IMG/VR virus record: IMGVR_UViG_3300046516_000640
Location: 1 to 32,016 of that record
Source of the DNA: a virus
DNA length: 32,016 bases
Reading direction: 5' to 3' (one strand)
The position numbers and the translations under genes are program-made. Position 1 is the first letter of the stretch; every line of letters starts with the position of its first letter. Positions 1 through 32,016 of this stretch are shown here, piece after piece. Below the pieces are notes generated by a model, which saw nothing but the letters and a program-made list of their open reading frames with translations, did not search any database and was not told the DNA's origin.

Positions 1-2
1 AT

Positions 3-299
3 CAGGGCTCGCGCGCAATGCCCTATCGTGGCGATCCGGCCTTCCTGCATGCCGCGCAGTCGTTCAAAGACAGCGGCGCCGCGCCAGATGCCGCACTCGC
101 CGGATTGCAATCGGCCTATCCGAAAGCGCCATTGAACGATTTGCACGGCGCCGTGAATGAGCTCTATGGCACCAGCTTAGGCCAGACGCGCAACTTCGTT
201 GTGTTCGATGCGAAGACGATCGACATCCTCAAGAAGTATGGCCTGCTCTTGCCCGCGGCCGGCGCAGGACTCGCCGCCAGTCAACAGGAGGGGCAATGA
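3..299 (+). CDS. C-terminal part of a phage polyvalent ART-like protein (partial)
   Basis: The reading frame is open to the left edge of the window, so the ATG at 18 is probably internal and this is the tail end of a larger protein. The visible part carries the motif NFVVFDAKTIDILKKYG followed by a short Ala/Gly-rich stretch. That pattern is, from memory, typical of the end of ADP-ribosyltransferase-like domains in large phage polyvalent proteins, which are carried in or near the particle. No catalytic residues are visible because the N-terminal part is missing. The stop overlaps the next start (ATGA at 296-299), which implies translational coupling. Its position just before the scaffold and coat genes fits the portal-proximal region of a P22-like phage. 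A short stand-alone protein starting at 18 is the alternative. Confidence 0.6.
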   Translation, partial: QGSRAMPYRGDPAFLHAAQSFKDSGAAPDAALAGLQSAYPKAPLNDLHGAVNELYGTSLGQTRNFVVFDAKTIDILKKYGLLLPAAGAGLAASQQEGQ

Positions 300-538
300 G
301 TAGCACGACATGGGGCGCGAATCAGCATCCAGGGATGCCCAATTTCGAGAACATCGCGAGTGCGCGCATTGTGCCCGGCGCTGACCGCTTGATCGTGGAA
401 CTCGAGCGCCGCAAGGTCGGCTTGGTTGCCTACTGCCAAATCAAGCTGGATGCCGCCGACTGGCACGCCGTGCAGGATGCGGCCAGCGACATCCGCGAAC
501 TCGACGCGAAGCTGGAGTTGTTGAAAGACGGCAAATGA
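296..538 (+). CDS. small conserved-type phage protein, function unknown
   Basis: This 80-residue soluble protein starts with an ATGA overlap on the preceding gene and ends with an ATGA overlap on the next. It has no signal peptide or membrane segment and no cysteine motif. The C-terminal half is probably helical (DWHAVQDAASDIRELDAKLE). I do not recognise a family. Coupling to both neighbours and a position ahead of the scaffold gene argue that it is a real gene of the late head operon. Confidence 0.6.
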   Translation: MSSTTWGANQHPGMPNFENIASARIVPGADRLIVELERRKVGLVAYCQIKLDAADWHAVQDAASDIRELDAKLELLKDGK

Positions 539-855
539 GGCAAGAACATCCGATCATCTTCAAGCCGCTCGACCTCGATCCGCCGATGCGCACGCGGCTG
601 CATCTGGACATCGGGCCGGGCTATCGCTGCTTCGCACGCAGTTGCGAAGCCGTGCTCGATGCGCGGGTCGATCTCGAAGAGTATCTAGCGCAAGTGCGGA
701 ACGGGGACATCGCCAATACCGAAGGCGCGGAGCAGGACGAGCACCAAGATCAGCACGACGACAACGCGGATGACGACCTTGATGGGGGGGCTCATGGGGA
801 CGAAATTCTCGATGAGATAGAGGGCGACCCCGCAGATGACGAGGATCAGGAGTAG
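535..855 (+). CDS. small hypothetical protein with acidic tail, overlapped by an antisense gene
   Basis: The start overlaps the upstream stop (ATGA), so the N-terminal half (about residues 1-50, including GPGYRCFARSCEAVLD) is likely real. From about residue 51 the protein becomes almost entirely Asp, Glu, Asn, Gln and Gly. This acidic half lies exactly opposite the hydrophobic gene at 685-864 on the other strand, and antisense reading of Leu/Val/Ile-rich codons gives such acidic composition. So either both frames are used, or the tail here is a passive consequence of the antisense gene. The function is unknown. Confidence 0.45.
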   Translation: MRQEHPIIFKPLDLDPPMRTRLHLDIGPGYRCFARSCEAVLDARVDLEEYLAQVRNGDIANTEGAEQDEHQDQHDDNADDDLDGGAHGDEILDEIEGDPADDEDQE

Positions 856-864
856 TTCAATCAT
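685..864 (-). CDS. small membrane protein, Thivi_2564-like
   Basis: This is a 59-residue hydrophobic protein with two membrane segments separated by a short loop. The first segment is ILVICGVALYLI, the loop is NFVPMSPPIK, and the second segment runs VVIRVVVVLILVLVLLRAFGI. The loop and the repeated Val/Leu helix match my memory of the Thivi_2564 family of small membrane proteins (helix, then -IPM-x-P-I-K-, then helix), whose function is unknown. It is the only minus-strand gene in the left 23 kb. Its ATG (862-864) shares the palindrome CATG with the start of the plus gene at 863. The frame stays open upstream to 984, but family resemblance supports this start. No good ribosome binding site is visible, which lowers confidence. 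Confidence 0.55.
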   Translation of the reverse strand: MIELLLILVICGVALYLIENFVPMSPPIKVVIRVVVVLILVLVLLRAFGIGDVPVPHLR

Positions 865-1069
865 GGCGCAGGCTACCACACTCGGCGTTGCGGCTCTGTG
901 CGCTTTGGCACTCTCGGCCAGCATGGCGGCGATGGGCACGGAACTGTGCTTCTCCAAAGGCGAGAAGATTGACGGCCTGAACAAGATCTGCTTTTATCGC
1001 TGCCCATCAGGCGATGCGGCGATGACCGTGAAGAGTTACGAGCTGTGTCCGGTCAACATCAAGAGGTAA
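863..1069 (+). CDS. small secreted cysteine-containing phage protein
   Basis: This 68-residue protein has an N-terminal hydrophobic signal-like segment (LGVAALCALALSASMAA). A short exported domain follows, with four cysteines in the pattern LCFSKGEKIDGLNKICFYRC and then ELCPVNI. Small proteins with a C-F-Y-x-C-P-S-G core and a C-P-x-x-I end recur in phage head operons, though I cannot name a function. The start is set by AGGAG at 848-852, ten bases upstream; an earlier in-frame ATG at 836 lies inside the preceding gene. The four cysteines could form two disulfides if the protein is exported. Confidence 0.65.
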   Translation: MAQATTLGVAALCALALSASMAAMGTELCFSKGEKIDGLNKICFYRCPSGDAAMTVKSYELCPVNIKR

Positions 1070-1071
1070 CC

Positions 1072-1290
1072 ATGCCGGCGAAAAGTAAAGCGCAACAGCA
1101 CCTGATGGCCGCGGCGGAACATGGGGCCACGTTTCCGATGGCGCAGAAGGTGCGCGGCTCGATGAGCGTGAAGCAACTACATGACTTCGCGGTTAGCATC
1201 ACGAAGGGCAAGCCGGCGCACGTCGCGAAGGCGAGCGGACATCCGCATAAGAACCTCGGTGCATTCCTGCATCGAAAGAAGGGCCGATGA
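1072..1290 (+). CDS. DUF3008-like small basic protein
   Basis: This 72-residue, lysine-rich protein begins MPAKSKAQQHLMAAA. It continues with MSVKQLHDFAVSITKGKP and a basic C-terminus. The layout (MPAKSKAQQ-x-L-M, then a helix, then DFA-x-T-KGLP-like) matches the DUF3008 family found in many phages and bacteria; its biochemical function is unknown. The start is supported by AAGAGGTAA just upstream; an earlier in-frame ATG at 1045 lies in the previous gene. The stop overlaps the scaffold start (ATGA at 1287-1290). The high positive charge would suit nucleic acid or capsid contact, but that is inference. Confidence 0.75.
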   Translation: MPAKSKAQQHLMAAAEHGATFPMAQKVRGSMSVKQLHDFAVSITKGKPAHVAKASGHPHKNLGAFLHRKKGR

Positions 1291-2282
1291 GCGAAGTAGC
1301 CGTTGCCACGCCTGACCCGAACGCCATCAGCACGCATGAATCGAGCGATGGCCGCACACTGAGCGGCATGGGCGTCACGTCAGAGGCGCTAGCCGATGTC
1401 ATGGAGCGGCACGAGCCGGAACCGGTGGCCGAAGCGCCAGCCGCCCCGGCTGAACCGGCCAAGCCTGCGACACGCGGGCAGGCGCGGTTTGCCGAACTGA
1501 CGAAGGCCCGCAAGGATGCCGAGGCGCGGGCTACACAATTCGAAAAGGAACTGACCGAATTACGTAGTCAGTCCTCCCAAGCTCCTGCGGCGCCTACACC
1601 GACCGCTACCCCGGCGGCCACTGTTCCGACGTCGCCTTCTCCGTCTGGTCCCGAACGGGGAGACTCGGGGCGCCCTTCGGGGCTGCGCACGCAGCCATCC
1701 GAAGACGAGATCGGCACGAAATATAAAACCTACGCGGAATTTATGGTAGACTCCGCGCGTTGGGTTACGGAACAGGCAGGATATGTTCCGCGAGCCGACG
1801 TCGAAGCCATTATCCGGCAAGGCATCGAAGCGGATAGGGCCTCTCGCGACTTTAACGCCACGGTCGAAAGCACACGGGCCAAGGGGCGGAAGGTCTACGC
1901 AGACTTCGATGCGATGGTCAAGAGCGGGCCGGGTTCGCAAGTGCCCATGGACGGCGCGAAAATACACGCCATCCTGACGCATCCCGCGACTGAACATCTG
2001 CAATACGCGATCATGAAGGACGGCGCGCTGGCTCAACGACTCGCGCAAGCGAATCCAATTGAGTTTGGGATGCTGCTCTCCACGCTCGCACCGACGAATG
2101 GCGCCGCACCACTGGCCTCGACGCCGAACGCCGGAACGATCACGCCGCCTGCCCCAATTCAGCCAGTGGGGTCCGGTAGCCCAACGACGCCGACACCGTC
2201 TGCCTCTCTCATCAAGGGCTACGACTTCGATAAGTCTGGCTACCGCGAGAAGAGAGCACAGGAGCGGAAAGCGCGTCGATAA
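1287..2282 (+). CDS. probable capsid scaffolding protein
   Basis: This 331-residue protein lies immediately before the coat gene, the usual place of a scaffold. It has a Pro/Ala-rich N-terminus and a charged coiled-coil-like helix at about residues 65-95 (ARFAELTKARKDAEARATQF). A Pro/Ser/Thr-rich linker (about 100-140) precedes a helical region from about 145 to 270. The C-terminal end is short and basic (SGYREKRAQERKARR). Helical content, low-complexity linkers and a basic C-terminal coat-binding tail are the general plan of P22-type scaffolds, which direct procapsid assembly and then exit. Sequence similarity is low, so the call rests mainly on context and architecture. Confidence 0.7.
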   Translation: MSEVAVATPDPNAISTHESSDGRTLSGMGVTSEALADVMERHEPEPVAEAPAAPAEPAKPATRGQARFAELTKARKDAEARATQFEKELTELRSQSSQAPAAPTPTATPAATVPTSPSPSGPERGDSGRPSGLRTQPSEDEIGTKYKTYAEFMVDSARWVTEQAGYVPRADVEAIIRQGIEADRASRDFNATVESTRAKGRKVYADFDAMVKSGPGSQVPMDGAKIHAILTHPATEHLQYAIMKDGALAQRLAQANPIEFGMLLSTLAPTNGAAPLASTPNAGTITPPAPIQPVGSGSPTTPTPSASLIKGYDFDKSGYREKRAQERKARR

Positions 2283-2297
2283 GAGTAGGGCCGCCTC

Positions 2298-3542
2298 ATG
2301 GCGAATACGTTCCTCACGAACGACATCGTCACCTTCGAAGCTCTCGACGTGCTCGAGAACACCGACAAGGTGATGCAGCGCATCAACAGCGAATATTCCG
2401 ATCAGTTCGACTTTGGCGGCACAGTGCTCGGCCAGACGTTGAACATCCGCAAACCGCCACGCTATATCGGCCGGCTTGGCCAGGCCGCCCAGATCGAAGC
2501 GATTACCGAGACGTTCGTGCCGCTCACGCTGTCGTATCAGCGTGGCATTGACACGCAGGTGTCCTCGCAGAACCTGGCCCTCGACATCGACAACTACCGC
2601 GAACGGGTGCTGAAGCCGCAGATCGTGCGCCTCAACAACCTGATCGATCAGGACGTCTGCAACTTGGCGCAGGGCTTGAACAACTGGGTGGGCACGCCGG
2701 GCACGACGCCGACGACGCTGACCAGTTACGGCCTCGCGAAAGTGAAGCTGGATAACAACGCGTGTCCCGCCGAAGACCGTTACGCCTGGCTGAGCCCGAT
2801 TGCCGATTTCACCCTGATGGACAACCTGAAGGGCTTGTTCAATAGCGGCAAGGCGATTAGCGCGCAATACGAGTCAGGCTCGATGACGGAATCGGGCACG
2901 CTCGGGATGGGCTGGGATATGGACCAGAACATCTACGTGCAGACCGTGGGCACGCTCGGTGCGGCGACACCAGTGGTCGGCACGGCGCCGGCCAATGGCG
3001 CGACAACCATCAGCACGACGGGCTGGAGCACGAGCACGCTGAACGCGGGCGACAAGTTCTCCTTCGTCTCGACCACGACCCCGGTCAACCTCGTCAATCC
3101 CCAGAACTACCAGAACATGGGCCAGCCGCAGCAGTTCGTGGTCACGGCGACCACGAGCGATTCCGGCGGCACGATGGTCATTCCGTTTGCGCCGGCCATC
3201 TACGGGCCGGGGCAGCAGCTGCAGAACGTGACGAACCTGCCGGCCGTCTCGACGGCGCTGTATGTCTACGACACGCCAGCCGCTAACTTCTCGCTCATCA
3301 CCGGCAAGTCCTCGCCCTTCAACATCGTCGGCAACAAGAACTTCGGCACGCTGGCCATGGTCGACATGCCACTGCCGGGCGGCACCGACCGGGCGTATCG
3401 GGCGGCCTCGAAGAAGTCTGGCAAGGCGATTCGCTGCATCCGCGATTACGTGGCGACCACTGACCAGTGGATTCAGCGTCTGGACGTGCTGTATGGCACG
3501 GCGGTGCTGCGGCAAGAGCTCGCGTGCGTCGTCGGTGGGTAG
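2298..3542 (+). CDS. major capsid (coat) protein, P22 gp5-like
   Basis: This 414-residue protein is close to the 430 residues of P22 coat protein. The N-terminal half has the recognisable family signature: MANTFLTNDIVTFEALDVLE, then GGTVLGQTLNIRKPPRY, then VPLTLSYQRGIDTQVSSQ. It continues with a helix that ends LIDQDVCNLA and a DRYAWLSP segment. A Thr/Gly/Val-rich central region (about 215-300) lies roughly where P22 coat carries its inserted I-domain. P22-type coat proteins have the HK97 fold and form the icosahedral shell around scaffold. It follows the scaffold gene directly and is followed by a 59-base gap with a possible stem-loop. Confidence 0.93.
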   Translation: MANTFLTNDIVTFEALDVLENTDKVMQRINSEYSDQFDFGGTVLGQTLNIRKPPRYIGRLGQAAQIEAITETFVPLTLSYQRGIDTQVSSQNLALDIDNYRERVLKPQIVRLNNLIDQDVCNLAQGLNNWVGTPGTTPTTLTSYGLAKVKLDNNACPAEDRYAWLSPIADFTLMDNLKGLFNSGKAISAQYESGSMTESGTLGMGWDMDQNIYVQTVGTLGAATPVVGTAPANGATTISTTGWSTSTLNAGDKFSFVSTTTPVNLVNPQNYQNMGQPQQFVVTATTSDSGGTMVIPFAPAIYGPGQQLQNVTNLPAVSTALYVYDTPAANFSLITGKSSPFNIVGNKNFGTLAMVDMPLPGGTDRAYRAASKKSGKAIRCIRDYVATTDQWIQRLDVLYGTAVLRQELACVVGG

Positions 3543-3551
3543 TCAAGGCTG

Positions 3552-3584
3552 AGAGGTCTTGTGAGAACGTGCCCGTTAACCTCT
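3552..3584 (+). repeat. stem-loop between coat gene and next gene
   Basis: AGAGGT at 3552-3557 can pair with ACCTCT at 3579-3584. Inside it AACG (3566-3569) can pair with CGTT (3574-3577) around a four-base loop. No T-run follows, so it is not a classical terminator. It could tune expression between the abundant coat protein and the downstream genes. The next gene has its own ribosome binding site (CGGAG) just after the structure. Confidence 0.3.
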
Positions 3585-3601
3585 GACTCGGAGTAATCGA
3601 C

Positions 3602-4189
3602 ATGGCTTTGACTGCAACGACGCTCGCGGGAGCAAAAGCGACTAACGATGTGGTGATCAACCTGACGTCGGCAACGGGTGCCTTGCCGAAAATGCTGGCG
3701 CTCGTGGACGCGGAATGGGTGCGCATCACCAGCAACAACCTGACGCCTGTGCTCGGTTGCGTGCCGGGCTACAACGGCTCGACGGCGGGGCCGCACGGCA
3801 TCCTGGCGCCGGTCATCTACGGCAATCAGGCCGACTTCGTGAACGTGGGCATCCCGTTCAAGGGTGTCGTCACGAGTCAGAGCTTTGGCGTCAGCGGCGC
3901 GATTACCGGCCCTGGCGGCGCGGGCACCGTGCCTGTGGCCGATGTGGCGGTGATCTACCTGACGAAGGCTGGCGTGGGCGCCATGACGCTGGCGGCCCCG
4001 GCGATTGACCAGTTGAACACGCTGGTGTTCATCAGCACAACCGCACAGGCGCATACCATCACGATGGCGGGCAACGCGTCGGCCACCGACGTGGCGACGT
4101 TTGGCGGCGCCATCGGCAACAGCTGCACAATGAAGGCGTCCAACGGCGTCTGGGCCTGCGTGGCGCAGAACGGTGTGACGGTCGCCTAA
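3602..4189 (+). CDS. virion decoration-like protein A
   Basis: This 195-residue Ala/Gly/Thr/Val-rich protein has a predominantly beta composition and no signal or membrane segment. Residues 1 to about 85 (MALTATTLAGAKATNDVV, KMLALVDAEWVRIT, VPGYNGSTAGPH) are clearly related to the N-terminus of the next gene. The rest (TLVFISTTAQAHTITMAG and onward) is unrelated to that gene. Position right after the coat gene and the composition suggest a capsid decoration or head-fibre protein. A strong CGGAG site lies 8 bases before the ATG. The stop overlaps the next start (TAATG). I recognise no named family. Confidence 0.7.
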   Translation: MALTATTLAGAKATNDVVINLTSATGALPKMLALVDAEWVRITSNNLTPVLGCVPGYNGSTAGPHGILAPVIYGNQADFVNVGIPFKGVVTSQSFGVSGAITGPGGAGTVPVADVAVIYLTKAGVGAMTLAAPAIDQLNTLVFISTTAQAHTITMAGNASATDVATFGGAIGNSCTMKASNGVWACVAQNGVTVA

Positions 4190-4977
4190 TGGCGCTGACC
4201 TCGACCACGTTGTCGCTGGCGAAGATTCGCCATGACAAGTATGTGAAGCTGACGTCAGTGACGGGCATCGTGCCCAAGATGCTCGTCTACGTCGAAGGCG
4301 AATACATGCGCGTGACGGATACGTCAGCGACCGGCGCGTCCATCGTGGGGATCGTGCCGGGCGTGAACGGCACGACGGCCATATGGCACGAAAACGGGGC
4401 GCCCGCGTATTTCGGGTTCCCCGGCGACTTCCCCAATGGTCCGTTGGGTCCATCCTTCAACGACTTACTGGCCTCCGCGGCGAGTGTGTCGACGGTGACA
4501 ACGGGCTATGCGGCGGATACCTATCTCGTGGGCTCGTCCGTGCCGGTTCCGCTCGGTGGCTTCACATCTGGGATGCGCTACGTTTGCACCTTCGACATGG
4601 TGAAGACGGCAGCGGGGACCGCAACCCCTACGGTGATTGTGCGCATCGGCACGGCTGGGAGCACGGGCGATGCGGCCATCCTGACGTTCACCTTTGCGGC
4701 GGGAACCGCCGCGATCGACACCGGCACCTTTGTGGTGTCGGCACATTTCCGGCTGGCTGGCACGGCCGCCGTCTTGGCTGGCACGTGCGAATGTCGGCAT
4801 GCCTTAGCCGCGACGGGCTTGATTGCGACGGGGGCATCAGGGCAAGGGCAGCTTGCGGTCGTGTCGTCCGCGTTCGACGCGACACCGGCCAACTTGTTTA
4901 TTGGTGTGTCCTTCAACGGCGGCGCGTCCTTCTCTGGGACGAATACCATTGTTGAAGCCGAATTGAAGGGATACTGA
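4189..4977 (+). CDS. virion decoration-like protein B, chimera of its two neighbours
   Basis: This 262-residue protein is built from two parts. Residues 1 to about 90 (MALTSTTLSLAKIRHDKYV, KMLVYVEGEYMRVT, VPGVNGTTAIWHE) match the N-terminal domain of the gene at 3602. Residues about 100-262 match nearly the whole gene at 4979, with shared blocks GMRYVCTFDMVKTAAGTA, VIVRIGTAG and IGVSFNGGASFSGTN. The second domain has beta-sandwich composition, as expected for an exposed fibre or decoration domain. The first half may anchor the protein to the capsid and the second may be the exposed part; that is inference. Confidence 0.72.
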   Translation: MALTSTTLSLAKIRHDKYVKLTSVTGIVPKMLVYVEGEYMRVTDTSATGASIVGIVPGVNGTTAIWHENGAPAYFGFPGDFPNGPLGPSFNDLLASAASVSTVTTGYAADTYLVGSSVPVPLGGFTSGMRYVCTFDMVKTAAGTATPTVIVRIGTAGSTGDAAILTFTFAAGTAAIDTGTFVVSAHFRLAGTAAVLAGTCECRHALAATGLIATGASGQGQLAVVSSAFDATPANLFIGVSFNGGASFSGTNTIVEAELKGY

Positions 4978-4978
4978 C

Positions 4979-5608
4979 ATGGCTGGATCTCCACAGGCCG
5001 GCGGCGCGTTCCTCCCGGCCCTCGATTACGACGTCACGGGCCAGATGCGTCTGGTGCCACCGAATCCGCTCAATGCGCCCGTCCTCGCCACGCTGAAATC
5101 GAACGTCAGCACGGCGGATGTCTCGGCGGGTTATGCCACAGACACGTATCTGGCGGGCTCGAGCATCGCCGCGCCAGCGATGGGCTTCACGGCCGGCATG
5201 CGGTATATCTGCACGTTTGATATGGTGAAAACCGCGGCTGGCACGGCGGCGGCCACAGTCATCGTGCGCATTGGCACCGCTGGCGCGGTGGGTGATGCGG
5301 CGATTCTGACCTTTACCTGGGCCGCAGGCACCGCGGCCGTCGACACCGGCACGTTTACCGTCACGGCGCATTTCCGCACGGTCGGCAGTGGCACGGTGGC
5401 AGTGGTGGCTGGCACGTGCGTCTGCACACACGCCTTGGCGGCGACCGGCCTCGTGGCCACGGGTGCGTCAGGCAATGGCCAGTTGCAGGTCACGTCCAGC
5501 GGGTTTGATTCGACACCGGCCGGATCGTTTATTGGCGTCTCGTTCAACGGGGGCGCGTCGTTCTCGGGCACCAATAAGCTGGTGCAGGCCGAACTCAGGA
5601 GCTACTAA
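4979..5608 (+). CDS. virion decoration-like protein C, paralogue of the C-terminal domain of protein B
   Basis: This 209-residue protein has a short N-terminal segment (about 1-40, PQAGGAFLPALDYDV) followed by a domain nearly colinear with the C-terminal 160 residues of the preceding protein. Shared blocks include GMRYICTFDMVKTAAGTA, VIVRIGTAGAVGDAAILT and FIGVSFNGGASFSGTN. The two genes are tandem duplicates that have diverged. The short N-terminus may be an alternative particle attachment tag. The start lies one base after the upstream stop and the stop overlaps the next start (TAATG). The biochemical role is unknown. Confidence 0.72.
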   Translation: MAGSPQAGGAFLPALDYDVTGQMRLVPPNPLNAPVLATLKSNVSTADVSAGYATDTYLAGSSIAAPAMGFTAGMRYICTFDMVKTAAGTAAATVIVRIGTAGAVGDAAILTFTWAAGTAAVDTGTFTVTAHFRTVGSGTVAVVAGTCVCTHALAATGLVATGASGNGQLQVTSSGFDSTPAGSFIGVSFNGGASFSGTNKLVQAELRSY

Positions 5609-6123
5609 TGGCGTTGAGTCCTGAACTCCTCGCAGAAATCAAACAGGCGTTTGCGGATGGCTCGCTGACCGCAGCCGAATTCCAGCAGGGTGCGCGCTCG
5701 CCGTTTCGTCCACGTCAATTGCACGACTTGCGGCTGCTGCCGACGAAGGATGATCCCCGGCCGACGTTCTTCTGGTCCGTCGAAGGGCCACGCAACAACC
5801 CGGATGCCGGCAAGACGTTTCCCTATCCGCGGCTATTGTGGAGTCCAGCCGGCGAAGAGATCACGGTGCAGAGCGCGACAGAGCATCGGGATTACGTCGC
5901 CAAGGGCTATCTCGAGAAAGACCCTGGCACGGTCGTGGTCGACCAGGCCGACGCCATCAAGCGCATGCTCGAGGCGTTGTCCCCGGCCGATCGCGACCTC
6001 GTGATCAACGGGCAGAAGAAAGCGCGCATGCAGGCGATCCAGGACCAGATGGCCGAACTCTCGGATGACGATCTCGCCTCGGTTATTGCCTCGCTCGAGC
6101 CGAAAGCGAGAAAGAGCGCGTAA
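5608..6123 (+). CDS. hypothetical phage protein in structural operon
   Basis: This 171-residue soluble protein starts by TAATG overlap. The N-terminus is helical (LLAEIKQAFADGSLTAAEF). The middle holds HDLRLLPTKDDPRPTFFWS and a phrase about FPYPRLLWSPAGEEITVQSA. The C-terminal third is helical with SDDDLASVIASLEPKARK. A segment reading Pro-x-Leu-Leu-Trp followed by Val-x-Ser, as found here, recurs in phage head-operon proteins of unknown function. The coupled position among virion genes suggests a minor virion or assembly role. Confidence 0.65.
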   Translation: MALSPELLAEIKQAFADGSLTAAEFQQGARSPFRPRQLHDLRLLPTKDDPRPTFFWSVEGPRNNPDAGKTFPYPRLLWSPAGEEITVQSATEHRDYVAKGYLEKDPGTVVVDQADAIKRMLEALSPADRDLVINGQKKARMQAIQDQMAELSDDDLASVIASLEPKARKSA

Positions 6124-6440
6124 TGGCGTTCCAGTCGCAGCGGTCCTACGAGGGCGTCATCCTGATTGACCATCGGGCGTCACCGGGCACGCCAGATGTG
6201 CCGGAAGGGCGCACTTACGAAGGCATCGTGAAGGTGTGCGGGCATTGTCAGCGGAACGCGATGCTCAATCCGAATCAGCGAGGCGCCCTCGGACGCTGCC
6301 CGAAATGCGCGCAGTATATCTGCCGCGCCTGCGAAGCGACGTATCACGCCACAAACGCCTGTTTTACGGTGCAGGAGCTGATAGACGCCTGCGGAGACGG
6401 CAAACTCGATCTAGTGCTCGATAAAAGGAGATCGCTCTAA
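6123..6440 (+). CDS. small zinc-binding (multi-CxxC) protein in structural operon
   Basis: This 105-residue protein has a cysteine-rich centre. CGHC is followed after about 15 residues by CPKC, then by CRAC with the nearby histidine of TYHATNAC. This spacing fits a zinc ribbon or a two-zinc RING-like knuckle. It starts by TAATG overlap and ends by TAATG overlap. A similar CGHC-QRN-x-NP motif occurs in phage proteins near head genes. A role in assembly or in binding host factors is possible, but no function can be assigned. Confidence 0.65.
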   Translation: MAFQSQRSYEGVILIDHRASPGTPDVPEGRTYEGIVKVCGHCQRNAMLNPNQRGALGRCPKCAQYICRACEATYHATNACFTVQELIDACGDGKLDLVLDKRRSL

Positions 6441-6949
6441 TGGCTCTACGGACTTTTGCGTTCACGACGTTCACGCCAACCAATCAGGCGGATACCTCTG
6501 CACTGACCAACGCCACGTATATGGCGATGCGCGGCGGCAACGCCTCCCAACGGTGGGCGATTGAAGAACTCTACATGGGCGGGCAGGCGTCCGCGAGCTC
6601 CATTAATGACATGGTGCTGGCGCAGCACTCCACGGTGGCCTCGACGCCAACGGCGCTGGCTGCGCCGGCCTCCGATCTGGCGGTTGATTCCAGCGCCGCG
6701 CCGCTCTCCATCATCGTGATCACGTTTACCGCGGCGACGACGGGCGGGCAGCGGAAAGCGGGCGCGTATTACCTGACGCCGTCGTTCAACGCCTTCGGTG
6801 GCATCGTGCGGTTGAACTACAGCAACACGCAGGCGCGCGTCGTGGGCCTCGGGAATACGCAGCCGTTTGGCGAAATGTCGTTGTCGGCCAAGAACGATAC
6901 CGGCACGTCGGGCGCGATTTCGGCCCACATCATCTACGAGCCGTTCTGA
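6440..6949 (+). CDS. small virion-like beta-rich protein
   Basis: This 169-residue protein is rich in Ala, Thr and Ser with alternating hydrophobic residues. Features include TYMAMRGGNASQRWAIEELY, an Ala/Pro linker, then a beta-rich C-terminal half (GGIVRLNYSNTQARVVGLG) ending IYEPF. The pattern -G-G-N-A-S-Q-R-x-x-I-x-E- near the N-terminus recurs in phage structural proteins that I cannot name. It follows the zinc protein by TAATG overlap and is the last gene before the large beta-helix proteins. Confidence 0.65.
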   Translation: MALRTFAFTTFTPTNQADTSALTNATYMAMRGGNASQRWAIEELYMGGQASASSINDMVLAQHSTVASTPTALAAPASDLAVDSSAAPLSIIVITFTAATTGGQRKAGAYYLTPSFNAFGGIVRLNYSNTQARVVGLGNTQPFGEMSLSAKNDTGTSGAISAHIIYEPF

Positions 6950-6973
6950 TGTAAAAATGCGGTATGGGTAGCC

Positions 6974-9637
6974 GTGTCGCATTTTATTGTTCGCGTCCAT
7001 CCGCCAGTCTTACTGGCCCTGATCCCGAATTCTGGGGCCATCGGTGACAGCATCGTCATTACCGGCCGCAATTTCGGGCCGCAGCAAGAAAACAGCCGCG
7101 TCACGTTCAACGGGGTGCTCGCCGCCGTGACGACTTGGTCGAACACCGCGATTACCGTCACGGTGCCCACGTCAGCCACGACGGGGCTCGTGCGCATCAC
7201 TGTGGGCGTGCAGACCTCCAACGGCGCGATCTTTACCGTCACGGCCAGCGGGTCGATCATTACAGTCGGGCCAGTCGGGCGCAACTTCACGACGGTGCAG
7301 GCCGCGGTGAATGCGGCGGTTGCCGGGGATACCATCCAGTGTGACGCGGGCCACGTCTTCACGGAAGTCGTGACGTTCCCGAACAAAGGCGTCCTCGCGA
7401 CACCCATCACGCTGACCACGAACGCGGCGCCGGCCTCGTTGCCGCCCGCAGGCACGCGGACCAGTCCAGCATATGCGGCGTTCATGCCGACGATTGTGTC
7501 GCCTGGCAGTGGACAGTCGGGGATGGTATTCGCGGCCAGTTCGAACAATTACATCCTGCGTCATCTGAATCTGCCCGGCGTGCCATTCGGCTTCAATTCG
7601 ATTGTGACGATTGGCGCGGGCGGCACCACGCAGCAGTTTTACGCGCAGGAGCCCTACAACATCACGATTGACCAGTGCTGGATTCACGGCGGTGTTGTCT
7701 GCGGCCAGAAGCGCGGCATCGAAATGCACGGGCGCTATATCACGATCACCAACAACTACATCGACCAGATCAAATCGGTCGGGCAGGACTCGCAGGGCAT
7801 CTTTAGTTACAACGGGCATGGTCCGGTGACGATTACGAATAATCTCGTGCGCGGCGGGACCGAGCCGATCCTATTTGGTGGCGCCGATCCGAACGTGCGC
7901 ACCTATATGACCTGCACGGGCGGCGCCAGCGCCACGGGGTGCAACGTGACGTGCTCGGAAGCCGGCCATACCCTCTCTGAACTCGTCACGGGTCAAGCGC
8001 TGAGCGTGTTAGTCGCGGGTGTATGGACGTTCACCACGATCAGCACGATTACCGGCACGGGCGTCTCGGGCGCGTTGACGTTTGCGAACGTCGGCGGTAT
8101 CCCAGATACGCCTGGTGGCCTGCGAGCTGGCGTTATCCTCGGCATGGAAGGCGTGGTGTCCACGATCTCAGGGAATTTGTGCGGCAATGATCCGGCCTGG
8201 TTTCAAGGCAATCTGCCGCAACCGACCGGCGTGGTGGCCATTGGCGCTGTGGGCGGCGGCACGCGGGCCGCGGGCACGCATTACTACACCGTGCAAGCGT
8301 TCAACCCGAACGGGTATCAAGCCAATCCAGTCTTTTATGTGAACAGCGCCGAATCGGCGGAAGTCAATGCCACGCTTGCGGCGCCGGGGCACATTACGAT
8401 CAGTTGGGCGTTCGATCCGAATGCGACGGTCTATCGGGTCTGGCATGGCGTTACGACCGGCGTGCGCACGGAATACCACGATGCGACCGTCTCTCCGTAT
8501 GTGGACGACGGCACGGCGATGATTGCGGCCACACCTGGGCCAGCGACGGCGCATGCCATTAAGAACGTCTTCGAAATGAAAGCCGTTCAAAACTTAGTGG
8601 TATCGGGCAATATCTTTCAGTATCACTGGAAGGGTGCCAGTAATGGCTGGGCGACGTGGCTCAAAACCGTTAACCAAGACGGGACGGCTACCTATCTCCA
8701 GACGAAAAATCTCACCGTTCAAAATAACATCTATCGGCACTGCGACGGCTGGATGGAGGTGCATGGCACCGAAATACCGAGCGGGTCTGGGTTCCCTTAT
8801 CCGGGGCAGTTGACGAATCTGACCGTGCGCAACAATCTGGTCTATGACTCCGGGCCGCAGTGGGGGCAAGGGTTTGAAATCTTTGCGACCAACATCAGCA
8901 ACGGCATTCAAGGCTTCACGATGGATCACAACACGGTGATTCACACGACGAACCTGACGGGTGGCGGGTTGATGACGATGGACCCGGCGCAGTTATTCCC
9001 GATCACGGGCTTTGCCATCACGAATAACATGCTACGCAAGGAAACCAACGGGATTAAGGCGCCCACCTTCGCGTCTGGCACCGCGTCTCTCGCCGCCTGC
9101 ACGACGGGCGGCTATGTCTACAGCACGAACGCGGTGGCAGGCGCGACGGCCGCCAGTGATGGCGCGGCCAACTTCTACGAATCGGCGGCGCTGTGGCAAG
9201 GCGAGTTTGTGAACTACGTGGCGAGTGGCGTGAACGCTGATTTCCACATTAAGTCCACCAGCGCCTATCACAACGCGGCCTCGGACGGGACCGACCTCGG
9301 CGCCGATATTGACGCGGTGCTGAACGCGACGGCGCATTGTGATTACGGCGATCCGCATCTGGGCGATCTGACGTTCACGCCTGATCTGCGTGCGGGCGTG
9401 ACGAACTACACGGCGAATGTCTACACGCTCAACACCAACACGCCAGTCATCGCGTTCCTGTCATTGGGCCTGCCGACGCCGGAACCGATTACGGGGCTGA
9501 TTCGGGTCAATCTCGCGGCGTTCCTCAACACGCTGCCGGCTGGAAATTATGATGTTAAAGTCGCGTCGACTGCGCCAGTGGGTGGCACGATCGAGTCTGC
9601 TGCTTCTACTGGCTTTACTATTCCGCTCGTTCCTTAG
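6974..9637 (+). CDS. large TIG and right-handed beta-helix virion protein, spike-like
   Basis: This 887-residue protein starts at a GTG; no better in-frame ATG is visible. Residues about 9-93 form an IPT/TIG immunoglobulin-like domain (IPNSGAIGDSIVITGRNFG). Residues about 95-340 begin NFTTVQAAVNAAVAGDTIQ, the classic entry to a right-handed beta-helix, with Asn-ladder turns such as ITNNYIDQI and ITNNLVRGG. An FN3-like insertion lies at about 418-525 (GTHYYTVQAFNPNGYQ). More beta-helix follows (LTVQNNIYRH, LTVRNNLVYD). A beta domain ends the protein. Beta-helices of this type occur in tailspikes that bind or cut surface polysaccharide. Catalytic acids cannot be assigned by eye. Confidence 0.75.
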   Translation: MSHFIVRVHPPVLLALIPNSGAIGDSIVITGRNFGPQQENSRVTFNGVLAAVTTWSNTAITVTVPTSATTGLVRITVGVQTSNGAIFTVTASGSIITVGPVGRNFTTVQAAVNAAVAGDTIQCDAGHVFTEVVTFPNKGVLATPITLTTNAAPASLPPAGTRTSPAYAAFMPTIVSPGSGQSGMVFAASSNNYILRHLNLPGVPFGFNSIVTIGAGGTTQQFYAQEPYNITIDQCWIHGGVVCGQKRGIEMHGRYITITNNYIDQIKSVGQDSQGIFSYNGHGPVTITNNLVRGGTEPILFGGADPNVRTYMTCTGGASATGCNVTCSEAGHTLSELVTGQALSVLVAGVWTFTTISTITGTGVSGALTFANVGGIPDTPGGLRAGVILGMEGVVSTISGNLCGNDPAWFQGNLPQPTGVVAIGAVGGGTRAAGTHYYTVQAFNPNGYQANPVFYVNSAESAEVNATLAAPGHITISWAFDPNATVYRVWHGVTTGVRTEYHDATVSPYVDDGTAMIAATPGPATAHAIKNVFEMKAVQNLVVSGNIFQYHWKGASNGWATWLKTVNQDGTATYLQTKNLTVQNNIYRHCDGWMEVHGTEIPSGSGFPYPGQLTNLTVRNNLVYDSGPQWGQGFEIFATNISNGIQGFTMDHNTVIHTTNLTGGGLMTMDPAQLFPITGFAITNNMLRKETNGIKAPTFASGTASLAACTTGGYVYSTNAVAGATAASDGAANFYESAALWQGEFVNYVASGVNADFHIKSTSAYHNAASDGTDLGADIDAVLNATAHCDYGDPHLGDLTFTPDLRAGVTNYTANVYTLNTNTPVIAFLSLGLPTPEPITGLIRVNLAAFLNTLPAGNYDVKVASTAPVGGTIESAASTGFTIPLVP

Positions 9638-11327
9638 TGCGCAGGCGACCAATGTAAACGTCAACGCAGGCCTCGCGCCGCTGCTGACGTCGCTTACGCC
9701 GAATCCTGCTGCGATTGGGCAGTCCGTGGTTCTCTCCGGTAATTCATTCGGGGCGACACAAGGCACAAGCACGCTCACCGTGGCTGGCATTACGGCCACG
9801 GCCACTTCATGGTCGGATACCTCAGTGACGTTCACCGTGCCAACCACAGCGACGGGCAATGTCGTGATGACCGTGAATGGTCGCACGAGCAATAGCCTGA
9901 CCATTACCGTGTCTGGATCGGTCGTGGTCACGCAGATTTGCACGCCAGCCACGGCCAAAGTCTATATCCGCTCCGGGGCGAGTGGTGCCAACAACGGCAC
10001 GGATTGGACGAATGCGCGCACGACGTTTCCCTCTCCGCTCGTGCGTGGTGTGACCTATTGCGTGGCGACGGGCAGTTATGCCGCCCTCGATATTGTCGAA
10101 GCCGAAGTGTCCACGGGCGTGATCGCGATTGTGGGCGCGACAGCGGCCGATCATGGCACGGCGACAGGGTGGTCCAATACGTTTTCTGTGTCCTCTGCCG
10201 ATGGCGGGTCGCAGGCGTTGTTTGCGAATACAGGCGCGGGCGGGGCGGCGATCAAAATCGAGCGCAGCTACATCACGATTGACGGGAATGCGGGCGGTAA
10301 CCTTGAACGGGATCCGACAAAATATGGGTTTCGGTTGTCGCAACCTGCATCCTGTAATGACACGCCCCAACGGTATCTCTATGTGCGTGGCGATGCGTTG
10401 GAAGCGACACAAACGAATGTCACGGTCAAGCATGCCGCGATGGTGTCCTGTGGCGCAGGCGCGTTTGAATTGGCCTCTCAGCAGGCCATCAGCCTTGGCT
10501 GTGGAGGCTGTTATCTCACGAACTCGACGTTTTCGACTCTCTATCTCGGCAACGCCACGAACAGTATCAGTTTGACGAACACCGCGAATACAACGATGGA
10601 GTATCTGTATACCAAGGGCCAATGGTCAACAGGGGCGGGGCATGGCGATAATCACGGCGAAGGCATCTCCGTCAACGACTGTCGCAACACGGATAACATC
10701 AACTGCGGGTCGACGGCATTTCCCGCAGGGCAAGGGACGATTAACAATACGGTTCGCTGGTCCTATTTCACGGATTGCAACGGGACGGCGTGCATCGCGG
10801 CGATTGGCCCCGGCAATGTGATCAGCATCAACGCTTGGAAGATCTACGGCAACGTGTTTATGGCGGGGGTGCTGATTGGGACGAGTGGACCCGCGAACCT
10901 CTCCATTGCCGATGGTGGCACGTTCTATATCAAAGACACGCTGATTTACAACAACACCTTCCTCGTCGCGGGCGCGGTCTTTGAGCAATGCGCGTCTGGG
11001 TGCGGGCTAGGGCCGTCTGGCAACGTGGTCGAGAATAATCTCATCGTGCAGGGCAACGCGGATATTCGCTTTTCAGCGGATGGCGTGATTGTCCACGACT
11101 ACAATGCCTTTTTCTCTCCGACGACGACACCGGGGAGCGAGGCGCATCTCCAAACGATCGGCAGTCAGCCGCTCGTCAATCCCGCGTTGAGCGGCACGGG
11201 CGACTATCACCTCGTGACTGACACGGCGGCGGGGCTCACGCTCGCCTCTCCCTATAATGTGGATGCGGACGGCGTGACGCGTGGCAGCAACGGCAATTGG
11301 TCCCGTGGCGCGTATCAAAAACCCTAA
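9549..11327 (+). CDS. second TIG and beta-helix protein, with an apparent signal peptide
   Basis: This 592-residue protein overlaps the end of the preceding gene by 89 bases. Residues 1-33 look like a Sec signal: basic KSRRLRQWVAR, a Leu-rich core, then SAQA as a possible cleavage site. A TIG domain follows (about 40-125, LTPNPAAIGQSVVLSGNSFG), related to that of the preceding gene. A beta-helix region spans about 135-550, with YIRSGASGANNGTDWTNA at its entry and repeated Asn-rich turns such as NVVENNLIVQG. No in-frame start follows the upstream stop before the TIG domain, which supports the long start. The apparent signal could also be a by-product of out-of-frame reading in the overlap. A spike or surface-binding role is likely. 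Confidence 0.7.
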   Translation: MMLKSRRLRQWVARSSLLLLLALLFRSFLSAQATNVNVNAGLAPLLTSLTPNPAAIGQSVVLSGNSFGATQGTSTLTVAGITATATSWSDTSVTFTVPTTATGNVVMTVNGRTSNSLTITVSGSVVVTQICTPATAKVYIRSGASGANNGTDWTNARTTFPSPLVRGVTYCVATGSYAALDIVEAEVSTGVIAIVGATAADHGTATGWSNTFSVSSADGGSQALFANTGAGGAAIKIERSYITIDGNAGGNLERDPTKYGFRLSQPASCNDTPQRYLYVRGDALEATQTNVTVKHAAMVSCGAGAFELASQQAISLGCGGCYLTNSTFSTLYLGNATNSISLTNTANTTMEYLYTKGQWSTGAGHGDNHGEGISVNDCRNTDNINCGSTAFPAGQGTINNTVRWSYFTDCNGTACIAAIGPGNVISINAWKIYGNVFMAGVLIGTSGPANLSIADGGTFYIKDTLIYNNTFLVAGAVFEQCASGCGLGPSGNVVENNLIVQGNADIRFSADGVIVHDYNAFFSPTTTPGSEAHLQTIGSQPLVNPALSGTGDYHLVTDTAAGLTLASPYNVDADGVTRGSNGNWSRGAYQKP

Positions 11328-11329
11328 CT

Positions 11330-11986
11330 ATGGCGATTCTCCCTGTCGGCGGCGCGTCTGGCCATAACGGCAACGATACCTTTGCGACGGTCGCGTATAC
11401 GCCGACGTCCACGAGCAATACCCTTGTCTTCACGTTGTCGATTGACAACGACGCGGCGGCGACTCTTAGTGTGGACGACAATGGTGGTGGGCATTCTGCG
11501 GCACAACAAGCGATTGTCACGAATACTCTTCAACGTGTCGCGATCTTTACGATGACGCCTCCGTCCACGGGCGCGTTGACCTTCAAGGGGCTCTCCTCCG
11601 TCGCCTCACAAGACGTCGTGATTTGCGTGGAGGAATACTCTGGCGTGTCCTCGATCGGGAATACCGGCACAAAGACAGGGTCGACGAGTCCGATGAACGT
11701 GGACGTTGTCATGCAGGATCCGAACAACTACGTCGTGGGCGGGTTTGCCTCGCGTGGCACGGCGGCGCCGACGACGGGCAACCCCGGCACGTTTCGACAA
11801 GGCGCATTCGATAATGCCGTCGACCGGGAATCTTCGGGCCTCGCGGATAATACCTCGGCCGCCACTGGTTCCTTGAATGTGGGCCTCACGATTCCTGGTG
11901 GCGACTTTACGTGGGCCGCCGTGGGGGTGGAATTGCGTGCGGGCGCTGCGATTCCCACCACGCTCTGGGCCGCCAGCGTGATGTAG
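11330..11986 (+). CDS. beta-rich virion-like protein
   Basis: This 218-residue protein starts two bases after the upstream stop; an earlier in-frame GTG at 11297 lies inside the previous gene. Composition is Gly/Thr/Ser/Asp-rich and beta. The visible core motifs are NTLVFTLSIDNDAAATLS, VVICVEEYSGV and NYVVGGFASRGTAAPT. The pattern of a V-x-x-E-Y-S-G motif followed by a strand and a GxF-turn resembles small jelly-roll domains seen in tail or decoration proteins of uncultured phages. The stop is directly followed by the ATG of the repeat protein. The function is not known. Confidence 0.68.
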   Translation: MAILPVGGASGHNGNDTFATVAYTPTSTSNTLVFTLSIDNDAAATLSVDDNGGGHSAAQQAIVTNTLQRVAIFTMTPPSTGALTFKGLSSVASQDVVICVEEYSGVSSIGNTGTKTGSTSPMNVDVVMQDPNNYVVGGFASRGTAAPTTGNPGTFRQGAFDNAVDRESSGLADNTSAATGSLNVGLTIPGGDFTWAAVGVELRAGAAIPTTLWAASVM

Positions 11987-13192
11987 ATGGCGAATATCTT
12001 CCGCGCGCCGCTGGTTACGCGCATCGCCGTCCTCTCGACGGTCGTGGCCGTCAATGCGCAGACCGGTGTGCAGCAGAATCGCCTGCTGCTGCAGCCGCCG
12101 CCACGCAGCACGAAAGATTACCCGACGCCAGTGCGGCCGCGGATGCCGCAGCCCTATGTGCAGGATGTGCGCAACATCCTGTTGCTCTATCCGGCGCCGG
12201 GTCCGAAACCGAAACCGATCACCGACTTTCCGCCGCCGAAACGACCGATCCACGCGCCCTATGTGCAGGACGTGCGGAATCGGCATGTGTTTCTGGTGCC
12301 GCCGAATCCGCAGCCGCCCTTCAATCAGGATGATTGGCCATCGACCACGCCTCCGATTCGATCGGTGGTTGCGGATGCGATTCTCAACACCAGCGTTCTG
12401 CTCCTGCGCCCCGTGGGCACGCCGTTCAACGCTGACGACTGGTCAACCGTTGCGCCGCAGCCGAGGCCGGTCGTTGTCCATCATTTACGGCAGCAACTCA
12501 ATCCGAGCGTCACGCTGCCGTTTAGCGAGCAGCAATGGGCGAAACCGGCAGCGCTGCCACCGCTGGTCGTTACGGAGCCGATTCGTAATCGCCTCCCGCT
12601 GCCGGTGTCGGCCGTCGTGCCGCCCTTCAATCAGGATGATTGGGGGCTGCCGGCGCGGCTCAGGCTGCAGCCTACAACCTCCATCTTTTATTACCTGCAG
12701 GATCAGACGAGCCCGGCGTTTATTCAGTTCGACTGGCCGAAGGCGCCACGGCTGCCCTCGATTCCGGCTGAACAAGTCGCGAATCGTCTCGTGCTGCCGA
12801 CCGTTGTGGTCGTCCTCCCACCGTTCAATCAGGACGACTGGCCGAACGCCTCGACGCGTCAGATTGCGAAGATCGTTGACCCGTATAACCGCAACGTGCT
12901 CCTGCCGCCCGCGATTGGGCAGCCTGGGCACCAATTGGACTGGCCATTACCACAGGGCGCCCGGTCCCTGCAGGGCAGTCATACCGTCAACGATTTGGGC
13001 ATCTTGTCGGTGCCCGTGGCGCATCCCGTGCTGCCGATTGACTGGCCGCGGCCGGCACCCGTGATGCTCCTGACGGTCATGTGGATTCATCAAGGGACGT
13101 CGCCGTTGTATGTGCCGACGTTCCGCGCGGAATGGGCGGTCAACAGCAACCAAGTGGTCGGCCCGTGGGCGCCGCAACCGGAGACACACTAG
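11987..13192 (+). CDS. Pro-rich virion-associated protein with eleven ~34-residue repeats
   Basis: This 401-residue protein consists almost entirely of degenerate repeats. Each contains an Asn/Arg-Leu-Leu segment, a Pro-rich stretch and an aromatic anchor in FNQDDWP or a variant. Anchors lie at residues 45 (DYP), 81 (DFP), 117, 152, 184, 219, 250, 285, 319, 353 and 383, so spacing is 30-36. FNQDDW occurs unchanged three times. The N-terminus (RIAVLSTVVAVNAQ) is weakly signal-like. Proteins with repeated DWP-type motifs occur in structural regions of other phages, as far as I recall, without known function. An elongated fibre or tail-linked rod is a reasonable guess. Confidence 0.72.
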   Translation: MANIFRAPLVTRIAVLSTVVAVNAQTGVQQNRLLLQPPPRSTKDYPTPVRPRMPQPYVQDVRNILLLYPAPGPKPKPITDFPPPKRPIHAPYVQDVRNRHVFLVPPNPQPPFNQDDWPSTTPPIRSVVADAILNTSVLLLRPVGTPFNADDWSTVAPQPRPVVVHHLRQQLNPSVTLPFSEQQWAKPAALPPLVVTEPIRNRLPLPVSAVVPPFNQDDWGLPARLRLQPTTSIFYYLQDQTSPAFIQFDWPKAPRLPSIPAEQVANRLVLPTVVVVLPPFNQDDWPNASTRQIAKIVDPYNRNVLLPPAIGQPGHQLDWPLPQGARSLQGSHTVNDLGILSVPVAHPVLPIDWPRPAPVMLLTVMWIHQGTSPLYVPTFRAEWAVNSNQVVGPWAPQPETH

Positions 13193-13217
13193 GTGCTACA
13201 CTACGCACGGCTGAGCC

Positions 13218-14270
13218 ATGGTTAAAAACCAACCGAATCAAGTCATTGGCGCGCAAATGGTGGATAACACCGTTGGCCAAGCCTATGTGGGCGCGGTCAC
13301 GGTCTATATCACCGGGGACGGTGGCACACAAACCCTCGGCTCGGTGAACAGTGGCATCTGCCAGCCCGAAGGCAACGGGCTCTATAACTACTTCCCGACT
13401 GCCGCCGAAACCAACTACACGCTGATTCAGTTCACCTTCATCGGGGCAGGCGCGATTCCGGCCACGATTCAGGTCGCCACCGTCACGGCCGCCTCGCAGC
13501 AAGCCGTCACGGGCACGTCGGGCACGCTGGCCTTTACGGTGCGCTCGCTCATTGCAGATGCACTGGTGGAGATCGGCGTGCTCGAGCCCGGCGAGCAAGC
13601 CAGCGCCCCGCAAGCCGATATTGGCCTGCGGCGCGTGCAGTCGATGATTGATACGTGGGCCGCCGACCGGCTCACGCTCTCGCTGCAGCTGCGCACGGCG
13701 TTTACGTGGCCGGCGACGACGTCCAGCGTGCAAGTCGGCATTGGGCAGACGGTGAACATGGACCGGCCGATGTGGCTGAATGCCGTGAAGTTCGTCATTC
13801 CCGGCTCGTCTCCGGCCATCGAAGTGCCAATCGGCATGATGGACGAGGACGCCTACTCCTCACTGTCGATTAAGGGTTTACCGTCCGCGCTGCCGACGCA
13901 GAGCTTTTATCAGACGAACCTGACGGACGCGAATGCCACGCTGTTTCTGTGGCCGCAGCCGCAAAGCCTCACGATTGTGCTGTATTCGCCGCAAGCCGTG
14001 GGCGTGCCGGCGAGTCTGAACAGCATCATCCAAGGGCCGCCAGGGTATGCTGATGCCTTCCTGTATCAACTGGCGCTGCGGCTCTGTTCGCCCTTTGGCG
14101 TGAAGCTGGATGCCGTGCCGCTGTTGCCGGGGATGGCGCGGGCGGCCTTTGAGAACATGAAGAAGCCGAACGTGGACCCTGGCGCGATGTCGGTCGATCC
14201 GGCGCTCGTGCCGGGCGCGGGCGCGGGCTGGAATTACCTCACCGGCAATACGACCTACGGGAACCGATAA
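13218..14270 (+). CDS. P22 gp4-like head-tail connector with an extra N-terminal domain
   Basis: This 350-residue protein has two parts. Residues 105-350 start with FTVRSLIADALVEIGVLEPG and continue with a helix ending QSMIDTWAADRL. This is the signature of P22 gp4, the tail accessory factor that binds under the portal ring. Residues 1-90 are a separate beta-rich domain (GAQMVDNTVGQAYVGAVTVY, ITGDGGTQTLGSVNSG), a module seen by itself or fused to other virion proteins in phages. P22 gp4 is only 166 residues, so the connector here is enlarged. Order coat, gp4, gp10 is conserved with P22. Confidence 0.82.
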   Translation: MVKNQPNQVIGAQMVDNTVGQAYVGAVTVYITGDGGTQTLGSVNSGICQPEGNGLYNYFPTAAETNYTLIQFTFIGAGAIPATIQVATVTAASQQAVTGTSGTLAFTVRSLIADALVEIGVLEPGEQASAPQADIGLRRVQSMIDTWAADRLTLSLQLRTAFTWPATTSSVQVGIGQTVNMDRPMWLNAVKFVIPGSSPAIEVPIGMMDEDAYSSLSIKGLPSALPTQSFYQTNLTDANATLFLWPQPQSLTIVLYSPQAVGVPASLNSIIQGPPGYADAFLYQLALRLCSPFGVKLDAVPLLPGMARAAFENMKKPNVDPGAMSVDPALVPGAGAGWNYLTGNTTYGNR

Positions 14271-14279
14271 GGAGCAGCG

Positions 14280-14615
14280 ATGGCAACGCCTTACCTCGTG
14301 AATGGGATGACCGGCCTGCTGGCCACGCCGATCTGTGTGAGTGGCGCCGGCTGCAAGCTCTACGACTACGACATCTACAACGCCGCGGCGGCGGCCTCCT
14401 ACGTCAGTTTCTACGATACGGCGATTGCGCCGACCGTGGGCACGACGGTGCCGAAGTTTCAGGTGGGCCTTGCCACGCTGACGACGAAGACGCTGGGCGC
14501 GCAGGATGCCGGCGGCATCTACTTCAAAGACGGCCTCTGGGTGGCCGCGACGACCACGTCGAGCGGCTCGAGCGCGCCCGCCTCGGCACTCGCGGTGAGT
14601 CTCGGCGTGTCCTAA
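14280..14615 (+). CDS. small virion-like protein
   Basis: This 111-residue protein sits between the gp4-like and gp10-like genes. A strong AAGGAGC site precedes the ATG and the stop overlaps the next start (TAATG). Composition is Ala/Thr/Gly-rich and beta, with KLYDYDIYNAAAAASYVSFY and a C-terminal GGIYFKDGLWVAATTTSS. Small proteins of this pattern (a Y-D-x-x-x-Y-N-A block, then a F-x-x-GL-x-V-x-x-T block) are frequent minor structural proteins of phages. No specific role can be stated. Confidence 0.68.
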   Translation: MATPYLVNGMTGLLATPICVSGAGCKLYDYDIYNAAAAASYVSFYDTAIAPTVGTTVPKFQVGLATLTTKTLGAQDAGGIYFKDGLWVAATTTSSGSSAPASALAVSLGVS

Positions 14616-16045
14616 TGCCGTCCTATCCAGGCTTCCTCGGTCCGTCGTATCAGAGCCAGTCGTATATGGCGGATGCCGAACGCCTGATCAATCGTTTCGT
14701 GGAGATGAACGAATCACAGACGGCGCCGACGCCGGGGGCGCTCTTGCAGTGTCCAGGCTTTGAACTCATCGTAGCGCCGCCCGCGAACTTCGGGGCGGGG
14801 ATGTTCTCCGAATCCGGCCGCACGTTCTTCGTGACGGGCTTTACGCTCTACGAGCTCAACGCGGACAACACGGCGACGGCTCGAGGGGTCGTGGCACGGA
14901 ATAACAATCCCGTGACGTTCATGTCCAACGGGGACGGTGGGCAGCAATTGGGTCTGACCAGTGGTGACCAGTTCTATGTGCTGCACCTGACGTCAAATTT
15001 CTTCACGACGGTGATGACGAGCGGCGCCACGATGTGCGGCTTTCTCGACGGCTTCGGCGCCATCCTCGACGCCTCCACGTCGACGCTGCACGTCACGGCC
15101 TTCGAAGATTTCACCAGCATCTCGAGCGCGATTCTCCAGCGCACCTCAGGCAGTGACCCATGGAAGGCGTTGTATGTCGTCAATCGCCTGATCTACATGC
15201 TGGGCGAGCATACGTCCGATGTCTTGTGGGATGCGGGCACGGCGCCCTTTCCCTTCGCGCCGATTCAAGAAGCGTTCATGCAGCAGGGCACGGCGGCCTC
15301 GTTCTCGGGCGCACGGCTCGGCACGTCGCTCATTTGGCTGTCGCACAACGAGCAAGGCCGCGGGCAGCTTGTCTCGGCCACGGGTTACGCGCCAGGGCGC
15401 ATCAGCACACATGCCGTCGAAGCCTCGATTGAAACGTATGGCGATCTCTCGGATGCCGTGGCCTTCAGTTATCAGGAGAACGGCCATACCTTTTACGTGC
15501 TGACGTTTCCCAAGGCGGAGCGCACGTGGGTGTTTGACCAGTCGACGGGCCTCTTTCACGAGCGGTTGTATTGGAATACGACCACGGCGGAGTGGTTGGC
15601 GTATCGGCCGATGTTCTTTGCCTCCGACTTGACGCGGAATCTCGTGCAGGACCGCATCACGGGCGCCATCTATCGCATGAGCACGACGCTGTTTATGGAT
15701 GTGGACGGCGCCGCGATTCGCCGCCTGCGGCAACCGCCCCGGATCTCGTTCGACCAGAAGCGGTTTACGACCCATGCGATCCAGCTCGTGATGGACGTCG
15801 GACAAGGCGTGCAGACCGGGCAAGGGTCGGACCCGCAGATTATGCGGCAGACGTCGAAGGACGGCGGGCAGACGTGGGGTAACGAACAGTGGGCCTCGGC
15901 GGGCCCGATCGGCGCGTATGATACTCGGGTGCGATGGACGCAGTGTGGCCAGGCTCGGAATCGCGTTGATCGTTTCATTGATACAGATCCAGTCCCGTCT
16001 CGGTGGGTGGATGCGCTTATTGATGTAACGGTCGGCACCAGCTAA
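14615..16045 (+). CDS. P22 gp10-like packaged-DNA stabilisation protein
   Basis: This 476-residue protein is nearly the same length as P22 gp10 (472). The N-terminus has the family hallmark: a GFLGPSYQSQSYMADAERLI block, then NRFVEMNESQ and PTPGALLQCPGFEL. Repeated beta blades follow (YVVNRLIYMLGEHTSDVLWD, LGTSLIWLSHNEQGRG, TFPKAERTWVFDQSTGLFHE), as expected for the gp10 beta-propeller. Gp10 forms a hexameric ring below gp4 and helps close the head after packaging. It starts by TAATG overlap. This is one of the most secure calls in the window. Confidence 0.88.
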   Translation: MPSYPGFLGPSYQSQSYMADAERLINRFVEMNESQTAPTPGALLQCPGFELIVAPPANFGAGMFSESGRTFFVTGFTLYELNADNTATARGVVARNNNPVTFMSNGDGGQQLGLTSGDQFYVLHLTSNFFTTVMTSGATMCGFLDGFGAILDASTSTLHVTAFEDFTSISSAILQRTSGSDPWKALYVVNRLIYMLGEHTSDVLWDAGTAPFPFAPIQEAFMQQGTAASFSGARLGTSLIWLSHNEQGRGQLVSATGYAPGRISTHAVEASIETYGDLSDAVAFSYQENGHTFYVLTFPKAERTWVFDQSTGLFHERLYWNTTTAEWLAYRPMFFASDLTRNLVQDRITGAIYRMSTTLFMDVDGAAIRRLRQPPRISFDQKRFTTHAIQLVMDVGQGVQTGQGSDPQIMRQTSKDGGQTWGNEQWASAGPIGAYDTRVRWTQCGQARNRVDRFIDTDPVPSRWVDALIDVTVGTS

Positions 16046-16323
16046 TGCTGACGCCGTATCCGGTCAAGACGCCTCCGCTCGAGGGCCATCTGCTCAATTG
16101 GATATGGGGCCAGTGGCTCAATGCGCTGCGAGCGGCCGTGAACGGCACGCCGGGGAACTCGACGCCGACGCTGTTTGCGAATCTGCCGACACCAGTGGCA
16201 GGCATGATCTACGTCGTGACGGATTCGACGGTGAACACCTGGGGGGCGGTCGTCGCGGGCGGCGGGGGCTTTACGGTCGGCGCGTTCTTCAACGGCACAA
16301 ATTGGACCGTGGCGGCGATATGA
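16045..16323 (+). CDS. small tail or connector-associated protein
   Basis: This 92-residue protein starts by TAATG overlap with gp10. The N-terminal half has a helix (LLNWIWGQWLNALRAAV). The C-terminal half is a small beta unit (AGMIYVVTDSTVNTWGAVVA) ending with FFNGTNWTVAAI. That last unit resembles the short repeat found at the ends of many phage fibre or tail proteins, where a value such as NGT-x-W is displayed. It overlaps the GNAT gene by ATGA. The function is unknown. Confidence 0.68.
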   Translation: MLTPYPVKTPPLEGHLLNWIWGQWLNALRAAVNGTPGNSTPTLFANLPTPVAGMIYVVTDSTVNTWGAVVAGGGGFTVGAFFNGTNWTVAAI

Positions 16324-16802
16324 AGCAAGTGCAGGCGACGACGCTTGTCGAGCGGCCGGCGATTGCCTATCGGCAGGCCGTCTATGAAGACGTGCCGGCG
16401 CTGGTCATTCTGCTGCGTGAGTTCGTGACGTCGACGAAGTATCGCGAATACGTGGGCGCGAGCGCGGAAGCCTTGCAGGCGTTCCTCAAAGGCATCGTGC
16501 ACAACCCTTCGGCGGCCATCTTCGTGGCGGAACGGGATGCCGTCGTGATTGGCCTGATCGGCGTGCTCGGGTATGTCCATCCGATGAGCGGGCGCACCGT
16601 GGCGGGCGAACTCTTTTGGTGGCTCAATCCGCAGGACCGCGGCGCGGGCGGCTGGCTCTTGCGACGAGCCGAGAACTGGGCACGGGCGTATGGGGCTTCA
16701 TCGCTGCAGATGATTGCGCCGGCTGAGAGTCCTCGCGTCGGCGCGATGTATGAACGCCTCGGGTATGAAGCCGTCGAAACGGCCTATCAGGTGAAATTAT
16801 GA
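16320..16802 (+). CDS. GNAT-family N-acetyltransferase
   Basis: This 160-residue protein has the GNAT layout. An N-terminal strand-helix unit reads IAYRQAVYEDVPALVILLRE. Then come the central strands (AIFVAERDAVVIGLIGVL), a catalytic-region strand with GELFWWLNPQDRGAGGWLLR, and the end AMYERLGYEAVETAYQV. The segment around PQDRGAGGWLL corresponds to the acetyl-CoA pyrophosphate-binding motif (Q/R-x-x-G-x-G/A). A shorter GNAT gene is a common passenger between connector and ejection genes in P22-like phages. The substrate is unknown; a virion or host protein is possible. The ATG at 16320 overlaps the upstream stop. Confidence 0.85.
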   Translation: MKQVQATTLVERPAIAYRQAVYEDVPALVILLREFVTSTKYREYVGASAEALQAFLKGIVHNPSAAIFVAERDAVVIGLIGVLGYVHPMSGRTVAGELFWWLNPQDRGAGGWLLRRAENWARAYGASSLQMIAPAESPRVGAMYERLGYEAVETAYQVKL

Positions 16803-17401
16803 GCGCACTCACGACGGCAGCGATTATCGGCCTCACGGCGGCGAACGCGGGCGCTGGCATCGCGGAAGCGGCCATTAAGGGCCACCAAACGAGCAAGGCC
16901 GTGGATGCCCAGACTGCGGCAGCCAACAAGGCGCTGGCGGTCCAGCAGCAGGTGTATAGCAACCAGCAGCAGGCCGCGGCGCCGTATCAGCAGACCGGCC
17001 AGCAGACGCTGGGGCGCCTCGGGCAGATGGCGGCGCAGCCCGCGAACCAGTTCAGTCCGGCGAATTATCAGCAAGGAGCGCCAACGGCAGCCTTTCAGGC
17101 GCAGCAGCCATCCTCGCAATATTCGAACATGATGGGCGGTCCAGCCACGGCAGCGAATCATGTTAATGGCCCATTGCCATATAACGCCCAAGGTAATGCC
17201 CCTGGTGCGGGTTTGCCGTCTGCGCAGATGCCGTCGTTGGGGGCACTCGGCCAGCCGCCGGGCCAGTCGATGCCGGGGATGGCGCCGGGAGGGCAGGGCG
17301 ATACGGTCACGATTCAGACGCCGGATGGACGCACGTTGCAGGGCTTTCCTCGCGCGCGTGTGCAGGAAGCGATGCAGCGCGGCGCGAAAGTGGTGGGCTA
17401 G
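16799..17401 (+). CDS. ejection-type internal virion protein (P22 gp7 position)
   Basis: This 200-residue protein starts with ATGA overlap on the GNAT gene. Its N-terminus (ALTTAAIIGLTAANAGAGIA) is a hydrophobic, small-residue helix typical of DNA transfer proteins. It is followed by a Gln/Ala-rich helical part (AANKALAVQQQVYSNQQQ) and a Gly/Pro/Gln-rich tail. The C-terminus (TIQTPDGRTLQGFPRARVQE) forms a short beta-hairpin unit. In P22 the same position holds gp7 (229 residues), one of three proteins ejected ahead of the DNA. The role is inferred from position and composition. Confidence 0.68.
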   Translation: MSALTTAAIIGLTAANAGAGIAEAAIKGHQTSKAVDAQTAAANKALAVQQQVYSNQQQAAAPYQQTGQQTLGRLGQMAAQPANQFSPANYQQGAPTAAFQAQQPSSQYSNMMGGPATAANHVNGPLPYNAQGNAPGAGLPSAQMPSLGALGQPPGQSMPGMAPGGQGDTVTIQTPDGRTLQGFPRARVQEAMQRGAKVVG

Positions 17402-19027
17402 ATGGCTGGATTCTTAACACCAAGCGGTAATAGCTCAACCGATTGGTTCACGCAGCAGATCGCGGGCGTCAATCAGCAGGGCCAGCAGCAGGGGATGCCG
17501 CAAGTGGCCACGGCGCCCGATGGCGTGCCGGTGTATGGCAGCGGGGGCCAATACTTCACGCGGAATGCTGACGGCAGCATGACGCAGCAGTTTCAGGGCG
17601 GGGCGCCTGATTGGCTGACGCAACAGACCGGAGGCGGGCAGCAAGCGGGCGGCGGAATGCCCGCGGGCATTGACCCGCATCTGGCCGCGCTCTATCAGCA
17701 ATACGGCATCACGCCGGGCGGCAGCGGGTCTGGCTTGTCGGACTGGCAATATTGGCAGAATGATGCACTGAAAAACGCGGGTGGCGATTGGTCCTACATC
17801 ACCGGACGGCTCGGCTCAGACCTTGCGGGCAACGGTCCCGACAAGGGAGGCGGCGGCAGCGGACAGGGCACGCTGGGGAATCCTGGCAACTATCAGGCGC
17901 CCGCACCATTCACCGGCCAGACGAACTATACGCCGCAGACGATTACGCAGCCGGCGGCCGTGAATGCGCAACAGGTGAGTCCGCAGGGCATCGCGCAGCC
18001 GGGGAGTATCACGCCGCAGACCGTGCAGGGGCCGCAGGCACTGCAGGCGCGCACGCTGGCCGACCCGGCCGGCTTCAAAGCGCCGACGATGGCGGATGTG
18101 CAGAACGATCCGAACTTCCAGTATGCGCAGCAGCAGGCCATGCAGTCGCTGGTGAACTCAGGCGCCGCGAAAGGTATTGCCCGCGGCAGCAACGAATGGA
18201 AGGCGCTGCAGGAGCAGGCGGCCAGTCTCGCCGGCCAGCAGTATGAGCAGATGTATCAGAACTCGCTGAACGCCTACCAGACGAACACGGGCAACACGCT
18301 GGCGTATAACCAGGCGAACAACGCGAACGCGGCGCAGGCGTATGGGTTGACGAATCAGTATCAGCAGGCCGCCGGCATGTTCAACGCGGGGCAGAACTAT
18401 AACGCGCAAGCGCAGAACATCGGCAATACGATGCAGGCGAACCAGTTCAACGCCGGACAGAATCTACAGGGGCAACTGGCGAATCAGGGCGCGAACCTGC
18501 AGGCCGGGCAGTTCAACGCGGGCATGAACTACAACACGCAGAACGCGAATCAGGCGAATCAGTTCGCGGCGAGTCAGGCGAACAATCAGAACGCGCTGGC
18601 GGCCTATCAGACGAACGCGAATACAGCACTGGGCGCGTATGGGGCGAACGTGCAGGCCGGGCTGGGGTATGGGAATCTCGGCCTGGCGCAGCAGGGGCAG
18701 AACTACAACCAAGGGCTGTCGACGTTCAATGCGAATCAGGGCGCGAATCAGCAGGCATTCAACAACAACTATTCCCTCGCGCAGCTCGGACTGGCGGCGA
18801 ATGGCCAAATGGGGCAGGCCGGGCAGAACTATGGCAATCAGGCGACCAATGCTTACGAAGGCATCGGCAACGCGCAGGCGGCAGGCTCGATGAATCAGGG
18901 CGCGAATTGGGGCGGGGCGTTGGGGAATGCCGCGAACTATGGCACGCAGCTCTGGGCGCTCGGGCAACTCGGTCAGCAGCCGCAACAGGCGTCGTCGTAT
19001 GCCGTGCCGCCGAACTACGCAGGGTAA
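17402..19027 (+). CDS. Gln/Asn-rich ejection-type internal virion protein (P22 gp20 position)
   Basis: This 541-residue protein starts directly after the previous stop. Residues 1-220 are Gly/Gln/Pro-rich. Residues 225-292 carry the phage DNA-transfer motif ADVQNDPNFQYAQQQAMQSL followed by an Ala/Gly turn (SGAAKGIARGSNEWKALQE) and QYEQMYQNSLNAYQTN. Residues about 295-480 are low-complexity repeats of Asn, Gln, Ala and Gly, with QFNAGQN or related units at about 327, 348 and 370. The DPNFQ...SGAAKG...Y-x-x-x-Y-x-x-x-L pattern is widespread in podophage internal proteins. P22 gp20 is 471 residues. A role in forming the DNA conduit across the envelope is likely. Confidence 0.72.
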   Translation: MAGFLTPSGNSSTDWFTQQIAGVNQQGQQQGMPQVATAPDGVPVYGSGGQYFTRNADGSMTQQFQGGAPDWLTQQTGGGQQAGGGMPAGIDPHLAALYQQYGITPGGSGSGLSDWQYWQNDALKNAGGDWSYITGRLGSDLAGNGPDKGGGGSGQGTLGNPGNYQAPAPFTGQTNYTPQTITQPAAVNAQQVSPQGIAQPGSITPQTVQGPQALQARTLADPAGFKAPTMADVQNDPNFQYAQQQAMQSLVNSGAAKGIARGSNEWKALQEQAASLAGQQYEQMYQNSLNAYQTNTGNTLAYNQANNANAAQAYGLTNQYQQAAGMFNAGQNYNAQAQNIGNTMQANQFNAGQNLQGQLANQGANLQAGQFNAGMNYNTQNANQANQFAASQANNQNALAAYQTNANTALGAYGANVQAGLGYGNLGLAQQGQNYNQGLSTFNANQGANQQAFNNNYSLAQLGLAANGQMGQAGQNYGNQATNAYEGIGNAQAAGSMNQGANWGGALGNAANYGTQLWALGQLGQQPQQASSYAVPPNYAG

Positions 19028-19030
19028 GTG

Positions 19031-20374
19031 ATGCCGATTGATACGTCCATTTACCAGCAGCCGCCCTCGCAGGGCTTCAATACGCCGTTTCAGACGCTGG
19101 CGCAGATTGGCGCCATTCAGCGGCAGCGGCAAGAGATTGCCTCAAATGCGGCGCTCGAGCAGGAGCGGCAACAGAAGCTCAAGGATGACCAGAAGAAACA
19201 AGCCGATGCGGATCAATTCAATACCATCCTGACTAATGTCGGCTTGTTCAATCGTGACGCGATGCGGGCACAAGTGCAGCAGCACGCACCGGATAAACTT
19301 CAAAGTCTTGAGAAGTGGTATGCCGACTTCGATAAGACGACCGAAGAATACCAAAAGGCGAAAAACGAATCGTCTGCGGCAGCGGCGCTGGCGGAACAGC
19401 GGAAGACGCAAGTCGTCGGCACGGTGGCGAATGGCATTGCCGCGCATGGCTATACGCCGACTGCCTTTGCCGCAGGGTTGAACGAACTCGGGCAGAAGTT
19501 TCCTCAGTCACAGGCGACATGGGACAACTACGCGCAGTTAGCCCTCCAGAATGGGCCGGGCTGGATCAAGGAACACGTCGACGGCTTACGCACGATGGCT
19601 GACCGATCAGCGGCGGCCGAACTCCCAGAGAAAGCCGCGAAGGCTGAAGAAGCCCAGAAAGTTAACGCGGGCACGTCGCCCACGGGTATGACGGCCGACC
19701 AGCAGGCACAGGAAGCTGACCGGCAGGCGCAGTTGAAGCAGGGCGCGCAACGGATCGGCCTTGAACAGCAGCGCGTGAATATCGAGAAAAACAAATCAGC
19801 GGCGCCCGATCAGGGCAAACTGGAGCAGCAATATCGAACGGCGTTGTTGCGTGGCATGTCGAGCCGTTCTGGCGGGATCGGCCTTGAAGATGCGAAAGTG
19901 CAACAGGCGAATCATCTGCTCTCGCTCTTTGAGCAGACGTATAACCCGAAGACTGGCGGCTACGATATCCCGCGCGTGCAGATGAATGAATTAGCGATGG
20001 GCTTGGCGAAATTGACGGCAGGGAGCAGCCCGGCCGGCGAAGGGCTCATGCGTGAATTCCAACAGCGCACGGCGAAGGGCGATGTGGCGGGCGCCTTGAC
20101 GTGGCTCACGGGGCAACCCGTCGCCGCGAATACCGACGCGCTCACGAAGTTCATGAAGGAATCCATCGAACGGCAGGGCAAGACCGCCGAAACGAATCGG
20201 GAAGGCGAGATGGCCTATTTGCGCAACCTCGCCCCGACTGAGTTAGAAGAAGACCGACGCAAGAAACTCGAAGCCGTGAGTCTTAATCCCTTGCGGCAAA
20301 TCAAGGTGCTGACGAACGAGAAGGGTGAACGGCGGCAGGTCGTTTCGACGGATGGCGGCCAGACATGGCAGTAG
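19031..20374 (+). CDS. ejection-type internal virion protein (P22 gp16 position)
   Basis: This 447-residue protein is mostly helical and charged. It opens with a Pro/Gln-rich start and long coiled helices at about 30-60 (AIQRQRQEIASNAALEQERQ) and 195-265. The last third contains ADTEE-like helices and LMREFQQRTAKGDVAGALTW. Its place after the gp20-like gene matches P22 gp16 (609 residues), the last ejected protein, but no sequence likeness to gp16 or its lytic enzymes is seen. A GTG at 19028 directly precedes the ATG; the ATG is preferred. The stop overlaps the next gene (ATG at 20365). Confidence 0.65.
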   Translation: MPIDTSIYQQPPSQGFNTPFQTLAQIGAIQRQRQEIASNAALEQERQQKLKDDQKKQADADQFNTILTNVGLFNRDAMRAQVQQHAPDKLQSLEKWYADFDKTTEEYQKAKNESSAAAALAEQRKTQVVGTVANGIAAHGYTPTAFAAGLNELGQKFPQSQATWDNYAQLALQNGPGWIKEHVDGLRTMADRSAAAELPEKAAKAEEAQKVNAGTSPTGMTADQQAQEADRQAQLKQGAQRIGLEQQRVNIEKNKSAAPDQGKLEQQYRTALLRGMSSRSGGIGLEDAKVQQANHLLSLFEQTYNPKTGGYDIPRVQMNELAMGLAKLTAGSSPAGEGLMREFQQRTAKGDVAGALTWLTGQPVAANTDALTKFMKESIERQGKTAETNREGEMAYLRNLAPTELEEDRRKKLEAVSLNPLRQIKVLTNEKGERRQVVSTDGGQTWQ

Positions 20375-21675
20375 GACCGGGCAAGACGTTAGACCAATTG
20401 AAGCAGGAAGGTTGGTCAGAACCCGCTGCACCAGCGGCCCCGGCTGATGCGCGTTCTACGTTCGACCAAATCAAGGGCTCTCCAAATCCAACCGCGGCGA
20501 CGATGGAGTATTTGAAGAGCAATGATCCGAACGATCTGGCCTCTCCCGTTGGGCCGGGTTTACGAGAAAAGCTCGACACTCCGCTGTGGCGGCCAACGGG
20601 TATTGATGCCATCGATTCGATCCTCTCACCAGCTGGACTGGCGCAGATTGCCGTCGTCGGTGGGCCGATGGCGGCCAAGGCTGTGACAGGGGCGGTTAAT
20701 AACCTAAAAGCCAAAGTTGGGGAAAAACTGGCAGGGAAGTTATTGGATTTTGTTACGCCAAGCCTTCTCAAGAAGCCGCAGGAAGCGGTCAGCATCCTAA
20801 GCGACCTCGCAGAAGCCATCAAAGGCAAGGCGGCACCCGCAGAACCGCCCGTCGCAGCGCCTGCGCCCGCCCAGCCAGCCGCAGTGGCACCTGAGGCTCC
20901 GCAGGCAACCGTGCGCGTTTATCACGGCTCGACATCCGCGCGCCCAACGCTACAGCCGGGCACGATGATGACGACTGATCCGGCATGGGCGGCCGGCTAT
21001 ACCACGCATGATGTTGGCGGGATTGGGCCTGAAGCGTTTACCGGGAAGGTGCATGCCGCCGATGTGCCGGTTCCTGAGAAAACCTTAACGGCCAAGACGT
21101 TGCACGGCGCAGAAGCGCAATTGATTGACTTAGCAAAAACAGCCCTCGGGCGACAGCCTGCCACATTGCAGGAAGCGGCGCAGATTGTGCGCGAGAAATA
21201 CGGCTATGAGGCCATTGTGGCGAAGGGTGCTGATGGGACCGTAACCGGAATGATTCCGCTTACTGAGACTCAGGTTGCTGCCCATTTGGACCCTTCGCAG
21301 GTTGTGAAACAGGCAATAGCGAGCGGTCAACCTGTCGCAGACAATCTACAAGCCATCGTCAAGCGGATTCCAGAAGCCGCCCCGATGTCGACGCCGGATG
21401 CCTTCCGCTCGGCCCTGAAAGCCTTTGCCGACGCCAAGGAAGTGCCGCGGCCGGCCGAAGTCAACAACGTCCAGATGCTCATTAAGCGCGGCGTGGACCC
21501 GGATAAGGCGTTACAGACCGTCCTCGGCAATCGGCCACCCGCGCCGGCGAATCCGGCTGCAGAGCTCGCTAAGCGTCTCGGGACGCCATCTGAAGCCGAA
21601 ATGAACGCCGACATGGCCGCGCGGGCGCGCAAAGGCCAAAAGTCCCTGATGCCGAAGTATGGAGCCCAACCGTGA
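20365..21675 (+). CDS. polyvalent virion protein with an ART-like domain
   Basis: This 436-residue protein overlaps the previous gene by 10 bases. Residues 1-130 hold a helical segment with a small-residue hydrophobic stretch (GLAQIAVVGGPMAAKAVTGA). A Pro/Ala linker (155-182) follows. Residues 183-325 look like an ADP-ribosyltransferase-like fold: VYHGST at 185-190, then TTDPAWAAGYT at 203-213, then a strand-helix unit ending YGYEAIVAKG. The H-G-x and T/S-x-D-x-x-x-A-x-x-Y pairing is typical of ART domains in phage polyvalent proteins. Residues about 335-436 are helical. It may be ejected and modify host proteins early; the catalytic Glu cannot be placed by eye. Confidence 0.6.
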   Translation: MAVGPGKTLDQLKQEGWSEPAAPAAPADARSTFDQIKGSPNPTAATMEYLKSNDPNDLASPVGPGLREKLDTPLWRPTGIDAIDSILSPAGLAQIAVVGGPMAAKAVTGAVNNLKAKVGEKLAGKLLDFVTPSLLKKPQEAVSILSDLAEAIKGKAAPAEPPVAAPAPAQPAAVAPEAPQATVRVYHGSTSARPTLQPGTMMTTDPAWAAGYTTHDVGGIGPEAFTGKVHAADVPVPEKTLTAKTLHGAEAQLIDLAKTALGRQPATLQEAAQIVREKYGYEAIVAKGADGTVTGMIPLTETQVAAHLDPSQVVKQAIASGQPVADNLQAIVKRIPEAAPMSTPDAFRSALKAFADAKEVPRPAEVNNVQMLIKRGVDPDKALQTVLGNRPPAPANPAAELAKRLGTPSEAEMNADMAARARKGQKSLMPKYGAQP

Positions 21676-22358
21676 GCCTTGGCACCTTAGCCCCGTATGC
21701 CTTCCCGCAAGCCTTGGACGACAACGGCGATCCGCTCGACGGCGGCCTGCTCTATACCTACGTATCAGGGCTTATTGGCACGCCTGCGACGACATGGCAG
21801 GACGCTGATCTGCTCGTGCCGAACACGAACCCGATCGTCCTCTCCGCTGGCGGCCGTTACAAGATTTACCTCGCAGCGCAGAGTTATAAGTTTGTGCTGA
21901 AGAATGCCGCCGGCGTCGTCATTGATACGACCGATCCAGTCGGCTCCGTGGGACTGGCCTCCGCGGGCGTGTTCGATATCTTCAATTTCTACGGCGATCC
22001 GACCTCCCCGATCTTGGGCACGGCGTATCCACTCGGTGCGACGTTTGATAAATGCCATGCGGGCACGGCGTGGCTCGCCATCGACAGTGCCTCAATGGCG
22101 CCCGGCACGTATCAACTCTCAGGCATGATTCTGAGCACAGGGGGCGACCTTGTCTCCGTCGCCATCGTGAATCTGACCGATGGCGCGCCCGATACGCCGA
22201 TTGCCGTGATGACCTCGACCAGCACGACCGGCACCACGGCGCAAAGCGGGGCGATTACGTTTGGCACGGCCGGGTCTATCAAAACCTACGGCATCAAAGT
22301 CAAAATCGACGCCGGATCTGGCTTTGCGTGGGCCATTCAACTCGTGAAGGTTTCCTAA
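21672..22358 (+). CDS. tail-fibre head-binding-type protein
   Basis: This 228-residue protein begins at a GTG that overlaps the previous stop (GTGA). Residues 8-75 carry a pattern common to N-terminal domains of podophage tail fibres. The blocks are APYAFPQALDDNGDPLDGGL, LYTYVSGLIGTPATTW, NTNPIVLSAGGRYKIYL and YKFVLKNAAGVVIDTTDPV. The rest is a beta domain with an SMAPGTYQLSGMILSTGG block. Such N-terminal domains attach fibres to the tail. No long shaft is present here, so this may be an adaptor to which the S74 fibre encoded next binds. Confidence 0.78.
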   Translation: MSLGTLAPYAFPQALDDNGDPLDGGLLYTYVSGLIGTPATTWQDADLLVPNTNPIVLSAGGRYKIYLAAQSYKFVLKNAAGVVIDTTDPVGSVGLASAGVFDIFNFYGDPTSPILGTAYPLGATFDKCHAGTAWLAIDSASMAPGTYQLSGMILSTGGDLVSVAIVNLTDGAPDTPIAVMTSTSTTGTTAQSGAITFGTAGSIKTYGIKVKIDAGSGFAWAIQLVKVS

Positions 22359-23503
22359 TGAAAACATTCCTAACGTTTGTCGGAGTCTTCCTGTTGGCGG
22401 CGTGTGCGTCTGCGCAGCCGCGGCCGGGGGCGTTTACGACCATCAACGCCACAGCGGTGACGCCGGCCGCCGTCTGCGCGGGCTGTCCTATTGGCAGCAC
22501 GTCGCCAGCTGTGAATAGCGGCGTCACGGCCGCCGCGCTCGTCCTCCCGATTAGTGTGCCAGCGAATACGACCAATACGCTGTATCAGGGTGCCACGGGC
22601 TTGTTCTTTGGATCGGCTACCGGCTTTCCCATCGGCGGCCTCTTATCCGTCAATGGGTTCGGCACGCATTCGATCAGCGCCAGCGGGACCGGGGGCAATA
22701 CGCTGACGATTCGGAATCCGACCGCCGGCACGGGGAACTATGGTGCGCTCTTCGTGGCCAATGACAACAACCCGACGCAGACACAACTCCTCTCGCTGTC
22801 CTCGACGTATACCACCTCCGCGCCCAATCTCGCGGGCGGCTCGAGCCTGGTCGGGGCAGGTGTCGGCGGCCTCTCGGTGACGGCATCTGATCCGACTGGG
22901 GCGCTGCGCTTCTATACCGGGGGCGTGACGGAGCGGGTGCGTATCTTCCCTGATGGGAACGTGAGTATTGGGAATACCAGCGAGATCGGGGGCTGTTGTC
23001 GCCTCAACGTGCAGAACGCGTTCTATGTGGGGTATGACGGCATCAATGCTTATTCCACGATGACGACGGGGGCCATTGCCATTCTGTCCGCGCCCTCGCT
23101 CGTGCTGTCCCAGATGGATAACATTGGGTTTTTTGCGACGACGTATCCCACGACGGCGAGCGCGGCGAATGCCCATATTGGCAACGGCGATTACCTGCGC
23201 CTCGTGACGTCGCTGCGCAGCGCGAAGCATGACATTGAACCGATTAGTCTGTTTGATGCCCGCCGCACCGTGATGGGCCTGCAGAGCGTGTTGTATCGGA
23301 GCTCGGTGGACGAGGACCAGCGGCAATGGGCGGGCTTCATTGCCGATGACGTGGAGAAGGTCAATCCAACGCTTGCCGTCTATGATGGACGCGGCGCCTT
23401 GCAATCGGTCACGTATGATCGGGTGGCCGCGTATCTGTTGCGACTGGTGCAGGATCAGGAGCAACGGATTGAGGCGCTGGAACAGGCGCTGAAGGCGAAG
23501 TAA
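22358..23503 (+). CDS. tail fibre with C-terminal S74 intramolecular chaperone and a lipobox-like N-terminus
   Basis: This 381-residue protein starts by TAATG overlap; longer in-frame extension lies inside the previous gene. Residues 1-20 form a signal-like segment, MKTFLTFVGVFLLAAC, that ends in a lipobox-like LAAC; SAQ follows. The body is beta-rich with short repeats such as GNTLTIRNPTAGTGNYGALF. Residues about 280-380 match the peptidase S74 (endosialidase chaperone) domain: SLRSAKHDIEP holds the Ser (about 285) and Lys (about 290) of the self-cleaving pair, then GFIADDVEKVNP and a C-terminal helix. S74 domains help trimerise fibres and then cleave themselves off. Its 3' end overlaps the convergent gene by 95 bases. 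Confidence 0.82.
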   Translation: MKTFLTFVGVFLLAACASAQPRPGAFTTINATAVTPAAVCAGCPIGSTSPAVNSGVTAAALVLPISVPANTTNTLYQGATGLFFGSATGFPIGGLLSVNGFGTHSISASGTGGNTLTIRNPTAGTGNYGALFVANDNNPTQTQLLSLSSTYTTSAPNLAGGSSLVGAGVGGLSVTASDPTGALRFYTGGVTERVRIFPDGNVSIGNTSEIGGCCRLNVQNAFYVGYDGINAYSTMTTGAIAILSAPSLVLSQMDNIGFFATTYPTTASAANAHIGNGDYLRLVTSLRSAKHDIEPISLFDARRTVMGLQSVLYRSSVDEDQRQWAGFIADDVEKVNPTLAVYDGRGALQSVTYDRVAAYLLRLVQDQEQRIEALEQALKAK

Positions 23504-23792
23504 TGGGAGCGAGCAGGGCCGCGAGATCGGCCCACGCGACATACTCGATCTTCCACGTCAGGCCATCGTTTCGTGTAATCGTGTGGGCATTGCGCGGCAG
23601 GGCGCGGATCTGCGCGTAGAGATCGACGGGCGGGTGCGCGTGCAGGAGCGCGGCCACCTCGTCAGCGCATTCTTCTAAGCCCCACCCGCGTCCAATGCGA
23701 TACGAATCCCCGTGGTCGCGGTCTTTCGCAGACTGTTCACGCCACTGAGCCATCAGTCGTTCCAGTCCCACCCGGAGCCAGTCCGCGCTCAT
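23409..23792 (-). CDS. small phage protein of early-type operon
   Basis: This 127-residue protein is the last gene of the minus operon. Its start overlaps the upstream stop (ATGA). The N-terminal part has RLMAQWREQSAKDRDHGDSY and GLEECADEVAALLHA, a pattern (helix, then C-A-x-E/D-x-x-A-x-L) frequent in small phage proteins of early operons. The middle (NAHTITRNDGLTWKIEYVA) is probably beta. The C-terminal Pro/Ala tail is encoded opposite the end of the tail-fibre gene, with 95 bases of convergent overlap. The function is unknown. Confidence 0.65.
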   Translation of the reverse strand: MSADWLRVGLERLMAQWREQSAKDRDHGDSYRIGRGWGLEECADEVAALLHAHPPVDLYAQIRALPRNAHTITRNDGLTWKIEYVAWADLAALLAPITSPSAPVPAPQSVAPDPAPVATDTRPPDHT

Positions 23793-23986
23793 GGCTGCGG
23801 CTTTCGATAACCGCGCAGTGCGGCCTTCGCTTCACTCACGACGTTCTCATAGGCCATCTCCAACGCTTCTGCATGGTCTAGTCCGTAGCGCATTTCAGCC
23901 TCTTTGCGAAGCCGCTGAGGTGTGTCATACATCGTGATGCGCCTCAACGCTTCGTAGAATCGCGCCTCATAGTTCACACGTTTCAT
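23789..23986 (-). CDS. small helical protein, function unknown
   Basis: This 65-residue charged helical protein overlaps both neighbours (ATGA at each end). It contains YEALRRITMYDTPQRLRKEA and ALEMAYENVVSEAKAALRG. It has no cysteines and no membrane segment. The E-A-L-R-x-I and A-x-E-M-A-Y-E-N pattern is common among small early phage proteins. Coupling to both neighbours suggests it is expressed with the zinc-ribbon genes upstream. Confidence 0.65.
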   Translation of the reverse strand: MKRVNYEARFYEALRRITMYDTPQRLRKEAEMRYGLDHAEALEMAYENVVSEAKAALRGYRKPQP

Positions 23987-24543
23987 GGCTGCACCGGAGG
24001 ATCAGGGAGCACCGCGCCGGGATGTTCTCGCGTGATGTGCGCAGCCATCTCTTCATACGTGCAGAACGTCGCTCCACACGGGGAACGATACGGGTTGCAG
24101 TCGCTGTTACATGGGGGCGTCGGCGGGTCCCCCTCGGTGTCCGTGACTGGTAACTGGATCGTGTTCGGGTGCCTGCGCTTCCACCACGCGGCGTAGCACA
24201 GTGGGCAGGCTTCGCCATCCATCTGACAATCAGCGCATCGATAGCCGACCGGCGCAGAAACGTGCTCTTTGACATCAGGATTCGCGCTTATCATATTCGG
24301 CTCCTGTCGGTCCCCCTCGGTGTCCGCCCGTGGCATGTCCGGTAGAATGCGTTCAAACCGCATCACGCACACCATCCGTCGTTGGTTCTCGAAAGACGGG
24401 ATTTCTATTTCCCCTTGTTCCACGGCATAGATCACGCTGGCGGTATCAAGGACTGACCGTGCTTCGTTGGCCGTCACGTGAACCGCCCGCGACACGTAGC
24501 GTTCACTGTAGATCGTCCGCGTCTTGGTATGGCCTTTCATCAC
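23983..24543 (-). CDS. modular zinc-binding protein with two DTEGD linkers
   Basis: This 186-residue protein is in three parts divided by two copies of Asp-Thr-Glu-Gly-Asp. The N-terminal part (about 1-73) has RYVSRAVHVTANEARSVLDT and GEIEIPSFENQRRMVCVM, a small mixed domain. The middle part has CADC and CPLC, a zinc-ribbon pair. The C-terminal part has CNSDC, CGATFC and HITREH, which suggests a C2H2-like finger. An in-frame ATG at 24294 follows the first linker and is preceded by AGGAG, so a shorter product from there is possible. The next gene upstream with the same layout is at 24728. The function is unknown. Confidence 0.6.
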   Translation of the reverse strand: MMKGHTKTRTIYSERYVSRAVHVTANEARSVLDTASVIYAVEQGEIEIPSFENQRRMVCVMRFERILPDMPRADTEGDRQEPNMISANPDVKEHVSAPVGYRCADCQMDGEACPLCYAAWWKRRHPNTIQLPVTDTEGDPPTPPCNSDCNPYRSPCGATFCTYEEMAAHITREHPGAVLPDPPVQP

Positions 24544-25025
24544 TTCGAGTCCCGATTAACACACTCGTGAAACTCAGGATCAGTGATGTCACCACCCGCC
24601 GTCTTCCCCTCGCGATCACAGGCCGCACAATACTCAACTGACCGAGACAGCGCCATCCCACACTCAGGGCATTCTGTCTTTCGAGCCGGAAACCACTCGT
24701 CGCACATTTCGCAGTAACGCTTGCGGCTCATTTCGCCTCCAGCGATTGCTGCCACTCAGCCCACGCCACTGATTCACGGTCCTGATCTGGATGGATGTCC
24801 TCGATTAAGGCTTCCTGAAAGCCTGCGGACCAGCCAGCCAAAAACGCTGCCCGAATCGTTGTGGGTGCCGGTCGGTCCCCCTCGGTGTCCGCCCGTGGCC
24901 TGATCAATGCGTTACAGCGTTCGCAGATTGGGCCGAAGTTCTCGTCTGGCCAATAGGTCGCGCCCATGTCGGCGCAGTTGATACACCGCATGCGGGCTTC
25001 TAATTTCGTGTCCCCCTCGGTGTCC
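24128..25025 (-). repeat. four dispersed in-frame copies of a 15-bp repeat encoding DTEGD
   Basis: On the plus strand TCCCCCTCGGTGTCC occurs at 24128-24142, 24311-24325, 24876-24890 and 25011-25025. On the minus strand each copy reads in frame as Asp-Thr-Glu-Gly-Asp inside the genes at 23983-24543 (two copies) and 24728-25183 (two copies). Copies two and three extend to 29 identical bases (24306-24334 and 24871-24899). Spacing is irregular (183, 565 and 135 bases). Confidence 0.8.
24540..24731 (-). CDS. small zinc-ribbon protein
   Basis: This 63-residue protein has RYCEMCDEWFPARKTECPEC, a two-knuckle CxxC pair separated by about 10 residues, then CAAC. The start at 24731 is set by GGAGGCGA immediately upstream; an earlier in-frame start at 24755 is less likely. 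It is related to the protein at 28338-28535, which has RYCGMCDKWFASLRSIECPLC. The start overlaps the upstream stop (ATGA). It probably binds zinc; nucleic acid or protein binding is a guess. Confidence 0.72.
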   Translation of the reverse strand: MSRKRYCEMCDEWFPARKTECPECGMALSRSVEYCAACDREGKTAGGDITDPEFHECVNRDSK

Positions 25026-25183
25026 AGCACGGCCGCAAGTTCAGTCGTCCAATCCGTCACCGTTTCAACATTCACGGCCCATCCCCAATCGCCCATGAGT
25101 CGTTGCGTTTGGAAGCGATGCTCGCCAGATTGCATGTCGGCCAGCAGCTCTCGGAGTCGTCGTGTGCGGGCCACGTCGGTCAC
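24728..25183 (-). CDS. modular zinc-binding protein with two DTEGD linkers, second copy of the layout
   Basis: This 151-residue protein, read from the GTG at 25183, has an N-terminal helical part (TRRLRELLADMQSGEHRFQ) and WTTELAAVL. A first DTEGD is followed by a zinc-ribbon pair (CINC and CERC) with an in-frame Met just before CINC. After the second DTEGD comes a helical C-terminal part with AFLAGWSAGFQEALIED and WAEWQQSLEAK, a pattern of small stand-alone phage proteins. GTG at 25183 overlaps the stop of the upstream microprotein (GTGA); a GTG at 25213 would add ten residues. The layout equals that of the gene at 23983, though the outer domains differ. Confidence 0.62.
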   Translation of the reverse strand: MTDVARTRRLRELLADMQSGEHRFQTQRLMGDWGWAVNVETVTDWTTELAAVLDTEGDTKLEARMRCINCADMGATYWPDENFGPICERCNALIRPRADTEGDRPAPTTIRAAFLAGWSAGFQEALIEDIHPDQDRESVAWAEWQQSLEAK

Positions 25184-25293
25184 AGGAACCCCCGATACCA
25201 AGCACGCAGACACGGCAGGCAGAACCAGGTCACCTCATCTGGGCCGTGCGTGACCATCTTGCCCGTCTGCTGGCATAAGGCGCAGGGTGTCAT
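25180..25293 (-). CDS. 37-residue zinc-ribbon microprotein
   Basis: This short ORF begins with an ATG that overlaps the upstream stop (ATGA) and ends in a stop that overlaps a GTG start of the next gene. It encodes CALC near the N-terminus and CLPC about 18 residues later, the minimal ligand set of a zinc ribbon. The rest is hydrophilic with WFCLPCLRAWYRG at the end. The conserved coupling on both sides and the regular CxxC pairs argue that it is real. The function is unknown. Confidence 0.6.
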   Translation of the reverse strand: MTPCALCQQTGKMVTHGPDEVTWFCLPCLRAWYRGFL

Positions 25294-25442
25294 CGAATCA
25301 CCTGAGCATTCGTGTGCGTCTGCTGACAGTGCTCGCAGATAAACGCCACCCGGTCTTCGCCCTGCACGCCTTCAGAGATATCCACGATGCGTCCCTTCCC
25401 AAGCGGCAGATATTTGTGTTTACACTCGGTCCAAATCTTCAC
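25290..25442 (-). CDS. 50-residue zinc-binding microprotein
   Basis: This ORF begins at a GTG that overlaps the upstream stop (GTGA) and ends at an ATGA overlap with the next. It reads WTECKHKYLPLGKGRIVDIS in the first half and VAFICEHCQQTHTN near the end. That gives Cys-x-His, then CxxC and a nearby His, a plausible zinc site. The start codon choice rests on coupling. It is one of a run of very small zinc-binding proteins. The function is unknown. Confidence 0.55.
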   Translation of the reverse strand: MKIWTECKHKYLPLGKGRIVDISEGVQGEDRVAFICEHCQQTHTNAQVIR

Positions 25443-25648
25443 AGTGTCCTCGTGGTCGTATAGCCGGCGATGCCCAGCAGCTGGAACCGATGCTGCTTAA
25501 TCGCCGCGATGTCCTCAGCCGTCAGCTGCGTCCGATTCGTCACGGTCAGTTGCCCGTTACTGGCCGTTAGCGTATGGCCGGCCTGCTCGAGCCGCAGCGC
25601 CAGCACCACGGCCTCGTCATTGAAGTGCATGCCGTCATGCGTCACCAT
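25439..25648 (-). CDS. TubC-N-like small domain protein
   Basis: This 69-residue protein has ALRLEQAGHTLTASNGQLTV followed by LTAEDIAAIKQHRFQLLGI. The order helix, beta-hairpin (-G-H-T-L-x-x-x-x-G-x-L-x-V-), then helix with I-x-x-H/K-x-x-x-L-L is the layout of the TubC N-terminal docking domain. Stand-alone copies are common in phage early regions, where their role is not known. The start overlaps the upstream gene end by 7 bases. It ends with a GTGA overlap. Confidence 0.7.
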   Translation of the reverse strand: MVTHDGMHFNDEAVVLALRLEQAGHTLTASNGQLTVTNRTQLTAEDIAAIKQHRFQLLGIAGYTTTRTL

Positions 25649-26052
25649 TTGATCTCGTCCTCGCCCACTGGCGGCATCGTCGCTTCGTTCTGCGTTTTCG
25701 GTTTGTAGCCGGATTCGATGCGTTGCGCCCAGTGGCGGGCTTTCTCGGCATCCAGTTGGTTATACCGCTTCTTCTTCTCGTCCAGCTCACGGCTCGCGAA
25801 GTAGTCATATCGCTGCGCCAACAGGAACAAATACGCCGGTGGGCATTCCGAGAAATGTCGATCCCTCATCGACGATCCCGCCCAGTCTTTCGGGTCTTTC
25901 GCCTTGATGAGCGGATCGCCATACGGGCCGTCAAGGTCCACGTGCAGCTTCTGATCGTCGGTCGGTTTGGCGGCAGCACGCTTCGACTTCGACAAGGCCA
26001 GTAGTTCTGCGAGGATGTTGCGAATTTCGGTGAGTAGTTGTGTGTCAGACAT
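25642..26052 (-). CDS. conserved-type phage early protein
   Basis: This 136-residue protein starts with a helix (DTQLLTEIRNILAELLAL) and a Lys/Ala-rich linker. A domain follows with DGPYGDPLIKAKDPKDWAGS, SECPPAYLFLLAQRYDYFA and KARHWAQRIESGYKP. The last three blocks (a D-P-x-x-W-x-G motif, then S-E-C-P-P-x-Y-L, then A-R-x-W-A-x-R-I) form a pattern seen next to recombination or replication genes in many phages; no function is known. The start at 26052 overlaps the previous gene by 8 bases; a longer start at 26100 would lie mostly in that gene. Confidence 0.72.
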   Translation of the reverse strand: MSDTQLLTEIRNILAELLALSKSKRAAAKPTDDQKLHVDLDGPYGDPLIKAKDPKDWAGSSMRDRHFSECPPAYLFLLAQRYDYFASRELDEKKKRYNQLDAEKARHWAQRIESGYKPKTQNEATMPPVGEDEIKW

Positions 26053-26269
26053 GAGCGCCCTTTTTATTCGTAAAGTCGTTGATGCTTGGGACTGACTCAT
26101 CCATCTGCGCCAAAATAAAGGCTCGTAATTGGCGCAAGAGAATCACCGTTGTCTCGACGTTCACATATACACCAATCGCCTCATTGGCACGTTCTACAAT
26201 CATGATGCCTGAGGCTGAATCGAATCCGATCTTGGTTGTGCATTTCTTGTCACCGCATGCGCAATTCAT
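26045..26269 (-). CDS. small protein with N-terminal cysteine cluster
   Basis: This 74-residue protein starts by TAATG overlap with the end of the exonuclease-recombinase gene and has a strong GAGGAG site upstream. The N-terminus has MNCACGDKKCTTKIGFD, a C-x-C-x4-C cluster that may bind metal. The rest (GIMIVERANEAIGVYVNV, LLRQLRAFILAQM) looks like a strand-helix unit. I recognise no family. Tight coupling to the recombination gene suggests joint expression. Confidence 0.65.
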   Translation of the reverse strand: MNCACGDKKCTTKIGFDSASGIMIVERANEAIGVYVNVETTVILLRQLRAFILAQMDESVPSINDFTNKKGAHV

Positions 26270-27921
26270 TAGAACTCCTCGGGCGCATACAGGCCCGCCA
26301 CGACGTCAGGATAGACCAGCCGCGCCAGCTTCGACGAGGCACGGGCGACGAGCATATCAGCCGGGTTCTTCGTCCAGCCGCTGCCGTTCTTCACGAGTCC
26401 TGCGGCGTGCGCCTCTTCGATCGTGTAACGTAATTCCATCGGTTCGTCGCCTTCCCGCTGCGTCACGAACGTGGCCGCGGTCGGCGTGCGCTCCGTGCAG
26501 CGGAACGACTTCGCCTTGCCAGACTTGATGACCAGCGCCCGCAAGGCATCGGCGGCCAGCGTCGGGCGCCCTTCCACAATGTGAAAGGCACGCAGACTCG
26601 CCATAGCGCTGAGGCCCAGTTCGCGGCCGGAGAGGACGGTCGACAGCACGGCTTCAGGCGTGCCATACGCGCCGAACAGGCGGGCCTTGAACAACAGGCC
26701 GGCTAGTTGCACGGCCTGGTTCATGGACTGCGGCTCGAGCTGCCGTTCATAGTCCACGCCTTCGGCCCGGTAATAGGCAGCAATCTTCGCCTCTTCTGTA
26801 GAGGCTAAGGCGACCGGTGTATCCCCGCTCCGGTCAACGGCGGTTCTCGCGCTCTCCACAACAGCCGGAATTGGCGTTGCCTTGGGCGCTGGATTTTGGT
26901 GCGCAACACGCCGCGCCACGTCAGCCACGAACGTGCCCATGTCTTTCGGCGGCGCCTCCATGTGCTTGGCGGCATGAGCGACAAAGGAGCCGAGTGCATC
27001 GCTGGCCTGTGCGCCGGTCAGTTCCCTTGCGCCGCCAACCGACCGGTCGATGCGGTCAAAGATCGCATCGGTCTTCGGGTCAATCGTCGGCATCGCTTCG
27101 TTGATGTCGCTCATGATGTCATCCTCTCCGCTGAACGTGGCCACGTCGTCGGGTGTCCGTTCCTTCAGCACGTGCGCAAAATCAATCGGCGCATCCGTCC
27201 GCAGGGCCAGCAATTGCCGCACGATGGGCAGACGTTCGCGGAAGGCCAGCAACGATGCCGATTGCGCAGGCTTGATACCTTCCTCTGCGCCCTTGTCGAT
27301 GGCGGCATACAGGTCGTCAAGATTGCCGAATATTTTCAGGATGGCTGCTGCGCCCTTTGCTCCGATGCCCTTGACGCCGACGATGCCGTCTGAGGCATCG
27401 CCCACAATCGCCAAGTAGTCCATGATCTGATTTGGATTGACGCCGAACTTCTCGCAGACAGCCTCTTCGGTCATCACATTGCCCGTGATGGGTGACTTGA
27501 CGCTGACGCGATCGTCAACGAGCTGCAAGAGGTCTTTATCGCTGGACACGACCAGCACGGGCCAGTTGCCGACCTTCGCGGCTTCCACGCCTGACGCCAC
27601 GACGTCATCCGCTTCGAAGCCTTCCGCCTCCCACGTCGGGAAGCCATCCGCGCGCAATGTCTCCAGCGCAATCTGGCATTGATGGAAGAATGGTTCAGGC
27701 TTCGATTCGCGGGACGCCTTGTAAGTTGCGTCTAATGCCTTCCTGAACGACTTGCGTGAATCCAGGCAGAGCGCCACGTGCGGCTGACCGGACGCCAGTG
27801 CGTGCACCTTCGCAATGATGCCGATGGACGTGGCATTCGGATTCGGGTCATTCGCGGCCATGTGCCACACGGGATGCGCGATGCTGCTGAAGTCGATCAA
27901 CACGATCTGTTTGTCGCTCAT
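26269..27921 (-). CDS. fusion of FEN-type 5'-3' exonuclease and RecT-like single-strand annealing protein
   Basis: This 550-residue protein joins two recombination activities. Residues 1-269 form a 5'-3' exonuclease/flap endonuclease domain: Asp10 in LIDFSSIAHP, Asp54 followed by FRKALDATYKASR, GFEADDVVAS (103, 105, 106), SSDKDLLQLV (128, 130) and GDASDGIVGVKGIG (175, 178). All the acidic metal ligands expected by eye are present. Residues about 395-550 match RecT-like annealing proteins: QAVQLAGLLFKARLFGAYG, GRELGLSAMASLRAFHI, GRPTLAADALRALVIKSG and a C-terminal RLVYPDVVAGLY. The linker 270-394 starts at Met270. Such exonuclease and annealing pairs are normally separate genes. AGGGGA precedes the ATG, which overlaps the upstream stop (ATGA). 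Confidence 0.88.
   Translation of the reverse strand: MSDKQIVLIDFSSIAHPVWHMAANDPNPNATSIGIIAKVHALASGQPHVALCLDSRKSFRKALDATYKASRESKPEPFFHQCQIALETLRADGFPTWEAEGFEADDVVASGVEAAKVGNWPVLVVSSDKDLLQLVDDRVSVKSPITGNVMTEEAVCEKFGVNPNQIMDYLAIVGDASDGIVGVKGIGAKGAAAILKIFGNLDDLYAAIDKGAEEGIKPAQSASLLAFRERLPIVRQLLALRTDAPIDFAHVLKERTPDDVATFSGEDDIMSDINEAMPTIDPKTDAIFDRIDRSVGGARELTGAQASDALGSFVAHAAKHMEAPPKDMGTFVADVARRVAHQNPAPKATPIPAVVESARTAVDRSGDTPVALASTEEAKIAAYYRAEGVDYERQLEPQSMNQAVQLAGLLFKARLFGAYGTPEAVLSTVLSGRELGLSAMASLRAFHIVEGRPTLAADALRALVIKSGKAKSFRCTERTPTAATFVTQREGDEPMELRYTIEEAHAAGLVKNGSGWTKNPADMLVARASSKLARLVYPDVVAGLYAPEEF
27112..27129 (-). promoter_or_regulatory. strong internal ribosome binding site at the exonuclease-SSAP junction
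   Basis: Read on the minus strand, GGAGAGG at 27129-27123 is followed by an ATG at 27114-27112, in frame with the fusion. This is Met270, right at the end of the exonuclease domain. Initiation here would give a separate 281-residue annealing protein in addition to the full fusion. The site is better than most true start sites in this window. It may be a relic of two once-separate genes, or be in use. Confidence 0.55.
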
Positions 27922-28031
27922 GATTTCCCCTGCTCGTAGCGATTGGCCTTTTGCCAGTCGTCGGACATCTGCGGATCAAAGGCTGGCACATGCCACCAGC
28001 GCCACAGCGTCAGCCAGAGAGCGCGCATCAT
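27918..28031 (-). CDS. 37-residue small protein before the recombination gene
   Basis: This small ORF starts at tandem ATGs (28031 or 28028), where the first overlaps the stop of the upstream membrane microprotein. It ends by ATGA overlap with the exonuclease-recombinase start. It has LWLTLWRWWHVPAFDP and a charged C-terminus (DDWQKANRYEQGKS). The amphipathic Trp-rich start may contact membrane. Support is coupling on both sides; no family is recognised. Longer readings in this frame extend into unrelated neighbouring genes. Confidence 0.5.
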   Translation of the reverse strand: MMRALWLTLWRWWHVPAFDPQMSDDWQKANRYEQGKS

Positions 28032-28138
28032 CGCCAGCCGCCCATCATGAACAGGCCCATGGCGATGCCCAGCAGCACGCCGCAGGCCACGATGATCGCA
28101 ATGTCCAGCCACGGCAGCCGCGTGCCCACGACGCGCAT
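28028..28138 (-). CDS. 36-residue single-pass membrane protein
   Basis: This microprotein has one clear membrane helix (LDIAIIVACGVLLGIAMGLF) after a short basic N-terminus (MRVVGTRLPW) and a C-terminal MMGGWR. The ATG overlaps the upstream stop (TAATG) and the stop overlaps the next start. Small one-helix proteins in phage early operons have been linked to host membrane or superinfection effects in general, but nothing here identifies a function. Confidence 0.55.
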   Translation of the reverse strand: MRVVGTRLPWLDIAIIVACGVLLGIAMGLFMMGGWR

Positions 28139-28338
28139 TACAGCGACTCCAAGGCTTTGTAATACTCGTCGCGGCAACGGTCGCTGCAGAAGGCATACTG
28201 CCCATTGGCTGCCCAGATGGCCGGGCGGCACGGTTCGCCGCAGGCTTCGCAGTTGGGCTCGTCGGATTCCGGTGGGTCGCTGAGTGGATCGCAATACGCC
28301 GGGTCTTGCCCAGGATCGCGATAGTCATAGCGGCTCAT
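28138..28338 (-). CDS. small zinc-finger-like protein
   Basis: This 66-residue protein has an acidic N-terminal part (DYRDPGQDPAYCDPLSD), then CEACGEPC and CSDRC near the C-terminus. The pattern C-x-x-C-x3-C followed by F-C-S-x-x-C resembles MYND-like or TRASH-like treble-clef fingers, in which FCS-x-x-C is typical. The start is supported by GGAGACA upstream and by TAATG overlap with the preceding gene. The function is unknown. Confidence 0.68.
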   Translation of the reverse strand: MSRYDYRDPGQDPAYCDPLSDPPESDEPNCEACGEPCRPAIWAANGQYAFCSDRCRDEYYKALESL

Positions 28339-28535
28339 TAGCGTGTCTCCTTCGGTTCCTGGTCCGTGTCCGCGCCGCACAGGGGGCACTCGATGCTGCG
28401 CAGGGACGCGAACCACTTGTCACACATGCCGCAGTAGCGACGACGGCTGCGCTTCGTGGCTTCCGTCACCATCGCCGCTTCCGCCCGCGACAGTGCCGTG
28501 ATGGTTTCGAAGAGGTGCTTTGAAATGCTGTCCAT
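28338..28535 (-). CDS. small zinc-ribbon protein, paralogue of that at 24540
   Basis: This 65-residue protein has a helical N-terminus (KHLFETITALSRAEAAMVTE) and a zinc ribbon with RYCGMCDKWFASLRSIECPLC, clearly related to the protein at 24540-24731. The start overlaps the upstream stop (TAATG) and the end overlaps the next start (TAATG). The two copies have different flanking parts, so the ribbon is a reused module. Confidence 0.7.
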   Translation of the reverse strand: MDSISKHLFETITALSRAEAAMVTEATKRSRRRYCGMCDKWFASLRSIECPLCGADTDQEPKETR

Positions 28536-28735
28536 TACTTCGCTCCCTTGACGACGATGCGTTTGAGGCCGAGTTGGCTCAACACGGAATCGGGAATGGA
28601 TTTACCGTAATTGAGCATGTGATGTAGGAATGCTCGATGGATGCCAAGCGTCCTCGCGGCTTCTGCCCGACTCTTGAACTGAGCACAGTAGGCCGTCAGG
28701 GCTTCGATGGGTTCAATCTCACGCATGAACGCCAT
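28535..28735 (-). CDS. small HTH (Cro/YdaS-like) DNA-binding protein
   Basis: This 66-residue protein (from the ATG at 28735) has a helix-turn-helix: FKSRAEAARTLGIHRAFLHH, followed by a short wing-like segment SIPDSVLSQLGLKRIV. The A-x-x-L-G-I-x-x-x-x-L-x-x-x-L core is typical of Cro- or YdaS-like phage regulators. It is the first gene of the minus operon, next to a dyad symmetry at 28792-28818, so it may regulate this operon. The start is uncertain: ATGs at 28735 and 28726 both lack a good ribosome binding site, and a TTG at 28753 is possible. Confidence 0.68.
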   Translation of the reverse strand: MAFMREIEPIEALTAYCAQFKSRAEAARTLGIHRAFLHHMLNYGKSIPDSVLSQLGLKRIVVKGAK

Positions 28736-28775
28736 CGTAAAGCACGCACGCAACCGTTGTCAACTGTTTTGTCAA
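28735..28775 (-). promoter_or_regulatory. candidate promoter of the minus-strand early operon
   Basis: On the minus strand TTGACA occurs at 28763-28758, and 17 bases later the hexamer TTACGA (28740-28735) could serve as a weak -10. A second TTGACA lies 12 bases upstream (28775-28770), forming a direct repeat TTGACAA. If the proximal pair is the promoter, the transcript would start near 28728, close to the HTH start codon, giving a leaderless or nearly leaderless message. Confidence 0.35.
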
Positions 28776-28791
28776 CAGGATGGGTCTGGGG

Positions 28792-28818
28792 TCATCTATC
28801 TAGAAAAGAGATAGATGA
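28792..28818. repeat. 10-bp perfect dyad symmetry upstream of the HTH gene
   Basis: TCATCTATCT (28792-28801) and AGATAGATGA (28809-28818) form a perfect 10-bp inverted repeat around a 7-base spacer. It lies just upstream of the candidate promoter of the HTH gene and just after the stop of the gene at 28836. The stem is AT-rich and no T-run follows on either strand, so an operator is more likely than a terminator. Confidence 0.6.
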
Positions 28819-28835
28819 TATTGGTCCTAAGCTGG

Positions 28836-29357
28836 CTAGGTATTCGGCGGCGACGGCATCACGGTGCGGCTTTTCACGAGCGCGTCATACCAGCCTTGCT
28901 GTGCCACCCATTGAAAGCCGACATCCTTGATCGCGTCCACCGTCAAGCCGGTGATGCTGAACGACAGCCCGCTGCCATCCAGCACGCTGCCGGACACGGC
29001 AATATGAATCCCGGCCGCCGTCGCCAGCGCCACGAGAAAGCCGAATCCCGCCTGCACGTTCGCCGTCGATTGCTCCGTCAGGAGTGGGAACCATTTCTGC
29101 TTCTTCAAGAATTGCATCACGTAGGACATCGCCAGCGCCCAGATCACCTGTTCAGGGACATGCGTCGGAGAGGCGGGCGATGGAATCGTGGTCGTGACCA
29201 CGGCTGGCGTCGATTCTTTCGCAGGCGTGGGCACCGACCCAGGCACTTGCGCGATCGGCGGGGTCGTCGTGGTGCGCGGTTGGTCTTGCGCCTGCCCGCT
29301 GAAGGCGTAGAGCGCGAATCCGATCACTAATGCGGGCAGAAGAAATCGGATGCGCAT
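28836..29357 (-). CDS. exported or membrane-anchored protein, holin-like position
   Basis: This 173-residue protein starts with a signal-like segment (MRIRFLLPALVIGFALYAF). A Pro/Thr-rich linker (about 24-60) follows. The second half has a helix with YVMQFLKKQKWFPLL, a hydrophobic segment GFGFLVALATAAGIHIAV and a C-terminal part ending GWYDALVK. The order W-F-P-L-L-T-x-x-x-x, then a membrane helix with A-A-G-I-H, then a G-L-T block recalls holin-like or tail-adjacent phage proteins. AAAGGA lies before the ATG. A role in lysis is possible and not proven. Confidence 0.6.
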   Translation of the reverse strand: MRIRFLLPALVIGFALYAFSGQAQDQPRTTTTPPIAQVPGSVPTPAKESTPAVVTTTIPSPASPTHVPEQVIWALAMSYVMQFLKKQKWFPLLTEQSTANVQAGFGFLVALATAAGIHIAVSGSVLDGSGLSFSITGLTVDAIKDVGFQWVAQQGWYDALVKSRTVMPSPPNT

Positions 29358-29361
29358 CGTT

Positions 29362-29607
29362 CTATCCTTTCGCGAGCGCGCCCAGCTGCGACACGAGCTC
29401 GGGCTTGCCGCCAATGATGCCGGCGAGCGACAGCAGCAGCCCGATATGCTTCAGCGCTAGGCCGGTGTAGTTCTTCGTTTCGACGGCCGTGATCACATCC
29501 GGCACGATGGTTGGATCGGCCTGCACCGCGCCGAACAGCGCCCCGAGCAGCGATGTCACGACATCGGGATGAGCCTTGGCCACAGCGAGTGCGTCAGTCG
29601 TATTCAT
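29362..29607 (-). CDS. small hydrophobic helical protein
   Basis: This 81-residue protein starts at 29607 after a clear GGAGA site; earlier in-frame starts lie in the neighbouring gene. It is helical with ALAVAKAHPDVVTSLLGALF, then TAVETKNYTGLALKHIGLLL and IIGGKPELVSQLGALAKG. Segments 15-30 and 55-70 are hydrophobic enough to lie at a membrane, although no charged flanks define a clear topology. I do not recognise it. Its position between the TIM-barrel protein and a signal-bearing protein suggests the same late or lysis cassette. Confidence 0.58.
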   Translation of the reverse strand: MNTTDALAVAKAHPDVVTSLLGALFGAVQADPTIVPDVITAVETKNYTGLALKHIGLLLSLAGIIGGKPELVSQLGALAKG

Positions 29608-29657
29608 CGATCCGATCTCCTTTAAGAGTCCTAATTCTTTCCAGGCACGTAATGGAT

Positions 29658-30737
29658 TCAATGCCCGTTCCCGCTGCCAGAGACGCTGACGCCGTTCACG
29701 GCTGGCGCATTGATAGCCAGTCGGCCGATGCGGTTGCCCTCCGCCTCGCTGCACGTCCCGTTGAACTGCGGCATGGCCGTGAGCTCGAGCGCCACGAAGT
29801 CAAAGCCCGGCGCCATCCCCCAGCCACCCGCGAACCGCTCGAGGCAGTCATTGATGCTGTCGAGGAACGCCGCATCGTCCTGGCTCAGGCGCTTTTGGTA
29901 TAACAAGCCGGTCAGCTTCCCGACATTCGGATTCCAGAAGTCGGCCACGACGCCGCCCGGCTGTTGAAAGCTCGGATAGCCCTCTTGGAAATGGACATAC
30001 ACGAGCGTTCCCGCTTGGGCCATGCACAGCGGGCTCAACGCATCGATCATGTCCTGCACCTGCGTCGGCGTGCGCCACAGGGACAACTCCCAACCGATAC
30101 AGAACATGGGCACCGCGCCCACAAGCGTATTGATGACCGGCGTCAGATTCTCCACAAGTGCCGGCGTGTCGTAGGTGCTATCGAAGTCTTTCGAACTCAG
30201 CATCACGCAGGGATACAAGCCATCGGCAATCAACTCCTGACACGTCGCCAAGAATGATTCAGGTGTGGCGCCTTGCGCATGGCTATCCGGCCACGACAGC
30301 AGGACGTGCGTGTAGTCCTTGACCTGCCATTGGCCGCGAATGGCGGCCCGCCAGCCGACGTCATAGCGGTCGTAGAACCATGAGAGCAGCAGCGACGGGT
30401 CCGCGGCGCCACCCGGCACCGGAGGCAAGCCAGGGATTCGAACGCCGCACATGTTCGCCTGCCAGAACCGTGGGGCGGCCTTAAAAGGCGTGCTGGCCCG
30501 CTGGAGGCCCGTCGTCACTTCGCCGCTGTCGCCAATATGCGCAGGATAGGTGCGCGTCTGAAACCCTGCGGCTTCAAACGTCATCTCATATGTGGCGGCA
30601 CCGAGATTCGTCTTGCAGTCGCCACAGGCATTCGTCGTGTCGGCCCAATTGCCCATGGTGGTCGACGCGCCGCTCACGGTGGCGCCGCCAATCGGATTCC
30701 CGTCTTGGTCTTGCACATGCCACACGATAAATGCCAT
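29658..30737 (-). CDS. Ig-like plus TIM-barrel (glycoside-hydrolase-like) protein
   Basis: This 359-residue protein has two parts. Residues about 1-80 resemble a carboxypeptidase-regulatory-like beta sandwich (WHVQDQDGNPIGGATVSG, YEMTFEAAGFQTRTYPA). Residues about 95-345 read like an alpha/beta barrel: YTHVLLSWPDSHAQG, LYPCVMLSSKDFDSTYD, PMFCIGWELSLWRTPTQ, LVYVHFQEGY and FDFVALELTAMPQ. The segment with GWELSLW places an acid on a barrel strand end, as in glycoside hydrolases. It may be a lysis or surface enzyme, or a virion protein; the substrate cannot be told. GGAG precedes the start. Confidence 0.6.
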   Translation of the reverse strand: MAFIVWHVQDQDGNPIGGATVSGASTTMGNWADTTNACGDCKTNLGAATYEMTFEAAGFQTRTYPAHIGDSGEVTTGLQRASTPFKAAPRFWQANMCGVRIPGLPPVPGGAADPSLLLSWFYDRYDVGWRAAIRGQWQVKDYTHVLLSWPDSHAQGATPESFLATCQELIADGLYPCVMLSSKDFDSTYDTPALVENLTPVINTLVGAVPMFCIGWELSLWRTPTQVQDMIDALSPLCMAQAGTLVYVHFQEGYPSFQQPGGVVADFWNPNVGKLTGLLYQKRLSQDDAAFLDSINDCLERFAGGWGMAPGFDFVALELTAMPQFNGTCSEAEGNRIGRLAINAPAVNGVSVSGSGNGH

Positions 30738-30746
30738 AACGGCTCC

Positions 30747-30947
30747 TTACACGGCGACCGGCCGCGGCAAGTGCGGTTCCCATGTCGCGCCGCATTTCGC
30801 GCACCACGCTTGGCCGCACTCGTCAATTGTGATCTCAGGTTTCGAACCGCGGATGTTGATCGTGGCGCATTGGGGATTAATGCAGTGCACGGCACGCAGC
30901 CATGTCGCCTGCTGCACAAGTGACCACATCGACGGACGCTCACTCAT
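30747..30947 (-). CDS. small zinc-ribbon protein
   Basis: This 66-residue protein has CINPQC in the N-terminal half and CGQAWCAKCGATWEP near the C-terminus. The spacing C-x4-C ... C-x2-C-G fits a zinc ribbon. The start overlaps the upstream gene end by 8 bases. It precedes the TIM-barrel gene by 9 bases. Its sequence differs from the other ribbons in the window, so it is not a recent copy. Confidence 0.65.
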   Translation of the reverse strand: MSERPSMWSLVQQATWLRAVHCINPQCATINIRGSKPEITIDECGQAWCAKCGATWEPHLPRPVAV

Positions 30948-31167
30948 ACGGATGCGCCTGCACGTATTTCACGAGCGGGCTAATCAGCCCCTTCGGCACA
31001 AGGTCAAACGTCGCGAGCAGGGCCACAGCAATAGCCTGCGCATCGTAGGACGTAATGTTTGGCGAAGCGTGTTTCACAATCTTCGTCAACGCCATCAGCT
31101 GTTTCGTCATGTCGCAACAAATACCCGCCGCGCAGCAGGCTTCCGCGTTATCGTCGCCATTGCTCAT
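30940..31167 (-). CDS. small protein with paired cysteines
   Basis: This 75-residue protein starts by ATGA overlap with the preceding gene. The N-terminus has EACCAAGICCDMTKQ, two pairs of adjacent cysteines, then a helical part (LMALTKIVKHASPNITSYD) and a C-terminal LKYVQAHPYE-like end. The cysteine pairs may bind metal or be lipid- or disulfide-linked; no signal is seen. I recognise no family. Confidence 0.6.
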   Translation of the reverse strand: MSNGDDNAEACCAAGICCDMTKQLMALTKIVKHASPNITSYDAQAIAVALLATFDLVPKGLISPLVKYVQAHPYE

Positions 31168-31625
31168 TTGTCACGTCCTTGCGTTAAGACTGTTGCCCTC
31201 AGCGTTTCGACCTGCACGCGAATCATCTCCACGGTTTTCTGTGTCCGTTCCATCGCCGCATTCGTTTCCGCTTGTCGCTCCGTCAGAATGTAAAAGCCAC
31301 CGGACAGCGCAATGGCGGCCACGACGATCGCCACGAGTTGATTCGCGGTAAAACTGATCGTGTTGACGTTGACGGGATTCGTGCGGAAATTCTGGAAGTC
31401 TTGCCGGAGCGCCGTGCTCACCGTTTGCATGTTCGCAACGGCAATGGAGAGATCGTCGAAGTCTCGGCGCAAGCGGTCGTGCGCCTTGTCGTGCTTCGTG
31501 TCGAGATCGATCAGTTGTTGTTGCAGATTGCTGGTGGTCGGCGGGCTCACGTAACTGCCCGTAACCGTCGCGGTGCCCCACCGGCCCACGGCCAGAGCAG
31601 GCTCACTCACGGACCCTCGCAGCAC
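31164..31625 (-). CDS. coiled-coil membrane protein, first gene of the minus late cassette
   Basis: This 153-residue protein has a hydrophilic N-terminal part, a long coiled coil at about 32-80 (QQQLIDLDTKHDKAHDRLRR, FDDLSIAVANMQTVSTALRQ), one membrane helix (ANQLVAIVVAAIALSGGFYI) and a second coiled coil (MERTQKTVEMIRVQVETLRA). This plan occurs in phage envelope or spanin-like proteins, though I cannot assign it. The start is uncertain: GTG at 31625 or GTG at 31610. It opens the minus cassette after the divergent gap. Confidence 0.6.
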   Translation of the reverse strand: MLRGSVSEPALAVGRWGTATVTGSYVSPPTTSNLQQQLIDLDTKHDKAHDRLRRDFDDLSIAVANMQTVSTALRQDFQNFRTNPVNVNTISFTANQLVAIVVAAIALSGGFYILTERQAETNAAMERTQKTVEMIRVQVETLRATVLTQGRDK

Positions 31626-31669
31626 TCTTTGGCAAAGTGGCGCAAGCGTAGCACAGCTCTCAGCCGATG

Positions 31670-31716
31670 CCCCTATTACTTGTGGTGGGTAAGAAATTAG
31701 CCACTCGATTTAGGGG
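31670..31716 (+). promoter_or_regulatory. hairpin-containing divergent intergenic region
   Basis: CCCCTA (31670-31675) can pair with TAGGGG (31711-31716). Inside it, a second stem (31685-31704) closes with TAA, GAAA, TTA at 31690-31699, so the plus-strand RNA would carry a GNRA-type tetraloop. The region separates the minus cassette (start 31625) from the plus gene (31758). It could be a leader structure or a divergent control region. Confidence 0.35.
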
Positions 31717-31757
31717 CTGGCGTTTTCCGACAGGTGTGTCAAGATGCGCGGCACCGT

Positions 31758-32009
31758 ATGAGCAAAGAAGCCGCGATGCAGGCCGTGATTGAATATCTAT
31801 CCGTCGATGTCCTGCGCCTCGAGGACGAGGTGCGCTCTTATCGCGAGCTCGCCCAAGTGGCGATGGCGCAGAATGCCGAACTGATGAAGCAGCACGCGGC
31901 GCTGCGGCAGCAGTTGAAGGACCGCCGCGACGAAATGCGCCGCTATACGAGTCAGGCGCTTATGGCGTCGGGGGCGTCTTCGCCTGTAGATCGGCCGTCG
32001 CTTTCGTGA
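31758..32009 (+). CDS. coiled-coil phage protein at the right edge
   Basis: This 83-residue protein starts at ATG 31758 (MSKEAAMQAVIEYL); a GTG at 31734 would add eight residues. It is helical with SVDVLRLEDEVRSYRELAQV, then QNAELMKQHAALRQQLKDRR and RDEMRRYTSQ. The heptad pattern of Leu and charged residues suggests a coiled coil. Small proteins with E-Y-L-x-x-D-V-L-R-L-E-D-E-V motifs occur in phage genomes without a known role. It is on the opposite strand to the cassette on its left and may open a new operon. Confidence 0.62.
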   Translation: MSKEAAMQAVIEYLSVDVLRLEDEVRSYRELAQVAMAQNAELMKQHAALRQQLKDRRDEMRRYTSQALMASGASSPVDRPSLS

Positions 32010-32016
32010 CGCCGGC

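Follow-up and report, generated by a model that had tools for sequence, protein, structure and literature searches.

We analysed a window of 32,016 nucleotides (positions 1 to 32,016 of the IMG/VR virus record IMGVR_UViG_3300046516_000640, taken as one strand), identifying on its minus strand a gene in which a FEN-type exonuclease is joined in frame to a RecT/Redβ-like annealing protein (Table 1). The first-pass annotation had described one uninterrupted frame for both parts, and the gene is indeed a single ATG-started open reading frame (ORF) of 550 codons. Eight window ORFs near the fused gene gave marginal matches only when compared with PHROGs (best E 0.0049), none of them to a recombination nuclease, and Rfam and tRNA scans of the whole window returned no matches. 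The plus strand carries a structural module at 1287-23503 with PHROG matches to head scaffolding, major head protein, head closure Hc3 and tail fibre; five of ten large proteins scanned are without a PHROG match at E ≤ 0.001.

Table 1 Features of the fused gene and its immediate surroundings (window coordinates)
Feature	Position	Strand	Evidence
Whole fused gene, FEN-type exonuclease, linker and RecT/Redβ-like annealase, 550 aa	26269..27921	-	ORF, Pfam, PHROG, model, relatives
FEN-type 5′-3′ exonuclease domain (residues 1-262), nine acidic ligand positions all present	27136..27921	-	Pfam, PDB sequence matches, conservation, pLDDT
Disordered acidic, Pro/Ala-rich linker (residues 263-389)	26755..27135	-	pLDDT, length variation, dN/dS
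RecT/Redβ-like annealing core (residues 390-550), without C-terminal extension	26272..26754	-	phrog_561, model, tail lengths
Possible internal start: GGAGAGG, 8 bases, ATG (Met270)	27112..27129	-	Anti-SD energy, near relatives
AGGGGA, ribosome-binding sequence of main start	27926..27931	-	-6.5 kcal/mol with anti-SD
Upstream ORF, 136 aa; stop codon shares bases with the fused gene's ATG (ATGA)	27918..28328	-	
Small downstream ORF; ATG overlaps the stop of the fused gene (TAATG)	26045..26269	-	Marginal PHROG match, E 0.061

The amino-terminal part of the protein matches Pfam 5_3_exonuc_N (PF02739) over residues 6-160 (E 4.2e-30, 105 bits against a cut-off of 34.3) and 5_3_exonuc (PF01367) over residues 161-249 (E 4.4e-21, 75.6 bits against a cut-off of 40), and the FEN domain of Taq polymerase is found by sequence (E 2.6e-30). 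Pfam exonuclease domains are present in all 45 fused representatives collected from other virus contigs (E ≤ 0.01). The acidic ligands expected of such an enzyme, previously noted as complete, occupy nine columns (D10, D54, E103, D105, D106, D128, D130, D175 and D178) that are invariant in 45 of the 45 representatives; eight of these align with the acidic Taq positions 67, 117, 119, 120, 142, 144, 188 and 191, as counted off that alignment, and D10 lies outside it. An AlphaFold model of the full protein, built with 45 aligned sequences, has ten-residue pLDDT means of 92-98 over residues 11-250. By family, residues 1-249 are a FEN-type 5′-3′ exonuclease, with both activity and polarity predicted from that membership.

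The same model contains two confident domains (mean pLDDT 84), with a pTM of 0.55 that does not fix their mutual arrangement; the annealase domain modelled alone reaches a pLDDT of 91. The first-pass annotation had placed a RecT-like domain at about residues 395-550, and this part does match an annealing family, the PHROG of RecT-like annealing proteins phrog_561, over residues 396-549 (E 3.5e-25), and 25 of 26 scanned annealase parts of the family likewise match a PHROG of RecT-like type. Pfam RecT scores 15.1 bits for the window protein, below its cut-off of 24, and matches 26 of the 45 fused proteins (E ≤ 0.01, lowest 5.9e-9). Searched against the PDB, the annealase model first returned λ Redβ 7ujl (Foldseek E 3.1e-4; VIA Z 8.8 over 131 residues, rmsd 3.5, aligned range 3-169) and then Listeria RecT (LiRecT) 7ub2 (Foldseek E 1.1e-3, VIA Z 6.8). 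Human RAD52 and phage Sak stand lower in the VIA list at Z about 6 and are intermixed with unrelated double-stranded-RNA-binding folds at Z 5-6.5, near the 6.8 of LiRecT, so that Redβ alone is clear on structure; a VIA Z below 8 possibly reflects just a shared arrangement, and Redβ is the sole match above that value. Judged by the modelled fold, residues 391-549 are a RecT/Redβ-type annealing core with a presumed annealing activity, and because a C-terminal extension is lacking just the core is filed as RecT/Redβ-type. Both domains of the original annotation therefore stand with shifted boundaries, the exonuclease ending near residues 250-260 rather than at 269 and the core starting near 391.

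The two domains are separated by a disordered, fast-evolving linker. Ten-residue pLDDT means fall to 40-68 over residues 261-390, the length measured from the aligned column of residue 255 to that of residue 394 ranges from 39 to 203 amino acids among the 45 representatives, and dN/dS is about 0.4-0.7 in four comparisons, indicating selection much weaker than on both domains. Within this otherwise unalignable stretch we observed an acidic motif, DIxxAMP/ALP/TMP, at window positions 27088-27108 (residues 272-278). The motif also occurs in the linkers of loci L002, L003, L026, L031, L046 and L049, giving seven of 45 linkers where 0.012 would be expected in shuffled linkers, with four of the seven being close kin, and may serve as a docking peptide for a protein of replication or recombination.

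To what extent the fusion occurs elsewhere was followed in IMG/VR, where the window protein found 16 loci and the family alignment 236, of which the best 80, ranked by likeness to the fused query, were fetched. Both domains lie in one frame on 64 of these 80 contigs, seven run off the contig within the gene and nine carry a FEN without detectable annealase (L086, L088, L090, L092-L097); no separate annealase ORF was found in the 80 fetched loci. As these 80 were chosen by likeness to the fused query, 64 of 80 is not a natural frequency, and the scan was therefore repeated with the annealase part alone, using the narrower alignment A4. Among the best 80 of 184 loci, 39 are fused, three begin inside the gene and 38 are stand-alone. 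All of those with at least 54% identity are fused or cut and all of those with at most 45% are stand-alone, so that in the close annealase group 39 of 42 contigs are fused and the remaining three start inside the gene.

The 45 fused representatives share 29-83% identity with the window protein. Identity matrices of the two domains are correlated (Mantel r 0.80, reached in 0 of 999 permutations), and the domains have therefore travelled together. Both are under purifying selection: between the window and L002 the exonuclease has dN 0.142 and dS 0.966 and the annealase dN 0.015 and dS 0.395, with annealase dN the lower in each of the four comparisons made. As a single virus contig from a public collection, where it is listed as a virus record, the window could in principle owe the frame to an assembly or sequencing artefact that merged two neighbouring genes through a missed stop or a frame error. 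This explanation, to which we assign next to no probability, is refuted by the relatives, since the same single frame recurs on those 64 contigs (best 80 of 236), which carry many different metagenome numbers, down to about 29% identity and dN/dS is low in both domains. Relatives, models and selection thus lend strong support to the in-frame joining of a FEN-type to a RecT-like protein as first proposed.

Two label changes suffice for the 47 fused rows in quick trees of both the annealase (87 rows) and the nuclease (75 rows). In neither tree does the fused protein of L080 (5935-7551) join the main fused group, possibly as an independent second fusion or through a long-branch effect. The FEN of L086 (5917-7026) lies inside the fused clade in the nuclease tree, with no annealase detectable in its frame or locus and about 80 residues of other sequence following the FEN; the annealase may have been lost or replaced here. 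The trees, in which the deeper nodes have poor support and long branches, likely reflect one old fusion, perhaps with a second (L080) and one loss (L086).

We searched for the fusion among isolates and hosts. In 50,697 phage records two fused queries matched 353 and 87 records, none above 80% of the query, and in 72,556 plasmids 131 records matched a fused query, none above 80% coverage. Bacterial genomes were sampled in sets of 385, 396, 396 (limit 1e-8), 369 and 377 (limit 1e-15), and of these 1923 genomes 17 had matches to the A4 annealase profile; no fusion was found in the 15 checked with the exonuclease profile, and the frames in the remaining two (302 and 287 amino acids) are too short for one. 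Five genomes reached via the loci gave no matches. A scan of genome contigs with the fused alignment (best 80 of 575 relatives) gave no match beyond query residue 334 and is silent on prophage fusions. As these searches of phage, plasmid and bacterial records returned no fusion, no isolate or host was found. The plasmids NZ_AP014705 (39709-40515) and NC_012811 (913435-914244) of Methylobacterium/Methylorubrum contain FEN-like stretches without a listed gene, in a plasmid gene table that is incomplete. UniProt A0A6J5MUB0 (BFVD), a 462 amino acid protein of an uncultured Caudovirales phage, shares 38% identity over 551 columns (Foldseek E 9.5e-47) and is apparently the same fusion, labelled for its nuclease part alone ('PIN_53EXO domain containing protein').

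Fused and stand-alone annealases differ at their carboxy terminus. The core is followed by 0-8 residues in 38 fused proteins and by 79-312 in 36 stand-alone proteins, without overlap, the count leaving out three rows truncated by the contig end (one fused, two stand-alone); this contrast follows phylogeny and may stem from a single event. A C-terminal extension past the core is usual among RecT/Redβ annealing proteins, and in Redβ it is required for recombination. PMC7496540 presents a crystal structure of the λ Redβ C-terminal domain on λ Exo and states that Redβ binds an SSB peptide mainly via this domain, and PMC5052646 reports that Redβ lacking its C-terminus still anneals.

The neighbourhoods of the two groups were surveyed for nucleases that might accompany them, on contigs that may be incomplete. 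Exonuclease VIII relatives were found in none of 18 fused contigs versus two of three stand-alone controls, and a family-A polymerase in none of 19 fused contigs. PF09588 (YqaJ) was likewise absent from 19 fused contigs, an absence that carries no weight because the three stand-alone controls were also empty. Among 75 neighbours of 15 fused loci there was no RecE/YqaJ/λ-Exo-type family (Pfam E ≤ 1e-4), the nucleases among them being one VRR_NUC and one endonuclease VII. Four of ten tested neighbours of stand-alone IMG/VR loci are exonucleases (L226, L227, L229 and L243), and of four stand-alone relatives in GenBank two, ctz7E20 and Thermobifida phage P1312, carry a gene of RecE/exonuclease VIII type directly upstream (phrog_434, E 9.4e-38, in ctz7E20; annotated as exodeoxyribonuclease VIII in P1312). 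In phiKX1 and Salinibacter phage 2_3 no RecE-type gene is annotated beside the stand-alone annealase. The stand-alone annealase of ctz7E20 itself (L098:3977-4783, MW202753) is without CDS annotation in its GenBank record.

A ribosome site within the linker, GGAGAGG eight bases ahead of an in-frame ATG, had also been noted from the sequence, and the coordinates bear it out (GGAGAGG at 27129-27123, ATG of Met270 at 27114-27112). One message might in this way yield both the fusion and a free linker-annealase of 281 residues from Met270, to coat long single strands. The site pairs with the anti-SD at -6.6 kcal/mol versus -6.5 at the main start; twelve window ORFs contain 91 internal in-frame ATGs, three of which, Met270 included, reach such an energy. 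Of 16 close sequences, which include identical proteins, 15 retain the ATG together with a GAGG-type site, and L008 has the purine run despite a Glu-to-Gly change at residue 266; in L005 the internal start is absent at this position. The codons at the internal site are uniform, with GAG in 12 of 12 Glu rows and GAT in 13 of 13, as are those of 13% of 249 invariant columns.

Family-wide the signal is weakly above chance. With an SD of at least 4 bases 21 of 45 linkers carry an ATG site versus 16.9 expected, a count reached in two of 100 synonymous shuffles, and with at least 5 bases 11 of 45 versus 9.5 (30 of 100 shuffles as high); allowing GTG and TTG the counts are 32 of 45 versus 25.8 (one of 100) and 20 of 45 versus 15.2 (four of 100), the relatedness of the 45 rows overstating independence throughout. 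The position of SD and start within the linker varies across the representatives, and acidic linker composition by itself yields SD and ATG sites. Because L031, L046 and L049 have the DIxxAMP motif but lack its Met, protein-level selection can account for the conserved Met. An ancestral ATGA gene overlap at Met270 was considered and dropped, the relatives varying between ATGC and ATGA. Of the proposed free annealase the strong ribosome site and its retention in near relatives thus hold up, the family-wide support being slight; initiation at Met270 is possible, and a true dual product we regard as doubtful.

Phage recombination exonucleases and annealases are normally two separate proteins, as in λ Exo and Beta. 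The gene described here resembles λ Red (λ Exo/Redα and Redβ) and RecE with RecT in encoding a 5′-3′ exonuclease together with an annealase of RecT/Redβ fold. It departs from them in forming one chain where λ and Rac have two proteins, in using a nuclease of FEN type (PF02739/PF01367) rather than of λ-Exo/RecE/YqaJ type, and in having no C-terminal domain past the annealase core. Compared with SynExo two-component recombinases, it shares the encoding of both functions together but has neither two contacting proteins nor the same nuclease type, and is therefore SynExo-like in its presumed working without being filed as a member. The stand-alone SSAPs of ctz7E20 (MW202753), which also matches phrog_561, and P1312 have a homologous core but are separate genes with a C-terminal tail and a RecE-like exonuclease gene upstream. 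FEN domains of Pol I (Taq) and T5 FEN share sequence family and acidic residues with the nuclease part; the former are joined to a polymerase and the latter stands alone, whereas here the FEN is joined to an annealase. Phage T7 offers a comparable pairing in gp6, a FEN-family exonuclease that works with the annealing protein gp2.5, but gp2.5 is an OB-fold SSB rather than a RecT protein and the two are separate. We found no published description of a FEN-RecT fusion in the open-access literature, and none turned up in SSAP overviews. The SynExo passages of a Borg paper are irrelevant to such a fusion. Found in many distant uncultured phages, the joining of a FEN-type nuclease and a RecT/Redβ-type annealase in one chain looks like a genuine natural design, with a function that is predicted from the two families.

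We consider it likely that the protein acts as a single-chain recombinase for resection and annealing. The FEN-type domain would degrade the 5′-ended strand at a double-strand end, exposing 3′ single strands, and the tethered RecT/Redβ-type core would thereby be brought to the new single strand and pair it with a homologous strand, coupling loading to resection. The flexible linker of 39-203 residues would be a covalent stand-in for the way in which the C-terminal domain of free Redβ recruits the annealase to the nuclease, and the fused annealase would have shed that domain, placing resection and annealing in one chain at a fixed 1:1 ratio. That the tether supplants docking is suggested because fused annealases are without the tail that λ Redβ uses to bind its exonuclease. 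Several observations count against this reading. The Redβ C-terminal domain also contacts SSB and the fused protein is without it, VRR_NUC and endonuclease VII occur among the neighbours, L086 retains a FEN without detectable annealase inside the fused clade, and the stand-alone annealases of phiKX1 and Salinibacter 2_3 are without an annotated RecE-type neighbour.

The FEN might instead act mainly after annealing, with the annealase inserting single strands at gaps or forks, the tethered FEN removing 5′ flaps or RNA primers through flap-endonuclease activity and another nuclease carrying out resection. FEN-family enzymes cleave 5′ flaps, and Pol I FEN domains are the closest solved relatives by sequence. 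PMC5052646 also places Redβ recombination at the replication fork. We nevertheless judge this order of events unlikely: the 18 fused contigs yielded no exonuclease VIII relative and the 75 neighbours no family of RecE/YqaJ/λ-Exo type, leaving the FEN as the one resection enzyme identified there, and the lack of a family-A polymerase in 19 contigs argues against the FEN partnering a phage Pol I. Resection and flap trimming are compatible roles and can coexist. Very improbable, in our estimate, is a C-terminal domain that retains its fold but has lost annealing and assists the nuclease just as a DNA-binding or oligomerisation module. The core is short and without C-terminal extension and Pfam RecT falls below its cut-off for the window protein, but annealase dN is the lower in all four comparisons and, as noted above from PMC5052646, Redβ does not need its C-terminus to anneal.

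The proposed single-chain recombinase bears on a question left open in PMC7496540, namely how a trimer of λ Exo and a dodecamer of Redβ can combine when their subunits are observed at a 1:1 ratio. A natural fusion fixes this ratio, and loading coupled to resection becomes directly testable. At its broadest, the finding would be a widespread undescribed lineage of uncultured phages that encodes a FEN and a Redβ-type annealase in cis with a tether for the docking domain, in which the FEN both resects and trims, Met270 supplies extra annealase in the clade of the window and the whole pathway lies in one chain; as a complete picture we find this rather improbable. If resection by the fused nuclease is true, a FEN would be able to partner a RecT-type annealase in resection. 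The fusion, being compact, is also a candidate tool for double-strand recombineering outside E. coli.
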